Shown here in pieces: positions 1 to 64,000 of a DNA stretch of 64,000 nt. The number at the start of each line of letters is the position of its first letter. The stretch's first letter is position 1. The DNA lies in assembly GCA_903873395.1 (NCBI GenBank), contig CAIQOJ010000073.1, positions 1 through 64,000 of the forward strand, read 5' to 3'. This DNA comes from an uncultured Acidimicrobiaceae bacterium. GTDB lineage: Bacteria > Actinomycetota > Acidimicrobiia > Acidimicrobiales > RAAP-2. The notes beneath the pieces are model-generated. The model was not told where the DNA came from, ran no database searches, and was given only the letters and a program-made list of their open reading frames with translations. A program made the position numbers and the translations under genes.

Positions 1-642
1 GATCTTCTGCTCTTCCGCCGCTACGTGGACGACGGCGCCGAGCGGGCCATGGGTGATGCTGCCCGGTTCCTCGATGCCACGTTGGGGGCACGCGTGGAAC
101 CGCCATTGCGAGATCTCGCGGTCAGCACCACTGCACCCGAACCCGATCTCTACCTGCGCCTTATGGCATTCGAGTCACTCGACGAGGGGAGCCTGGGACG
201 AGCATTCCTCGATCATTACGAACGCAATGGAATTCCACTGCCGGGCCTGCATGCATCGGCCATCAACCACTTCTTCGTGGGCCACGACATGACACATGTC
301 ATTGCTGGCCTCACCACGACGGCTCTTGGTGAAGTGGCCCTCAGCGCCTTTCAGGTGGGCATGGACGACAACGACCTGAACATCGCCGCCCTCTTAGCGT
401 CACTCGTGTGCCATGAAGCTGGATTTGGGACACCCGGTACCTTTGCGACCGAAGACTCGACCTTGGCTGCACCTGGTGCTGCTGACCTGTTCGGCCGCGA
501 GCTGGCCCGAGGCAGTGCCTGCACGGGTGACTTCTCACTGGTCGACCACTTTGCGCTCGCACCATTGCCCCTGACAGAGGTGCGGGGGATGTTCGGCGTC
601 CGTCCACCCGAGGCACCTGATGACGGCCATCATCACTGGTGA
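1..642 (+). CDS. Coq4-like protein (5' end cut by window)
   Basis: The reading frame is open from base 1, so the true start lies upstream. The protein carries HDMTH followed by 11 residues and a Glu (first His codon near base 283). This is the HDxxHx11E metal-binding motif of the Coq4 family, which in eukaryotes supports the coenzyme Q synthesis complex. Bacterial Coq4-like proteins are poorly characterised and many actinobacteria use menaquinone, so the substrate is unclear. The C-terminus ends in a short His-rich stretch. Family membership rests on the motif and its flanks; the role is inferred. Confidence 0.7.
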   Translation, partial: DLLLFRRYVDDGAERAMGDAARFLDATLGARVEPPLRDLAVSTTAPEPDLYLRLMAFESLDEGSLGRAFLDHYERNGIPLPGLHASAINHFFVGHDMTHVIAGLTTTALGEVALSAFQVGMDDNDLNIAALLASLVCHEAGFGTPGTFATEDSTLAAPGAADLFGRELARGSACTGDFSLVDHFALAPLPLTEVRGMFGVRPPEAPDDGHHHW

Positions 643-702
643 TGCCCCTGGGCGCTGGTCGGTCCTGCCTCGGACTGGCCACGGGCACGCGAAGATGACT
701 CC

Positions 703-1581
703 ATGACCGACTGGACCGCCATCACCCGGCGCAACGCCCGTTCCGTGCAGACGACGATCGGGTGGATCTTCTGGGATCCGGGGGTCATCACCCGCTACGA
801 GGCTGCCGGTCTGCCCGAAGGATTTGCCGGACCGCTTGGCTACATGGCGGCACGATGCGCTCCGTTGGCGTCATCGGGACCCGATGCGGTGATCGCCGCA
901 TTCGGTTCGATCAGTCCATTGGGCCTTCGAGCTGTCTTCGACCTGCTCGATGCTGACGGATTCGAGCGCATGTGGCACGCTCGGGACCAAGCCGTGGCGG
1001 AAGGCTTGGCCCGCTTTGCCCCCGGGGCCATCGAACCCTTGATCGCCATGGGTCCCGCGCTGTGGGACGTTGTTGATGCCCTTCCGCTTGTCGGCCGAAC
1101 CTTCTTCGGAGCCCATCTGGCCATGTCTCGGCCCGAAGACCCATTGCTGTCCGCCTGGCACGCCGTCAACTGCCTTCGTGAATGGCGGGGTGACACGCAC
1201 TGGGCAGTCGTGGTGGCTGCCGGCCTCAGTCATGCCGAGGCCTCAATCCTGCACAACGCCTGGCTCGGCTACGAGGCCGACTGGCTGGCTCTCTCCCGAG
1301 GGACCGCCCCAGAGGTGATCGACGAAGGCTGGCGGGCACTCGAACGGCGTGGCTGGGCCGCCGATCGAGCCGTGCTGGCTCCAGGTGTTGCCCTGCGCCA
1401 GCAGATCGAAGATGACACAGACCGCCTTACCAGCCTGCCGTGGGAGCTGGCCGGCGAAGAACTCGCCACTCGGTTCGCCGAGGAGCTCGAACCACCATGT
1501 GTGCAGTTGCTGGCCAGGGTCGACGTCACGGCCGGGCCGAACTACCAGCCGGCATCTCGGGTGCGATCGACCGATGGTTAG
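703..1581 (+). CDS. SCO6745/SalK-like family protein
   Basis: A 292-residue protein whose N-terminal RNARSVQTTIGWIFW segment and following YMAARCAPL stretch resemble the actinobacterial SCO6745 family, usually about 290 residues and predicted to be all-helical. Biochemical function of the family is not established. There is no clear Shine-Dalgarno; GAAGAT sits 6 nt before the ATG, like the leaderless starts elsewhere in this window. It lies 61 nt after the Coq4-like gene and just before an SDR gene on the same strand, so co-expression is possible. Confidence 0.7.
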   Translation: MTDWTAITRRNARSVQTTIGWIFWDPGVITRYEAAGLPEGFAGPLGYMAARCAPLASSGPDAVIAAFGSISPLGLRAVFDLLDADGFERMWHARDQAVAEGLARFAPGAIEPLIAMGPALWDVVDALPLVGRTFFGAHLAMSRPEDPLLSAWHAVNCLREWRGDTHWAVVVAAGLSHAEASILHNAWLGYEADWLALSRGTAPEVIDEGWRALERRGWAADRAVLAPGVALRQQIEDDTDRLTSLPWELAGEELATRFAEELEPPCVQLLARVDVTAGPNYQPASRVRSTDG

Positions 1582-1605
1582 TCAGACTGATGGCTACAGC
1601 TCCAC

Positions 1606-2445
1606 ATGACTAACACTGCGGAGCGTCGAGCCCTGGTGACTGGCGGTACGCGCGGTATCGGACGTGCCACTGCGATCGCCTTGGCGTCCTCGGGTTGGGA
1701 CGTTGCCGTGACAGGCCGGACTGCCCGACGCGGTGAAGGTCGAGACGACTCGGACGCCGGTGGAGGGCGGGTGATCCCCGGCAGTCTGGAAGAGACGGTC
1801 GAAGAGATCGAGGCAGCCGATCGGCGTGCGCTCGGTCTGGTCGTCGGCTTGCATGATCGCTCTGCGTTGGTGGGGGCCGTCGCCCAAGTCGGCGAGGCGT
1901 GGGGCGGTGTCGACCTGCTCGTCAACAACGCGGTGGACACATCGCCGGGCTCCATGGTGTCGTTCGATGCGCTGGCCGTGGCCCAGTTCGAGACGAAGTT
2001 GACCGCCAATGTCGTGGCGCCGTTCGTGCTGATTCAGGCTGTCCTACCCGGCATGCTCGCCCGAGGTGCTGGCATCATTGTGGACGTCACGTCCCATGCT
2101 GCGACTGCGGATCCTCCAGCCGCGGTGGGGGAGGGGGGATGGGGTGTTGCCTACGCTTCGTCTAAGGCGGCTGCCCATCGGTTTGCCCCTGCCCTCGCTG
2201 TCGAACTCGGACATCGAGGCATCCGGGCCTACAACGTGGATCCCGGCTACGTGGAGACCGAACGACAGGTCGTCAACGCCGAGGCCCTCGGTCTGTCCGG
2301 TCGCTACCGAGGAGCGCCACCATCGGTTCCTGGAGCGGCGATTGCCTGGTTGGTGGATCATCCCGACGCATGCGAGAACGGGGCAACTGTGCAGGCGCAA
2401 AAGGTGGCTCTCACCCACGGACTACACGAGGACTGGCGAAGATGA
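1606..2445 (+). CDS. Short-chain dehydrogenase/reductase (SDR)
   Basis: A 279-residue SDR. The Rossmann nucleotide-binding motif TGGTRGIG is at residues 12-19, an NNAV element follows near residue 106, and the catalytic Tyr-x-x-x-Lys appears as YASSK near residue 183. It should catalyse NAD(P)-dependent oxidation or reduction of an alcohol/carbonyl substrate that cannot be named from sequence. An insertion of about 20 residues after the second beta strand (RRGEGRDDSDAGGG) is slightly unusual. Its stop overlaps the start of the glutaredoxin gene (ATGA), implying translational coupling. Confidence 0.88.
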   Translation: MTNTAERRALVTGGTRGIGRATAIALASSGWDVAVTGRTARRGEGRDDSDAGGGRVIPGSLEETVEEIEAADRRALGLVVGLHDRSALVGAVAQVGEAWGGVDLLVNNAVDTSPGSMVSFDALAVAQFETKLTANVVAPFVLIQAVLPGMLARGAGIIVDVTSHAATADPPAAVGEGGWGVAYASSKAAAHRFAPALAVELGHRGIRAYNVDPGYVETERQVVNAEALGLSGRYRGAPPSVPGAAIAWLVDHPDACENGATVQAQKVALTHGLHEDWRR

Positions 2446-2762
2446 CCGACGAAGAAGTGTCAGCCGTAAGCAACGTTCCCAAGATCACCCTCTATTGGCG
2501 CCCGGGCTGCCCGTTCTGCGTGCAACTGCGTCGAGGCCTCCGTCGGGCTGGTGTGCCCACCCACGACGTCGACATCTGGTCCGATCCACAAGCGGCGGCA
2601 TTCGTGCGATCCCATGCGGGCGGAAACGAAACGGTGCCAACCGTGGACGTTGCCGGCACTGTGGTGGTCAATCCCTCGAGTCACCGTGTGGTCGAACTGG
2701 CCACCGCAGCGGGCATCGAGATGCACGCCCAGCCCGGCCTGCTGCGCCGGATGTTCCACTGA
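2442..2762 (+). CDS. Glutaredoxin/mycoredoxin-like protein
   Basis: A 106-residue thioredoxin-fold protein with the redox motif Cys23-Pro-Phe-Cys26 after the first beta strand (ITLYWRPG) and the TVPTV cis-proline segment near residue 67. It most resembles the short glutaredoxin-like proteins of actinobacteria (mycoredoxin/NrdH group), which reduce protein disulfides or mixed disulfides. An upstream in-frame start exists at 2370, but the ATG at 2442 overlaps the SDR stop as ATGA and gives the normal domain length, so it was preferred. Confidence 0.85.
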   Translation: MTDEEVSAVSNVPKITLYWRPGCPFCVQLRRGLRRAGVPTHDVDIWSDPQAAAFVRSHAGGNETVPTVDVAGTVVVNPSSHRVVELATAAGIEMHAQPGLLRRMFH

Positions 2763-2839
2763 AACCCAGTACTGCGGACGGCCCCACATCGTCAGTGGCC
2801 TGCGTCCCGAGAGCACCGACGTCCCGAGGATCGACCGCC

Positions 2840-2910
2840 CAACTCAGCCAGCCAGCCCCGCCCAGCCAACCCCGCCAAGCCAGCCCCGCCCAGCCAGCGC
2901 AGCCCTGCGT
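2840..2910. repeat. Imperfect CCAGCC/CCCCGCC low-complexity repeat
   Basis: Short degenerate repeats built from CAGCCAGCCCCGCC-type units lie between the convergent glutaredoxin gene and the next gene on the minus strand. No hairpin with long arms and no coding signal was seen. Confidence 0.6.
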
Positions 2911-2936
2911 CGGCGAGGCCAGGTTGACCTTGGGGC

Positions 2937-3662
2937 TCAGTCGCCTCCCATCAGTGTCAGACCTTGGCTGAAGTAGTCCACTCCGGTGCCCACAGGATCA
3001 GCCGACCCAACGACGACCTCGCTGGTGAGCAGTGAACCGAATGGGGCATTCCAGTAGTCGGCGTCGCCGGGCCGGACCTGGTCCCATGGCCCCACATAGA
3101 GATAGGGGGCATCGTGCCCTGCGTCGCCCGGTGAGACGCCGAGGTTGAGCGTGCCCTGATCAGTCGAGCAGGCGAACCCCAGGTCGAAGTGCTCGGGCCA
3201 CAGTTGGATCGCCGTGGGATCTTGTGTCATCGGAAGGATGGCATCGAGGATCTTCGCCCCGAGGGCGAACCATGAGAGGACGATGCCCATCGACTCCTGA
3301 TCGATGGCGAGTGGGATGGTCGGGTCACCCACCGGTGGAGCGTCGTTGCCGGGAGCAAAGGAAACAGACAGGTCGACTCCGGCCACAGCTGCCGCGTCGG
3401 CCAATGTCGCTCTCTCCAAGTTGGAGACCCAGCACTTTGCACCTTGGGCGGTCTGGCGCTCCACGATCATGGAAGTCCCGGCCAAACGCACCACCGAGTC
3501 GTCGTCGCCGAATGCAGGCGTGGCGATGCCGCTGCTGGTCGCCCGCAGTCCGAACCGGCCACCGTGGTCAGCTCGAGCTCGCGCCAATACGTGTGTCGCC
3601 AGCCGGTGCACCTCTGTGCACGTCGATCGATAGTTGGTGGGTAGCTGGCCTGTGGCTGCCAT
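2937..3662 (-). CDS. Conserved hypothetical protein
   Basis: A 241-residue protein with no signal peptide or membrane segment that I can see and no motif I recognise. The N-terminal part (ATGQLPTNYRSTCTEVHRLA) resembles unnamed actinobacterial proteins of about 230-250 residues. The ATG is preceded by GAGGA at a reasonable distance. Composition is ordinary for the window. It stands alone between convergent and divergent neighbours, so context gives no function. Confidence 0.6.
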   Translation of the reverse strand: MAATGQLPTNYRSTCTEVHRLATHVLARARADHGGRFGLRATSSGIATPAFGDDDSVVRLAGTSMIVERQTAQGAKCWVSNLERATLADAAAVAGVDLSVSFAPGNDAPPVGDPTIPLAIDQESMGIVLSWFALGAKILDAILPMTQDPTAIQLWPEHFDLGFACSTDQGTLNLGVSPGDAGHDAPYLYVGPWDQVRPGDADYWNAPFGSLLTSEVVVGSADPVGTGVDYFSQGLTLMGGD

Positions 3663-3734
3663 GGAGGTTCCTCGCAGTTCTGGGCTCGCGTCTCTGGAGC
3701 CTTGGCGGACAGGTTAGGCAGCACTGTGCCCGAA

Positions 3735-3772
3735 TTGTCGGGTGTCAGGCGGGTTGTCGGGTGTCAGGCGGG
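3735..3772. repeat. Perfect 19-bp tandem duplication covering the chrA stop codon
   Basis: Two identical 19-bp units, 3735-3753 and 3754-3772, each TTGTCGGGTGTCAGGCGGG. The stop codon of the minus-strand chromate transporter (3764-3766) lies in the second unit, so the last two sense codons of that gene are repeat sequence. Confidence 0.9.
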
Positions 3773-4939
3773 AAGCCCAAGCCCGAAGAGGGCGGCCACC
3801 ATCCCGACCACGCCAGCCCCCACCAGGACACTCACCACTCCTCGCCGCAAGACGAGCAGACAGAGGGTGGCCAGGACCAGCACTCCCACCTGCCACCACT
3901 CCGCCAGGCTGAGCGCCAAGGGAAGGGTTGACCCAGCGATGGCTCCGATTGAAGCAGCCCCGGCCCCGGTGAGGAAAGCCTGTGCCTTCGTGTCGGACCG
4001 CAGGCGGTCGAAGTGTCGTGCCCCGAGGAGCACGAAGGCGAACGACGGGGCGAAGGCAATAGCAGCGGCGAAGAGCCCTCCGGCAATGCCGGCCGCGGCG
4101 TACCCCACGACGGCGACCGTTTGGACGACTGGGCCTGGCGTGATCTGTCCGAGGGCCACAGCATCGAGGAACTGACCGGTCGTCATCCAGTGGTACGTGT
4201 GCACCGCATCGTGCTGCATGAGCGGAACGATGACGAAGCCACCCCCATAGGACAAGAGCCCGACCTTGAGCGCGACCCAGGCCAGTGCGCCGAGCCCTCC
4301 GGACGCCACCACGGCGGGTCCGAGAATGCCAGCAGTCCGCGTTGGCGGGCGTTGCCTGGTGGGTCGAACTCGAAAGCAGATCTCGAGGAGACCACATGCC
4401 ACCAGCACGAGTGCGAGGTAGGGGCCAACAAGTGCAGCGCCGAGGCCTCCGCTCACGGCATAGGCCATCCAGCGCAGTTGCCCCGCTGCCCCAGATGCCC
4501 GCCGCCAACTACCAGGAGCCATACCGAAGGCTGCATGCAGGGCCACGGCGGCCACCGCAGCCCCGGCACCAGCTGCTGCTCCCCGAACGACGAGCGGCGC
4601 ATGGGCGGAGAGAAACAAGGCGGCCAACGCCAAGATGATGATGAGGCCAGGAACGATGAAGCAGAGCCCACCGATCAGCGCCCCTAGTGGTCCGCCCAGG
4701 CGCCAGGCGCAGAGGATGGCCAACTGCGTGGAGGCTGGTCCAGGGAGGAGATTGGTGACAGCGATGCTGTCTTCGAACTCTTCTTCGGCCAGCCACTCGT
4801 GGCGCGTGACGCACAGGTCACGCAGCAGGGCGATGTGGGCGGGTGGGCCTCCGAACCCGGTGCACCCGATGCGCAGCCAACTACGTGCGATGACGCCGAG
4901 CGGCACAGATGGCGAACTATCGCCACGACCTCCACCCAC
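3764..4939 (-). CDS. chrA: Chromate efflux transporter, CHR family
   Basis: A 391-residue polytopic membrane protein with the CHR signature in two homologous halves. The N-terminal half has GFGGPPAHIALLRD and EWLAEEEFEDSIAVTNLLPGP; the C-terminal half repeats related motifs (SYGGGFVIVPLMQHD, FLDAVALGQITPGPV). The length matches the long-chain two-domain CHR proteins that export chromate or related oxyanions. The first start is a GTG at 4939 without a visible ribosome-binding site; an internal GTG some 11 codons later may be used. It begins 11 nt after the VOC gene on the same strand. Its stop lies inside a 19-bp tandem duplication. Confidence 0.9.
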   Translation of the reverse strand: MGGGRGDSSPSVPLGVIARSWLRIGCTGFGGPPAHIALLRDLCVTRHEWLAEEEFEDSIAVTNLLPGPASTQLAILCAWRLGGPLGALIGGLCFIVPGLIIILALAALFLSAHAPLVVRGAAAGAGAAVAAVALHAAFGMAPGSWRRASGAAGQLRWMAYAVSGGLGAALVGPYLALVLVACGLLEICFRVRPTRQRPPTRTAGILGPAVVASGGLGALAWVALKVGLLSYGGGFVIVPLMQHDAVHTYHWMTTGQFLDAVALGQITPGPVVQTVAVVGYAAAGIAGGLFAAAIAFAPSFAFVLLGARHFDRLRSDTKAQAFLTGAGAASIGAIAGSTLPLALSLAEWWQVGVLVLATLCLLVLRRGVVSVLVGAGVVGMVAALFGLGLPA

Positions 4940-4950
4940 CGTGCTGGCGG

Positions 4951-5427
4951 TCAGTCGATCCTGGCCACATACCGAGCCGATGGGGTGCCGGGTGGATGAG
5001 ACACACCGGGCTCCGCATCGGGGTTGGCTACGCAGACTTCACCTTCCAGGCCGTCGGGATCACGGAAGAACAGGCTGAGAATCTGCCCGAAGTCGGTGAC
5101 GAAGGCGTCGGCAGCCCCTCGGCTGATCAGGCGATCACGGATGGTCTCGAACGCGTCAATCGACGCAGCCTGGAGACCGAAATGATCGAGGCGACCCCTC
5201 CCGAAACCGGGCGTTTGGCGTTGGGCCTCGGTGTTGCCGTCGATCTCGAAGACGTTCAACTCCGACGTCGGTCCGATGTGGATGACGGCCAGGCGAACTC
5301 CAGACTTCCCGGCCTCTTCTGGACCGTCACTAAGAACTTCGGCATCGAAGACGTCTCGGTAGAAGGCACACAGCCGATCGGCGTCATTGGTCAAGAGCGC
5401 GATGTGGTTGATTCCCTGGGTGAGCAC
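4951..5427 (-). CDS. VOC (glyoxalase/dioxygenase-fold) family protein
   Basis: A 158-residue protein with two beta-alpha-beta-beta-beta modules typical of the vicinal oxygen chelate fold. The first opens with INHIALLTNDADRLCAFYRDVF, the second with LDHFGLQAAS and ends in FFRDPDGLEGEV. Likely metal ligands are the early His, the His of LDHFG and the late Glu. The substrate cannot be told. It starts at a GTG preceded by AGAGGAGAC, a good ribosome-binding site, and probably shares a transcript with chrA downstream. Confidence 0.85.
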   Translation of the reverse strand: MLTQGINHIALLTNDADRLCAFYRDVFDAEVLSDGPEEAGKSGVRLAVIHIGPTSELNVFEIDGNTEAQRQTPGFGRGRLDHFGLQAASIDAFETIRDRLISRGAADAFVTDFGQILSLFFRDPDGLEGEVCVANPDAEPGVSHPPGTPSARYVARID

Positions 5428-5522
5428 GTCTGTCTCCTCTGGCTATGTCGTGAAGTGCGCCACTGCACTGGCGACACAGGCATCGTACGGCAGTCGATGA
5501 TCGGTTCTGCGAGGATGCGACC

Positions 5523-7349
5523 ATGACTTTGCTCGATCCCGATCGCTTCCCCCTGCACGACACGACCGACTTCGCTGATGCTGATCGTGGTTTCCTCGGC
5601 GCCCTCGAGCCGTGCGTCATCACCGATGCCAACGGGCGAGTGGTCTGGGACAACGACGCCTACGCCTTCTTGGATGGACCGTGTCCCGACACGGCGCATC
5701 CCAGCCTGTGGCGTCAGGGGCAGTTGGTAGCTCGCCAGGGACTCTACGAGGTGTGCCCGGGCATCTACCAGGTGCGAGGGCTCGACCTCTCGAACATGAC
5801 GTTGGTGGAGGGTGACGAGGGCGTGATCGTCATCGATCCGCTCATCTCCTCCGAGACCGCGGCAGCAGCCCTCGCCCTCTACCGCGCACACCGGGGCGAT
5901 CGTGCGGTGACGGCGGTCATCTACACCCATGCGCACGTAGACCACTTCGGCGGTGTGCGCGGTGTCCTCGAGGGGGCAGATCCGGGTATACCCGTGATCG
6001 CACCACAGGGCTTCATGGAATCTGCTGTCGCTGAGAACGTCTACGCCGGAGTGGCCATGAGTAGGCGAGCGGTCTACATGTACGGGTCATCATTGGAAAA
6101 GGGTCCAGCCGGCCAGATCGGCTGCGGTCTCGGGATGACCACGTCGAGCGGGACAGTCGGTCTGGTTCCCCCAACCCTCGACATCACCACGACAGGTGAA
6201 GAGCACGTCCTGGACGGGGTGCGCATCGTGTTCCAGATCACCCCGGGGACGGAATGTCCTGCTGAGATGAACTTCTGGTTCCCCGAACATCGAGCGCTGT
6301 GCATGGCTGAAAATGCCACTCGAAACCTTCATAATCTCGTGACCTTGCGGGGGGCAGTCGTTCGTGATGCCCGGGTGTGGTCGGCCTACCTGGATGAGGC
6401 CATCCAACTTTTCGCCAACGAGGCTGATGTTGCCTTCGCATCCCATCACTGGCCGACCTGGGGTAGCGACAAGGTGGTTGGGTACTTGACACTGCAACGT
6501 GATCTCTACGCCTACCTGCACGACCAGACCCTGCGGCTTATGAACAAGGGGCTCAATGGATCTGAGGCCGCCGAGGTCTTCGAACTTCCCCCGACACTCG
6601 AAGCGGCATGGCATTGCCATGGCTACTACGGATCGGTCAGCCACAACGTCAAGGCCGTCTACCAGCGATACCTCGGATGGTTCGATGGCAATCCTGCTCG
6701 GCTCTGGCAACATCCACCCGAGGCCAGTGCGGAGCGCTATGTCGAGTGCATGGGTGGCGTCGATGCGGTTCTGGCACGAGCTGCGGACTATGCCGCTTCC
6801 GGAGATCTTCGGTTCGCTGCCGAGCTGCTCGACCGAGTCGTGTTCGTGGCACCGGACGACATCAGGGCCAAAGAGGCCCTGGCTGGCGTCTACGACCAAC
6901 TGGCTTGGGGCTCGGAAAACGGCACGTGGCGCAACTTCTTCCTCACCGGAGCGAACGAGCTGAGGCACGGACTAGGCGAACCTGCTCCGGCGGTGGGGTC
7001 GTTGGAGCTTCTCGCTGGTCTGACCCCTGAGCAACTGCTGGATGCCGTCGCCGTGCGAATCGACGGACCGCGGGCGTGGGACGAGCGCATCACGATCGAT
7101 TGGGCGCTGACCGATCTCGAGCAGACCCATCGGGCGACGTTGGCGAACGGAGTGCTCACGCACCGGTTGGTCCCCGATGGCAGTCCTGGAGCTGACCTCC
7201 GCCTGATCCTGACCAAGGGTCAAATGCTCGGAGCCATGATCGGCCTAGGGCTTGATCAGATCAACCATGAGGGAGATCTCGAGGCGCTGACCACGATCCT
7301 CGCTGTCATTGAGTCGCCTGATCGGAACTTCCCCATCGTCACACCGTGA
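5523..7349 (+). CDS. Alkyl sulfatase-like metallo-beta-lactamase-fold hydrolase
   Basis: A 608-residue protein with the metal-binding motif THAHVDH at residues 135-141, an alkylsulfatase-type dimerisation domain and a C-terminal SCP2-like domain. This is the architecture of the SdsA1/YjcS/BDS1 group, which removes sulfate from alkyl sulfates. The N-terminal segment before the hydrolase domain agrees with the family. No classical signal peptide is evident, so it may act in the cytoplasm. The start lacks a strong ribosome-binding site; GAGGAT lies 6 nt before the ATG. It stands divergently from the VOC gene. Confidence 0.88.
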   Translation: MTLLDPDRFPLHDTTDFADADRGFLGALEPCVITDANGRVVWDNDAYAFLDGPCPDTAHPSLWRQGQLVARQGLYEVCPGIYQVRGLDLSNMTLVEGDEGVIVIDPLISSETAAAALALYRAHRGDRAVTAVIYTHAHVDHFGGVRGVLEGADPGIPVIAPQGFMESAVAENVYAGVAMSRRAVYMYGSSLEKGPAGQIGCGLGMTTSSGTVGLVPPTLDITTTGEEHVLDGVRIVFQITPGTECPAEMNFWFPEHRALCMAENATRNLHNLVTLRGAVVRDARVWSAYLDEAIQLFANEADVAFASHHWPTWGSDKVVGYLTLQRDLYAYLHDQTLRLMNKGLNGSEAAEVFELPPTLEAAWHCHGYYGSVSHNVKAVYQRYLGWFDGNPARLWQHPPEASAERYVECMGGVDAVLARAADYAASGDLRFAAELLDRVVFVAPDDIRAKEALAGVYDQLAWGSENGTWRNFFLTGANELRHGLGEPAPAVGSLELLAGLTPEQLLDAVAVRIDGPRAWDERITIDWALTDLEQTHRATLANGVLTHRLVPDGSPGADLRLILTKGQMLGAMIGLGLDQINHEGDLEALTTILAVIESPDRNFPIVTP

Positions 7350-7364
7350 GGACGAGCGGGCGAT

Positions 7365-7412
7365 CTGCGTGAAGTGACATCTGTGTGAAGTGACATCTGC
7401 ATGAAGTGACGC
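7365..7412. repeat. Three 16-bp tandem direct repeats
   Basis: Three consecutive 16-bp units (7365-7380, 7381-7396, 7397-7412) of the form CTGYRTGAAGTGACAT, the third diverging in its last two bases. They begin 15 nt after the alkylsulfatase-like gene. They could be slippage products or a protein-binding array; no terminator-like hairpin was seen. Confidence 0.85.
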
Positions 7413-7564
7413 TGGGGACAGAACCTCCGTCACGCCCGTGAACTCCTCGTCTGACGCCACGAGCTCGCCTCGGCCGAACTCAGGCGAGCAACCCGAAGCC
7501 AGATGCGTGATCCCTGGCCGTTCGGCTCAAGATCAGAGCTCTGGCCGGTGAGTTCCAGGCCCAG

Positions 7565-7972
7565 TCAGCCGAGCAGGTGCAGCACGTCGACGATCACCAA
7601 GATCGCCACCATGGAGCCGACGATGGCGTAGACAGCGCTGAACAACCACTTCTGATGATGGTCGGCCAACCAGAAGCGGCGGATGCCGAGGACATCGAAG
7701 TACAGCGCCAATAGTCCCACGGGAATGCCTATCCACGGCCCGACACCTCGGGCAAGGCCAAGTGCTGGAAGCACGATCGGGAAGACGATGTAGCTGAGTA
7801 GACACCGAGTTGCAGACAGTAGGACGGAGACGCCAAAGATGCGCTGGGTCTCTGACTCGCCGACGGCAGGGCGCTGGTCGGGGATGCGCAACAGGCGGCG
7901 CATAGTGCGCTCGGCCTTCGACCCGACCTCGCCAGGTGCTGCTGGTGACACAGGTTGAGCAGTCGTCTCCAC
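7565..7972 (-). CDS. Small predicted membrane protein of unknown function
   Basis: A 135-residue protein with a polar N-terminal tail of about 45 residues followed by three or four hydrophobic segments (around 47-70, 73-93 and 108-133). I do not recognise the family. The start is a GTG with no Shine-Dalgarno but with TAGCAT exactly 6 nt upstream, consistent with a leaderless transcript. It is divergent from the DoxX-Rieske gene. Hydrophobicity, codon use and the promoter together make it credible. Confidence 0.65.
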   Translation of the reverse strand: METTAQPVSPAAPGEVGSKAERTMRRLLRIPDQRPAVGESETQRIFGVSVLLSATRCLLSYIVFPIVLPALGLARGVGPWIGIPVGLLALYFDVLGIRRFWLADHHQKWLFSAVYAIVGSMVAILVIVDVLHLLG

Positions 7973-7978
7973 GTCCCA

Positions 7979-7984
7979 ATGCTA
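7979..7984 (-). promoter_or_regulatory. Candidate -10 box, leaderless start at 7972
   Basis: TAGCAT on the minus strand followed by exactly 6 nt and the GTG start of the small membrane protein. No -35 element was assigned. Confidence 0.5.
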
Positions 7985-8083
7985 GACCCGCCTCAGCCCA
8001 CGCAGCCGCCACGAGCAACGTACCGAGACTGCGTCGGCGGTGGCGTTGTGACCGGATGCGTCGTCTGAGGCGACTCCAACCGG

Positions 8084-8089
8084 TAACGT
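8084..8089 (+). promoter_or_regulatory. Candidate -10 box for the DoxX-Rieske transcript
   Basis: TAACGT lies 7 nt before an ATG at 8097 that opens a five-codon reading frame (MDVPV). Its TGA stop overlaps the ATG at 8111 of the DoxX-Rieske gene. Confidence 0.4.
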
Positions 8090-8096
8090 GCCGGAC

Positions 8097-8114
8097 ATGG
8101 ATGTGCCGGTATGA
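8097..8114 (+). other. Possible leaderless five-codon upstream ORF
   Basis: ATG-GAT-GTG-CCG-GTA-TGA reads MDVPV. It begins 7 nt after a TAACGT box, and its stop overlaps the next start as ATGA. It may couple translation of the DoxX-Rieske gene on an otherwise leaderless mRNA. The arrangement is seen in the sequence; its use is inferred. Confidence 0.35.
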
Positions 8115-9214
8115 CGTCGAACGCTTCCCGTCGGCTTGATGCTGCGGCTTCCCGGGAAGATGCCGGTACTGCCGTGGCCGACGAGATGTGGTCGTGGCGC
8201 ACGGCCGACGGCACTCTCAAGCCTGGTTGGGCACTGCTTCCACTCCGCCTCTTTCTCGGCGTGACCTTTGTCTTCGCAGGCCTCCAGAAACTGGCCAATC
8301 CCGACTTTTTCCGGTCATCGAGCCCGATCTCCATTCATGCGCAACTGGTGGGGGCATCCCACACCAGTCCGATCGGTTCGCTGCTGGGTCACCTCACGTC
8401 CATCTCCACACTGGTCGGCGTGATCATCGCCGTTGGTGAAGTGGCAGTGGGAGTAGGGGCGTTGGTCGGCCTGTTGACACGAGTGGCAGCGGCGGGCGGC
8501 ATGGCGCTGTCCCTGGGACTGTTCTTGGCGGTTTCCTTCCGAACCAACCCGTATTACAGCGGATCCGACATCGTCTTCCTGTTCGCTTGGACGCCGTTGC
8601 TCGTGGTCGGTGCGGCCGGGGCGCCAGCTCTGGATACGTGGCTAGCGGATCGGCGTGCAGCCGCACCAGCCGCGGAACCTGCCGGTGGGGTCTCCCGGCG
8701 GGCCGTCGTGTCGACGGGAGCGATTGCCGCGGGAGTTGCCGGCGGAGTAGTGCTGCTGAGTGGTGCCGTCGCTGCTCTCGGGCGAATGTTCGCACCTTCG
8801 ACGTCGGCTGCCAACACATCGACGACCACGACGACCACAAGCACCACGACGACGGCTCCCACGGCGTCCACGACGACCACGAGCACCACCGCCGCAGCGC
8901 CTCCGGCTGGGACGGTCATCGGTTCGACTTCGTCCGTTCCTGTCGGCGGATCGGCGACGTTCACTGATCCCAAGACCGGTGATCCCGGACTCGTGATCCA
9001 GCAACCCGCAGACACGTACCGGGCCTTCGACGCAATCTGCCCCCATGCTGGCTGCACGGTGGCCTACCAGCCGTCGGCCAAAATCATCGTCTGTCCCTGC
9101 CATGGCTCCGAGTTCAATGCCAAGACGGGTGCTGTGGAGCTCGGACCGGCAACAACGGGTCTGACTCCGATCAAAGTCGTCCGAGGTCCCAACGGCGACC
9201 TCTATGCCATCTGA
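8111..9214 (+). CDS. DoxX-like membrane domain fused to a Rieske [2Fe-2S] domain
   Basis: A 367-residue fusion. Residues about 35-180 form a four-helix DoxX/DoxD-like membrane domain (LRLFLGVTFVFAGLQKLANP is typical). A further hydrophobic segment preceded by SRR (about 196-222) is followed by a Thr/Ser-rich linker of about 45 residues. The C-terminal Rieske domain has C310-x-H312 and C328-x-x-H331 as cluster ligands, with C315 and C330 placed for the disulfide of high-potential Rieske proteins. It probably moves electrons between a quinol or small reductant and an extracytoplasmic partner, which is inference. It precedes a desaturase gene by 13 nt. Confidence 0.85.
   Translation: MTSNASRRLDAAASREDAGTAVADEMWSWRTADGTLKPGWALLPLRLFLGVTFVFAGLQKLANPDFFRSSSPISIHAQLVGASHTSPIGSLLGHLTSISTLVGVIIAVGEVAVGVGALVGLLTRVAAAGGMALSLGLFLAVSFRTNPYYSGSDIVFLFAWTPLLVVGAAGAPALDTWLADRRAAAPAAEPAGGVSRRAVVSTGAIAAGVAGGVVLLSGAVAALGRMFAPSTSAANTSTTTTTTSTTTTAPTASTTTTSTTAAAPPAGTVIGSTSSVPVGGSATFTDPKTGDPGLVIQQPADTYRAFDAICPHAGCTVAYQPSAKIIVCPCHGSEFNAKTGAVELGPATTGLTPIKVVRGPNGDLYAI
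8815..8910 (+). repeat. ACC/ACG triplet-rich tract encoding a Thr linker
   Basis: A low-complexity run dominated by threonine codons (ACG, ACC, ACA), encoding the linker between membrane and Rieske domains. It probably acts as a flexible, possibly glycosylated, extracytoplasmic tether. Confidence 0.8.
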
Positions 9215-9227
9215 TGGGAGCACACTG

Positions 9228-10487
9228 ATGGGCACCGCCGTACTCGAACCCACCGGATCTTCCGATGTTGGGCCCGCAGAGACTTACGACCGGATCGACT
9301 GGGTGTCAGCCATTCCGTTCTTGGCCTGTCACGCTGCTCCGCTGGCCGCCTTCTTCGTCACGGTCACCTGGCAGGACTGGGTGCTTTGTGCTGTCACGTA
9401 CCTGGTCCGGATGTTCTGCATCACCGCCGGCTACCACCGGTACTTCTCTCACCGGTCGTATAAGACGGGACGAGTCGTGCAGTTCCTGTTGGCGTTCGGC
9501 GGAACGACCGCCGTCCAAAAAGGACCGTTGTGGTGGGCTTCGCACCACCGTGTGCACCACCGCTTCACCGACCTCGATGGTGACGTGCACTCACCGCGTG
9601 ATGGCTTCTGGTGGAGCCATGTCGGATGGATCCTGTCCACTCGCCACAAAGACACCGACCTGGACGGCATCAAAGACTTCGCCGCCTACCCGGAACTTCG
9701 CCTCCTTGAGCGTTTCAACTGGGTGGGTCCGTGGTCGCTGGCCATCGTCTGTTTCCTCATTGGTGGTTGGGGAGGCCTGCTCATCGGGTTCTTCCTCTCG
9801 ACGGTGCTGCTCTGGCATGCGACGTTCTTCGTCAATTCGCTGGCCCACATCATCGGAAGACGCCGCTACGCCACGCCGGACACCAGCAGGAACTCTGTGT
9901 TCATCGCCATCGTCACGGGCGGTGAAGGCTGGCACAACAACCACCACTACCTGCCGGCCTCTGTTCGCCAGGGCTTTCGATGGTGGGAGTTCGACCCGAC
10001 GTGGTACGCGCTGAAGGTCATGGAGGCAATGCATCTGGTCCGGGACCTCCGCAACCCCCCGGCCCGGCTGCTCGAGCAGGCCCGAGTCCGTGACGGTGCG
10101 TTCGACATCGGCATGTTCCGCAGCTACTGGGAGCGAGCCGCCAAGGTGACCGGCGAACGGATCGCAGACCTGACTGCTCGGCCAATGGCGCCCTCGTCGG
10201 AAGGAGCCACAGATGCCGACGCGCCGACGACCGGAGCGAACGACAGCGATGCCGCTGGTCAAGTCTCGGTTCCGTCGGAGTCCGACCGAACCCGCAGTGA
10301 ATCACTCCCGCCGGTCGAGTCGGCAACGGGGGATGCGAGCGCCACATCCGAACCACTGGCCAACCTGAGTGGTCTGATCTCTCGTGCGCTCGAGTCGGCG
10401 GAGAGCCTTGCTGCGTCGACCCGTCGCCGCAAGGTGCCTGTCACCTCGACTTCCGAAGGTGACGGGGAGATCCGCTCCGGAGGATGA
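9228..10487 (+). CDS. Acyl-CoA/acyl-lipid delta-9-type desaturase
   Basis: A membrane-bound fatty-acid desaturase of about 419 residues with all three histidine boxes: HRYFSH, HRVHH and HNNHH. These ligate the di-iron centre that inserts a cis double bond in an acyl chain, using O2 and electrons from a reductase chain. The desaturase core ends near residue 300; a Ser/Thr/Glu-rich, probably disordered tail of about 110 residues follows, which is longer than usual. The ATG at 9228 was preferred over 9204 because GGGAG lies 7 nt before it. The neighbouring Rieske gene suggests, without proof, a linked electron-transfer role. Confidence 0.92.
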   Translation: MGTAVLEPTGSSDVGPAETYDRIDWVSAIPFLACHAAPLAAFFVTVTWQDWVLCAVTYLVRMFCITAGYHRYFSHRSYKTGRVVQFLLAFGGTTAVQKGPLWWASHHRVHHRFTDLDGDVHSPRDGFWWSHVGWILSTRHKDTDLDGIKDFAAYPELRLLERFNWVGPWSLAIVCFLIGGWGGLLIGFFLSTVLLWHATFFVNSLAHIIGRRRYATPDTSRNSVFIAIVTGGEGWHNNHHYLPASVRQGFRWWEFDPTWYALKVMEAMHLVRDLRNPPARLLEQARVRDGAFDIGMFRSYWERAAKVTGERIADLTARPMAPSSEGATDADAPTTGANDSDAAGQVSVPSESDRTRSESLPPVESATGDASATSEPLANLSGLISRALESAESLAASTRRRKVPVTSTSEGDGEIRSGG

Positions 10488-11284
10488 CGGCCGAAGGAAC
10501 CGCTGGACTCGGCAGCCCAGCTCTGTGGATCCTTGATCTGGACGGTGTGGTGTGGCTGGCCGGCACACCTATTGGTGATGTGGGTGGGGCGGTTGGTGCG
10601 CTGCGGGCCAGCGGTGCCGCTGTGGCCTTTGTCACCAACAACTCGTCTCCGACCATTGACGCCCTGCGTCGGCGCTTGGCCGGCGTGGGAATCGATGCCT
10701 CGCCGGACGAGCTTGCTACATCGGCACGGGTGGCGGCGTCGATGCTCGAACCGGGCCAGTCGGTGACCGTCCTCGCCGAACATGGTGTTTTGGAGGCCCT
10801 AGAGGAACGCCAGGTGAACGTCGTGGACGATGGCGGACCGGCAGGTGACGCAGCAGTTGTCGGGTGGTGCCGAAACTTCGACTTCGCGGCATTGACCCGG
10901 ATCTCTACCGCCGCTCGCGAGAGCGGCCGCCTGATCGCCACCAATGGCGATCCCACCCACCCCACGCCCGACGGTCTTGTTCCCGGCTCGGGGGCGTTGC
11001 TGGCTGCGGTGGCCACTGCTTCGGGAGTGGCCCCGGAGATCGCAGGGAAGCCCCATCTGCCCATGGTGCGCTATCTCCATACCCATCTTGGAATCGAGCA
11101 GGGGGCGAATGCCGTCCTTGTCGGCGATCAACCCGGCACAGACGGTCTCTTGGCCCAACAGTTGGGGATTGGATTCGCTCTAGTGGATTCTGGCGTCACA
11201 CCTCCTGGAGCGCCTACGGGGGATTGCCCGGTCGCTGTCCGCTCACCCGACCTCGTCAGTCTGGTGGCAGAGGTTCTCGGATGA
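10484..11284 (+). CDS. HAD-IIA family sugar/nucleotide phosphatase
   Basis: A 266-residue HAD hydrolase. Motif I is DLDGVVW with the nucleophile Asp18 and acid/base Asp20, motif II is the TNN segment (FVTNNSS), and the C-terminal half holds GKPHLPM and VGDQPGTD. This is the NagD/4-nitrophenylphosphatase-like class with a C2 cap. It corresponds in position to Mycobacterium Rv1692 at the head of the tlyA-recN block; Rv1692 is described as a glycerol-3-phosphate phosphatase. The start overlaps the desaturase stop as ATGA. Confidence 0.88.
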
Positions 11285-11363
11285 TGGCCAACACGGCTGT
11301 CAGCCACAGCACGGGAAGGAACCTCACTGACAGAAGGACGATTGTCACAACTGTTAGCAGAGT

Positions 11364-11394
11364 GCTTGCTGCTGGCAAGCAGGCAAGATAGGGT
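11364..11394 (+). promoter_or_regulatory. Candidate promoter and small inverted repeat for the Lys/Ala-tail gene
   Basis: TTGCTG (11366-11371), a 17-bp spacer and TAGGGT (11389-11394) precede the ATG at 11401 by 6 nt, predicting a leaderless mRNA. The -35 overlaps a GCTTGC/GCAAGC inverted repeat (11364-11369 and 11375-11380) that could be an operator. Confidence 0.55.
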
Positions 11395-11400
11395 GAATTC

Positions 11401-11880
11401 ATGGCGACAAACGACTCCTTTCAGCGGTATATCGATGCCGGAATGGCCTTCACCAACCTGACCCGCAAGCGGGCCGAGGAACTGGTGTCTGAACTGGTCC
11501 AGAACGGCGAGGTGCAGCGATCCGAAGCCCGCTCGCGCGTTGATGAACTCATCGAACGAAGCCGGAAAAGCTCCGAAGTTGTCGTCGCTACGGTGCGGGC
11601 CGAGGTAGGACGCCAGCTCGAGCACCTGGGAATCACCAACCTCGAAGACCTGGCGACTCAGGTCGCAGATCTGCTGGGTCGCAGCGCCGATACCGTCACC
11701 TCTGCAGCCAAGAAGGCTCCAGCCAAAAAGGCAGCGGCCAAGAAGGCTCCGGCCAAAAAGGCAGCGGCCAAGAAGGCTCCGGCCAAAAAGGCAGCCGCCA
11801 AGAAGGCTCCGGCCAAGAAGGCAGCCGCCAAGAAGGCTCCGGCCAAGAAGGCTCCGGCCAAGAAGGCAGCGGCCGACTGA
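11401..11880 (+). CDS. Phasin-like protein with histone H1-like Lys/Ala tail
   Basis: A 159-residue protein. Residues 1-100 form amphipathic helices ([20 protein letters not shown]) like PhaF/PhaI-type phasins. Residues about 101-158 are repeats of [10 protein letters not shown], a strongly basic tail like those of eukaryotic H1 and actinobacterial HupB. Such proteins can bind DNA, and PhaF links PHA granules to the nucleoid; here either role is inference. The tail is encoded by near-perfect nucleotide repeats. The gene sits between the HAD gene and tlyA, where other actinobacteria carry a small gene (compare Rv1693), and probably has its own leaderless promoter. Confidence 0.85.
11701..11876 (+). 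repeat. Tandem codon repeats for the AAKKAP tail
   Basis: Roughly 30-bp units of the type GCCAAGAAGGCTCCG plus GCCAAAAAGGCAGCG repeat about five to six times. High identity between units makes length variation between strains likely. Confidence 0.9.
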
Positions 11881-11915
11881 GTAGGCCCGCCCGCCAGCGC
11901 CTCGATAGGGCGCTT

Positions 11916-12713
11916 GTGGGCAGAGGAATTGTGGCCAGTCGACCGCAAGCTGTGGAGTTGGTGCATCAGGGTCGCGTCCTGGTCTCGGGTGCCATTGCCG
12001 ACAAGCCTGCTCGCCTCGTATCGCCAGCTGAACCGATCGAACTGGTGGGAGAGCGGCCGCCGTTCGTGAGTAGGGGCGGGCGCAAGCTAGAAGCAGCATT
12101 GACCCGGTTCGACATCAACCCCAAAGGTCAGCGGGCCCTGGATGCGGGCGCTTCGACTGGCGGATTTACTGACTGCTTGCTGCAGGCCGGGGCAACACGC
12201 GTCTTTGCTGTCGACGTGGGGCATGGACAACTCCATGAGCGGCTGCGTGCCGATGCACGTGTGGTCAACCTGGAACGAACCGACATCCGTGACGTCACCG
12301 TGGCCACTACCGAAGGTGCACCTGTCGACCTCGTCGTTGCTGACCTCTCCTTCATGTCCGCCACTCGTGCGGTGCCCGTCCTGGTGGGTCCCGTGGCGCA
12401 CCGAGACGTCCCCGTCGTTCTGCTGGTGAAGCCACAGTTCGAGGCTGGGCGCGTCGAAGTGTCCAAAGGGCGAGGTGTCATCCGAGACCCAGAACTCCAT
12501 CTGAAGGCACTCGTGGAGGTGGCAACCGCGCTCGAGGCCGCCGGAGCAGTCATCATGGGGGCTATGCCGTCACCCATCACTGGCCATTCCGGCAACATCG
12601 AGTTCCTCGTCTACGCCCGCACTCCGGGCCGACAGGCCGCATCGTTCCAGCATGCCGAGGTTGTTGCCGCTGCCGCAGTGACCGAAGCCCATGCGTCAAT
12701 TGGCCAAGGCTGA
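11916..12713 (+). CDS. tlyA: TlyA rRNA 2'-O-methyltransferase (start uncertain)
   Basis: An S4 RNA-binding domain followed by an FtsJ/RrmJ-like methyltransferase domain ([11 protein letters not shown] is the SAM site; FEAGR and GNIEF follow later). TlyA methylates 16S and 23S rRNA and affects capreomycin sensitivity in mycobacteria. The first ATG/GTG/TTG is the GTG at 11916, but the conserved S4 opening RQRLDRALV is encoded in frame just upstream, from 11895. A CTG at 11877 that overlaps the previous stop (CTGA) would give a complete N-terminus. Either a CTG start is used or the protein starts truncated. nadK follows. Confidence 0.88.
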
Positions 12714-12717
12714 TCTG

Positions 12718-13530
12718 ATGGCTCGGATCGCATTTGCCGCAAATCACTCTCGGCCCGAGGCACAAGCATTGGTGGAGCGAGCCACGACGTGGTTGCACGC
12801 CAAGGGTCACGACGTGGTTGATGGGGACGCAGACGATGGCAAGACTCTTGACCTCCTCGTGAGTTTGGGGGGTGATGGCACGTTGCTGAGGGCCGTAGAC
12901 AGCACGCTCGGTACACCGACGCCGGTCATGGGGGTGAACCTTGGGCACCTGGGCTACCTCACTGAGGTGGAACCCGCTGGACTCGAATCCGCTCTCACCC
13001 GATTCCTCGCCGGTGACTACGAGATCGAGGAACGCATGACGCTCGCCGTCACCTACGAGGATCCCACCGGACACGTGACCGGCGTCCGGTGGGCCCTCAA
13101 CGAGGCATCGATAGAGAAGACCGTTCCAGGGCACACGGTGCGCGTTGCCGCGTCTATCGACGACAGTCCGTTCGTGACCTTTGCCGCCGACGGCCTCCTG
13201 CTGGCCACGCCGACCGGATCTACGGCGTACAACCTGTCCGCTCGTGGGCCGTTGCTGTCACCTCGTCTCGAAGCGATCGTGCTGACCCCCGTGTCCCCGC
13301 ACATGCTCTTCGATCGACCCATGGTCCTTGACGGTTCTCAACATGTTGACCTGGAGATCCTTGGTCCCCGACAGGCCGTACTGGTCGTCGACGGCGTCAC
13401 CATCGGCACCCTCGAACCAGGTGCGACCGTGTCGTGTGCTCAGGGCGAGCATCCGGCCAGGCTGGTCACCTTCGGCGGCCGGGCCTTCCACACCATCTTG
13501 CGGGCCAAGTTCCACCTGGCCGATCGCTAG
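12718..13530 (+). CDS. nadK: NAD kinase
   Basis: A 270-residue ATP-NAD kinase that makes NADP. The catalytic and nucleotide motif GGDGT is at residues 51-55, followed by GVNLGHLGYLTE, the NE of LNEAS, and TPTGSTAYN. The ATG at 12718 gives the family's usual short N-terminus before the first strand (ARIAFAANHSR), so it was preferred to an in-frame ATG at 12691 that would overlap tlyA. Order tlyA-nadK-recN is conserved in actinobacteria. Confidence 0.95.
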   Translation: MARIAFAANHSRPEAQALVERATTWLHAKGHDVVDGDADDGKTLDLLVSLGGDGTLLRAVDSTLGTPTPVMGVNLGHLGYLTEVEPAGLESALTRFLAGDYEIEERMTLAVTYEDPTGHVTGVRWALNEASIEKTVPGHTVRVAASIDDSPFVTFAADGLLLATPTGSTAYNLSARGPLLSPRLEAIVLTPVSPHMLFDRPMVLDGSQHVDLEILGPRQAVLVVDGVTIGTLEPGATVSCAQGEHPARLVTFGGRAFHTILRAKFHLADR

Positions 13531-13538
13531 CGGCAGAA

Positions 13539-17455
<3,917 letters not shown>

Positions 17456-17468
17456 ATCGGGAGGTCCT

Positions 17469-18404
17469 GTGGCGGCACACCTTTCCACGGAGGCCGAGGA
17501 GTACTTGTCGTGGTTGGCCGTGGAGAAGGGTCGATCGACGAACACGCTGATCTCCTATCGCCGTGACCTTGCCGGTTGGGAGAGATGGTGGTCGGACCAC
17601 GGACGAGACCCCTTGGCGGCGGATCCCGCATCTATCGAGGCCTACCTCGACCATCTGCGGAGCGACGGACGCACCCCGGCCACGGTGGCTCGAGTCACCA
17701 CGTCGATCCGTGGTCTCTACCGGTTCTTGGTGGGGGAGGGGACACTGCGGGCAGACCCCACGGTGGATGTCCGATCCCCCTCGATTCCTCGCCGACTACC
17801 CAAGGCTCTCGATGAGCGTGACGTCATCCGCCTGCTCGAGTCGGTTGACGGGACCGAACCCCTGGATCTACGAGATCGGGCCATTCTCGAAGTGCTCTAT
17901 GCCTCCGGGGCCCGCATCTCCGAAGTGGTCGGCCTATCTCTGCACGACGTCGATGGTGAGGACGACGGGATGCTTCGGGTATTCGGCAAGGGCGCCAAGG
18001 AACGCCTGGTACCCATTGGGCGACCAGCCCATGCCGCCCTGGCCCGCTGGCTGGGCCCCGACGGACGAGGTCGTCTGAGCCCAGAGAAATGGCAGCGCCG
18101 TGCTGACGCTGAGGCGGTGTTCCTCAATACCCGAGGCAGACGACTGACGCGTCAAGGCGCCTGGGCGGGAGTGCAACTTCGAGCCCAGCGAGTCGGACTT
18201 GGCGATGTGGTGAGCCCCCATGTGCTGCGACATTCGTGCGCCACTCACCTCTTGGCCCATGGGGCTGACATCCGAGTAGTCCAAGAGGTACTCGGGCATG
18301 TGTCGATTGCCACAACACAGATCTACACCCGGCTCAGCCAGGAACACCTTCGGGCCTCCTACGACAGCGCCCATCCTCGTGCCGGTGTGGGTGGCCGTGG
18401 GTAG
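17469..18404 (+). CDS. xerD: Tyrosine recombinase XerC/XerD
   Basis: A 311-residue site-specific recombinase with an N-terminal SAM-like core-binding domain (residues 1-90) and a C-terminal catalytic domain. Catalytic residues visible are Arg in ASGARISE, His-x-x-Arg in HVLRHSCATHLL, the His of LGHVSI and Tyr in QIYTRLS. It resolves chromosome dimers at dif. GGGAGG precedes the GTG start. Synteny with Rv1701 supports XerD, but XerC cannot be excluded. Confidence 0.9.
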   Translation: MAAHLSTEAEEYLSWLAVEKGRSTNTLISYRRDLAGWERWWSDHGRDPLAADPASIEAYLDHLRSDGRTPATVARVTTSIRGLYRFLVGEGTLRADPTVDVRSPSIPRRLPKALDERDVIRLLESVDGTEPLDLRDRAILEVLYASGARISEVVGLSLHDVDGEDDGMLRVFGKGAKERLVPIGRPAHAALARWLGPDGRGRLSPEKWQRRADAEAVFLNTRGRRLTRQGAWAGVQLRAQRVGLGDVVSPHVLRHSCATHLLAHGADIRVVQEVLGHVSIATTQIYTRLSQEHLRASYDSAHPRAGVGGRG

Positions 18405-18419
18405 CAGCGACAAGCCAGG

Positions 18420-18425
18420 TAGGAT
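18420..18425 (+). promoter_or_regulatory. Candidate -10 box, leaderless DksA-like gene
   Basis: TAGGAT followed by exactly 6 nt and the ATG at 18432. No -35 element was assigned. Confidence 0.5.
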
Positions 18426-18431
18426 CGACAG

Positions 18432-18782
18432 ATGACGTCCGACGCGCCCTCAGGCGCTCCAGTTGCCGATTACCGTGCCCTACTTGAGGTCGAGGCAGCG
18501 CAGCTTCGGGGCGAGTTGGGTGAGATCGGGCACGGAGAGACCGGCGGCCTCGAATACGACTCAAACTTCGCTGACACCAGTCAAGTGACCGCCGAGAGGG
18601 GCGAGGCCGAGGCTTTGGCCACCCGGTTGGGTGAATCTCTTGAGGAGGTTGCCGAGGCGCTGGCTCGCCTCGACGCCGGCACCTTTGGACACTGCTTGGA
18701 CTGCGGCGACGCCATCGATCCAGCGCGTCTGGAAGCCATGCCGGCTACCCGGTACTGCATCCGCCACGCCACCCGGCCCTGA
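18432..18782 (+). CDS. DksA/TraR-type zinc-finger protein
   Basis: A 116-residue protein with a coiled-coil N-terminal part (residues 10-85) and a zinc finger with Cys88, Cys91, Cys109 and His112, so the fourth ligand is His rather than Cys. DksA-family proteins bind in the RNA polymerase secondary channel and alter transcription; short actinobacterial members are less well understood. It likely has its own leaderless promoter and is followed 12 nt later by a membrane protease gene. Confidence 0.88.
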   Translation: MTSDAPSGAPVADYRALLEVEAAQLRGELGEIGHGETGGLEYDSNFADTSQVTAERGEAEALATRLGESLEEVAEALARLDAGTFGHCLDCGDAIDPARLEAMPATRYCIRHATRP

Positions 18783-18794
18783 CGGCTTGACGCG

Positions 18795-19568
18795 GTGACA
18801 ACCTGGGGTACCGATCAGGGTGGTGGGCGACGCCGCCCGCTTACTCCGGGCCAGCAACGTGCACTGATCATCTCGGGCGTTGGGGTCGCCTTGGTAGTGC
18901 TGTTGGTGGCCACCCATCGGATCAGCCGGATCGAGATCATCTACTTCTGCGTACTGATCCCCTCGATCATCATTCACGAGATCTCCCATGGCGTCGTCGC
19001 CCTTGCCTTTGGCGATACGACGGCGAAACGTGCGGGTCGCCTCAGTCTGAATCCGATACGCCATGTTGACCCGGTGGGCACACTGCTGGTTCCCGCTGTG
19101 CTGTCGCTCTCGGGTGTCGGTGCCTACGGCTGGGCGAAGCCCGTCCCTGTCAATCCCGCCGGCCTCAGGAGTCCCCGGAATCACATCGTCGTGGTCTCGC
19201 TCGTCGGCCCCCTTACCAACTTCGTCCTCGCCGGGGTGCTCGGTTTCGTCTTTGTCGCCGCCGTTCCAGCCGACATTCGTGCTCTGACGGTGGGTTCCGG
19301 TTACTACCCGCCTTCACTTCTCGGCCAAGTGCTCTTCATCGGTGGAGTGGCCAACATCGTGCTCGGCCTCTTCAATCTCCTGCCCTGCCCGCCTCTTGAT
19401 GGGGCGGCCGTACTGGAGCGACTCCTGCCCGCCCGACTCCTCCCCGGCTACTACAACCTGCAGCCTGCGCTGATGTTCTTGCCCTTCATCCTGATCTTGA
19501 TGTTCCACAACGCATGGGCGCAGGCGCTCAGCCAGGTGATCAGGTGGTGGTCGGGCCTCCTGGCATGA
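18795..19568 (+). CDS. Site-2-protease-type M50 membrane metalloprotease
   Basis: A 257-residue polytopic membrane protein. The zinc site HEISH (His61, Glu62, His65) lies in a membrane helix, and the third ligand is in NLLPCPPLDGAAV near residue 197. It resembles the small Rv-type S2P homologues without a PDZ domain, which cleave membrane-embedded substrates. It starts at a GTG and its stop overlaps the mannosyltransferase start as ATGA, tying it to the glycosyltransferase cluster. No substrate is evident. Confidence 0.9.
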   Translation: MTTWGTDQGGGRRRPLTPGQQRALIISGVGVALVVLLVATHRISRIEIIYFCVLIPSIIIHEISHGVVALAFGDTTAKRAGRLSLNPIRHVDPVGTLLVPAVLSLSGVGAYGWAKPVPVNPAGLRSPRNHIVVVSLVGPLTNFVLAGVLGFVFVAAVPADIRALTVGSGYYPPSLLGQVLFIGGVANIVLGLFNLLPCPPLDGAAVLERLLPARLLPGYYNLQPALMFLPFILILMFHNAWAQALSQVIRWWSGLLA

Positions 19569-21049
19569 CGACCACGACGGTGGCCACCACGACCAGCCCT
19601 CCCGGCGCTCGTCGCGGACGCCTCGTGGGCTGGGCGTTGCTCGGCTTGGCGGGATCGCTGGGTCTGGTCTGTTTCGGATCGGCCATCGGGGCAACGCCCG
19701 GGCGGGGAGGAGTTCCGTGGTGGTACACGGTGGCGGCCGGAACGTCGTTCCTTGCCCACGTGGGTTTCACCTTGTCGCTCACGGCTGTCGTGGGGGCCTG
19801 GGTCGGCGTGGGCTTCGAGGCCCACGCAGGGCGCTTGACGACGTCTTGGGCATGGATACTGCTCGCCCTGTGGGGGATCCCTCTGCTCCTCGGTATTCCT
19901 TTGTTCAGCCGCGACCTCTACAGCTACGTCGCCCAGGGCCAACTTGTACACATCGGCTTGAACCCGTATCGGGCCTCACCGGCCGACCTTGGTCCAGGAC
20001 CCGTCTTGTCGTCGGTGGCTTCGGTGTGGCGGCACACGGCCTCGCCGTATGGACCGCTGTTCGTGGCCATCAGCCGGGGCGTGGCTGCCTGGTTCGGCCC
20101 ATCGATGGTGGCCCAGATCATGGTCTACCGGTTGGTCGAGTTGGCCGGGGTGGTGCTTGCCATGATCAGTCTTCCTGCCCTGGCTCGCCAACACGGCGCC
20201 GATCCTGGTCTTGGTCTGTGGCTCGGCGTGTTGAGCCCCCTCGCCCTTTGGAGCTTTCTGTCATCAGGTCACAATGACGGAGCGATGTTGGGGCTCTTGC
20301 TCGCCGGTTTAGTGATGGCGGGGCGGGGTCGTCTGTTGTTGGGCGTGGCCCTCTGCGCCTTGGCGGCAACGATCAAGCTCCCTGCTCTGGCTGGCGTGGT
20401 CTTTCTGGTGGCCGCTGACGTCGCCTCACGCCAACGTGGCCAGCGCTGGAAGGCCTCCGTTGGCCCGGTGGCCGTGGCCACCGGGGTGATCGTGGGGGTC
20501 ACCATCGCCGCCGGATACGGCTGGGGATGGCTCGGCCCTGCCGCGCTGCGGATTCCGACCCAACTGCGGGTGCTCACCACTCCCGTCGTCTCGATAGGTA
20601 CGTTCCTGTGGGGGATCCTCCACCTGATCGGCCTGCCCTGGAGTCGGCACGCCACGGTCACGGTGGTGCAGTTCGCTGCCGAGTTGGCGGCCGGTCTGGG
20701 AGTTGTCTGGCTACTCCTTCAGTCCGGTCGCTACCACCCTGTCCGCCTGCTGGGCTGTGCCCTCTTGCTGTTCGTCGCCTGCAGTCCCACGGTGTGGCCG
20801 TGGTACTGGACCTGGCCACTGGCCGTCTTGGCGGCCACGGGAGCGCAACGCTCTCGGGCACTTGCTGTCGTGGCAGGCCTTGCCATGGTTGTGGTTGGTG
20901 CCGGCGGGACCCCAATGCTCACCAGCGCCGACTGGTGGGTGTCTGGACCGATCCTCCTGGCCGTGCTTGTCGTGGTGACCACTGGAGGCCGCTGGCGGCA
21001 CCTGCTTGGTCCGGTAGGCGGGGATCGACCGGTGGTGGCTGTGTCATGA
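19565..21049 (+). CDS. MptB-like alpha-1,6-mannosyltransferase (GT-C fold)
   Basis: A 494-residue membrane protein with about 12 hydrophobic segments. SRDLYSYVAQGQLVHIGLNPY-type sequence and ASPYGPLFV match the polyprenol-phosphomannose-dependent MptB family, which builds the mannan core of lipomannan/lipoarabinomannan in Corynebacteriales. The ATG at 19565 overlaps the protease stop (ATGA); a longer frame from 19514 was rejected. It is the first of five GT-C-type genes. The exact glycan here is unknown. Confidence 0.82.
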   Translation: MTTTTVATTTSPPGARRGRLVGWALLGLAGSLGLVCFGSAIGATPGRGGVPWWYTVAAGTSFLAHVGFTLSLTAVVGAWVGVGFEAHAGRLTTSWAWILLALWGIPLLLGIPLFSRDLYSYVAQGQLVHIGLNPYRASPADLGPGPVLSSVASVWRHTASPYGPLFVAISRGVAAWFGPSMVAQIMVYRLVELAGVVLAMISLPALARQHGADPGLGLWLGVLSPLALWSFLSSGHNDGAMLGLLLAGLVMAGRGRLLLGVALCALAATIKLPALAGVVFLVAADVASRQRGQRWKASVGPVAVATGVIVGVTIAAGYGWGWLGPAALRIPTQLRVLTTPVVSIGTFLWGILHLIGLPWSRHATVTVVQFAAELAAGLGVVWLLLQSGRYHPVRLLGCALLLFVACSPTVWPWYWTWPLAVLAATGAQRSRALAVVAGLAMVVVGAGGTPMLTSADWWVSGPILLAVLVVVTTGGRWRHLLGPVGGDRPVVAVS

Positions 21050-22272
21050 CCGAAGATCAGGCCGTGAAGGCCGACCACGTAGACACGGTCGGGGACCAGG
21101 AGAGCGAGATCGCCGATCCGTTGGTGGCAAGGACTCACGCCCAGACTGGCCGATCCCGGCGCCTCGCATCTCGCACGATCAACGGCATCGGTTGGGTTCC
21201 CACCACGGCGGTGCTCATCTTCGTGGGATGTCGGGTGGTCACCGTGTTGCTGGTGGCCATCATCAACCGCTTCGCCATGGGAAAGGTGACGGACAGCCTC
21301 ACCATCTGGGACGGGTCATGGTTCCTTCGCATCGTGCACAACGGCTACCCGAGTCGTCTGCCCATGGTCGCCGATCACGTCGCCGCCAACCCCATCGCCT
21401 TCTTCCCGCTCTTCCCTCTGACGGTTCGAGGCGTCGCATCCGTCGGACTCGACCCCGGGGTCGTGGCCTTGGCCGTGAGTGCGCTGACCGGAGTGTGTGC
21501 CGTGGTGGCCGTGGGTCGTTTGGCGAGGCACATGCGGGGGGATGCCGCTGGCGAACGGGCAGCCGTACTTTTTGCTCTATGCCCCGGGGCATTCGCGTTC
21601 AGCTTCGCCTACGCAGAAGGCACCTTGATCACGCTTGTGGCTTTCGGGCTCATCGCTCTGCTGGATCGGCGGTGGTTGGTCGCTGGCCTGCTTGGGGCAC
21701 TGGCCACGGCGACGTCACCGGTCGGACTGGCATTCGTGGTTGCCTGTGCCGCTGCGGCGGCGGTCGACATCGTCCGTCACCGACGCATGCAATCGCTGGT
21801 GGCGCCAGGCGTCGCTCCGCTGGGATTCATTGCCTACATGGCCTATCTCTGGGCTCACACGGGCTCTCTGTTCGCATGGCGGTTGACCGAACGAGGCGGC
21901 TGGCAGAGCTTTCCTTCCCTTCGCTATCCGCTCCACATCATCTGGACGTTCGTGTCCGATCCTCTGCAACCGACGCTGACCGGCCACATCCTGTTCATCG
22001 GGACGGTGGCTGGCATCATCGGATGCGTACTGATGATTAGGGAACGCCAGGCCCTACCTGTCCTCGCCTACGGCATCGCCACGGTGGCGTTGGCCGCCAT
22101 CTCCCAGCCGGTCGGTCTGCGTCCTCGATTCTTGATGCTGGCATTTCCGATCGTCATCGCACTGGCCACCCGCTACTCCGGACGCACCTATCGGGTGCTC
22201 GTGGCCGCTTCGGCGGTGCTACTCGCACTCCTCAGCGTCTACGAGATCAGTTCTCGGGCAGTCTTCCCATGA
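21046..22272 (+). CDS. PIG-V-like mannosyltransferase family membrane protein
   Basis: A 408-residue protein with a polar tail of about 45 residues then some 9-10 membrane segments. WDGSWFLRIVHNGYP and NPIAFFPLFP match the PIG-V (GPI mannosyltransferase II-like) family found in actinobacteria, expected to use polyprenol-phosphate-mannose. Asp in the WDGSW motif is the probable catalytic residue. The ATG at 21046 overlaps the mptB-like stop by ATGA. A much longer frame from 20527 is a shadow of the preceding gene. Confidence 0.82.
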   Translation: MTEDQAVKADHVDTVGDQESEIADPLVARTHAQTGRSRRLASRTINGIGWVPTTAVLIFVGCRVVTVLLVAIINRFAMGKVTDSLTIWDGSWFLRIVHNGYPSRLPMVADHVAANPIAFFPLFPLTVRGVASVGLDPGVVALAVSALTGVCAVVAVGRLARHMRGDAAGERAAVLFALCPGAFAFSFAYAEGTLITLVAFGLIALLDRRWLVAGLLGALATATSPVGLAFVVACAAAAAVDIVRHRRMQSLVAPGVAPLGFIAYMAYLWAHTGSLFAWRLTERGGWQSFPSLRYPLHIIWTFVSDPLQPTLTGHILFIGTVAGIIGCVLMIRERQALPVLAYGIATVALAAISQPVGLRPRFLMLAFPIVIALATRYSGRTYRVLVAASAVLLALLSVYEISSRAVFP

Positions 22273-24173
22273 CGGCATCGGTGCCAATCACACCATCTCC
22301 AGACGTGGCCTCGATACAGCCTCCGGCAGCCGAGGCTGAGGGCGTGGCAGCCACGGGGGCAGCGCCTGCCCGTTCCCAGCATGAGCCAACCACGGGCGTT
22401 GCTGGCCACGGGACATCCATGGGAACCAGCGCGGTCGACGAGTTCGCCGACAAGGTGACCGACGATGCCGGCATGCTGCACCGTGTCCAACAAGCCGCCT
22501 GGACCTTGGTGTGGCTGGCCATCCTCAGTGCCGGGCTGGTCTACTCCGGATCCTGGTCGGCTGGGCCGTGGGCCGTCGCCGGGGCGTTGTTCTTGGTGGT
22601 GTCGGCCATTGCCGGCACAGCGCTGGTCTGGATCGAGCCTCGCTGGCTGAAGTCGTCCTTGCAACTCGCCGGCATGGCAATGGCCGCGACTGCCGCCCTG
22701 ATAACCCAGGGGACCGACATTCACCTCCGCCACTACGTCACCACGGATTCATCTGCGTTCAACCAACTCGCGGCCCGCCTGCTCTGGGAAGGCCACAATC
22801 CCTACACCTCCTCGATGGCGCCGGCCAGCCAACTTTTTGCGCACGCCTCATCCTCGTGGACGTATCGGCTGGATGGCGGACATGCCCTCGGAGTGTCCTA
22901 TCCAGCGGGATCGTTCCTTCTCCAAGTTCCACTCCAAGCACTGGGCGTTCATCACATGACGTCGGATTGGCTCGACCTGGCCGCCTGGATCCTGACGGCT
23001 GGCCTGGTGTTCTTCATGTTGCCCACTGCGTTGCGCTGGGTCAGCCCGATGCTGTTGTTGACCGGCATCTATCTGGGCGGCTTCGCCAACGGAGGTACCG
23101 ATGCGCTGTTCCTGCCGTTCCTCGTCATCGCCGTGTGGCGATGGGATCGATATCCGGGTCGGGCCGTGGCATGGCTCCCGGCATGGGTCGGCCCAGCAGC
23201 ACTCGGTGTCGCCTGCTCGATCAAGCAGTCACCGTGGTTCTGCGTTCCCTTTCTGGTTGCCGGGGTCACACTGGTCGCACGCCGCCAAGGAGTACGTCCC
23301 TTTGGCGTAGCCACCCGCTACCTCTCGGTGGTCGTTGCTGCATTCTTGGTGGTGAATCTGCCCTTTGTCGTCGCTGCCCCTGGGGCGTGGCTGCGGGGTG
23401 TCCTCCTGCCCATGGTCGACCCTCTCGTCCCTGACGGCCAGGGCGTGGTCGCGCTCGCCACCCACGGCATCACAGGTGGTGTGGTGCCCATGTGGCTGTC
23501 ACTGGCCGGGGCGTTGGCAGCGTGCGCCCTCCTTGTCGCCTTCGTGGCCTGGCCCGCTCGCCTGCATAGGGCGTGGCTCTTCGTGTTGCCGCTGCCCTTG
23601 GCGCTTCCAGCCCGAAGCCTTTCCAACTACCTCCTCGATCTCGCCCCGGCGGCAATCGTCGCGGCGATCTCCGTGGGGCCGTGGGAGGCCACCGATGAGG
23701 CGGGCATGTCGATGCGACCACGTGCGTCCTCAACGAGATGGCGCTTGGCCGGCGCCATCGTGCTGGGACTAGGAGCAGCTGCAGCGGTGGCGACCGTGCT
23801 CGGTGTGACTTCTGCGCCGCTTCGGGTCGCAGTGGGGCCGATTCGAGCGGCCGGGGATCCGTCCTCGCCTAACCCGATGAAGTGGCGGACCGTCGTGGTG
23901 TCGGTGACCAACGACGCGGGGGCGCCCCTCCATCCCCGATTCATGATCGCTTCAGGGGGAGGTCACCCAGGGGGTTTCTGGGGGGCAGATCTGCGCCGCG
24001 GCCAAGACCCCATACCGGCCGGAGCAACCTCGGTGTTCGCGCTACACCCCACCACGACCACCTGGACCCCAACGCATGGACAGGGTTGGTTGGTCCTCGC
24101 CTACACGACTGCGCCCTCTGCCGTGAGCACGTCCGGCCGACAGGTGTGGCAACTAGGCAAGGCATTGCAGTGA
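22269..24173 (+). CDS. GT-C-type membrane glycosyltransferase, unassigned family
   Basis: A 634-residue protein with a disordered N-terminus (1-75), some 11-12 hydrophobic segments and a soluble C-terminal domain (about 515-634) that looks beta-rich and extracytoplasmic. LWEGHNPYTSSMAPA, LGVSYPAGSFLLQVPLQ and NGGTDALFLPFL resemble GT-C loops (compare NPY and YPPG motifs in GT87/MptB). The sugar and acceptor are unknown. It overlaps the PIG-V-like gene by 4 nt, so genes 19565-24173 look like one operon. Confidence 0.72.
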   Translation: MTASVPITPSPDVASIQPPAAEAEGVAATGAAPARSQHEPTTGVAGHGTSMGTSAVDEFADKVTDDAGMLHRVQQAAWTLVWLAILSAGLVYSGSWSAGPWAVAGALFLVVSAIAGTALVWIEPRWLKSSLQLAGMAMAATAALITQGTDIHLRHYVTTDSSAFNQLAARLLWEGHNPYTSSMAPASQLFAHASSSWTYRLDGGHALGVSYPAGSFLLQVPLQALGVHHMTSDWLDLAAWILTAGLVFFMLPTALRWVSPMLLLTGIYLGGFANGGTDALFLPFLVIAVWRWDRYPGRAVAWLPAWVGPAALGVACSIKQSPWFCVPFLVAGVTLVARRQGVRPFGVATRYLSVVVAAFLVVNLPFVVAAPGAWLRGVLLPMVDPLVPDGQGVVALATHGITGGVVPMWLSLAGALAACALLVAFVAWPARLHRAWLFVLPLPLALPARSLSNYLLDLAPAAIVAAISVGPWEATDEAGMSMRPRASSTRWRLAGAIVLGLGAAAAVATVLGVTSAPLRVAVGPIRAAGDPSSPNPMKWRTVVVSVTNDAGAPLHPRFMIASGGGHPGGFWGADLRRGQDPIPAGATSVFALHPTTTTWTPTHGQGWLVLAYTTAPSAVSTSGRQVWQLGKALQ

Positions 24174-24245
24174 CCACCTGACGCAATCAAACCCGGCGTG
24201 TCGCTCGGAGTACACCGCAGTCGGACAAGTTGTGGTCCGCCTGGC

Positions 24246-24320
24246 GATCGTCAGTCAGGTGATCGTCAGTCAGGTGATGGCCGGTCAGGTGATGGTCGGT
24301 CAGGTGATGGTCGGTCAGGT
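24246..24320. repeat. Five 15-bp tandem repeats overlapping the GT87 stop codon
   Basis: Five contiguous 15-bp units: two of GATCGTCAGTCAGGT, one GATGGCCGGTCAGGT and two GATGGTCGGTCAGGT. The stop codon of the minus-strand GT87 gene (24315-24317) lies in the last unit. The repeat separates two convergent genes and shows no long hairpin. Confidence 0.92.
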
Positions 24321-25595
24321 GATGGAGGCTGCTCTGCGCCGCACGGACAGCCGGGCGACACACGCCACCATGAAACCGACCAAGAGCAGGAATGAGGATC
24401 CACTAGCCACGAGGCGCCAGCCGTGCATGTGGGCCCACCCTGGCTCTCCGCCAGTCCATTCGAGGGGTGACAGCCACAGAACAAACCATGCGCCGCCGGC
24501 CCAGAGCGCGCCGTGCTTCGGGCGATCTGGAGCGACGACCATCCACACGACGACCGGCACAGCCCACACCAGGTGGTGCTGCCAGGAGATGGGGGAAGCG
24601 AGCAGGCCGGTGGCCGCACAGATCAGCATGGCCAAGAAGGCAGATCCTTCGGCCCATGTCCACCGGGCAAGTGCGATTCCGAGGACGATGACGGCTAGCT
24701 GAAGGGCAGCCGCCAACCCAGGGGCCAGGTGATGGTGGACGATGCGATCACCCATACCGACAACGCTCTGGTTGAGAAAGAACCCGGGTTCGCCCACCCG
24801 AGATGCGTCACGCACGTAGCGAGTCCAATAGGCCCAGGACGGACCGGGAATAACGGCCACGGCCACCAGTGAGGCACCGAGGAAAGCGGCGACGGCCCAC
24901 AGGGCGGCCCGCAGCCGACCTGTCACGGCGAGGAAGGGCACGAAGATCAACGGCACGAGTTTGATGGCGCCGGCTAGCCCGACCACGACACCCTGAGGAA
25001 GCGTGTATCGGCCCAGACGGATGGGGCGGGTCAGGTCCCAGAGAAGCAGGGCGCAGAGCACCAAGTTGATCTGGCCGAAATAGATCGTGAGACGCACCGG
25101 ATCCATCAGGTAGGCCGGGGCGCAGAGTGCGGCCGACCACAGCCAGACCCGCCGGCGATCGGCCTCGGGGGCGACGCCGGTCAGGGAGAGTCTGAGAATG
25201 GCCACCAACGAGAGCACCTCGACCAGGCACCACACGACCCTGGCAAGACCGTCAGGAAGGATGGAGAGTGGCCAAAATGCCAGAGCCGCCACCGGTGGAT
25301 ACGTGAACGGCAGGTGGGGGATGGTGGGCAATCCGACGTGGTAGAGCTGACCATCACCCAGATGGTGTGATCCAAGGACGTAGACGGCCTCGTCCAGGCG
25401 GAACCAGTTGGCCGATGCGTGCCAGGTGGCCCAAGCCACCAAGGCGACCGAAACAAACCCGCACACACCCATGATCTGGGACCAGCGCCTCGAAGGAGCA
25501 CCAACGAGGACCGAAGGCATCGGTTTGGCGAGGCCATATCGGGATGACCGGGTTCCGGGGTCGGTGCCGACCTGCTCGGTTGATGGATCGCTCAC
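24315..25595 (-). CDS. GT87 family alpha-1,2-mannosyltransferase-like membrane protein
   Basis: A 426-residue protein with about 10-11 membrane segments. HLPFTYPPVAAL, YFGQINLVLCALLLW and SWQHHLVW are the typical GT87 (PimE/MptC-like) motifs; these enzymes add mannose from polyprenol-phosphate-mannose on the outer face of the membrane. It converges on the preceding three-gene operon and overlaps the stop of the upstream PIG-V-like gene by 4 nt. Its stop codon is part of a 15-bp tandem repeat, so the C-terminal end may vary between strains. Confidence 0.85.
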   Translation of the reverse strand: MSDPSTEQVGTDPGTRSSRYGLAKPMPSVLVGAPSRRWSQIMGVCGFVSVALVAWATWHASANWFRLDEAVYVLGSHHLGDGQLYHVGLPTIPHLPFTYPPVAALAFWPLSILPDGLARVVWCLVEVLSLVAILRLSLTGVAPEADRRRVWLWSAALCAPAYLMDPVRLTIYFGQINLVLCALLLWDLTRPIRLGRYTLPQGVVVGLAGAIKLVPLIFVPFLAVTGRLRAALWAVAAFLGASLVAVAVIPGPSWAYWTRYVRDASRVGEPGFFLNQSVVGMGDRIVHHHLAPGLAAALQLAVIVLGIALARWTWAEGSAFLAMLICAATGLLASPISWQHHLVWAVPVVVWMVVAPDRPKHGALWAGGAWFVLWLSPLEWTGGEPGWAHMHGWRLVASGSSFLLLVGFMVACVARLSVRRRAASIT

Positions 25596-26758
25596 GGCGT
25601 CCAGTAGGGGCTACCCATGGCCATGGTCCCTAAGGCAGCCATGCACAGCGCTGAGAGGCCGAGCACCACTTCGAACCAGAATCGAGGCAGTCGTGCCCCG
25701 ACGACGCCGAGGAGCACGAAGCCCCGGAGCAACAGACGCGGCGTGACGCCGATGATCGGGGAGAGTGCCCCGAACCCCAGTACCGCCACCACATAACCCA
25801 CCCACGGTGCCGGGGGCCGGGCTCGGAAGAAGATCACCAACAGTCCGATGGTTACCAGGATCGAGATGGCCTTGACCCCGTAGTTGGGGTCGCCAAACCC
25901 ATGTTGGACGAGATGGCCGAAGGCACGGGGAATGCCTCCGAAGTACGTTCCCGACTGCCAACCTGCTCGTTGTGCCTTGATGTACTCGAACGGCGATCCG
26001 GCATGAACCCAGAGATAGGCGAAGAACGTGCCTATGCCCAGCGGAGCAATGAGGGGTGCGGCAAGGGATCGCCACGCTCGCTCGGTGCGGATGGCGATCA
26101 CGCAGGCGACGATGCACGGCACGACCGCAGCGGCACCGACCGGATCTGCCGTTGTGGCCACAGCGGCCGCCAGGCCGGCCAGCCCCCAACGCTGCCGGCG
26201 AAGAGCAAGCAGAGAACAGGTGACGAACAGCATGGTTGCGGCCTCGGTGTAGGCCATCGAGAGCACGAACGCGCCAGGGGAGAAGAGGATGAGCGCCGTG
26301 CCTCGGTCGGCTCCGGTGACGTCGAAGACGTCTCGCAGCAACCACCAGACCGCCACCGCAGCCAGCAGTCCCACGATGAACACCGTCACCAGGGCAGCAG
26401 GCTCCACGGCTAGTCCGGTGAACAGACGCGTGCCTCTCGTCAGCATGGGGAGCAACGGGAAGAAGGCGAGATTCGACTGCGCGGGATCGCCATGCCCTGG
26501 TGGAATGTGGGTCACATACCCGGAGCGGGCGATCGACAGATACCACTTGGCGTCCCAGGTCACCAGGCCATCACGGGTCGGCCGTCCCGTGACGACTCCA
26601 ACGGCACCAGCAATGAGGAAGACCCCGAGCCTCGAGGCGACGTAGAGGGCGATGGGCCGGAGAGACCACCACCAGAAGCCGTGCCGTTCTTCCTCCGCTG
26701 ACACCGTGGCAGTTCCGGTCAAGGACTCTGAAGCAGCCGCCACCTCGGCACCCGTCAC
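25592..26758 (-). CDS. PIG-V-like mannosyltransferase family membrane protein (second copy)
   Basis: A 388-residue membrane protein homologous to the one at 21046-22272. WDAKWYLSIARSGY and SNLAFFPLLPM correspond to WDGSW...NGYP and PIAFFPLFP there, and the AYTEAATMLF segment aligns with AYAEGTLITL. Two paralogues in one cluster suggest sequential or distinct mannosylations. Its start overlaps the trpS stop by 4 nt and its stop overlaps the GT87 start, so trpS and these two genes are probably co-transcribed. Confidence 0.82.
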   Translation of the reverse strand: MTGAEVAAASESLTGTATVSAEEERHGFWWWSLRPIALYVASRLGVFLIAGAVGVVTGRPTRDGLVTWDAKWYLSIARSGYVTHIPPGHGDPAQSNLAFFPLLPMLTRGTRLFTGLAVEPAALVTVFIVGLLAAVAVWWLLRDVFDVTGADRGTALILFSPGAFVLSMAYTEAATMLFVTCSLLALRRQRWGLAGLAAAVATTADPVGAAAVVPCIVACVIAIRTERAWRSLAAPLIAPLGIGTFFAYLWVHAGSPFEYIKAQRAGWQSGTYFGGIPRAFGHLVQHGFGDPNYGVKAISILVTIGLLVIFFRARPPAPWVGYVVAVLGFGALSPIIGVTPRLLLRGFVLLGVVGARLPRFWFEVVLGLSALCMAALGTMAMGSPYWTP

Positions 26759-27738
26759 GAGCGACCCAGAAGTCCCACCGCTTGGGCGGCACGTGCATAG
26801 GTAGCGCTGGCGACCTCTGTCGCTTTGTGGGCACCTCGGGCGAGCAGAGCGGGGACCGCACCAGGATCTGCGGCCAACTCGGCCCGACGGGTACGGATGG
26901 GACGCAAGAGTTCAACCAACGCTTCGGCGCAGTCGACCTTCAAGTCGCCGTAGCGCTCATAGGAGTTGGCGACGTCATCGGTCGTCCTCTGTGTCGCAAC
27001 GGCCAGAAGTTCGATCACGTTGGCCAGGCCGGGCTTGGATTCGGGGTCGTAGCGGACCTCGTTGTCGGTGTCGGTCACTGCCTTTTTCACCTTGCGGGTG
27101 ATCTCCTCGGGGCTATCCAGCATGAGGACTGTTCCGAGCGGTGACGACACGGACTTGGACATCTTGCGTTCGGGGTGCTGAAGGTCCATCACCCGTGCCC
27201 CGGCAGCCGGAACCGCTGCCTCAGGCACCACGAGGATCTCACCGAAGCGATGGTTGAACCGACCAGCCACCTCCCGAGCCAATTCGAGGTGCTGACGCTG
27301 GTCATCACCGACCGGAACCCGCTCGGCGTCATAGAGCACGATGTCGGCTGCCTGGAGCACGGGGTAGGTGAACAGGCCCACTCGCACCGAATCCTGGCCG
27401 GCGCTCTTGTCTTTGAACTGGGTCATGCGTCGGAGTTCGCCCATGGTGGCTGTGCACTCGAGGAGCCAGGCCATCTGCGTGTGTTCGACCACATGGCTCT
27501 GGACGAACAGCGTGCAGCGCTCAGGATCGAGACCAGCGGCCAACAGGTCAAGGGCGGAGTCATGGGTCCGGGCCCGCAACTCGTTGGGGTCGATATCCAA
27601 GGTGAGGGCGTGCAGATCGACGATGCAGTAGTAGGCGTCGTGGGCATCCTGGTCCGACACCCAGTTGTGGATGGCGCCGAGATAATTGCCTAGATGAAGG
27701 TCGCCACTCGGTTGGATGCCGGACAACACTCGGGACAT
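26755..27738 (-). CDS. trpS: Tryptophanyl-tRNA synthetase
   Basis: A 327-residue class I synthetase that charges tRNA-Trp. The HIGH-type motif is HLGN at residues 15-18 (within SGDLHLGNYLGAI), and KMSKS is present near residue 196 (PERKMSKSVSSPLG). The length is normal for bacterial TrpS. TACGAT lies 8 nt before the ATG, so the transcript is probably leaderless or nearly so. It is divergent from scpA and leads into two glycosyltransferase genes. Confidence 0.96.
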   Translation of the reverse strand: MSRVLSGIQPSGDLHLGNYLGAIHNWVSDQDAHDAYYCIVDLHALTLDIDPNELRARTHDSALDLLAAGLDPERCTLFVQSHVVEHTQMAWLLECTATMGELRRMTQFKDKSAGQDSVRVGLFTYPVLQAADIVLYDAERVPVGDDQRQHLELAREVAGRFNHRFGEILVVPEAAVPAAGARVMDLQHPERKMSKSVSSPLGTVLMLDSPEEITRKVKKAVTDTDNEVRYDPESKPGLANVIELLAVATQRTTDDVANSYERYGDLKVDCAEALVELLRPIRTRRAELAADPGAVPALLARGAHKATEVASATYARAAQAVGLLGRS

Positions 27739-27746
27739 GGGCTGAC

Positions 27747-27752
27747 ATCGTA
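27747..27752 (-). promoter_or_regulatory. Candidate -10 box for trpS
   Basis: TACGAT on the minus strand, 8 nt from the trpS ATG. It shares a 68-bp divergent intergenic region with the scpA promoter. Confidence 0.4.
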
Positions 27753-27793
27753 GGCCGCGTCCTGCAGTGCACGGTGCCTAGCCGTCGGGGCGG

Positions 27794-27799
27794 TAGGGT
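27794..27799 (+). promoter_or_regulatory. Candidate -10 box, leaderless scpA
   Basis: TAGGGT followed by 7 nt and the GTG at 27807; the same hexamer serves the gene at 11401. Confidence 0.5.
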
Positions 27800-27806
27800 T
27801 CGCCTC

Positions 27807-28589
27807 GTGGTAGCCACTGTCTCGATACCGGCCTATACGGGTCCCATAGAGGCTCTTTTGCACCTGGTGTCGAGCCATCAGCTCGACATCTTCGACATCC
27901 CTCTGGCCGACATGGTCGATGGGTTTGTCGCCGAGATCGCCTCGTGGGAGACCGTCGACCTTCAGGCGGTGTCCGAATTCATCTCCACGGCGGCCATGCT
28001 GATCGAGCTGAAGTCCAAGCGTCTGTTGCCCGGATCCGGCGAAATCGAGCCCGACGAGGAGCTCATCGGATGGGAAGAGCGAGATCTCCTGCTGGCTCGC
28101 CTGCTCGAATGTCAGGCCTACGCCGCAGCAGCCGACGGCTTCGCCCTTCTCATCGAACAAGCCGCCAAGGCCATCCCCCGCACGGCGGGACTCGACCCCG
28201 ATTTTGTCGTGCATGCCCCTGACCTGCTCGAGGGCGTCACCCCTGACCAGATTGCTGCGGCCTTCATGCGGGCAACCGCTGAGCGGCCCGCACCAGTCGT
28301 CGACCTCTATCACGTGACCGTCGACGCAGTCACCGTCGCTGATGCCGTGACGGAGATGGTCCGTCGCCTCCCCGGTTCGGGCAGGGCCTCCTTCCGCCAG
28401 CTGACCGGCCACTTGACATCACGGATCGAGATCATCGTGCGCTTTTTGGCCCTGCTCGAGCTGTGCAAGCAGGGCAGGGTGTCCCTCGATCAAGGCCATA
28501 CGTTCGGAGACCTCGAGGTGGCATGGGTTGAGGGTGCGCCGACCAATCTGGCCGTGACCGGTCTCCCGACCGACGAGTACGAGGGATAA
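27807..28589 (+). CDS. scpA: Segregation and condensation protein A
   Basis: A kleisin of about 260 residues that bridges the SMC heads with ScpB. The N-terminal YTGPIEALLHLVSSHQLDI and the C-terminal winged-helix part (RFLALLELCKQGRVSLDQ) are diagnostic. The GTG at 27807 follows a TAGGGT box by 7 nt and yields the usual N-terminus; a GTG at 27774 would add 11 untypical residues. scpB starts 2 nt after the stop, so the two are one operon. Confidence 0.93.
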   Translation: MVATVSIPAYTGPIEALLHLVSSHQLDIFDIPLADMVDGFVAEIASWETVDLQAVSEFISTAAMLIELKSKRLLPGSGEIEPDEELIGWEERDLLLARLLECQAYAAAADGFALLIEQAAKAIPRTAGLDPDFVVHAPDLLEGVTPDQIAAAFMRATAERPAPVVDLYHVTVDAVTVADAVTEMVRRLPGSGRASFRQLTGHLTSRIEIIVRFLALLELCKQGRVSLDQGHTFGDLEVAWVEGAPTNLAVTGLPTDEYEG

Positions 28590-28591
28590 CC

Positions 28592-29164
28592 ATGCCGCTG
28601 TCAGCAGTCGCCCGGGCCGTCGAAGCTGTGCTTATCGTTGCCGTCGAACCGGTGCCGACAGGCATCCTGGCTGAACTCCTCGAGTTGCCCGTCGACCAAG
28701 TCGAAGTTGTCTGCGACGAACTCATCGAATCGTGTCACTCGGATAACCGGGGCTTCGAGGTCGTCCGCATCGCCGGTGGGCTCCGGATCCAGACCCATCC
28801 CGACCTTGCCCCTTACGTGGAGCGCTTCGCCAATGTCGGCGTGTCCTCGAGACTGTCTGCAGCTGCACTCGAAACCCTGGCCGTCATCGCTTACAAGCAG
28901 CCCGTGAGCAGGGCGCAGGTGGCGGCCTTGCGGGGTGTCAACGTCGACGGCGTGACCCGCTTACTCGAACATCGTGGGTACATCATCCCGGTAGGCCGGG
29001 CGACTGGACCGGGCCAAGCGGTTCTCTACGCCACCACGGATGCATTCTTGGAGCGATTGGGACTCGATCGCCTTGATCAACTACCCCCGGTCGAAGACCT
29101 GCTTCCAGGACCCGAGGCCCTGGCCGAGCTCGAGGAGCAGATGCGTCCGGTTGGCGATGCCTGA
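28592..29164 (+). CDS. scpB: Segregation and condensation protein B
   Basis: A 190-residue protein with two winged-helix domains; AALETLAVIAYKQPVSRAQVAALRGVN is the family hallmark region (shown here by its start AALETLAVIAYKQP and end RGVN). It binds ScpA and regulates SMC condensin during chromosome segregation. It lies between scpA and rluB, overlapping rluB by 8 nt, matching the order Rv1709-Rv1711. Confidence 0.94.
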   Translation: MPLSAVARAVEAVLIVAVEPVPTGILAELLELPVDQVEVVCDELIESCHSDNRGFEVVRIAGGLRIQTHPDLAPYVERFANVGVSSRLSAAALETLAVIAYKQPVSRAQVAALRGVNVDGVTRLLEHRGYIIPVGRATGPGQAVLYATTDAFLERLGLDRLDQLPPVEDLLPGPEALAELEEQMRPVGDA

Positions 29165-29927
29165 CCCGGGTGCGACGGACAGCGGAGAGGACGCTTCCGG
29201 TACCACGGAGGTAGATGGCGAACGACTGCAGAAGGTCCTCGCCCGGACCGGGCTGGGCTCTCGGCGTGTGTGTGAGGACCTCATCAGTGCCGGACGGATC
29301 ACCGTGAACGGTGAGCTGCCCGTGCTGGGCCGCCGGGTCGACGTAGACGTCGACCTCATCGAACTCGACGGCGTTCCCGTGCCGGTACGCCCGGGGCTTG
29401 TGCACTACTTGGTCAACAAGCCGCCTGGGGTGGTTTCCACGGCGGAAGACACCCACGACCGTCCGACCGTGGTGTCCTTGGTTCCTGATGAGCCACGGGT
29501 ATACCCCGTAGGCCGACTCGACATGGATTCCGAGGGGCTCATCATCGTGACCAACGATGGCGAGCTGACCCATCGGCTGACCCATCCCTCCTATGGCGTT
29601 CCCAAGGAGTACCTGGTCCAGGTGGAAGGGGCACCATCCCCTGGGGCGATCAGAGAACTGCGCGAAGGCATCGAACTCGAGGACGGCTTGACCGCACCGG
29701 CCAAGGTTGCCGTGGTAGCTCCGACTCTGTTGCGCATCGTGATTCACGAGGGTCGAAACCGCCAGATCCGGCGGATGTGTGACTTCATCGGACATCCGGT
29801 GGTCCGTCTGGTGAGGACCCGGATCGGGCCTGTGGCCGATCCGTCTCTGACTCCGGGCTCCTATCGGCCGCTGAGCTTCGACGAGGTCCGCGCCTTGGCG
29901 GCGGCTGCAGAGCCCACCCCTGGCTAA
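29157..29927 (+). CDS. rluB: 23S rRNA pseudouridine synthase RluB-type
   Basis: A 256-residue RsuA/RluB-family enzyme. An N-terminal S4 domain (ERLQKVLARTGLGSRR...AGRITVNG) is followed by the catalytic domain with GRLDMDSEGL, whose Asp is the nucleophile, and EGRNRQIRRM near the end. It isomerises a uridine in 23S rRNA. The ATG at 29157 overlaps scpB by 8 nt and gives a short acidic leader before the S4 domain; the frame from 29040 is mostly scpB shadow. Confidence 0.94.
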   Translation: MPDPGATDSGEDASGTTEVDGERLQKVLARTGLGSRRVCEDLISAGRITVNGELPVLGRRVDVDVDLIELDGVPVPVRPGLVHYLVNKPPGVVSTAEDTHDRPTVVSLVPDEPRVYPVGRLDMDSEGLIIVTNDGELTHRLTHPSYGVPKEYLVQVEGAPSPGAIRELREGIELEDGLTAPAKVAVVAPTLLRIVIHEGRNRQIRRMCDFIGHPVVRLVRTRIGPVADPSLTPGSYRPLSFDEVRALAAAAEPTPG

Positions 29928-29939
29928 CATGCCGTCCTG

Positions 29940-30308
29940 ATGACCTACGCCGTCCGAGCCGTTCGCGGCGCCACCACTGTCGATGACGACACGACCGATG
30001 CCATCACGACGCGCGTGGTGGCACTGCTCGAAGCAGTGATGGAGCGCAACGAGCTCCATGAAGCAGATCTGATTTCGATCCTCTTCACAGCCACCGATGA
30101 CATCGTGTCGATGTTCCCAGCAACCGCGGCTCGCACTATGGGCCTCGGTGCCGTGCCGCTGATCTGTGCTCGCGAACTTGCCATCACCGGTTCCACGCCA
30201 CGGTGCATCCGGGTCATGCTGCACGTGAACACCGAGCGCAGCCGAGACGAGATGCGCCACGTCTACCTCGAGGGCGCCCAGGGGCTCCGTGACGACCTCC
30301 CCGGCTGA
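29940..30308 (+). CDS. aroH: Chorismate mutase, AroH class
   Basis: A 122-residue monofunctional chorismate mutase of the AroH (Bacillus-type) fold. RAVRGATTVDDDT at the N-terminus and VYLEGA near the C-terminus carry the active-site Arg, and the CIRVMLHVNT strand supplies further contacts. It converts chorismate to prephenate, the substrate of the TyrA encoded next, which it overlaps by 20 nt. Confidence 0.95.
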   Translation: MTYAVRAVRGATTVDDDTTDAITTRVVALLEAVMERNELHEADLISILFTATDDIVSMFPATAARTMGLGAVPLICARELAITGSTPRCIRVMLHVNTERSRDEMRHVYLEGAQGLRDDLPG

Positions 30309-31407
30309 GCCCACCATCAGAAGCCTTCGGCCCGGACGGGCGATGGTGATGGGCACGGGACTGATCGGTGGTTCCGTGGGAATGGCATTGCGGGGCCAGG
30401 GCTGGTACGTCAGTGGCACCGACGCCACCCCCGGCGTGGCTCGCCGAGCTGTCGAACTCGGTGCCCTCGACGCCGAAGGCGAGGACCTGAAGGCCGATCT
30501 GGTCGTGGTGGCGACCCCGGTCACTGCTGCAGCTGCTCTGATCGACGACGTGCTGTCGTCGGGTCGATGGAGCCCGTCGGTCGTGGTCACTGACGTAGGG
30601 AGCGTGAAGGCACCGCTGGTGGCGGCCAGCGATCATCCGCGATTCGTGGGCGGACATCCAATGGCTGGAAGTGAGCAGGTAGGCGTAGAGGGTTCTTCGG
30701 CCGAACTCTTCGTCGGCGCAACGTGGGTGTTGACACCCACCTCGACCACGGATCCGGCTGCCTACGCCACCGTGCGGTCGGTAGCAGACAGTTTGGGAGC
30801 CAGAGTCATGGCGTTGCCAGCCGACGAGCACGACGCACTCGTGGCCATGGTCTCCCATGTCCCACATCTGACGGCCGCCACCTTGATGGCCATGGCTGCG
30901 GACATGGGGGAGGAGCATGGCGCGCTCCTCCAACTTGCTGCTGGTGGATTTCGTGACATGACTCGGGTCGCCGCCGGTCGGCCGGACATCTGGCCGGGAA
31001 TCTGCGAGGACAACGCGGGGGCCATCGTGACGACGTTGGATCAACTCATCGCCCGCTTGGGCCATGTGCGCGACCAGGTGGCGCGAGCCGATCACGATGC
31101 GCTGTTGAGCACGTTGGGCCGTGCGGCCACGGCTCGTCGGGCACTGGGTGATGGAGCCCCTCTTCCCGACGCCCTGGTCGAGGTGCGCATCCCCGTAGAA
31201 GACCGGCCGGGCACGTTTGCTGAGATTGCCGTGTTGGCCACCGAACTAGGAATCAATCTCTACGACGTGGAGATTGCCCACTCGGCCGAAGGGGATCGGG
31301 GCGTGCTCGTCCTCGTCATCGACGCCGAGGCCGCGACCCGCTTTGATGAAGCATTGGCTGGTCGTGGTCATCGCTCCAGCACCTGGACCATCGGATCAGC
31401 TCGGTGA
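30289..31407 (+). CDS. tyrA: Prephenate dehydrogenase with C-terminal ACT domain
   Basis: A 372-residue protein. The NAD-binding motif GTGLIGGSVG is at residues 22-31, HPMAGSE follows, and the helical dimerisation domain contains the MVSHVPH segment. Residues about 295-365 form an ACT domain (EDRPGTFAEIAVLATELGIN), suggesting feedback control by tyrosine or another amino acid. It makes 4-hydroxyphenylpyruvate. GTG start inside aroH; stop overlaps aroA by GTGA. aroH-tyrA-aroA-cmk form one tight operon. Confidence 0.95.
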   Translation: MTTSPAEPTIRSLRPGRAMVMGTGLIGGSVGMALRGQGWYVSGTDATPGVARRAVELGALDAEGEDLKADLVVVATPVTAAAALIDDVLSSGRWSPSVVVTDVGSVKAPLVAASDHPRFVGGHPMAGSEQVGVEGSSAELFVGATWVLTPTSTTDPAAYATVRSVADSLGARVMALPADEHDALVAMVSHVPHLTAATLMAMAADMGEEHGALLQLAAGGFRDMTRVAAGRPDIWPGICEDNAGAIVTTLDQLIARLGHVRDQVARADHDALLSTLGRAATARRALGDGAPLPDALVEVRIPVEDRPGTFAEIAVLATELGINLYDVEIAHSAEGDRGVLVLVIDAEAATRFDEALAGRGHRSSTWTIGSAR

Positions 31408-32714
31408 GTACCGGCCAACCTGGTTCTTTCACCGTGGGAGGAGGACGCCCGCTGACTGGCTCGATCACCGTGCCCGGAGACAAGTCGATCTCTCATCGAG
31501 CGCTTCTGCTTGCCGCCTTGGCCGATGGCACCTCGTCGATCACCGGTCTGTCACTCGGAGACGACGTGACGCGGACCAGGATGGCCATTGCCGCCATGGG
31601 TGCGACCATCGAGGGGGAAGGCACCTCCGTCGAGGTCCACGGGGGTCGAGCCCGCCTGGCTGCTCCCGTCGGCGTGATCGATCTCGGTAATTCCGGGACG
31701 GGCATGCGATTGATCGCCGGCATGGCAGCCACGCTCCCCGGGAAGACGACGTTGACTGGAGATTCCTCACTGTGCACCCGGCCCATGGACCGAGTGGCCC
31801 TGCCGCTGGCGCGCATGGGCGCGAGCGTCGTGGGGCAAGGAGAGAGGTGCCTGCCGCCTCTCTCGATCACCGGCGGTGAACTTCGTGGCATCGACTACAC
31901 CACCCCGATGGCCAGCGCCCAGGTAAAGGGGGCCGTGCTGCTGGCCGGTCTCGACGCCGATGGTGAGACGGTGGTGCGTGAATCTGTGACCACTCGAGCG
32001 CACACCGAAGAGATGTTGGACGCAGCTGGTGCGGCGATCTCCGTGGACGATGGACCCGATGGGAGGGTGGTCCGCCTTCGTCGGTCCGTGCTTCAGCCTG
32101 TTGACTGGGCCATTCCCGGTGATCCGTCACAAGCGGCGTTCTGGGTGGTCGGCGCCATCGTCACTCCCGACAGCCGCATCACCGTCCGCCACATCCATCT
32201 GGGACCAGAACGGATCGGCTTCCTCCGCGTCCTCGGCCGCATGGGCGCCCGCATCGAGGTCACCGAGTCAGGTCCCGACACCGGTGACGTCACGGCATCG
32301 AGCGCGTCTCTCGTCGGCACGGTGATCGAGGCCGCAGAGATCCCCTCGCTCGACGAAGTGCCCATCTTGGCCGTTGCCGCCATGGCCGGCCGTGGTTCGA
32401 CACGATTTCGTGACGTTGGTGAACTGCGGGTGAAAGAGTCGGATCGACTGGCAGGCACGGCCGCCCTAGTCGCCTCATTCGGAGGTCGGGCCACCATCGA
32501 AGGTAACGATCTTGTCGTCGAAGGCGACTCCGCGTTTCTCCCAGGTTCCCTCGATGCTCACGGCGATCACCGCATGGCCATGGCCGCCGCCGTGGCTGCA
32601 GCTGCCGGAGCCAGTCGTGAACCCTCGACGATCACCGGATGGGAAGCCGTCGCCACCAGCTACCCGGGATTCGACACGACCTTGGCCGCACTTTCTGACA
32701 GGAGTGAACGTTGA
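31404..32714 (+). CDS. aroA: 3-phosphoshikimate 1-carboxyvinyltransferase (EPSP synthase)
   Basis: A 436-residue enzyme of the shikimate pathway joining shikimate-3-phosphate and PEP. The N-terminal PGDKSISHRALLLAAL, the GNSGTGMRL motif and late ESDR and DHRMAM segments are all present. GTG start overlaps tyrA by 4 nt and the stop overlaps cmk. Confidence 0.97.
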   Translation: MSTGQPGSFTVGGGRPLTGSITVPGDKSISHRALLLAALADGTSSITGLSLGDDVTRTRMAIAAMGATIEGEGTSVEVHGGRARLAAPVGVIDLGNSGTGMRLIAGMAATLPGKTTLTGDSSLCTRPMDRVALPLARMGASVVGQGERCLPPLSITGGELRGIDYTTPMASAQVKGAVLLAGLDADGETVVRESVTTRAHTEEMLDAAGAAISVDDGPDGRVVRLRRSVLQPVDWAIPGDPSQAAFWVVGAIVTPDSRITVRHIHLGPERIGFLRVLGRMGARIEVTESGPDTGDVTASSASLVGTVIEAAEIPSLDEVPILAVAAMAGRGSTRFRDVGELRVKESDRLAGTAALVASFGGRATIEGNDLVVEGDSAFLPGSLDAHGDHRMAMAAAVAAAAGASREPSTITGWEAVATSYPGFDTTLAALSDRSER

Positions 32715-33358
32715 GTTCATCGCCCGAGAGGCCTACAGCCACCAGACCTGATGCCTCAGTGGTCATCGCCATCGATGGCCCTGCGGGATCAGGGAAATCG
32801 ACGTTGTCGAGAGCGCTGGCCGAGCGTCTCGGCATCGATCGACTCGATACCGGCGCCATGTATCGATCGGTGGCCTGGGCCGTGCTGCGCGACGGCGTCG
32901 ATCCCGTAGACCAGGAGGCAGTGGCCGCCTTGGCCCGCAACCTCGACATCATGGTGGGCGGCACCGTTGTAGCCGACGGAATCGACATCACCGAGGCCAT
33001 CCGTGGCCCTGAGGTCAGCGCCACCGTCTCGGCCGTCGCTGCCAACCCGGACGTGCGTGCTGTCATGGTGACCCGCCAACGCTCGTGGGTCGATGCCCGA
33101 GGGGGAGGCGTCGTTGAAGGACGAGACATCGGTTCGGTGGTGTTGCCGGACGCTGATCTCAAGCTCTATCTGACGGCATCTCCTGAGGTGCGTGCGGCCC
33201 GAAGGTCAGAGGAGGGAGCCGAGGCCCTAGCGCGCCGTGACCGCCTCGACAGCACCCGGGCCGTGTCTCCGCTCGAGGTGCCCCCCGGTGCACGTGTCGT
33301 GGACACGGGAGCCCTTGAAGTGGAAGCCATCGTGGAACAGGTTCTGGCATGGCTGTGA
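32711..33358 (+). CDS. cmk: Cytidylate kinase
   Basis: A 215-residue CMP/dCMP kinase. The P-loop GPAGSGKS is at residues 23-30, DTGAMYRS follows, and VEGRDIGSVV is the CMP-binding region. The start is a TTG at 32711 overlapping the aroA stop, preceded by AGGAG at good spacing. aroA-cmk adjacency is common in bacteria. Confidence 0.95.
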   Translation: MSSSPERPTATRPDASVVIAIDGPAGSGKSTLSRALAERLGIDRLDTGAMYRSVAWAVLRDGVDPVDQEAVAALARNLDIMVGGTVVADGIDITEAIRGPEVSATVSAVAANPDVRAVMVTRQRSWVDARGGGVVEGRDIGSVVLPDADLKLYLTASPEVRAARRSEEGAEALARRDRLDSTRAVSPLEVPPGARVVDTGALEVEAIVEQVLAWL

Positions 33359-34104
33359 GTGACGACAAGGATCGACCCATGGAGTCTTCGGAACCGCCAT
33401 CGATCGGAGAACCCCAGGTGGGCGACGCTCCCCTCGACATCGACATGCGAGTCGATACTCGCATGACTGCGTGGTATCGAGCCCTTCGCTGGGCCGTTCA
33501 CGCCTTAAACCGTCTCTTGTTCCGCACGTCGGTTTCCCCGACCGGTCTCGTGCCCAGTGAAGGACCGGTGATCATCGCTCCCATCCATCGGTCGAACGTC
33601 GACTTCTTCGTCGCTGCCGAACTCACCGACCGCAAGTTGCACTACATGGCCAAAGACTCACTGTGGGGAAACGGGATCCTGGCCGCCATCTTGCCTCCGC
33701 TGGGCGCATTCCCGGTCCATCGGGGCTCTGCCGATCGTGAGGCTCTACGCCGTGCCGAGCAGGTCTTGCGTGCAGGGGAGGTCCTTATCCTGTTCCCCGA
33801 GGGTGAGCGTCGCCTCGGCCCGGTCGTTGAGGACCTCCACGAAGGAGTGGCATTCCTCGCCGCCCGCACTGGAGCCACGGTCGTGCCGGTGGGTATCGGC
33901 GGCTCGGCTTCGGTCATGCCCAAGGGGGCCAAGTTTCCCAGGTTCCACAAGATTCACCTGGAGGTGGGGACACCGATGCCCCCACCCGAGCGAACGGGAT
34001 CGGGTCGAGTGCCCCGCAGCCGTATCCACGCCCAGACCGAAGCACTGCTCGGTGTACTCCAAGAGCTCTACGACCGTTCGGTTGAGGTGGTCGGCCGCTA
34101 CTGA
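33349..34104 (+). CDS. plsC: 1-acyl-glycerol-3-phosphate acyltransferase (PlsC-like)
   Basis: A 251-residue acyltransferase. The HX4D catalytic motif appears as HRSNVD, and FPEG plus the PVHRGSADREALRRA segment match the lysophospholipid acyltransferase family. It should place the second acyl chain in phosphatidic acid synthesis at the inner membrane face. A polar N-terminus of about 45 residues precedes the domain. It overlaps cmk by 10 nt; cmk-plsC pairs are widespread. Confidence 0.9.
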   Translation: MAVSDDKDRPMESSEPPSIGEPQVGDAPLDIDMRVDTRMTAWYRALRWAVHALNRLLFRTSVSPTGLVPSEGPVIIAPIHRSNVDFFVAAELTDRKLHYMAKDSLWGNGILAAILPPLGAFPVHRGSADREALRRAEQVLRAGEVLILFPEGERRLGPVVEDLHEGVAFLAARTGATVVPVGIGGSASVMPKGAKFPRFHKIHLEVGTPMPPPERTGSGRVPRSRIHAQTEALLGVLQELYDRSVEVVGRY

Positions 34105-34172
34105 CGCGGGCGCACGGGCCACCACTGGCTGCCTGACCAGACCAACGATGCCTGATCGGGCACCGCCAGGAT

Positions 34173-35018
34173 TTAGCGCCGGGTGCGGTTGCCCAGTGTG
34201 ACCCTGGCCCATGTCGTCAGGATCGCTCGGGCGTAGTTGAACCCGAAGACCAGGTTGCCGCCCTTCTTGGACGTTCCTGATGCCCGGGGGTGCCACATCG
34301 TGGGGACTTGGCTGATGCGCCAACCTCTACTCGATGCGGTGATGACGACCTCTGAGGTCTGGTATTGGTCCTGAACCAGGTGGGAGACGATGTCGTCGAG
34401 GACGTCGATCCGAAACGCTCGGTAGCCGTTGGATGAGTCGGTGAGACGTTGGCCGGCGATCGCATTCAGTGTCGAGGCATAGAAGCGGACCCCCGCCCTG
34501 CGGAACAGGTCGGTGGTCTGATCGGTGCCGAGTCGGCGCGAGGCGATGACGAAATCCGAGGTGTCGTCCAAGATCGGCTGGAGAAGATCGCCCATCTCTC
34601 CCGGATCGTTCTGTCCATCAGCGTCGAGCGTCACGACGTAGTGGGCTCCGTGGGCCGAGGCCAACTCGTAGCCCAACCGAAGAGCCGCACCCTGACCGAG
34701 GTTCACGGGCAGCACACAGGTGAACACTCCTGCGTCGAGGGAGACCTGAGCCGTGTTGTCTGAACCTCCGTCGACAACCACCAGCGTTGTTACCTCGAGG
34801 TCGCCCAACAGCGTGGGCATGGACTTGAGGACGTCGCCGATGTTGTCCTCTTCTTGGTAGGCGGCAAGGAGACCGACGACTGGACCGAAACGTACGTTGG
34901 GATAGCGAGCCTGGAAGTCGCTCCGAGCCTGGTCGAGCACATAGGTCACCAGTGCGTGGGATCGACGCTTGGACCTAGAGTCGGGCAAGGTGATCCAGCG
35001 ATGTCTCTGGGTCGCCAT
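34173..35018 (-). CDS. Family 2 glycosyltransferase (DPM1/GtrB-like)
   Basis: A 281-residue GT2 enzyme with LLAAYQEEDNI, VVDGGSDNTA, TLDADGQNDP (the DXD-type metal site) and QYQTSEVVI. It resembles polyprenol-phosphate-mannose or -glucose synthases but lacks obvious membrane helices at the C-terminus. It could provide the lipid-linked sugar used by the GT-C enzymes elsewhere in this window, which is inference. Its ATG abuts the stop of the HD gene upstream (1-nt overlap), so both form an operon. Confidence 0.85.
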   Translation of the reverse strand: MATQRHRWITLPDSRSKRRSHALVTYVLDQARSDFQARYPNVRFGPVVGLLAAYQEEDNIGDVLKSMPTLLGDLEVTTLVVVDGGSDNTAQVSLDAGVFTCVLPVNLGQGAALRLGYELASAHGAHYVVTLDADGQNDPGEMGDLLQPILDDTSDFVIASRRLGTDQTTDLFRRAGVRFYASTLNAIAGQRLTDSSNGYRAFRIDVLDDIVSHLVQDQYQTSEVVITASSRGWRISQVPTMWHPRASGTSKKGGNLVFGFNYARAILTTWARVTLGNRTRR

Positions 35019-35584
35019 CAGATGGACCGAGGCTGTGCGAAGACCGAGCGCACCTTGGCCTCGAAGTGCGCCAACGGTTCGGTGGGGTAGTCAGGGTCGA
35101 AGCTCGTCTGGTCCCACTCGTCGGCAAACTGCTCCGCCAGTGCGAACCAGGCAGCGTCCACATGGTTGTCGCGCAGATTCGGATCCATGTTGAAGTGGGC
35201 GAAGTAGTGGCGCCCCTGAAAGTCCTGGTGAAACAGAATGGCTTGGAAGACCTCGTCGCGGACGTAAGGGCGCAGGATCTCGGCGGCGATTCGGGGATGG
35301 TTAGGGACCGACACAGCCTTACCGATGTCGTGGCAGAGCGAGGCGACGACCATCTCGTCGTCCGCTCCAGCCCGCTCGGCCCTGGTTGCCGTCTGGAGTG
35401 AGTGGGTGAGTTGGTCGACGGCGAAGCCATCGACAACTTCGGACAGGGACTCGAGCATGCCCAGGACACGATCTGCCACACGGGACTGGTTCTGCGCAGT
35501 CTCCGCGCCGATGACCGCCCACTGCTCGACGGTAGAGGTGTCCATGCTGGTGAAAGAGGTCGGGGACTGCGACGTCGTCGTCAT
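35018..35584 (-). CDS. HD-domain protein
   Basis: A 188-residue protein with the HD pattern: His in THSLQTA, then CHDIGKAV, NHPRIAAEIL and ILFHQDF, and a late Asp in WDQTSFDPDY. The arrangement and length resemble small HD proteins of the PhnZ/TmpB type, which are di-iron oxygenases, as well as ordinary HD phosphohydrolases; I cannot decide between them. It starts at an ATG preceded by GGGGGG and is co-oriented with the GT2 gene. Confidence 0.78.
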   Translation of the reverse strand: MTTTSQSPTSFTSMDTSTVEQWAVIGAETAQNQSRVADRVLGMLESLSEVVDGFAVDQLTHSLQTATRAERAGADDEMVVASLCHDIGKAVSVPNHPRIAAEILRPYVRDEVFQAILFHQDFQGRHYFAHFNMDPNLRDNHVDAAWFALAEQFADEWDQTSFDPDYPTEPLAHFEAKVRSVFAQPRSI

Positions 35585-35672
35585 CCCCCCAGTCTCGCGC
35601 CAAATGGCAGCCCGGGTCAGGTTGGGCCCTGGGTTAACCGCTGGGGGCGCACTGCGCTGGTCGGCCTGTCGG

Positions 35673-36719
35673 TCAGGCTGGTTCGAGCAGTTGGTTCAGG
35701 ACGTCGGCCGCACCGGTGGTTCGATCGGTGGCCAACACGGCAGCAGAGGGGTCAGGAGCTCCAGTGAGGATCGTGATCGCTGCCTCGAGGCCTCGCAACA
35801 GGTCGCGCAGTTCAGGCGGGGGAGGGAAGTACTCCTCTTCGAGGGTGACAGCGGCAATCTCGACGCCTCCCGAGGGGTCCAATCGACGAACCACGGCCTC
35901 CACCAACGCCTCCGGGGCAGATGCTCCGGCAGTGACACCCACAGTGCCGGACAGATCATCGGGAACTTCGCTGGCATCGTTCACTCGGATCACCCGTGGG
36001 CAGCCGAGCGATCGGGCCACTTGTTCGAGAGCAACGGTGTTAGACGAGTTCTCCGAGCCAATCACCACAACGGCATCGCAGCGGCCAGCCAGCGAGCGCA
36101 GCGCCGCCTGACGATTGGTGGTGGCAAAGCAGAGATCGGACCGGTTGGGCATCCACAGGTCGGGGAACCGTTCCCGGGCTCGGTCGACGATCCCGGCCCA
36201 CTCATCGTGGCTCAAGGTCGTCTGAGCCAGCAGGGCAACCATGGCATCGTCGGGCAGGCTCACGTCATCCACGTCCTCGACGTGCTCGACGAGGCGTACC
36301 GATTGAGGGGCAACGGCCATCGTGCCCACCGCCTCTTCGTGGCCGCTGTGGCCGACGTAGAGCACGGTGTAACCCTTGCGGGCCCGAACCTTGAGTTCGT
36401 GATGCACCTTGGTGACCAATGGGCAGACGGCATCGACCACCACTCGGCCATCGAGTCGTGCGGCATCGACAACCTCAGGTGCCGAGCCATGAGCCGACAG
36501 CATGAGAGGGGCTCCGCTCGGAACCTCATCGACGTGATCCACGAAGACCACGCCCTGGGCTCGGAATCGTTCGACGACGTGCCGGTTGTGCACGATCTCG
36601 TGGTAGCAGTAGACCGGAGGCTCGAACACTCGGACCATCCATGCCAGCGCCTTGATTGCTTTCTCCACTCCCGCGCAAAAGCCCCGGGGCTCGGCCAGCA
36701 GGACGCGTTCAACAGCCAC
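35673..36719 (-). CDS. ispH: 4-hydroxy-3-methylbut-2-enyl diphosphate reductase
   Basis: A 348-residue LytB/IspH iron-sulfur enzyme, last step of the MEP isoprenoid pathway. The three cluster cysteines are in PRGFCAG (Cys15), DAVCPLVTK and RSDLCFATTNRQ. SAHGSAP and GSENSSNT are also typical. The GTG start follows TAACCT by 6 nt with no Shine-Dalgarno. It lies between cmk/plsC and der, as in many actinobacteria. Confidence 0.96.
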   Translation of the reverse strand: MAVERVLLAEPRGFCAGVEKAIKALAWMVRVFEPPVYCYHEIVHNRHVVERFRAQGVVFVDHVDEVPSGAPLMLSAHGSAPEVVDAARLDGRVVVDAVCPLVTKVHHELKVRARKGYTVLYVGHSGHEEAVGTMAVAPQSVRLVEHVEDVDDVSLPDDAMVALLAQTTLSHDEWAGIVDRARERFPDLWMPNRSDLCFATTNRQAALRSLAGRCDAVVVIGSENSSNTVALEQVARSLGCPRVIRVNDASEVPDDLSGTVGVTAGASAPEALVEAVVRRLDPSGGVEIAAVTLEEEYFPPPPELRDLLRGLEAAITILTGAPDPSAAVLATDRTTGAADVLNQLLEPA

Positions 36720-36725
36720 GACTTC

Positions 36726-36731
36726 AGGTTA
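36726..36731 (-). promoter_or_regulatory. Candidate -10 box, leaderless ispH
   Basis: TAACCT on the minus strand followed by exactly 6 nt and the ispH GTG. Confidence 0.5.
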
Positions 36732-36801
36732 CCGGGAGTACGACGCCCACTCGCCGCAGATCGTGGCGACCAGCTGCCGGGCGATCCCTCATCCGGCGGC
36801 G

Positions 36802-36831
36802 TTGTTGCCCTGCACGCAGCATCGCTAGCCT
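36802..36831 (+). promoter_or_regulatory. Candidate promoter, leaderless YfhO-like gene
   Basis: TTGTTG (36802-36807), an 18-bp spacer and TAGCCT (36826-36831) lie 6 nt before the ATG at 36838. Confidence 0.5.
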
Positions 36832-36837
36832 TGCCCG

Positions 36838-39750
36838 ATGCCTCAGGCTGAGTTGGCATCGAGTCCCACGCCACTCGAACGTGACGGTCGCACAGCGACG
36901 GATGCCAGCGATACGTCGTCGGTCGGTTGGCTGAGGTCGCAGGCCGGTCGGGTTTCTGCCAATCGAGGGCTGACCGTCTTGATGCTGGTGCCATGGGTTG
37001 TCTTCTGTGCGCCACTCCTGTGTGGTCGGGTGTTTCTCGAAGCTGACAATTACATCCAAAACCTGCCCCTGCGTGCGTTGGCTGGACGGGAGATCGCCCA
37101 AGGTCATCCTCCGCTCTGGAACCACCTCCTCTTCAGCGGCAGCCCGCTTCTCGCCGGATTCCATGCCGCCGCGGCCTATCCCACCAGTTGGCTGTTCTCG
37201 ATCTTGCCCATCTTCTGGGCGTGGTCACTGAACCTCGCCTGCGCCTACGACATCGCCCTGTTGGGAATGTTCTTGTTTCTGCGCCGCCAGCCGATGGAAC
37301 GGACAGCGGCGATCCTTGGTGCGGCGACCTTTGCGTTCTCGGGGTACGTGGCGGGGCAGATCGTGCACATCGACCTGATCCAGGCCGCCTGTTGGATCCC
37401 ATGGATGCTTCTTGCCGTCCATCAGATCACCAGACCCACCCGGCTGCCCAATGAGCGCTCACTACGCTTTTGGTGCATCGCCTTCGGTCTGGCATTGGCG
37501 ATGGCACTGCTCTCCGGAGGGGCCGAAGCGGTCCTCGACGGCTCGCTCATGGTGGGGATGTACGCCGGAGCTCGATTGGTCGCGATGCTTCGGGATGGGT
37601 CCGTTCCTGGCCGCAACGCGTTCGGCCGGGCCGGATGGTTGGCCGTTGGCGGTGGAATCGGCATCGGCATGAGCGCCATCCAGTGGCTTCCCGGATTGGC
37701 CTTTCAAGCGAGTTCCCAGCGCTCTGTCGCCACCTACGACTTCTTCGTCAGTGGCCAGCTGCCCATCCGAGCGCTGGTGGCCCTGGTGACACCCTTCTTC
37801 CATGGCACCGGTCACCCGGGTTTTGCCTTCTATACGGGTCCCTACAACCTTCCCGAAGTAGCCAGCTACGTCGGCATCCTCCCGCTCATCGCCGCAAGCA
37901 TGATGCTGACGCGCCGTTGGCGGAGCCAGCCTGAAGCTCGCCAATGGTGGATTTGGTATGCCGTGTTCATCGTTGGCCTTCTGGCCGCTCTGGGCAACCA
38001 GACCCCGTTCGGGCGCCTCATGTTCTTGGTCCCGATCATTGACAAAGAGCGCCTCCTCAACAGGAATCTGCTTCTCGTCGACACGGCGTTGACCGTGTTG
38101 TTCGCGTGGTGGGCGCACGTGATGCTCACCAGACAGGGTCGGCGACCGGAACCAGTCCCACGCGTTGGTCGCCTTCGTGAATCCTGGACATCCGGCGATC
38201 GTTCGGGCCTCGTGGCGACGTGCCTGCCGTTGGGAATTGTGGCTCTTGCCACGGTGGGCATGTGGACCATCGGAACCCCGTTCCAAGATGCCCTGGGAGC
38301 CCGATATGCCGTTGGCGTCCGGGCCCACCTACGGGAGGCGATCATCGTCACCGTCGGGCTTGGCGTTGCTGGCGCAGCGACCTTCATCGTTCTGCGATCG
38401 AACCGGTGGTCCACACCGCAATTGCGCCGAGCCCTCGTGGCGATCGTCATCGCCGACTTGGTGGTCCTCAACGTATTCCTCCAGCCCTTGCCCACAGCAC
38501 AGGGGCCGGCTCTCGCCCACACCCACCTGGCCAACCAGTTTGCTCACCTGACGGCTGGAGGCCGGAGCATCATCTTCGACCCCGACCGCTTCTACAGCGA
38601 TGACCTCATCGCCCTTGGTCAGACCGACCTCAATCTGTACACTGGCGTGGCAAGTGGCCAGGGGTACTCCGCGCTATCCGATGGCACGTATTCGGCCGTC
38701 ACCGGCGCCCACTACCAAGAGGATCTCGATCCGAACTCGTTGGGCACCGACACGTGGGACGACCTGAACGCGCACACCCTGCTCTCCCTGCCCAGCTACT
38801 TCATGACCCCCTCGCCCGAGGTTGGTCATCCTCGCAGTGGCATCCCATTTCCTGACGCCACTCAAACGGGAACCAAGAGTTCCGAGCCGCAACCTGGTCC
38901 GACGATCATCAAGCCCGGGCGATCACACACGTGGTACTTCGGTGGCGCTCTCGGTCTGCGTTCGCTTGCCGTATCTCTCGAGTTGCTCCCCCGATCGGGC
39001 CCTAACGGCACCGCTACGGCCTTACCTGTGGCGGATCTGACTCCAGCGCGCCTTTCCCTGGTGGACCCCAAGGGTCACGGCATCGCCCTGGCGGACGAGA
39101 GCGCCACGTGGGCCGGATCAGAGAGTGTCCAGCACCTGGATGCAGACTTCGGAGCTGCTCGGATGGCCGGAGGCGTGACGCTCACCAACCAATCCAGCGC
39201 CTCGATGCGTGTCGGCATTCCCGAGGTGGTGACGGACGAAGCGGGACGTACTCATCTCGATGGCCCACTGCAGGTGAGTACAGGGCCACCTCACTGGGTG
39301 TTCACGGGAACAGTGGGGCCATTCGGAGTGTTCGAGAATGCCAGGACCAAGGGCTGGGCCTGGGCAGAGGGGTCGCATGGGGAGGCAACCCCCGCAGGAA
39401 CGACGGTTGCCGCCGGGGAAGCCGGGATCGACGGCCGCCAGGAGATCGTCGTCCACGCAACCGGCCCTATCGTGCTGCGACGATCCGAGGCTTGGGCCGA
39501 AGGGTGGCACGCCACGGCCCGCCAACGAGGGCAGGGATCGTCGATCACGCTTGCCGTCGAACGTTCCGGCTTGGTCCAAAGCGTCGCCATTCCCGAAGCG
39601 GGCACATGGGTGATTTCCTACAGGTATCTGCCGCAGTCGGTGCAAAAGGGTCTGGGAATCTCGGCATTGTCCGTCACCGGAGTGGCGATCTGGGCACTCG
39701 TCGTTCGGTGCAGATCAGTCGCTCGGGTGAGGAGACAGGCGGCCCCCTAG
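36838..39750 (+). CDS. Large YfhO-like membrane protein
   Basis: A 970-residue protein with about 12-14 membrane segments in residues 45-560 and a long extracytoplasmic C-terminal region ending in a last helix (about 938-958). EADNYIQNLPLRALAGREI, GHPPLWNHLLFSGSPLL and FSGYVAGQIVHIDLIQAA are typical of the YfhO family, GT-C-like proteins linked to glycosylation of lipoteichoic acid in Bacillus. The reaction here is unknown. It is monocistronic with its own promoter, divergent from ispH. Confidence 0.82.
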   Translation: MPQAELASSPTPLERDGRTATDASDTSSVGWLRSQAGRVSANRGLTVLMLVPWVVFCAPLLCGRVFLEADNYIQNLPLRALAGREIAQGHPPLWNHLLFSGSPLLAGFHAAAAYPTSWLFSILPIFWAWSLNLACAYDIALLGMFLFLRRQPMERTAAILGAATFAFSGYVAGQIVHIDLIQAACWIPWMLLAVHQITRPTRLPNERSLRFWCIAFGLALAMALLSGGAEAVLDGSLMVGMYAGARLVAMLRDGSVPGRNAFGRAGWLAVGGGIGIGMSAIQWLPGLAFQASSQRSVATYDFFVSGQLPIRALVALVTPFFHGTGHPGFAFYTGPYNLPEVASYVGILPLIAASMMLTRRWRSQPEARQWWIWYAVFIVGLLAALGNQTPFGRLMFLVPIIDKERLLNRNLLLVDTALTVLFAWWAHVMLTRQGRRPEPVPRVGRLRESWTSGDRSGLVATCLPLGIVALATVGMWTIGTPFQDALGARYAVGVRAHLREAIIVTVGLGVAGAATFIVLRSNRWSTPQLRRALVAIVIADLVVLNVFLQPLPTAQGPALAHTHLANQFAHLTAGGRSIIFDPDRFYSDDLIALGQTDLNLYTGVASGQGYSALSDGTYSAVTGAHYQEDLDPNSLGTDTWDDLNAHTLLSLPSYFMTPSPEVGHPRSGIPFPDATQTGTKSSEPQPGPTIIKPGRSHTWYFGGALGLRSLAVSLELLPRSGPNGTATALPVADLTPARLSLVDPKGHGIALADESATWAGSESVQHLDADFGAARMAGGVTLTNQSSASMRVGIPEVVTDEAGRTHLDGPLQVSTGPPHWVFTGTVGPFGVFENARTKGWAWAEGSHGEATPAGTTVAAGEAGIDGRQEIVVHATGPIVLRRSEAWAEGWHATARQRGQGSSITLAVERSGLVQSVAIPEAGTWVISYRYLPQSVQKGLGISALSVTGVAIWALVVRCRSVARVRRQAAP

Positions 39751-39827
39751 CCACAGGCGGCCGGCCCGTTCCCTTCGCCCCAGACCGGTGATTCGGTCGG
39801 CGGAGCCGACGCTTCGGACCTAGGCAG

Positions 39828-39833
39828 TAGCCT
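39828..39833 (+). promoter_or_regulatory. Candidate -10 box, leaderless DUF512 gene
   Basis: TAGCCT followed by 7 nt and the ATG at 39841. Confidence 0.5.
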
Positions 39834-39840
39834 GAGGCTC

Positions 39841-41304
39841 ATGTCGGCACCGCGTGTGACCGCACCGCCCAAGGTGGTTGCGGTCACCGAGTCGTCCCCG
39901 GCCGCCCATGTCGGGCTGTTGCCCGGTGACGAACTCCTCTCACTCAATGGACGTTCCCCACGGGACGTCATCGAATACAGCCTGCTCGTGGACGAGCCGG
40001 TGCTGGACCTCGTCGTGCGCCGGCGGGGTAGTGGGACAGACCTCGAGATGCGCGTGGAGAAGGAAGCAGGTGCTCCACTAGGCGTCGAAGTGTCATCTGC
40101 CGTGTTCGATCGAGTCCGCACCTGTGACAATCACTGCGAGTTCTGCTTCATCCACCAACTTCCGCCCGGCATGCGGCGGAGTTTGTCGATGAAGGATGAT
40201 GACTATCGGCTCTCATTCCTCTATGGGAATTTCACCACGCTGACGCGCTTCACCGAGATGGACCTCGAACGGGTCATCACCGAGCGACTCAGCCCCCTCT
40301 TCGTCTCCATCCACGCCACCGATCCCGCCATCCGCGCTGATCTGCTGCGCAACAAGCGGGGAGCGACGAGCCTGCGATGGCTGACGGCGATCCTCGATGC
40401 TGGCATCGAGGTGCACGGACAGGTGGTGGTCTGCCCTGGCCGTAACGACGGCGCAGTACTCGAAGACACCTTGGCCGGCGTACTGGACCGCTACGCCGAT
40501 CTGGCCACTGTCGCCTGTGTGCCCCTTGGGGTCAGCCGCTACTCCACCGAAGGAGGTATGCGGCCGCACACCGTCGACGAGGCTGCTGCTGTCTGCGACA
40601 TCGTCGAGCGTTGGCAGTCGACGTTCATGGAGGCTGTAGGCCGGCGCATGGTGTGGGCGGCTGACGAGTACTACCTGATGGCCGACCGGCCATTCCCAGC
40701 GGCGGCAACCTATGAGGGATTTCCTCAGCACGAAAACGGCATCGGCATGGCCAGGGCCTTCGAGGCCGCGTTCGGAGGCGACGAGCGTGCTGCTCTAGGC
40801 ACACGTCCTGGGTTCTTCCAGGCCGTCGACGGAGCACCAGCGGCTGGGTATCGGGCACCACGGGCCCCTGGATTGACCCAAACTGATGGATCGACGCCGG
40901 CCGAAGGTGCGTCAGCTCAGGACGACTCCCGCCAGCGGACCACTGCCATCCTCACCGGTGAGTACGGTGCCAGGGTGCTGGCACCCATCATCGACGATCT
41001 CGGTCGAACTGATATTCGCATCGTTCCCGTAGAGAATCGGTGGTTCGGCGGAAACATCGGGGTGGCAGGACTGCTCACAGGACACGACCTGCAGCGCACG
41101 TTGGCCGACCAGCCCGAAGGGGACCGCTACCTTTTGCCGGACGCCTGCCTTTCCGAAGGGCGGTTCCTCGACGACCTCACTCCAGCCGATCTGCCCCGAC
41201 CCGTAGAGGTCGTGGCCACTGATGGCGCCTCGTTGCGCCGTGCCCTGGTTGCCACGTGGCGATCGCCGGATTCCGTACCTGTGACGCTGGGAGCAGCCCG
41301 ATGA
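39841..41304 (+). CDS. PDZ - radical SAM - DUF512 protein
   Basis: A 487-residue protein. Residues 10-75 form a PDZ-like domain (SSPAAHVGLLPGDELLSLNG). A radical-SAM-type motif Cys95-x3-Cys99-x2-Cys102 (CDNHCEFCFIHQ) follows, and the C-terminal half is DUF512. Homologues are widespread in Firmicutes, cyanobacteria and actinobacteria, often beside der, but the reaction is unknown. About 45 Ala/Pro/Thr-rich residues (around 335-380) interrupt the DUF512 part. Its stop overlaps der by ATGA, so the two are translationally coupled. Confidence 0.9.
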   Translation: MSAPRVTAPPKVVAVTESSPAAHVGLLPGDELLSLNGRSPRDVIEYSLLVDEPVLDLVVRRRGSGTDLEMRVEKEAGAPLGVEVSSAVFDRVRTCDNHCEFCFIHQLPPGMRRSLSMKDDDYRLSFLYGNFTTLTRFTEMDLERVITERLSPLFVSIHATDPAIRADLLRNKRGATSLRWLTAILDAGIEVHGQVVVCPGRNDGAVLEDTLAGVLDRYADLATVACVPLGVSRYSTEGGMRPHTVDEAAAVCDIVERWQSTFMEAVGRRMVWAADEYYLMADRPFPAAATYEGFPQHENGIGMARAFEAAFGGDERAALGTRPGFFQAVDGAPAAGYRAPRAPGLTQTDGSTPAEGASAQDDSRQRTTAILTGEYGARVLAPIIDDLGRTDIRIVPVENRWFGGNIGVAGLLTGHDLQRTLADQPEGDRYLLPDACLSEGRFLDDLTPADLPRPVEVVATDGASLRRALVATWRSPDSVPVTLGAAR

Positions 41305-42701
41305 GCCCGAAACCCCAACCCATCGAGCGGAGCCAGCCTCTCGTCGTGGTCGCTGGTCGCCCCAATGTCGGCAAGTCGACGTTGGTGAACAGGATTGTCG
41401 GCCGTCGGGCGGCAGTGGTGGAAGAGCGTCCTGGCGTGACCCGTGATCGAAAAGAGCTCGACGCCGAATGGTGTGGGCGAGCGTTCACCATCGTCGACAC
41501 CGGCGGTTGGCTGGACTCCGATGACCCCTTGGACGCCAAGGTCAGTGCTCAGTCCGAGCGGGCGATGTCCGAAGCGGACCTCATCTTGCTCGTGGTGGAC
41601 GTGACCGTCGGTCTGACCGAAGAAGATGTGGCCGTGGCACGCTTGGTGCGTCGGTCGGGTACTCCCGTGCGTGTCGTGGTCAACAAGGTCGACTCGTCCC
41701 AGCGTGAAGCCGACGCATGGGATGCGCTGTCGCTCGGCTTGGGAGAGCCCTGGTCGATCAGCGCCCTCCATGGGCGGGGGACCGGTGATCTGCTCGACGA
41801 TGTCGTGGCGTCCTTCCCTTCGGGTGAAGTTCCCGAGGAGGAACAGTCAGGGTCGAGAGATGACGACGGCCCGGTCGATCTGGTGGCATCGTCGACGGAG
41901 ACGGGCAACGGTGTGCCTCGTGTGGCTCTCGTGGGTCGACCCAATGTCGGAAAGTCCACGCTGTTCAATCGCCTGGTCGGTGACACCCGGTCGGTCACGC
42001 ACGACGCCCCTGGAACCACCCGCGACTCGGTCGACACCGTGGTCGAGACTCCCGAGGGCACCGTCTGCTTCATCGATACCGCAGGCATGCGCCGCAAGTC
42101 CCGCACCGAACGAGGCACCGAATACTTCTCGGTGTTGCGCGCTCTGGACTCGCTCGATCGGGCCGACATCGTCCTACTGGTCATCGACGCCACCTCGGGG
42201 ATCACCCACCAAGATCAACGGCTCGCCGAACGCATCGGAGCAGCTGGCTGTCCCGTGGTCGTGGTCTTGAACAAGTGGGAACTCATCGACACCGAGGAAC
42301 GACCCGCACTCCTAGCCGACGTCGGCGACCGTCTCGCTTTCTTGGGGGCTGCTCCTGTCCTCAAGATCAGCGCGCTGTCGGGACTTGGGGTCCATCACAT
42401 CCTGCCTGCGGTAGCTGCGGCAGAAGAGGCGTATCACTCCAGGATTCCGACCGGCGAGCTCAACCGAGCCCTGACGTCGATCCAAGCTGCCCACCCACCC
42501 GTGGGGGCCAGGATTCAGTACGCCGTGCAGGGGGCGACGGATCCTCCGACGTTTACGCTCTTCACCAACGGCAAACTGCAGCAGACCTATCTGCGCTACG
42601 TCGAGCGGGGACTTCGGGAACGCTTCGAGCTCGGACCGACGCCAATCAAGATCCGGGTGCGCACCAAGGGTGCGCACGGCAGCGGCGGCAAGCGTCGATG
42701 A
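41301..42701 (+). CDS. der: GTPase Der (EngA)
   Basis: A 466-residue ribosome-assembly GTPase with two G domains, each opening with GRPNVGKS, and a C-terminal KH-like domain (residues about 375-460). DTGGW and DTAGM are the two G3 motifs; NKVD and NKWE are the G4 motifs. The ATG at 41301 overlaps the DUF512 stop; a longer frame from 41256 was rejected. An acidic linker of about 35 residues joins the two G domains. Confidence 0.96.
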   Translation: MSPKPQPIERSQPLVVVAGRPNVGKSTLVNRIVGRRAAVVEERPGVTRDRKELDAEWCGRAFTIVDTGGWLDSDDPLDAKVSAQSERAMSEADLILLVVDVTVGLTEEDVAVARLVRRSGTPVRVVVNKVDSSQREADAWDALSLGLGEPWSISALHGRGTGDLLDDVVASFPSGEVPEEEQSGSRDDDGPVDLVASSTETGNGVPRVALVGRPNVGKSTLFNRLVGDTRSVTHDAPGTTRDSVDTVVETPEGTVCFIDTAGMRRKSRTERGTEYFSVLRALDSLDRADIVLLVIDATSGITHQDQRLAERIGAAGCPVVVVLNKWELIDTEERPALLADVGDRLAFLGAAPVLKISALSGLGVHHILPAVAAAEEAYHSRIPTGELNRALTSIQAAHPPVGARIQYAVQGATDPPTFTLFTNGKLQQTYLRYVERGLRERFELGPTPIKIRVRTKGAHGSGGKRR

Positions 42702-42737
42702 CCGCCGAGCCGCCGGTCACGGGCGGCTGGGGGCAGC

Positions 42738-42944
42738 GTGCCCTGGTGTGAGCCGTGCGACCGGGAACTCGATGCCGATGAAGTGACCACCGACGGCATG
42801 TGTCCGGTGTGCGGGACAGAGGCTCTCGAGCACCGGCCGTCACCGTGGTGGTTCAAGTTCTTGGCCGTGGCCACGGTGATCTACCTGATCTATCGGGCAT
42901 ACCAAGGCGTTACCTGGGTGGTGCACCACTTCCAGCACCACTGA
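42738..42944 (+). CDS. Small zinc-ribbon membrane protein
   Basis: A 68-residue protein. A zinc ribbon is formed by Cys4, Cys7, Cys22 and Cys25 (WCEPCDRE and MCPVCGT), followed by one membrane helix (about 37-58) and a His-rich tail VVHHFQHH. Similar small proteins occur behind der in actinobacteria; no function is known. It begins at a GTG 36 nt after der and probably shares its transcript. Confidence 0.7.
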   Translation: MPWCEPCDRELDADEVTTDGMCPVCGTEALEHRPSPWWFKFLAVATVIYLIYRAYQGVTWVVHHFQHH

Positions 42945-43230
42945 ACCGTCCGACCCACCCTCCTGGCGCGTCCTGGGCGGGACACGGCGTCTGGGTGGAT
43001 CGAGTGTCCGTGAGTTGGGCCACCTGACCAATCGTCGGGGCCCGCTCAGCCCGAAATCGCCACTCGATCCAGCGCCACCACGTGAACGGTGCGCCAACAT
43101 CGGGGGTTTGATGATTCAGTGACACCTGGAGGACGAGTAGTGTCTGTGCTGGTCGAAGCCGTCCGTCTCGTTCGTGAGAAGGAAGGAAACCTCGATCAGA
43201 TGGCGCACGATTGATACATGTGCTCCTGAA

Positions 43231-43305
43231 CGGGCTGTGGCGCAGCTTGGTTAGCGCGCTTGACTGGGGGTCAAGAGGTCCCGGGTTCGAATCCCGGCAG
43301 CCCGA
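43231..43305 (+). tRNA. tRNA-Pro (anticodon GGG)
   Basis: A complete 75-nt cloverleaf: acceptor CGGGCTG/CAGCCCG, D-stem GCGC/GCGC, anticodon stem CTTGA/TCAAG with loop CTGGGGG giving anticodon GGG, T-stem CCGGG/CCCGG with TTCGAAT loop, discriminator A. CCA is not encoded. A strong terminator follows 5 nt later. Confidence 0.95.
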
Positions 43306-43310
43306 CGAGA

Positions 43311-43345
43311 GAAGGTCCAGGTCATAGACCTGGACCTTCTTCTTT
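43311..43345 (+). terminator. Rho-independent terminator of tRNA-Pro
   Basis: A perfect 13-bp stem (GAAGGTCCAGGTC with its complement at 43327-43339), a 3-nt ATA loop, then a pyrimidine-rich TTCTTTG. It starts 5 nt after the tRNA. Confidence 0.88.
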
Positions 43346-43384
43346 GCCCAGGCTTGACCCGGCCAAAAGTCAACGAAGCGTCAA

Positions 43385-43561
43385 CTATCCGCCGAGCAAT
43401 GCCTCCGACATAGCTGCGCCAGCCTCGGCGGCCATGCCCGACATGACGTGGAACTCGACCGCATCGGCCGTCGCAACCTCGGACGGGACGCAGGACGTGG
43501 TCTCCGCCGTCTTGATCATCGCCTCGAGGCCGTTCCTGTTTGATTCACGGAGCCCAATCAC
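43385..43561 (-). CDS. Short uncharacterised ORF, possible gene remnant
   Basis: Fifty-eight codons from GTG to TAG, rich in Ala/Met/Glu and ending EALLGG. Third-position GC is gene-like, and the frame stays open about 45 nt upstream of the GTG (reading DSAGLATAAETWSL) until a TGA, which may mark a decayed longer gene. I do not recognise a family. It lies between tRNA-Pro and the displaced tRNA 3' half. Confidence 0.3.
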   Translation of the reverse strand: MIGLRESNRNGLEAMIKTAETTSCVPSEVATADAVEFHVMSGMAAEAGAAMSEALLGG

Positions 43562-43730
43562 GAGTGACCAGGTCTCCGCAGCAGTAGCCAGCCCCGCGCT
43601 ATCCCCACGTCAGCGTGGTGAATCGTGGTCAGCGGCGGTAACTGGAGGGAATCATGGGAATGGGGATCTACCACCTGATCAGGGAGTTCGTCTGATTCCG
43701 CTGGTCGGGCCTTCAAGGCCGAACATGCTC

Positions 43731-43799
43731 TGAGCCGACTGGGCGTCATGAGGTCCCGGATTCGAGGTCCCGGATTCGCATTCCGGCAGCCCGACCAGA
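43731..43799 (+). repeat. Degenerate copy of the tRNA-Pro 3' half (att-like) with a 14-bp tandem duplication
   Basis: From the anticodon arm (GACTGGGCGTCATGAGGTC) to CAGCCCGAC plus AGAG, this segment matches tRNA-Pro 43260-43310 with a few changes. A 14-bp unit GAGGTCCCGGATTC is duplicated (43750-43763 and 43764-43777). The 5' half of the tRNA is absent. This is what an attachment-site copy left by tRNA-targeted integration looks like, although a decayed duplicate tRNA is possible. Confidence 0.6.
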
Positions 43800-44114
43800 G
43801 CTCGTCACAGTGGTGGTGGCAGGTGGGCCGGAGCCGGACCGGGGGAGTTGGTCCGTCTCCGGCCACCTGGCCGATCGGCGGCGGACCGAGCCCGGCGCCA
43901 GTTGCCCCTCGCGTGCCTGCCGCACACCCCGAGTTCGAACTCTGAAACTGCAGAGCCCGTTGGCGCCGGCACTCGGTGCCCTTGCTGTTCCCCTCGGTGC
44001 TCCAATGTCTAACGACACTGAGTTCAACAGATCGTCACGGACTGGCAATTGTTGGGGAAACTATGTGTGACAGTTCCGACCAACGGTGGTTCGTTCTGCC
44101 TGGCCGAGGGGCTC

Positions 44115-44585
44115 TCAACGGGCTGGTCCACCGGTCGGGTAATCGCTCGCTCGCATGCCCCAACGCCCACCGTCCCACCAACGAAGACCATCGACGGAGC
44201 CGGTGGGATACCAACCAGGAGGCACGCTGCCTTCTCGTGGCCGGTTGTCGTTCGTCGGGTAGTGGTTGGTTGAACCGTCGGATTGCCCGGAGTTCTCCGC
44301 ATGCGCATACGAACGACCGGGGTGATCCAAGGTGGTCGGCTTGGGACGCAAGGCCTTGACCAACAGAACCACCCAGATGACGATCGTCCAACCAAGAAGG
44401 AAGTTCATGAGGGCGCCCTTACCCAGGTGGGATTTCCTGCGGACCGTGGCGATGATCGTGGGCGCCATGTAGCAAAGCAGGAAGGCCGTCCAATGAAGGC
44501 TGCTCCAACCATGCAGTTGACCGCTCTGCTCGAGGGCAGTGGTGGCCAGGCGAGTCGACACCGTTGATGAGATCTGACTGATCAT
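44115..44585 (-). CDS. Superinfection immunity protein-like membrane domain with C-terminal DUF2510
   Basis: The N-terminal half has two hydrophobic segments (HWTAFLLCYMAPTIIATV and NFLLGWTIVIWVVLLVKAL) in the pattern of phage-T4-Imm-like superinfection immunity proteins. The C-terminus has PPGWYPTGSVDGLRWWDGG, the DUF2510 signature common in actinobacterial membrane proteins. Start is uncertain: the ATG at 44585 lies 7 nt after a TACCGT box, and a GTG at 44615 would add 10 residues. It may act against foreign DNA entry or be a generic membrane protein; the assignment is by motif. Confidence 0.65.
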   Translation of the reverse strand: MISQISSTVSTRLATTALEQSGQLHGWSSLHWTAFLLCYMAPTIIATVRRKSHLGKGALMNFLLGWTIVIWVVLLVKALRPKPTTLDHPGRSYAHAENSGQSDGSTNHYPTNDNRPREGSVPPGWYPTGSVDGLRWWDGGRWGMRASDYPTGGPAR

Positions 44586-44699
44586 CATCTCTACGGTAGG
44601 CATGGGATCAACCACGTTTGCAATTCAACATTGCATATCCGAGCGGCAGTTGCACGGAGAGTGACGCTGATCCAGGTGGGACATCCAACGTGGTCGGTC

Positions 44700-44705
44700 T
44701 ACAGT
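44700..44705 (+). promoter_or_regulatory. Candidate -10 box upstream of the His-rich mini-protein
   Basis: TACAGT sits 12 nt before an ATG (44718) opening a 10-codon frame that ends at 44750, immediately before the ATG at 44752. Confidence 0.35.
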
Positions 44706-44751
44706 CCTTTCATCGTCATGCGAAGAGAACCGATGGGAAGCGAGGGCTGAC

Positions 44752-44925
44752 ATGTTGGTGATCTGGATTCTGCTGGCCATCGTGCTTGTGGTGATGGTGG
44801 CCGGAGGTTTCGTTCGCAGAAGTCGAGATGCTCGTAGCCGTGAGGAGGCAGAGCACAGCCAGCATCACGGTGGTTCGCACCACGGCAAGAACGCGAAGAA
44901 CCATCGGGGACGCGGGAGCCACTAG
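44752..44925 (+). CDS. Membrane-anchored His-rich mini-protein
   Basis: A 57-residue protein. Residues 2-20 are one membrane helix (LVIWILLAIVLVVMVAGGF), then Arg/Glu-rich sequence and a tail with HSQHHGGSHHGKNAKNH. The His cluster may bind a metal. GAGGG lies upstream of the ATG. No family is recognised. The hydrophobic helix plus good start context argue it is real. Confidence 0.55.
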   Translation: MLVIWILLAIVLVVMVAGGFVRRSRDARSREEAEHSQHHGGSHHGKNAKNHRGRGSH

Positions 44926-45104
44926 CACGTGGTGCAGATGGATCAGTGCGCTGATCTCTCGGGCTTACTCGAAGCACGATGTGCCCTCATACCGCAATGA
45001 CCTGGCAAAACTGGCTTCAATGCACAGTTGAGGTGGGACGAGGATTACGCAGTCACTGAACTGGGCACTCATGATCTGCCAGCTCCTCAACGGCGGAGCC
45101 GAGA

Positions 45105-46295
45105 TCAGGTGGGACGAAGCGTCAGGATTTCGTTTGCGTTGTCGAACAGGATCTTCTTGCGCTCATCATCGTTGAACTCTTTGAGTTCACGGACGTAATC
45201 CATGGGCTGAGGCAACGCCTCGATGTGAGGCCAGTCCGAGCCGAAAATCACCCGATCTGGACCGATGCAGTCGGCCACCACGTTGACGTCGTCTTCCCAG
45301 AAGGGGTTGATCCAGACGTGGCGGCGCAGCGTTTCGACCGGATCTTCCTTCCAGTAGCCAGGCATCTTCGCTGTGGTGGATCGCAGCTTCGCCAGCAGCT
45401 CAGGCAAGAACTGAGCACCGTTCTCAACCGACGCCACCCGCAAATTGGGGAACCGAGTGAACATGTCTTCGAAGATGATCGACAAGAGATAGTCGCGAAT
45501 GGCCTGCTCAATCGCGAACGACTTGATGGACGGCTTCCATCCTCCGCTGAACGTGGCGGCAAAACCGTCGACGGCGTAGCCGTTCGAGGAGATGCCACTG
45601 TCACCAGCGTGCACCACAACAGTGATGCCTGCGTCGTTGGCCAACTGCCAGAAGCCGTCGAACATGGTGTCGAAGGGGGAGCGCCTTCCGAGAACGGTCA
45701 CGGGAGCGGCGGGCCGCATGACGATGGTGCGGGCTCCTTGGTCGAGTGCCCACGCCAGTTCAGCTTCAGCCCAGGCCGGGTCGGCCAAGGTGATGTACGG
45801 GGCAGCGAAGATCCGGTCGGCGTAGTTGAAGGTCCAGTCCTCGACCAACCACCGGTTGAATGCTCGGAAAAGATGACAGACGGCATCGGGGTCGTGAGCG
45901 AGTGGCTCTTCGTAGATCATGCCCAAGGTGGGGTAGAGGAGACATCCGGCAAGCCCTTGCTCGTCCAATGTGGTCAGCCGGGCCGCCGGATCCCGATATG
46001 CCGGGCGAATAGGTTCACGACCGGCCAGGAACTCCATGGGATTGCGTCCATCGGGATTCCCGCGGAAGTAGTCATACATGGCACCAGGGAAGGCGACCGG
46101 ATCGAAGGTGGGATTGGTGACGGCCTTGCTCACCCGGCCACCGATGACGTGGTAACTGCGTCCATTGATCTCGCACCACTGGATGACTCGGGCGCCCAGG
46201 GCTGGGTCGAGGTGCCGGGTGAAGGCGTCAGTCGCCTCGTAGTAGTGGTTATCCGCATCGAACACGGGATGGTCGGGTGTATCGAAATCAGACAC
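45105..46295 (-). CDS. Amidohydrolase family protein (amidohydrolase-2 type)
   Basis: A 396-residue TIM-barrel metal hydrolase. The N-terminal metal motif is DADNHYYE, a mid-barrel His is in VVVHAGDSG, and the C-terminal Asp is in FGSDWPHIE. Proteins of this length are common in mycobacteria and relatives, related to ACMSD-type decarboxylases/hydrolases; the substrate is unknown. The GTG start is preceded by GGAG at 6 nt. Confidence 0.87.
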   Translation of the reverse strand: MSDFDTPDHPVFDADNHYYEATDAFTRHLDPALGARVIQWCEINGRSYHVIGGRVSKAVTNPTFDPVAFPGAMYDYFRGNPDGRNPMEFLAGREPIRPAYRDPAARLTTLDEQGLAGCLLYPTLGMIYEEPLAHDPDAVCHLFRAFNRWLVEDWTFNYADRIFAAPYITLADPAWAEAELAWALDQGARTIVMRPAAPVTVLGRRSPFDTMFDGFWQLANDAGITVVVHAGDSGISSNGYAVDGFAATFSGGWKPSIKSFAIEQAIRDYLLSIIFEDMFTRFPNLRVASVENGAQFLPELLAKLRSTTAKMPGYWKEDPVETLRRHVWINPFWEDDVNVVADCIGPDRVIFGSDWPHIEALPQPMDYVRELKEFNDDERKKILFDNANEILTLRPT

Positions 46296-46446
46296 AGGTG
46301 CTCCTTGTCGTCAGTGGTGTCGATCGTTTCGATCGACGGAAAGATCAGGGATTCTCGGCAGGCATCCACTGACACCCGTCAACCTTCACCCCACAGGGCG
46401 AGTGTAGAGCCGACGAAGCATGGTTGGAGGTGCTGGTGAGGTGAAG

Positions 46447-46452
46447 TACCGT
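46447..46452 (+). promoter_or_regulatory. Candidate -10 box for the gamma-carbonic anhydrase gene
   Basis: TACCGT followed by exactly 6 nt and the ATG at 46459. It supports 46459 as the true start even though the frame is broken later. Confidence 0.5.
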
Positions 46453-46458
46453 CCGGCC

Positions 46459-46978
46459 ATGGCCATCTACCGTCTCGGCGATCTGGTTCCGGATGTACAT
46501 CCGGACGCGTACATCCACCCCCCAAGCCGTACTCATCGGCGACGTCACTGTCGGCCAGGATTCGTCGGTGTGGCCCAGTGCCGTCCTACGAGGCGACTAC
46601 GGGAAGATCGTGATCGGCGCCGAATCCTCGGTTCAAGATGGCACGGTGATCCACGCAGGCCCCCATTTCCCCACCATTGTGGGTGACCGTTGCGTCATCG
46701 GCCACCTGGCCCACCTCGAGGGGTGCACGTTGGAAGATGAGTCGCTCGTCGGTTCAGGTTCGATCGTTCTGCACCATGTGGTCATCGGCTCCGGTGCCAT
46801 CGTTGGCGCCAATGCCGTCGTGCCGAATCGCACCCAGGTGCCACCTGGTTCCTTGGCGCTCGGTGTGCCTGTCACCATCAAGCCCGATGGAGCGAACCTG
46901 AAACTCATTCAGTTGTCAGCCCAGGAGTATGTGGCCAACGCTCGTCGCTACAAAGAAGGACTCGAGCGCATCGACTGA
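46459..46978 (+). pseudogene. Gamma-class carbonic anhydrase-like protein, frameshifted
   Basis: The N-terminus MAIYRLGDLVPDVHPDAYIHP is read from 46459 in one frame, and QAVLIGDVTVGQDSSVWPS onward continues in the next frame. The break is at a run of six C (46518-46523); removing one C restores one uninterrupted protein of about 172 residues. The rest is a left-handed beta-helix with metal-binding His in HAGPHFP and IGHLAHL. Either an assembly error in the homopolymer, true inactivation, or slippage explains it. An open frame from 46493 alone would lack the native N-terminus. Confidence 0.85.
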
Positions 46979-47292
46979 CGTCGGTGGGCGAGCACACTCC
47001 ACCGAGACCTCGACGAGAGGACAGCGGCGACAGAGGCCCACGAGAGCACCGAGGCGACGCCCAGAGCGCAACCGACCGACCCGATGGACGCGAATGACCC
47101 AATGGATGCGATCGAGCCGAACGATCCGACCGACCCGATCGAGAGCACGGATCCGGTCGAACAGATGGAAAGCACAGAGTCAGTAGACCGGATTGACCAC
47201 CGGGACCTCGTGTCACTAGCGCTCATGTCCGACGTCCTCATGTCCGGGTCTATTCGTCAACGGCTTGCCCGAGGGACATGCCGAGATGGCAG
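46979..47292. other. Low-complexity GA/CCGA-rich stretch, no clear gene
   Basis: Between the gamma-carbonic anhydrase and the lipoprotein gene lies DNA rich in GATCCGA/GACCGA-like words. The plus frame reads Asp/Pro/Glu-rich sequence (MDANDPMDAIEPNDPTDP from 47084) and stays open to 47383, overlapping the lipoprotein gene. It could encode a disordered acidic peptide, but there is no convincing start signal. Confidence 0.4.
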
Positions 47293-47817
47293 TCACGCCC
47301 GTGGTGTGGTGATCGGGCGCCCTGAAGGAGAGAGCACCCACCAGCGTCCGCCCGCATTAGTCAATGCCTGGCCGGTGGCCTGACCCGGGGAACGATCTGG
47401 AGGCCAGTAGTAGAGAGGCCAGCCGGCATAGGTGATCTGCAAGGGCCCGTCCCTGCGGGCCACGGTCGCCAGCAGACCTGCGTTGACGCCTGGCCCAGCA
47501 ACTGGTCGATCGACCGTGGGTGGCAGTAAGGCAGGCGGCCACTGCACGGCACAGATGCCAAAGCACGTCGGGGGATGTCCCGGCTGATCGTCTGCGTAGA
47601 CGTACAAGGTCAGTCCTCGGCCGTCGACCACGACATTCCCCAGACCGGCCACCTGGGATGCTTTGACCTCCCATGCAGGCCCGTGTTCCAGGGGACGTTG
47701 GGCAGTGGCGAATGGCGAGCTAACCGAGGTGCCATTGCCGCACGCACCGAGCCCGATACCCCCAAACACCACCATCACGGCCGTGGCGACGTTGGCGACC
47801 ATCGAGCGCCTAGTCAT
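47293..47817 (-). CDS. Secreted lipoprotein with two YxYxxD-type repeats (COG4315-like)
   Basis: A 174-residue protein with a lipoprotein signal peptide ending in LGAC (Cys26). Two related modules follow: GLTLYVYADDQPGHPPTCFG...CAVQWPP and PLYYWPPDRSPGQATGQAL...WWVLSPSG. These match the family of predicted lipoproteins with a Yx(F/W/Y)xxD motif, common in actinobacteria and of unknown function. The ATG lies inside the first of three 15-bp repeats. Confidence 0.82.
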   Translation of the reverse strand: MTRRSMVANVATAVMVVFGGIGLGACGNGTSVSSPFATAQRPLEHGPAWEVKASQVAGLGNVVVDGRGLTLYVYADDQPGHPPTCFGICAVQWPPALLPPTVDRPVAGPGVNAGLLATVARRDGPLQITYAGWPLYYWPPDRSPGQATGQALTNAGGRWWVLSPSGRPITTPRA

Positions 47818-47850
47818 GAAGTGCCTAGTCCTGTAGCGCCTGGTGATGGA
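47806..47850. repeat. Three imperfect 15-bp repeats spanning the lipoprotein start codon
   Basis: Units GCGCCTAGTCATGAA (47806-47820), GTGCCTAGTCCTGTA (47821-47835) and GCGCCTGGTGATGGA (47836-47850). The minus-strand start codon is at 47815-47817, inside the first unit. Confidence 0.75.
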
Positions 47851-47881
47851 GTACGTGTCATCGAATCCTCATCAAGAGGCC

Positions 47882-48526
47882 TCATCCACGCGAGTTCGGT
47901 GGATCGATGAATGTGGTGAGTGCCGGCGCAGGGTAGGGGCCAATCCCAGGGCGCCATCCCGCGGCCAGTTTTGCTGGCGCGACCCCATCTTCCGCCCAGA
48001 TGTGGCATGAACCCAGAGCCCAGGGGCTACTCGACCCATCAGTCGTTCCGCCCATCAGATCGGCAGCCGTTCCTTGGTCTACAGACTGCGCCCGAGCGGA
48101 AGTGACGGCTTGGATGACGACAGGCCCGAGAGAGCGGGCCAGGTGCTCGAGGTGGGTGCAGCCTCTCGGACCCCCGAAACGAGCTTGGACTTCTCGGGTA
48201 TAGCCGCGAGTGACACTCAAGCCGACGAGACCGGCGAATGCAGCTTCGATCGATGGGCACTCCGCATGAGGGAACGTGGCCATGTGGGCTGACGCTCCCG
48301 TGATCACGAGGTCAGCTATTCGAACCCGCACGCGCAGTTCAAGGTCGTGCACCGTGGTGATGGCCTTCGAGTCCTGGGCCCACGGCCGTCGATCCACCAG
48401 ATGACCAATGACGACTAGGTCGTCGTCCGCCGCATATGCCCGATAGTCGATGGAGCGATGGTGGAGCGGAACCGCCTCGGGCGATGGCGAAGGCACCTCG
48501 ATGCGACTCTCCCGTTGTTCGCTCAA
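47882..48526 (-). CDS. DUF2889 domain-containing protein
   Basis: A 214-residue protein with the DUF2889 pattern: IGHLVDRRPW, HDLELRVRVRIADLVITGASA, ECPSIEAAFAGLVGLSV and GCTHLEHLARSLGPVVIQA. Function is unknown; members occur in proteobacteria and actinobacteria. It starts at a TTG preceded by GGAG at 6 nt. It precedes the lipoprotein gene on the same strand with a 64-nt gap containing short repeats. Confidence 0.82.
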   Translation of the reverse strand: MSEQRESRIEVPSPSPEAVPLHHRSIDYRAYAADDDLVVIGHLVDRRPWAQDSKAITTVHDLELRVRVRIADLVITGASAHMATFPHAECPSIEAAFAGLVGLSVTRGYTREVQARFGGPRGCTHLEHLARSLGPVVIQAVTSARAQSVDQGTAADLMGGTTDGSSSPWALGSCHIWAEDGVAPAKLAAGWRPGIGPYPAPALTTFIDPPNSRG

Positions 48527-48729
48527 CAGACTCTCCGGCTTCGTCCCTCACGACTCTCCATGTGTCGATCATTACCCCATGAACGTCCGTCTCCAAATCG
48601 GGTTGCTGATCGTCGCGGACCTGTAGTGACCAGGTGGAATACACGTGCGTAACTACGCCCATGTGGTACCGTTAAAGCCCTGGTTGACGGTGAGATCCGA
48701 AGACCCTGACCCTTTGCTCGAGGTAGAGG

Positions 48730-49275
48730 ATGGTCGAGATGACAGCAGCCCACCGTGTCGGCGGCGGAGCAGTAGTCGGCATCGAAGACGGATTTCGAGG
48801 CCCTCAAGTATGTGCCGTAGTTGGCATCACCTATCGCCAGCTCGATTACTGGGCTCGCACTGGCCTGCTGCGTCCATCGATCGCAGACGCCACGGGAAGC
48901 GGTAGCCAACGTAGGTACTCCTATGGCGACGTACTCGAGTTGAAGGTGATCAAGCGTCTGCTCGACGCTGGCCTGAAGCTCAAGCAAGCCAGACAGGCCA
49001 TCGAATGCTTGCGGGGTGAGTTGGGCGTTGACCTGGCCTCCGCTCAGTTGGTGCTGGTGGACAACCGGTCCGTGCTGGCCACGACCAACGGTGAACTCGT
49101 GGACCTGCTCGCTGGCGGTCAGGGCGTCTTCAACGTGCTTCCGCTCGCTGGGGTGGTGTCTGAACTCGAAGCAGCCATTGTTGAGATCACCAATGCCGCC
49201 AAGGCCGCCAATGGCCCCGGACGGACCGTGGTGGCTCCCGAAGCCCGAGCCGTCGGCGACTCTCTCGGTCGTTGA
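48730..49275 (+). CDS. MerR family transcriptional regulator
   Basis: A 181-residue regulator. The winged HTH begins at about residue 28 (VCAVVGITYRQLDYWARTGLLRPS) and is followed by a helix-rich dimerisation part. It resembles Rv1828/Rv1830, which lie near gcvH, garA and gcvB in mycobacteria; here gcvT and gcvP are close by. No effector-binding cysteines are evident. Start may be 48730 or 48742. A TTGACG element is present at about 48683. Confidence 0.88.
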   Translation: MVEMTAAHRVGGGAVVGIEDGFRGPQVCAVVGITYRQLDYWARTGLLRPSIADATGSGSQRRYSYGDVLELKVIKRLLDAGLKLKQARQAIECLRGELGVDLASAQLVLVDNRSVLATTNGELVDLLAGGQGVFNVLPLAGVVSELEAAIVEITNAAKAANGPGRTVVAPEARAVGDSLGR

Positions 49276-49667
49276 CCTCCGCGGTCGCTCACATTGGACT
49301 GGGGGCTCACGGCACTCACGTCCGCTTCGCTCACGAGTCCGAGCAGCGTTTCGCTCGAATCCTCGATTTCTATGGGGTCGACTGGGAGTACGAGCCGGTG
49401 GAGTTCGCACTGGACTGGGACGAGTGCGGACAGATCACGTCGGGATTCCGGCCAGATTTCTGGCTTCCGAGCCCAGGGCTGTTCGTGGAAGTCACGACGA
49501 TGAACCAGCGCCTGGTCACCAAGAAGAACGGCAAGGTCCGGCGCATGACTGAGCTGTACCCGGACATTCGTGTGACCTTGCTCTATCAGCGCGACACGTT
49601 GGCGTTGCTTGCCAAGTACGGCCTGTCCGGCGGCGGCTTCACCGGCACGAACGCTCGGTCAGCCTGA
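49272..49667 (+). CDS. PD-(D/E)XK-like nuclease-fold conserved protein
   Basis: A 131-residue protein with WEYEPVEFALDWD, FRPDFWLP, LFVEVTTMNQRLVTKKNGKVRR and YPDIRVTLLY. The Asp of RPDFW and the Glu of VEVTT sit where a PD-(D/E)XK nuclease core would have them, although Thr replaces the usual Lys. Similar proteins are conserved in many bacteria without known function. It overlaps the MerR gene by 4 nt. Confidence 0.72.
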   Translation: MTSAVAHIGLGAHGTHVRFAHESEQRFARILDFYGVDWEYEPVEFALDWDECGQITSGFRPDFWLPSPGLFVEVTTMNQRLVTKKNGKVRRMTELYPDIRVTLLYQRDTLALLAKYGLSGGGFTGTNARSA

Positions 49668-49700
49668 ACGTCGCACCGAGGCGCATGAGTGGTGGGGCAG

Positions 49701-49706
49701 TAGCCT
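49701..49706 (+). promoter_or_regulatory. Candidate -10 box, leaderless gcvT
   Basis: TAGCCT followed by exactly 6 nt and the GTG at 49713; the same hexamer is used before 36838 and 39841. Confidence 0.5.
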
Positions 49707-49712
49707 AGAAGC

Positions 49713-50816
49713 GTGACCGACTCCTCTCCTGCACCAGGTGACCTCCGCCGAACCGCGCTGTTTGCATCCCATCAAGAGTTGGGTGCCAAGTTGGTGGGTT
49801 TCGGCGGGTGGGAGATGCCGCTCGCCTACGACCAAGGCACCATCGCCGAACACCGATCGTGTCGAACCGACGCGGTGGCCTTTGATGTGAGTCACTTGGG
49901 TACAGTCCGCGTCGAAGGCCCTGATGCCCTGGGGCGTCTCCAAGGCGTACTGACCAACGATTTGGGCAAGATCGGGCCTGGACGAGCGCAATACACGCAT
50001 CTGCTTGATGACAACGACGGTTCGGTGGCCGACGACATCATTGTGTGGTGGGTCTCGGAAGAGGCTTTCGATGTGATGCCGAATGCCTCGAATACTGACC
50101 GGGTGGTCGAGGCGATTGGCGGGACAGACACCACGGCATCGCGGTGCGTGGTAGCCGTCCAAGGGCCCCATGCCCGTCGCCGCTTGGCGGAGGTGGTGCC
50201 AGATGCAGCCAACGTGGCTCGTTTCGGGGTTCACGAGTTCACATGGCAGGGCGTTGTCTGCATCGTGGCAGGCACGGGATACACCGGTGAGGACGGAGTC
50301 GAGTTGGCCGTTCCGGTCGAAGCTGCTGTCTCGTTGTGGAACGCAGTCCTCGGAGCCGGTGTGGTCCCCGCAGGCCTCGGGGCCCGAGACACCCTCCGCC
50401 TCGAGGCCGCCCTTCCACTGCACGGACACGAACTCGGAGCCGGGATCACTCCGCTCCAAGCCGGGCTGAGTTGGGTGGTCGGCTGGGACAAACCACAGTT
50501 CCGTGGACGGGATGCACTCGTGGAAGAACGGAACCGCGGAGTTGCACGACAACTGATGGGCTTTTCCACCGAAGGTCGCCAACCACCGCGTGAGGGAGCC
50601 GAGTTGGTAGTCGACGGCAAGGCCATCGGGTCGGTGACCAGCGGGAACTTCTCTCCCATGCTTGGTCACGGCATTGCCCTGGGATTCGTCGACCGTGCCG
50701 CCGGTTTGCTCATCGGCGACGACGTGGAGATGCAGCAGCGGGGGAGGGGCCTCGGCGCTCACGTCACGTCAACGCCGTTCGTGCGTGCCGGCCAGTGGGC
50801 CGACTCATCGAACTGA
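49713..50816 (+). CDS. gcvT: Aminomethyltransferase (glycine cleavage T-protein)
   Basis: A 367-residue T-protein that transfers the aminomethyl carbon of glycine to tetrahydrofolate. HQELGAKLVGFGGWEMPL at the N-terminus, VAFDVSHLGTVRVEGPDA, and TGYTGEDGVELAVP plus LGARDTLRLEAALPLHGHEL are classic. GTG start with a TAGCCT box 6 nt upstream. gcvP lies 6.4 kb downstream with its own riboswitch; gcvH is not in the window. Confidence 0.95.
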   Translation: MTDSSPAPGDLRRTALFASHQELGAKLVGFGGWEMPLAYDQGTIAEHRSCRTDAVAFDVSHLGTVRVEGPDALGRLQGVLTNDLGKIGPGRAQYTHLLDDNDGSVADDIIVWWVSEEAFDVMPNASNTDRVVEAIGGTDTTASRCVVAVQGPHARRRLAEVVPDAANVARFGVHEFTWQGVVCIVAGTGYTGEDGVELAVPVEAAVSLWNAVLGAGVVPAGLGARDTLRLEAALPLHGHELGAGITPLQAGLSWVVGWDKPQFRGRDALVEERNRGVARQLMGFSTEGRQPPREGAELVVDGKAIGSVTSGNFSPMLGHGIALGFVDRAAGLLIGDDVEMQQRGRGLGAHVTSTPFVRAGQWADSSN

Positions 50817-50838
50817 CTGAGGGGAGACCACGAGGCTC

Positions 50839-51312
50839 ATGAAGGGCGGCATCTTCACTACTCGATTCGTCGGGCCCTACCTGCGGGCACATCGCTGGAT
50901 CTACGAGCGTTCAGATGGACGCATCGGCAAGCACTCGGGCCGCGTGCCGGCTCTCTTGGTGACGACCACGGGGCGCAAGAGCGGATTGCCACGCACGAAC
51001 GGACTCACCTACTGCACCGACAGGGGTGACCTCATCGTGGTCGCCTCCAATGGCGGCAGTGACGCACCCCCAGCATGGCTGCTCAATCTGGAAGCCGATC
51101 CCCATGTTTCCGTGCGGGTGGGCAGGACTGTCCGGGATGCGACTGCTCGGGTGGCTGACGCAGAAGAGCACGCCTTCCTGTGGCCGAAGGTCAACCAGTG
51201 CAACCGGGGGATGTCCCGCCTGTTCCACCCAGGCGTCCGAGGTCGCTACGACGTCTACCAGCGTCATACGTCCCGCCAGATCCCCATCGTGGTCATTCGG
51301 CCCGACCGCTGA
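50839..51312 (+). CDS. Deazaflavin (F420)-dependent nitroreductase-family protein
   Basis: A 157-residue protein of the Ddn/FDOR split-barrel family: GRVPALLVTTTGRKSGLPRT and PPAWLLNLEADPHVSVRVG are diagnostic. Such proteins use coenzyme F420H2 or related cofactors to reduce quinones or xenobiotics, so F420 synthesis is implied elsewhere in the genome. It starts 22 nt after gcvT. Confidence 0.9.
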   Translation: MKGGIFTTRFVGPYLRAHRWIYERSDGRIGKHSGRVPALLVTTTGRKSGLPRTNGLTYCTDRGDLIVVASNGGSDAPPAWLLNLEADPHVSVRVGRTVRDATARVADAEEHAFLWPKVNQCNRGMSRLFHPGVRGRYDVYQRHTSRQIPIVVIRPDR

Positions 51313-51460
51313 ATCCGACCACTGATCACCTCAGGTCGTCCCTGGCTCTCCGTGGACGAGTCCCAACGCTGATTCCGACTCATGCGTAGGACCAGTGATG
51401 AACGAGGCCGATCTCCCTAGCGTCGAGTTCAGTGAGACTGACGAGATTGCCCTGGTCGTG

Positions 51461-52360
51461 TCAGCCCGTGGGGGGTTCGGCGGTCAAAGGACTGTGACCC
51501 GGCTCTGGAACCGGATCGGTTGTTGCCGTTGCCAACCAACTGCCAAGGAGGATCATCGGAAAGCCCACCACCATCCCCAAGGTGATCCTTTCGTTGAGCA
51601 CCACCACGCCCAGCAGAAGGGCAACGGCTGGATTGACGTAGGTGATGACCGTGGAGCGAGCGGGGCCGACTTCAACGGTGAGTGCGAAGAAGAGCACGAA
51701 GCCGAGTGCGGTACAGAACACGATCAAACAGATGACCGAGACCACAGTGGAGGTCGACACTGCTGAGGGAAGGTGGGTCAGCGCATAGGGGGCATAGAGC
51801 ACCGATGCCATGCCCAGCGAGAAGGCCACCACGCCGATGCCATCGAGGTCGTCGAGTTTGCGAGCAATGATCAGCGGACCGAGCGCGTAGCCAACGGCAG
51901 GAATCAGGACTTCCAGCACGGATCCCACCTGAGCGCCTCGCACATCGACCCCCACCAATGCCGCCACGCCAGCGAAACCCACGAGAAGTCCAAAGACTCT
52001 GCGTCGGTCGAACTTCTCATAGCCGAGCGTTCGGTAGATGACCGCTCCGGTCAACGGCACAGAAGCAATGAGCAGCCCGGTGAGTGAGCTCGTCAAGTGA
52101 ATCTCAGCCCGGCTCACGAAGTACCAGGGGATGGCGAACTCGATGACGGTGAATACGGCAATCCATCGCCATCGGATGAGCAGGCCGACCAATGCCTTGC
52201 GATGCACGGCTAAGGGAAGGAGGAGCAGTGTCGCAGGCGCAGTGCGAAAGAAGATCAACGTCGCCGGATCGATCTGACGCACGGCAACCCTGATGAACAG
52301 GTAGGGCGTGCCCCAGATGATCGACATGGCGACAAAAAGCAGCCAACCCCGTCTGGACAT
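51461..52360 (-). CDS. EamA/DMT-superfamily transporter
   Basis: A 299-residue integral membrane protein with ten predicted helices in two EamA repeats; IIWGTPYLFIRVAVRQIDP opens the first and the second ends in PVVALLLG-like sequence (PAVALLLGVVVLNERIT). It belongs to the drug/metabolite transporter superfamily (RhtA/PecM-like). The substrate is unknown. It follows the aldolase-type gene on the same strand with a 58-nt gap. Confidence 0.9.
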   Translation of the reverse strand: MSRRGWLLFVAMSIIWGTPYLFIRVAVRQIDPATLIFFRTAPATLLLLPLAVHRKALVGLLIRWRWIAVFTVIEFAIPWYFVSRAEIHLTSSLTGLLIASVPLTGAVIYRTLGYEKFDRRRVFGLLVGFAGVAALVGVDVRGAQVGSVLEVLIPAVGYALGPLIIARKLDDLDGIGVVAFSLGMASVLYAPYALTHLPSAVSTSTVVSVICLIVFCTALGFVLFFALTVEVGPARSTVITYVNPAVALLLGVVVLNERITLGMVVGFPMILLGSWLATATTDPVPEPGHSPLTAEPPTG

Positions 52361-52418
52361 GTGGCGCAGCTCGCTTCAGCGAAGGACGTGGGATCGGGCC
52401 TCGACGAGACCCGAAGGA

Positions 52419-53183
52419 TCAGTCGAGTAGATCGGGTTGCTCTTGCACGATTCTGTCGAAGAGCGGTTGGAAGCTGAACCAACCGGCCATGTGGCTGCCG
52501 ACCTGTCCGCTGGTTAGCCGCGCCATCTCGGGGTCGATGAGCACCGGTGTGCCGGCCGCCTCAGCAAGCAACTGGGCCTGGCATGACCGTTCCATGGTGA
52601 TGAACCACCAGGCCGCCTCGTCCACGGAGTGCCCCACGGTCAAAAGGCCGTGGTTGCGGAGAATGGCCGCCTTGTTGTCCTCCAACGCGTGGGCGATCCG
52701 CTTGCCCTCCTCGGTGTCGATGACCACGCCGGTGTAGTCGTCGAACAGGGCATGATCGTCATAGAAGGCGCAGACGTCTTGAGTGATGGGATCAAGGAGG
52801 CGCCCGAGCGACGACCAGGACTTCCCGTAGATCGAATGGGCATGAGCGGCTGCTACGACATCGGGGCGAACTGCGTGCACCTGGGAGTGGATGGCGAATG
52901 CTGCCACGTTCACCGCTCGGTCACCTTCGACGACGGTCCCCTCATGGTTCACCAGCAGCAGGTCGGACACGCTGATGTGGCCGAAGTGCATCCCGAATGG
53001 GTTCACCCAGAAATGATCAGGCTTCTCCGGGTCTCGTGCCGTGATGTGGCCTGCCACCCCTTCGTCGAACCCAAACTTCGAGAACAGGCGAAACGCGGCA
53101 GCCAGGCGTTGCTTGCGGTGCAGGCGCTCATCCTCGGGAGAATCAAAGGCCATGGTTGGCGGCAAGGGCATGATCTCAGACAC
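52419..53183 (-). CDS. Class II aldolase/adducin family protein
   Basis: A 254-residue protein with the zinc-binding pattern AHAHSIYGKSWSSLG and a later HGL segment (LRNHGLLTVG), and an N-terminal GHITARDPEKPDHFWVNPFG. It resembles L-fuculose/ribulose phosphate aldolase and adducin-head domains; many non-sugar roles exist, so the substrate is open. The GTG start is preceded by GAGGAG. Confidence 0.9.
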   Translation of the reverse strand: MSEIMPLPPTMAFDSPEDERLHRKQRLAAAFRLFSKFGFDEGVAGHITARDPEKPDHFWVNPFGMHFGHISVSDLLLVNHEGTVVEGDRAVNVAAFAIHSQVHAVRPDVVAAAHAHSIYGKSWSSLGRLLDPITQDVCAFYDDHALFDDYTGVVIDTEEGKRIAHALEDNKAAILRNHGLLTVGHSVDEAAWWFITMERSCQAQLLAEAAGTPVLIDPEMARLTSGQVGSHMAGWFSFQPLFDRIVQEQPDLLD

Positions 53184-53598
53184 GGCATCTCCTCAGTTCT
53201 GGGGCGCAGGGACAGACGCGCCTCAACGTGATCCTACGCCCGCCCCGTACTTCCCTTCCCGTTCTTCAGATCCCCGGACACCAGGTTCTCGATGACCGGC
53301 GGGCGCCAGTGACGAAGGCTGGCGAAGGCTGGACCCTGGCTCTTCTTGAGCAGTCTGGGTGCAATCTGGTTGGGGCGATGTCTGTAGGCAGTCTCGCTGG
53401 CTTACCATGCGCCTATCCGCAGAACAGCGGAGATGAGGGGCGGGGGTCCAGGGGCGATACGCGCTGATCTCTGGCGTGGGTAGTCCCACCGCACTGAACC
53501 CCCTCTTCATCGGGCGCCAGGCGATGTCGCCACACTGAGCACTACCAAATGAGCACTACCAACTGGGCACTACCAATCGAGACGAAAGCAAGGTCGAC
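53184..53598. other. Intergenic region upstream of the secreted repeat protein
   Basis: A 415-bp divergent intergenic stretch. No gene is evident; the frames are short. It contains a 14-bp direct-repeat triplet close to the downstream start, described separately. Confidence 0.6.
53536..53577 (+). repeat. Three 14-bp direct repeats upstream of the secreted repeat protein
   Basis: TGAGCACTACCAAA (53536-53549), TGAGCACTACCAAC (53550-53563) and TGGGCACTACCAAT (53564-53577), ending 21 bp before the ATG at 53599. The regular spacing could serve a regulator or the transcript 5' end. Confidence 0.85.
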
Positions 53599-56040
53599 AT
53601 GGACAGTTCAGCATCGACGGGGAGCTGGCGCCGGGCGAAGGTCTTGGTGGCTGGAGTCCTAGGTCTCTGCACTGTCGCCGCAGCCACGGTGACGGCAACC
53701 TCTACGCCCGCTTCGGCCGCAACCAGTGCGTATACGTATCAGTCCAGCGGCAGTGAGCCAGGCCCGCTGCCGACGACCTTCGACAGCCGTTCGGCCAGTG
53801 ATGGCTGGGCCGCAGCAGTCAGCTCGACCCAGGTGTTCAATGTCTCCCACCACGAACCGACGCTACGGGTGGCATGCCACAACCAGAGTGATGGGTCCAC
53901 ATGTTGGTCAGGCGTCAAGACGGTCGTCTCTGGATCGACCAACTTTGCTACTCCGCTCGGCGCCGGCCTCTATCTGAACCAGACCACCGGCCATCTGTTC
54001 GCCTACGTCGTCAGGACGAGCGATAAAACCGCTGGCGTCGCCTGCATCGACACCTCCTTGCGCTCAACGGCCACCGGAGCACAGATGTTCTGCGGATTCA
54101 CCGCCCTGGCGGCCAGCGATGACGCCTACTATTTGCCACCGGCGACCGCCGGTGCCCCGGTGGTCACCGGGATCAGCGGTCCCGTGCTGGTGGGCACGAA
54201 GTGGTATGCCTCGAACCAGTATCCCGGAAGTTCCACTGGGGACCGCAACAAGTTGCTCTGCTTTGATACCTCCACCATCACCGCCTCGGTTCCTGGAACC
54301 AAGTGCGCATCCTCACCGATTGCTGTGGGTCTAGGTGGGCAGTCGATTGCTTCGTTCGTCCAACCGGTGCCGATCGGTTCGTCGGGAACGTCCGTGTATG
54401 TGCAGATCGCCGGAACTACGGCCGACCTGCTGACGTGCATCAATACCGCCACCGCTGGCACCTGCACGGGATCTTGGCCCGTCACCGTTGCTTCTCCGGC
54501 TGCGAGTAGTGCCATCGGAGGCTCACCGATCCCGCTACTCAACACCTCGGGAACGCCGACGGGCATCTGCTTGGCCACGGCATCGACGCCGTGTTACACC
54601 TCTGCTGGAGTCGTGACCTCGACGCCGACGGGCATGGCCAACGTCATCGGGGCACCTCTCGCCGCCGGCACAGATTCTCAACTCGAGCAGGCCACCGGCA
54701 ACCCTCTCACCCTCGGCACGTCGGTCTACGTGGCGGTATCGCAGTCGAACAAGGTGTTGTGTTACAACTTCGCCACTTCGGCCTCCTGTGCCAACTTCCC
54801 CAAGACACTGTCGGGAATGTTGCTCCTCTACACGGTCAACCCTGACCCGCTGCGCCCCACCTGTATCTGGGTGAACTCCAATAGCGGCGCCAAGCAAATT
54901 CAGAGCTTTGACGCCATCACCGGAGGTGCCTGCCTCCGAGGTCCGGTGCGCATTCAGACCAACACTGTGGTCAACCCAAATCCCATCTGCACCCCCTCGT
55001 CGTTCAGCTCACTCCAGATCACCAGTCCGGCCAGGGCTGCCTATTCTTCGGCATCGGTTGCCTTCGAAGATGCACTGGGCAACACGCTTCCGGTTCCAGC
55101 ACAGCCATTGGACAGTTTCGGTTCGGTGAGCCTGTCCGGTCTCAACCTCCAGTCCCAGACGGCGTACCCCCAGTTCGTCGTCACCTTCTCCGGCCTGGCC
55201 ACAGTGCCGGCCACGGTGTCGTACAAGCTCACCTGGGGTTCCAACGGTTACACCAGCGCGTGCATCTCGAATGGTCAATCGGTGTCGTCGATCCCCGGGT
55301 ACTGGATGGTGGCTTCCGATGGGGGCATCTTCAACTACGGGAACGCCGGGTTCTACGGATCGGCGGGAGCCCTCCATCTCAACAAGCCCATCGTGGGCAT
55401 GGCCTCCCTGCCGTGCCGCTGTGGGTACTGGCTCGTTGCCTCTGACGGTGGCATCTTCTCCTACGGCTACGCCGGGTTCTACGGCTCGACCGGGGCACTC
55501 GCTCTGAACAAGCCCATTGTGGGCATGGCGGTCACACCCACGGGCAACGGCTATTGGCTCGTTGCCTCCGACGGCGGGATCTTCGCCTTCGGGGATGCAC
55601 GTTTCTTCGGCTCCACCGGTGCCATCACGCTCAACAAGCCCATCGTGGGCATGGCCGCAACCCAGGATGGTGGTGGCTACTGGCTCGTTGCTTCCGATGG
55701 TGGCGTGTTCGCCTACGGCGATGCCGCCTTCTACGGCTCGACGGGATCGCTCAAGCTCAACAAGCCCATCGTGAGCATGGCATCCAACCCCAACGGCGGT
55801 GGCTACTGGATGGTGGCCTCAGACGGGGGCATCTTCTCGTTCGGGAATGCCGGGTTCTACGGTTCGGCTGGGTCCTTGAAGCTCAACAAGCCCATCGTGG
55901 GCATGGCGCCGACCTTCGACGGCTTGGGGTACTGGCTAGTGGCCTCGGACGGCGGCATCTTCTCCTACGGGGATGCCGGGTTCGGTGGTTCAGCCGGAGG
56001 ACTGCATCTCAACAAGCCGATCGTGGGCATGACGGCCTGA
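53599..56040 (+). CDS. Secreted protein with six GYWLVASDGG-type C-terminal repeats
   Basis: An 813-residue exported protein. The signal peptide spans about 1-41 (KVLVAGVLGLCTVAAATVT, ending STPASAA). Residues about 45-560 form a Ser/Thr/Gly-rich, beta-rich region with many Cys. The last 250 residues are six repeats of about 42 residues, each with GYWLVASDGGIF, a YGDAGFYGS-like middle and LNKPIVGM. Such repeats are frequent in secreted Acidimicrobiia proteins and probably build a beta-propeller. No enzyme motif is seen. GCAAGG precedes the ATG. Confidence 0.88.
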   Translation: MDSSASTGSWRRAKVLVAGVLGLCTVAAATVTATSTPASAATSAYTYQSSGSEPGPLPTTFDSRSASDGWAAAVSSTQVFNVSHHEPTLRVACHNQSDGSTCWSGVKTVVSGSTNFATPLGAGLYLNQTTGHLFAYVVRTSDKTAGVACIDTSLRSTATGAQMFCGFTALAASDDAYYLPPATAGAPVVTGISGPVLVGTKWYASNQYPGSSTGDRNKLLCFDTSTITASVPGTKCASSPIAVGLGGQSIASFVQPVPIGSSGTSVYVQIAGTTADLLTCINTATAGTCTGSWPVTVASPAASSAIGGSPIPLLNTSGTPTGICLATASTPCYTSAGVVTSTPTGMANVIGAPLAAGTDSQLEQATGNPLTLGTSVYVAVSQSNKVLCYNFATSASCANFPKTLSGMLLLYTVNPDPLRPTCIWVNSNSGAKQIQSFDAITGGACLRGPVRIQTNTVVNPNPICTPSSFSSLQITSPARAAYSSASVAFEDALGNTLPVPAQPLDSFGSVSLSGLNLQSQTAYPQFVVTFSGLATVPATVSYKLTWGSNGYTSACISNGQSVSSIPGYWMVASDGGIFNYGNAGFYGSAGALHLNKPIVGMASLPCRCGYWLVASDGGIFSYGYAGFYGSTGALALNKPIVGMAVTPTGNGYWLVASDGGIFAFGDARFFGSTGAITLNKPIVGMAATQDGGGYWLVASDGGVFAYGDAAFYGSTGSLKLNKPIVSMASNPNGGGYWMVASDGGIFSFGNAGFYGSAGSLKLNKPIVGMAPTFDGLGYWLVASDGGIFSYGDAGFGGSAGGLHLNKPIVGMTA
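55297..56037 (+). repeat. Six coding repeats of about 126 bp (GYWLVASDGG...LNKPIVGM)
   Basis: Six in-frame units of roughly 126 bp. Units 2-6 are near-contiguous; DNA words such as AACAAGCCCATCGTGGGCATG recur with little change, indicating recent duplication or gene conversion. Confidence 0.92.
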
Positions 56041-56065
56041 CCAAGCAGGGGCCAGTCGAACGTCA

Positions 56066-56098
56066 GATCCCTGACGAGATCAGATCTCGTCAGGGATC
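56066..56098. terminator. Perfect 16-bp palindrome between convergent genes (bidirectional terminator)
   Basis: GATCCCTGACGAGATC (56066-56081) and its exact complement (56083-56098) flank one base. It lies 25 nt after the secreted-protein stop and contains the minus-strand stop codon (56080-56082). No long U-tract follows. Confidence 0.7.
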
Positions 56099-56910
56099 CA
56101 GACGGCCATCTCGATCGAACCAGCAGCGTTCCGGTTCACCGTTGTGGCGCACGTTGCATGAAACCCAGCAGCGAGGACGGTACCAACCAGTCGTTCTGCT
56201 GACCGCTCGAGGTGGCCGATAGCTAGGCCCTCGATCGACAACACCGTCATCCCGCCCTTGATGGATAACGCTCCGAGCAGGGTGGTTGGGCCATCTGTTG
56301 CCAAGCCTCCCAATAGACCTCGAACGTCGTCAGGTGCGAACTCCTCGGTCATGACACCAACTGGTTCGAACGCCGGGAGAAACGGTGCCTGAGGTGAGCC
56401 GATCTCTGGTCGGCTGAGCATCTTGAGGACCGTCATCCCGCCCTCGACGTCGAGCTTCGCTCGACACGTGGCGGCCATGTTGAGTCGCCCCAAACGGCTG
56501 ATGGCCGCTGAGTAGTCGGCGCTGCGTTCGCCGTCGAATACCGCCACGACGTGGCCACCTAGGGCGACAGTGATCTCGCCACGTAACGGATCATCTGCCA
56601 ACTGAACGGTGACCATGCCTCCGGGGATGTCACCGATATCAGCCCCGAGATCGGCAATGTCAACATCGTCACGAACTGCACATGTCCAGGCTGGGGCAGC
56701 CTCTCGAAGGGTCGGCCATGCCAACCAGGTGGTTGGAGCTGCCTCCCCCTCAATCCGGGCGCTGTCCATGCCGTAACTGTAGATGACACCAAGGTTCGCA
56801 CCAAGGGGAACTGTTGCGGTCAGACCGAACATCGGGGGGCCAAGTACGAGCTCCTCAATGCGTGAAAATCTGCGAATCTGTGGCCAATCCGCTCCCGGCC
56901 CTGCATCCAC
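56080..56910 (-). CDS. Uncharacterised protein, two similar halves
   Basis: A 276-residue protein without signal peptide or clear membrane helices. I do not recognise the family. The segments VEGGMTVLKMLSRPEIG and IKGGMTVLSIEGLAIG are similar, and each is followed or preceded by a Gly-rich VTVAL/LGAL stretch, hinting at an internal duplication. The ATG at 56910 lacks a good ribosome-binding site; later in-frame ATGs are possible. Its last six residues (WIPDEI) are encoded inside a perfect palindrome. Confidence 0.55.
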   Translation of the reverse strand: MDAGPGADWPQIRRFSRIEELVLGPPMFGLTATVPLGANLGVIYSYGMDSARIEGEAAPTTWLAWPTLREAAPAWTCAVRDDVDIADLGADIGDIPGGMVTVQLADDPLRGEITVALGGHVVAVFDGERSADYSAAISRLGRLNMAATCRAKLDVEGGMTVLKMLSRPEIGSPQAPFLPAFEPVGVMTEEFAPDDVRGLLGGLATDGPTTLLGALSIKGGMTVLSIEGLAIGHLERSAERLVGTVLAAGFHATCATTVNRNAAGSIEMAVWIPDEI

Positions 56911-57000
56911 GAATCAGCCGGAACGAGACCTCTCACCGGTTCAACGACGCCCCACCGGTGCTACTCTGAGAGGGACAACATGGTTCGCCGTGTAGTCGCT

Positions 57001-57180
57001 GCGGAAGAGTTCCTGGCCTCGACCTCGAGGTGCAGGGCGCCGAAGGAGCAACACTCCCCGGAAACTCTCAGGCCCAGAACCGCAGGGACGAGGCGACTCT
57101 GAAAAGTAGCGGCCCAGCCGCTCGCCCAAGGGGAAAACCGCTCGCGGTGAAGCTCTCAGGCCCATGACAGAGGGGGAGGC
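57001..57180 (+). ncRNA. Tandem glycine riboswitch upstream of gcvP
   Basis: Two aptamers. The first (about 57001-57104) has GGAAGAGTT, GCGCCGAAGGAGCAA, AAACTCTCAGGCCCAGAACCG and ACTCTGAAA. The second (about 57105-57180) has CGCCCAAGGGGAAAACC, GCTCTCAGGCCCATGACAGAG. These are the conserved glycine-riboswitch blocks, and the downstream gene is glycine decarboxylase. GGAGGC at 57175-57180 can pair with GCCTCC at 57238-57243 next to the ribosome-binding site, so control may be translational. Glycine presumably turns gcvP on. Confidence 0.93.
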
Positions 57181-57245
57181 ATCCAACGTCCCGCAAGGGA
57201 CCGGACAGGGCGGCTCGCACGCGGGCCGAACCAGGAGGCCTCCAG

Positions 57246-60128
57246 ATGACCACGACCAACACGCCAACCGACGTTGCTGCATTCGGAACAGGCTTCGCTG
57301 ATCGCCACATCGGCACGACGCACTCCGACCGCCAAGCGATGCTGGAGCGTCTCGGGTTTGACTCGATGGACGACTTCGTAGCGGCGGTCGTTCCTGCTGG
57401 CGTTCGTTCTGAAATCACCCATGTCCTTCCCGATGCAGCATCAGAGGTCGAGGTAGCCGCCGAGTTGCGGGCCCTCGCCGAACTCAATGTCCCCGGTGAG
57501 GCCATGATCGGTCTCGGCTATCACCCCACCATCACGCCTGCGGTGATCCGCCGCAATGTCTTGGAAAGCCCTTCGTGGTACACGGCCTACACGCCCTACC
57601 AACCAGAGATCAGTCAGGGCCGGCTCGAGGCACTACTCAATTTCCAGACGATGGTGAGCGACCTCACCGGACTTCCCACGGCAAACGCCTCACTGCTCGA
57701 CGAAGGGACGGCCGTTGCCGAGGCGGTGACCGTGATGCGACGCACCATCAAGGGCGGAGCGTCCCGCGTCGTCCTCGATGCCGACTGCCTCCCTCAGACC
57801 ATCGCCGTCGTACGGACCCGCTGCGAGGCCGTCGGTGTCGACGTGGTGATTGCCGACCTCGAACATGGACTGCCTGACGATGAGTTCTTCGGCCTGGTAC
57901 TGCAGTATCCAGGAGCAACAGGAGCGGTGAGGGATCACCGGAGCTTGGTGACCGAGGCGGCAGCACGGGGCGTGATGGTCACCGTGGCCGCCGATCTGTT
58001 GTCACTGACGTTGCTCGCCCCGCCGGGGGAGTGGGGGGCGGATATCGTCGTCGGCTCGTCCCAGCGCTTCGGCGTGCCCATGGGATACGGAGGTCCCCAC
58101 GCAGCGTTCATGGCCGTTCGCAGTGGTCTCGAACGCACACTTCCCGGCCGTCTGGTCGGCGTCTCGGTCGACTCGGCCGGCGACCCTGCCTACCGTCTCG
58201 CACTGCAGACCAGGGAGCAGCACATCCGACGGGAGAAGGCGACCTCCAATATCTGCACCGCCCAAGTACTCCTGGCCATCGTCGCCTCCATGTACGCCGT
58301 GTATCACGGGCCCGACGGGCTGACCGAGATTGCCCGACGCGTACACGGACGGGCCACGGCACTCGCCGAGGGCCTCGAGGCACAGGGTGTCGAGATCGTC
58401 CATCGCCACGTGTTCGACACCGTGTTGGCCCGGGTGCCTGGCCACGCTGACCAGATCCACGCCGCAGCCGCTGAGCGAGGTATCTGGCTTCGAGTCGTCG
58501 ACACCGACCACGTGGCTGTCTCCTGTTCGGAGACGACCACGCCAGCAGTGATCGCTTCGGTCTTGGAATCCTTCGCTACGCCATCGTCGAACCGCTCGCA
58601 AGAAGCGGAGCTGGCGGCAGGAACCCCGGTCGGCCTGCCCGATGCCCTGGTTCGGTCGAGCACGTTTCTCACCCACCCCGTCTTTCATACACACCGCAGC
58701 GAGACGGCCATGTTGCGCTACCTGCGCCGACTGTCCGATCGGGACTATGCGCTCGACCGGGGCATGATCCCGCTGGGCTCGTGCACAATGAAGCTCAATG
58801 CCACCGTCGAGATGGAGGCCATCGGCCTTCCCGGCTTCGCCAACCTCCACCCGCTCGTGCCGGCATCAGCGGCCGTCGGCTATCACCTACTCGTCGGTCA
58901 GCTCGAACAGTGGTTGGCCGATCTCACCGGCTATTCCGCCGTTTCGCTCCAGCCCAACGCAGGAAGCCAAGGCGAGTTGGCCGGACTGCTGGCCATTCGC
59001 GGCTACCACCGCTCACGAGGTGACATCGACAGGGATGTCTGCTTGATCCCGTCGAGCGCCCACGGCACGAACGCCGCATCTGCGGTCATGGCCGGGATGC
59101 GAGTGGTCGTCGTGGCCTCACGGGAGGACGGGACTGTCGATCTCGACGACCTAGCCGCTCGATGCGCTGAGCACCAGGGACGAGTAGCCGCCACCATGGT
59201 GACCTATCCCTCGACCCATGGCGTCTTCGAGGAGGGGATTACCGAACTCTGTCGCATCGTGCACGAGGCCGGAGGTCAGGTCTATGTCGACGGCGCCAAT
59301 CTCAATGCTCTCGTCGGTGTGGCTCCGCCGGGCCTCTTCGGTGGCGACGTGTCCCACCTCAACCTCCACAAGACGTTCTGCATCCCCCACGGCGGGGGAG
59401 GGCCAGGCGTAGGTCCTGTGGCCGTCGGTGCTCATCTGGCCCCATTCCTTCCCAGCCACCCGATGGATCCCGACGAAAGTCGCCGCAACGGCATCGGGGC
59501 CATCAGCGCCGCTCCCTATGGGAGTGCAGGAATCCTTCCCATCAGTTGGGCCTACGTCCGCCTCATGGGTGCGGAAGGCCTCAGAAACGCCACCAAAGCG
59601 GCCATCCTGGCCGCCAACTACATGGCGGACCGCCTAGGTGACGCGTTCCCCGTGCTCTATACGGGCGATTCCGGCCAGGTGGCCCACGAGTGCATCTTGG
59701 ATCTTCGACCCATGACAGCCAGCACCGGGGTGAGCGTGGACGACGTGGCCAAGCGCCTCATCGACTACGGCTTCCACGCCCCGACTATGAGTTTCCCGGT
59801 GGCGGGCACACTGATGATCGAGCCCACCGAATCCGAGGATCTCGCAGAGATCGATCGGTTCTGCGACGCCATGATCTCGATCCGCACCGAGATCGATGAG
59901 GTAGTTGCCGGCACCTGGTCGGTCGACGACAGCCCGTTGCACCATGCTCCACACACCGCGCAGGTGCTGGCCGGACCTTGGGAACGGTCCTATTCACGCG
60001 AGAAAGGTGCCTATCCGACGGGCATCGGGGCGGACAAGTACTGGCCCCCGGTCGGACGGATCGATCAGTCCTATGGTGACCGCAATCTGGTCTGCTCCTG
60101 TCCGCCTATCGAGTCCTATGCCGAATGA
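57246..60128 (+). CDS. gcvP: Glycine dehydrogenase (decarboxylating), P-protein
   Basis: A full-length homodimer-type P-protein of 960 residues. It decarboxylates glycine with PLP and passes the aminomethyl group to lipoyl-GcvH. [15 protein letters not shown] opens the protein; GSCTMKLN, and the PLP lysine in [14 protein letters not shown] (about residue 709) are present. AGGAGG lies 7 nt before the ATG. A glycine riboswitch occupies its leader. Confidence 0.97.
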
Positions 60129-60266
60129 CGCGGGCGAGACTGTGGTGACCATCGGATCACGATGGAATTCCGAATGCGCTGATGAGGCGTGGGGTTCCCG
60201 GACGCACCACCGGAGGACGAGGGCAGAGGAACGAGGGGAGTGACGGCGGGGCGACACCGCCGTCGC

Positions 60267-60272
60267 TACAGT
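60267..60272 (+). promoter_or_regulatory. Candidate -10 box, leaderless PHM-like gene
   Basis: TACAGT followed by exactly 6 nt and the ATG at 60279, supporting this start over the upstream frame from 60189. Confidence 0.5.
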
Positions 60273-60278
60273 TTCCCC

Positions 60279-61400
60279 ATGTCGTCTCGTTCGGTTCGCC
60301 TGGCCTCGTGCCTGCTCGTCATTGTTGCGGTCGCCGTTGTCGGGCTGACGCAAGTACCCGCTGGGGCATCAGGTCCCCACACCGCCACAATTTCTGTGTC
60401 GGGTAAGTCCTACACACCCAAGGCAGTGAACGGCGCCACGGACGATTATCACTGCACACTGATCGATCCGCACCTCAAACACAGCGCCTACATCGTGTCG
60501 TCCCAGTTCTTCCCGAACAGTGTCGAAGTCCACCATGCGATTCTCTCGCTGGTACTACCCCAGGACGCAGCTCGGGCCCGCACCACTGACCACAACGGCA
60601 AGGGATGGACATGCTTCGGGGAGTCGGCGCTCCCGTCGGGGCGGTTCGGGAATGCGTTGGCCAACTCGGGCTGGCTCACGGTGTGGGTGCCTGGACAGGG
60701 TCTCGATCCCGAACCAGCAGGCACAGGCATGCTCGTCCCTGCCGGCAGCCTCCTGATCGAACAGATCCATTACAACCTGTTGAAGGGCGACAAGCCCGTC
60801 CACGCTTCCGTGACTCTCCACACCGTGCCGTCGTCGGCCCACCTGCAACCATTGACCATCCACATCCAACCGGCAGCACCTGACGTGCCCTGTCCTGCCG
60901 GCGTGACCGGTCCGCTGTGCGACCGAACCGCCGCCCTCGCCGATCTGGGGAAGCGATTTGGACCCGGAGCCGTGGTGGAAACCCAAGTCATTGAGGCAAT
61001 CTGTGGTCGCAATCCGACCGACCCACCCGTTGGCGTCTCGACCACATGCGTGCGACCCGCTGAACCAGGTAGGAAGATCCTCCGCATCACGCCTCACATG
61101 CACCTGACCGGCTCATCGATGCAAGTCGTGCTGAACCCCGGGACACCCAGTGCCAAGACCCTGGTGGACGACCCGCACTACAACTTCGACGATCAGCGCT
61201 TCTTCAATCTCAAGACACCCATCGTGACCCATGAAGGCGACACCATCGCCGTGACCTGCACGTACAACCCCAAGCTTCGCCAGCAACTACCTCAGCTCCG
61301 CAAGCAGCCTGCCAAGTTCATCACCTGGGGTGATGGTTCATCCGATGAGATGTGCCTGGCCATCATGCAGTCAGTGAAGGCTCCACAGGCTGCAGCCTGA
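60279..61400 (+). CDS. Secreted copper monooxygenase of the PHM/DBH type
   Basis: A 373-residue exported protein with a signal peptide (about 1-31, ending AGA). All ligands of the two copper sites of peptidylglycine monooxygenase/dopamine beta-hydroxylase can be placed: His85-His86 in EVHHAI and His164 in QIHYN (CuH site), His273 and His275 in TPHMHLTG plus Met358 in DEMC (CuM site). It should be an ascorbate-type, O2-dependent C-H hydroxylase outside the cytoplasm, with unknown substrate. The 60279 ATG follows TACAGT by 6 nt. Confidence 0.85.
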   Translation: MSSRSVRLASCLLVIVAVAVVGLTQVPAGASGPHTATISVSGKSYTPKAVNGATDDYHCTLIDPHLKHSAYIVSSQFFPNSVEVHHAILSLVLPQDAARARTTDHNGKGWTCFGESALPSGRFGNALANSGWLTVWVPGQGLDPEPAGTGMLVPAGSLLIEQIHYNLLKGDKPVHASVTLHTVPSSAHLQPLTIHIQPAAPDVPCPAGVTGPLCDRTAALADLGKRFGPGAVVETQVIEAICGRNPTDPPVGVSTTCVRPAEPGRKILRITPHMHLTGSSMQVVLNPGTPSAKTLVDDPHYNFDDQRFFNLKTPIVTHEGDTIAVTCTYNPKLRQQLPQLRKQPAKFITWGDGSSDEMCLAIMQSVKAPQAAA

Positions 61401-62125
61401 CCCACTCAACCCGCCAGCCCGATCCGACGAGCCGTTGACCGGGGGAGCGGACCCTTCGCTGCAACCCGACGTGGTGATCGGTCGGCGCGTTGTGCTGATG
61501 GACGAGAACCTCGTCGGTCTTCCCAGCCGCTGCATCTTCAGCGGATTCCCTGTCCCCGCCAGGTTCAAACGGCTCATGGCGACAGGGGTGGTGGTGGGGC
61601 GACGGCCGCCGGCGTTACACCTGTCGCAACTTGCGACTGGCTTACGCTTGTTCTGACATAATATACATTATCGGCGTTTTGGGGAGGCGGCCTTCGAACT
61701 AGAGGTCCTGTCCGGCATGACAGATCGGTTGTTGTCTGCCGACATCAATGACTCCTCGCCACCTAGATGGCAACTCCCATGGATCATCCGGATTCAGCGG
61801 GCCGCCAATTTCGCTGGTTCGAGCTCCAGGCCATCACGGCGCGTCACCGGCATCTCACCGCTCGCCCATGAGATCTGGGATTCAGGCAGTTCGCCGTGGC
61901 CGACCGGCCACAGGTCGTACGACCGATGCGATCCCCCGCACCAGCCTCACCAGGTTAGTTCCGTCACTGTGACGTAACTACACAGCAACAAGGTGCTGGC
62001 CTGACGCGTGCCTTTCCGATATCGGTGGGTGGTCGAGACCTCCGACGTGACTCCGGACGAACTCGAGGGTTCTTCACGAGTGATCGCGATGCGGGCGGGA
62101 TGAAGGAGCCCTGATCGGGGCTTGC
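61401..62125. other. 725-bp region without a convincing gene
   Basis: Only short frames occur. One (61435-61656, TTG start) reads DENLVGLPSRCIFSGFPVP, which resembles the start of some actinobacterial membrane proteins and may be a truncated remnant. An AT-rich patch ATAATATACATTAT near 61659-61672 stands out from the GC-rich background, and a near-perfect palindrome lies at 61956-61980. Confidence 0.5.
61956..61980. promoter_or_regulatory. 25-bp near-perfect palindrome, possible operator
   Basis: TAGTTCCGTCAC, one central T, then GTGACGTAACTA: 12-bp arms with one mismatch. It is too short and U-poor for a typical terminator, so a dimeric regulator site is the better guess. Confidence 0.45.
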
Positions 62126-62827
62126 TCAGGCCCCCAACAACTTGAGCAACGTCAACACGTAGGGGTACGCGTAGCCAACCGGGTTCGGCAGGTTTGGAGC
62201 AGCTTGCGTATAGGCCGCTGAGCCGTACCGCACAGGTTCGTTGGTGATGTTCTCCATCATCGGTCCAGCGCACTCGGCCAACGGATACTCCTTGCCTCCG
62301 ATGTTGACTGGCTTGATCGTCACGCACGGATAGCCCCACAGATTGGACTCACTTTTACCAATCTTGGGACTGACGACGTAGTTTCGGGGAGTTGCTGGCG
62401 CAACGGTCCATGTTCCGCCATCGAGTTGAGGGAATGTCGAAGGCTGTCCAAATGAGGACCAGATCGTCCCTCGTCCGGCTGGCGTTTCCGCTGTGCCCTG
62501 CAGACTCGTGTTGATGACGGTCTTGCCCGTAACGATGGGGCAGATAGCCACACCGACGTGATAACTGACGCCATTGATAGAGGTTGTCGTCTTGGTGGGG
62601 ACAACTCCTGATGCAGCACACAGCGCATAAGGGCGAACCACGACCGCTGTAGTCAACGTGGCCGTGTAGCTGGGCTGGATCAGCTTCAGAACCGCCGCCG
62701 TAGGGCCGTTTTGAGCTGCAGGCGCCGTTCCCACGGCTCCCGATGGTGTTGACGATCCGATCATCACACCCACCAGAGCGACGGATGCCGTTCCGGCGAT
62801 CACCATCTTGAGTTTGGAGCTAGCCAC
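62126..62827 (-). CDS. Secreted protein of unknown function
   Basis: A 233-residue exported protein. The N-terminus ASSKLKMVIAGTASVALVGV is a signal peptide, followed by Ala/Pro-rich and beta-rich sequence with four Cys (ALCAAS, AICPIV, YPCVTI, AECAGP). No family is recognised. The GTG at 62827 is preceded by GGAGGT at 6 nt, the best Shine-Dalgarno in this part; a longer frame from 62893 would place residues before the signal peptide and was rejected. Confidence 0.72.
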   Translation of the reverse strand: MASSKLKMVIAGTASVALVGVMIGSSTPSGAVGTAPAAQNGPTAAVLKLIQPSYTATLTTAVVVRPYALCAASGVVPTKTTTSINGVSYHVGVAICPIVTGKTVINTSLQGTAETPAGRGTIWSSFGQPSTFPQLDGGTWTVAPATPRNYVVSPKIGKSESNLWGYPCVTIKPVNIGGKEYPLAECAGPMMENITNEPVRYGSAAYTQAAPNLPNPVGYAYPYVLTLLKLLGA

Positions 62828-63198
62828 CGTGGGACCTCCTGCAGTAGTGCCCAAGTTCTGTAGTCGGGCCAACATGGAACTTTCGTGCTCCACCTATTTA
62901 ACCAGGCACGTTATGCAGGCGTGGTGCTGCCGGGTAGCAATCAGGCTGCGCCTGAAGGTGGCCGAATGAGGCCGGGCGTGCCCACTAGGTCGATGGTCCA
63001 CGACTCGCCTCTTCCCTGGGCCCCGAATGAGATCAGCAAGGCAACGGGGTCGTTGCACGAACGCCAAACGGTGTCGAACGACGACATGGCTCCAATGGAC
63101 CTCTTGCGCGCATTGTTGCCACGGACCAGCACCTGCGACGCTACCCATCGGCCCTTCCGTGCTTTCGAAACTGCGCACAATCCCTGCAAGATAGACAC
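62828..63198. other. Divergent intergenic region between two exported-protein genes
   Basis: A 371-bp stretch. Apart from the ribosome-binding site at 62834-62839 on the minus strand and an AT-rich CTATTTAACC near 62894, I see no gene or structured element. Confidence 0.5.
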
Positions 63199-64000
63199 AT
63201 GGCCCGCATCGCAACGCCTCGTGGATCAGCGCAACGACCATCCGTCACCTTCAGCCGCGTCGCTGTTGCCGCGTCCAGTCTCATTGTCGGTGTGGCCGCC
63301 TTGGGCGTGTTCCCATCGCCACCCGCAGGCGCTGTGGTCTCTGCCCTCTATGCCTATTCCGGGGGAACCAGCAACTCACTCACCTGCCCTCAGGACTCCG
63401 GTCATAACCCGGCTGTCGAGTGCTCCCTCGCTCGAGCTCTCGCTCGCGCATCAATTCTCAATCCCCCGAGTCGCACCATCTACCTGGCGTCGGCAGGGGC
63501 GAATCTATCGACGGCCGGTGATCCCAGCCATTACACGGGAAACTGGTCGATCGACCTGACACACACGACGTCAACTGCCCCGATAGTGATCGGACCCGCA
63601 CCCGGGTTGACGTCAGCGCCGATTCTCGACGGTAACCAAGGGGTGAGCACGGGGGCCTGTGCGACGGCGAGCTGTGCCGATGCGATCTTGACCGTCACCA
63701 CGGCCACACTCGGGACCGGCTTTCTCACCCTGCAGGGCTTCACGATGACCGGAGGCAACAACTCCACCTCTACCGATGGTGGGGCCATCAACAATGGCGA
63801 TGGCCAACCGGGTGGTTCGGTGACACTCAGTTCGATGACCTTGGTCAGTAACACATCGGCGTATGACGGAGGTGCGATCGACAACGCAGACAACGGCGGA
63901 TCGGGCTCCCTCGCCATCACCAACTCCACGTTTACCTCGAACTCGGCGGGCTCCGACGGAGGAGCCGTCGACAGTGCCGACAACGCGGGAACGGGATCGC
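63199..64000 (+). CDS. Secreted Pmp/beta-helix-type surface protein (3' end cut by window)
   Basis: The frame runs from the ATG at 63199 to the window end without a stop (267 codons). A signal peptide (about 17-45: SVTFSRVAVAASSLIVGVAA, ending PPAGA) precedes a mature part with FTMTGGNN, DGGAINNGD, YDGGAIDNAD and SDGGAVDSAD repeats plus TNSTFTSNSA, the GGAI/FxxN pattern of polymorphic-membrane-protein-like right-handed beta-helices. It is probably an adhesin or surface glycan-binding protein. CAAGAT lies 6 nt before the ATG. Confidence 0.82.
   Translation, partial: MARIATPRGSAQRPSVTFSRVAVAASSLIVGVAALGVFPSPPAGAVVSALYAYSGGTSNSLTCPQDSGHNPAVECSLARALARASILNPPSRTIYLASAGANLSTAGDPSHYTGNWSIDLTHTTSTAPIVIGPAPGLTSAPILDGNQGVSTGACATASCADAILTVTTATLGTGFLTLQGFTMTGGNNSTSTDGGAINNGDGQPGGSVTLSSMTLVSNTSAYDGGAIDNADNGGSGSLAITNSTFTSNSAGSDGGAVDSADNAGTGS

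Follow-up and report, generated by a model that had tools for sequence, protein, structure and literature searches.

In actinobacterial Rieske proteins, the first helices are inserted into the membrane by Sec and the last helix by Tat (PMC5449189). QcrA, the three-helix Rieske subunit of bcc (Sco2149 in S. coelicolor), has an even number of helices, then an RR pair, a last helix with a basic residue behind it and a Rieske domain on the outer side; the protein studied here resembles it in these points, with the outer placing of its own Rieske domain being a prediction. KSE_30950 of Kitasatospora setae, a homologue of Rieske proteins for which five helices and an RR beside helix 5 are noted, has been described in a text without mention of DoxX (PMC5449189). 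The Rieske fold is shared further with AioB, the small subunit of the molybdoenzyme arsenite oxidase, and with the cyanobacterial plasma-membrane protein PetC3 of Synechocystis, both of which, unlike the protein studied here, have no DoxX domain. PetC3 does not belong to the main b6f complex. The four-helix domain recognised by Pfam as DoxX/DoxD is found in DoxD of TQO and in DoxX of the mycobacterial MRC, which have separate partners (DoxA for DoxD, SodA and SseA for mycobacterial DoxX), whereas the partner in the protein studied here is a fused Rieske domain.

A literature search for DoxX or DoxD together with Rieske, with subscription papers outside its scope, found no paper describing such a fusion; a search on DoxX and quinone stress (MhqR/CatE context) gave no direct evidence on DoxX, and one for the potential of PetC3 gave no value. 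Rieske proteins outside bc1/b6f without a known partner are poorly understood, and the chemistry of DoxX, though the domain is widespread, is unclear. The fusion of the two in a large conserved family offers a handle on DoxX function, and its diverse members probably extend the range of dual Sec/Tat-integrated proteins.

Architecture and distribution of the DoxX-Rieske protein

The window (the whole 64,000-nucleotide stretch that was analysed) contains a single uninterrupted reading frame on the plus strand at 8111-9214, with an ATG start and a TGA stop, encoding a DoxX-Rieske fusion of 367 aa. The start is backed by the N-terminus MTSNA.RR, common to several homologues of the genus. With curated Pfam cut-offs, DoxX (PF07681) matched residues 41-143 (2e-7, 32 bits against a cut-off of 23.6), DoxD (PF04173) residues 43-143 (4.4e-7, 30.4 bits against 22.7) and Rieske (PF00355) residues 290-350 (1.3e-11, 44.7 bits against 20.3). 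Pfam, alignment and the AF2 model together delimit the DoxX/DoxD four-helix domain at residues 41-178 (8231-8644, plus strand, as for all following features of the gene). It is followed by a twin-arginine SRR at residues 195-197 (8693-8701) in a presumed cytoplasmic loop, by a fifth hydrophobic helix at residues 199-223 (8705-8779; AF2, alignment and hydropathy scan) with the nearly invariant R225 behind it, by a Thr-rich disordered tether at residues 227-265 (8789-8905; 19 Thr in the 40 residues 227-266), and by the Rieske [2Fe-2S] domain at residues 266-367 (8906-9211), recognised by Pfam, by sequence matches in PDB and by structural matches with Z of 15-16. Box 1 of the Rieske domain, CPHAGC (9038-9055), carries the ligands C310 and H312 and the disulfide cysteine C315; box 2, CPCHGS (9092-9109), carries the ligands C328 and H331, the disulfide cysteine C330 and the hydrogen-bonding Ser333. 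The four ligands and the disulfide pair C315/C330 were invariant in 17 aligned homologues, and the DoxX residues R46, Q59, K60, E110, R124 and D153 were invariant in 17 aligned fusions. The original prediction had read a DoxX domain, a TAT-like or anchor helix, a Thr-rich linker and a Rieske domain with intact C-x-H and C-x-x-H ligands and a disulfide pair in one polypeptide, and each of these parts was recovered here, within one frame.

A search of 61 genomes showed that 11 of the 14 genus members carry the fusion; outside the genus it was present, mostly at lower identity, in 12 of 23 genomes from the rest of the family and in one other family of the order. The homologues in 10 of the 13 other genus genomes were full length, had the same architecture and were 60-65% identical, which rules out a chance fusion and also a joining of two genes by sequencing error, the weak point named in the original prediction. 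Of 298 sampled genomes of the order, 34 matched the fusion profile strongly, and a phylum sample added fusions from two more families, f73 and f107. Named carriers in Actinomycetota are Acidimicrobiaceae and Acidimicrobiales MAGs, a Thermoleophilaceae MAG, three Kitasatospora, Streptomyces sp. NRRL F-6131 and Candidatus Planktophila; several Chloroflexota, including a Ktedonobacterales MAG, and one MAG labelled Proteobacteria carry it as well. The spread of the architecture, which the original prediction had left to a domain search, thus covers Actinomycetota and Chloroflexota. The DoxX-Rieske protein is real, widespread and widely conserved, and the fusion is a new variant of known parts. Seven changes between the fused and the not-fused state were counted in a Rieske-domain tree with too few columns to tell one fusion event from several. 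The long N-terminal extensions of three homologues (L038, L039 and L086) are taken to be upstream read-through of the mechanical ORF and not domains.

Rieske proteins of this kind were also common as standalone forms, held by a short anchor at the N-terminus (L063-L113). A split form was found at two of these loci, where a DoxX gene lies divergent from the standalone Rieske gene at about 0.7 kb (Rubrobacter taiwanensis, L066) or about 0.1 kb (an actinobacterial MAG, L092); this closeness supports a link between both domains. Genomes of genus g216 (7-10 Mb; L144-L147 and L148-L149) encode a standalone DoxX that closely resembles the DoxX part of the fusion and has no Rieske neighbour, and also a DoxX protein of 547-575 aa that lacks a Rieske domain and has a tail rich in Pro, Ser and Gly.

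A variant in which the loop joining DoxX to helix 5 contains at least four Cys was present in 23 of the 50 fusions of the tree set, in a sister branch (L019-L027, L036, L038-L044, L046, L051, L052, L056, L061 and L062), with the pattern C-x7-C-x7-C-x4-C-P in ten aligned fusions. All clear matches to this Cys4 module in a scan of 118 genomes fell in fusion-sized frames, and comparison of the insert with PDB and Pfam gave nothing convincing. The window protein does not carry the module.

Topology and predicted Sec/Tat assembly

The AF2 model, computed from a 17-row alignment (mean pLDDT 76, pTM 0.55), places helices of the DoxX part at residues 43-62, 89-119, 123-142 and 150-166 and the fifth helix at 196-227; pLDDT was 89-96 in the Rieske domain and 34-37 in the tether (231-260). 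Lys and Arg together numbered five at the N-terminus, one in each of the loops 1-2, 2-3 and 3-4, four in the loop before helix 5 and one just after it. RR ahead of helix 5 was present in 48 of 51 fusions, the three fusions without it all belonging to the window's own genus (L005, L007 and L008), and a basic residue followed helix 5 in 44 of 51. The genome also encodes TatC. The dual Sec/Tat pattern of an even helix count, RR, one helix and a cofactor domain is seen in the AF2 helices with RR at 195-197, and R225 supplies the positive charge after the last helix. One difference from proven Sec/Tat proteins, in which the last helix is of low hydrophobicity, is that helix 5 of the fusion was not less hydrophobic than helices 1-4 by Kyte-Doolittle and Hessa sums, both crude scales.

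The RR before helix 5, the basic residue after it, the helix count and the Thr-rich tether suggest that the Rieske domain is extracytoplasmic and assembled like the Sec/Tat-integrated QcrA; a cytoplasmic placing, on which the original prediction would have foundered, was not indicated. Sec would insert helices 1-4, the Rieske domain would take up its cluster and fold in the cytoplasm, and Tat would then insert helix 5 and carry the domain, already folded, across the membrane, in the manner of actinobacterial QcrA. The fusion differs from QcrA in that the DoxX bundle replaces two helices, in its long Thr-rich tether, in its cluster-binding motifs and in being encoded apart from cytochrome b and c. 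KSE_30950 is probably a member of the DoxX-Rieske family, judging from the three Kitasatospora fusions (L049, L050 and L058), which fit its description.

The Rieske site and comparison with known systems

The site of the window protein reads CPHAGC ... CPCHGSEF. Pro and Ala thus flank the ligand His312 where bc1 and b6f proteins have Thr and Leu, and Phe335, next but one after Ser333, occupies the bc1 Tyr position, so that the bc1/b6f motif CTHLGC with CHGSxY is absent; the best b6f sequence matches in PDB have CTHLGC and CPCHGSQY. Among 51 fusions, box 1 was CPHAGC in 29 and CTHAGC in 10, and Leu followed the ligand His in only two. The hydrogen-bonding Ser is kept in the window protein and in most fusions, and is replaced by Ala (CHGA) in most Chloroflexota members and in families f73 and f107, whose potential should, on this replacement, sit lower.

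For bc1, the positions flanking the ligand His are stated to be important for the reaction with quinone but not for the potential (PMC3758308). NT-26 AioB, which like the window site has Pro before the ligand His, Ser at one tuning position and Phe at that of the bc1 Tyr, was measured at +225 mV, and at +190 mV with an added disulfide (PMC3758308); Kustd1480, another Ser/Phe Rieske protein, was measured at +335 mV (PMC12954380). As Ser/Phe sites have been measured at +190 to +335 mV, the window site could plausibly reach at least about +0.19 V, and by analogy its potential should lie within +0.19 to +0.34 V. The label of a high-potential Rieske domain in the original prediction holds with respect to Ser333 and is weakened by Phe335 in place of Tyr. 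Pro and Ala beside the ligand His, together with Phe for Tyr, do not indicate quinol oxidation of the bc1 type. The premise that Rieske proteins of this type oxidise quinols has accordingly lost ground: the two motifs are closer to those of AioB than to those of bc1 or b6f, and the genome has a QcrA of its own in a bcc set. Structural comparison gave Z of 16.3 with the C. tepidum Rieske protein (8hn2), 15.4 with PetC3 (5cxm), 15.0 with AioB, about 13-15 with dioxygenase ferredoxins and 11.8 with bovine bc1.

NCBIfam matches to the bc1 and b6f families stayed far below their cut-offs (bc1_QcrA_actin, 38.4 against 275; Cytb6fFeSPetC, 41.6 against 250; Rieske_proteo, 25.4 against 97.4), and no cytochrome b or c gene was found by Pfam among the neighbours of the fusion gene in the window. 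The bcc set of the genome, complete and with assignments read from the sequences, lies on contig C33. Its genes are those of oxidase subunit III, of a cytochrome c in which CxxCH occurs twice, of QcrA with CTHLGC/CPCHQS and of cytochrome b. A profile search of the genome, which is 94% complete, did not find DoxA (PF07680). The genome's own bcc operon with QcrA, and the absence of DoxA, indicate that the window protein does not act as the Rieske subunit of respiration and does not belong to a thiosulfate enzyme of the DoxDA type. The DoxX part had no sequence relative in PDB. Its only listed structural neighbour was NACHO/TMEM35A, which is not an electron-transfer protein, at a Z of 12.2 that is within the chance range for helical bundles; the fold searches used whole models, so that the Rieske domain filled the match lists and the DoxX fold was barely covered.

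Gene neighbourhood and possible function

In 17 of 50 fusion loci, one of them a fragment at a contig end, an OmpR-type regulator and a HAMP histidine kinase (Pfam) were encoded no more than 2 kb away from the fusion. The pair was near none of 48 standalone Rieske loci, which came mostly from other actinobacterial families. With related and hence non-independent loci in the sets and several short flanks, this contrast is a strong hint rather than a formal test. The regulator gene overlaps the fusion gene by 4 nt at six loci (L039, L040, L041, L042, L052 and L061), and the pair is divergent in the Chloroflexota, Ktedonobacterales and Thermoleophilaceae loci. It was also present, again divergent, beside five of six fusions of families f73 and f107 (L150-L155), which were fetched after the pattern had been noted. 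The pair was absent beside the window gene and from the loci of its own genus. A two-component system beside so many relatives probably points to a regulated envelope redox function rather than to the main respiratory bc1 Rieske subunit, and its recurrence makes a regulated role testable in the culturable Kitasatospora.

We tentatively favour, at somewhat less than even confidence, a membrane-tethered, extracytoplasmic one-electron relay as the function of the fusion. The DoxX bundle may hold a membrane-soluble or thiol/sulfur-type reductant and pass electrons to the Rieske head, which on its long tether could move to an acceptor at the outer face; these two steps are the least certain. The protein might instead be a redox sensor whose Rieske head and DoxX part report the redox state of the outer face to the OmpR/kinase pair, the window's genus having lost or moved the pair. 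The enrichment near fusions, the 4-nt overlaps and the presence of the pair in other groups would fit this, yet a neighbouring two-component system may merely regulate the gene, the genus itself has no such pair, the controls are mostly from other families and not all fused loci have full flanks, and we consider a sensor unlikely. Doubtful to a similar degree is a DoxX part that serves only as an anchor, without a redox role, for a Rieske carrier of an outer-face oxidoreductase. Short anchors do suffice in the common standalone proteins, and TMEM35A has no redox role, but the six invariant DoxX residues go beyond what a plain anchor needs, and the closely placed DoxX and Rieske genes of the split form argue in the same direction. 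A more elaborate version, which we regard as quite unlikely, would make the fusion the input of an undescribed envelope redox-sensing system: a membrane reductant would charge the tethered cluster, the co-encoded OmpR-type system would read its redox state, and the cytoplasmic Cys4 of the sister branch would add a second metal or redox site at the inner face, so that a single protein would carry one at either face of the membrane.

The main proposal of the original prediction, a stand-alone quinol outlet, here read as a menaquinol oxidase or outlet of the bc1 type, is improbable: the ligands, disulfide and Ser of bc1 Rieske proteins are present, but the flanks of His312, which matter for quinone reactivity in bc1 (PMC3758308), and the Phe for Tyr speak against it, as do the lack of an adjacent cytochrome b or c gene and the bcc operon elsewhere in the genome. 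For the thiosulfate-linked outlet also proposed there, which would be a system of the thiosulfate:quinone oxidoreductase type, Pfam DoxD does match above its cut-off, but the general DoxX model matches at least as well, and without DoxA in the genome this reading finds no support and is very improbable. Least credible is direct electron donation to the adjacent fatty-acid desaturase (9229-10487, plus strand; the frame opens at 9204, with the ATG at 9229 the likelier start), which we do not count as part of the system. A desaturase gene lies downstream of the fusion in eight loci of the genus and two of a sister genus, but with a gap of 63-100 nt in eight of the ten, and the cluster was not found beside fusions outside those two genera in the loci compared. 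The Rieske domain is predicted to be outside, while such desaturases work at the cytoplasmic face of the membrane. The doubt already voiced about a direct link is borne out, and the adjacency looks like synteny.

Other neighbours of the fusion gene in the window were noted. Upstream, at 5523-7349 on the plus strand, is an alkyl-sulfatase-type metallo-beta-lactamase gene that is syntenic in several loci of the genus. A gene at 7565-7972 on the minus strand, which points away from the fusion gene and recurs in about eight related loci, encodes a hydrophobic protein of 135 aa with no Pfam match. Further downstream, at 11401-11880 on the plus strand, a 159-aa protein is encoded that has a Lys/Ala-rich, histone H1-like repeat tail (PAKKAAAKK).
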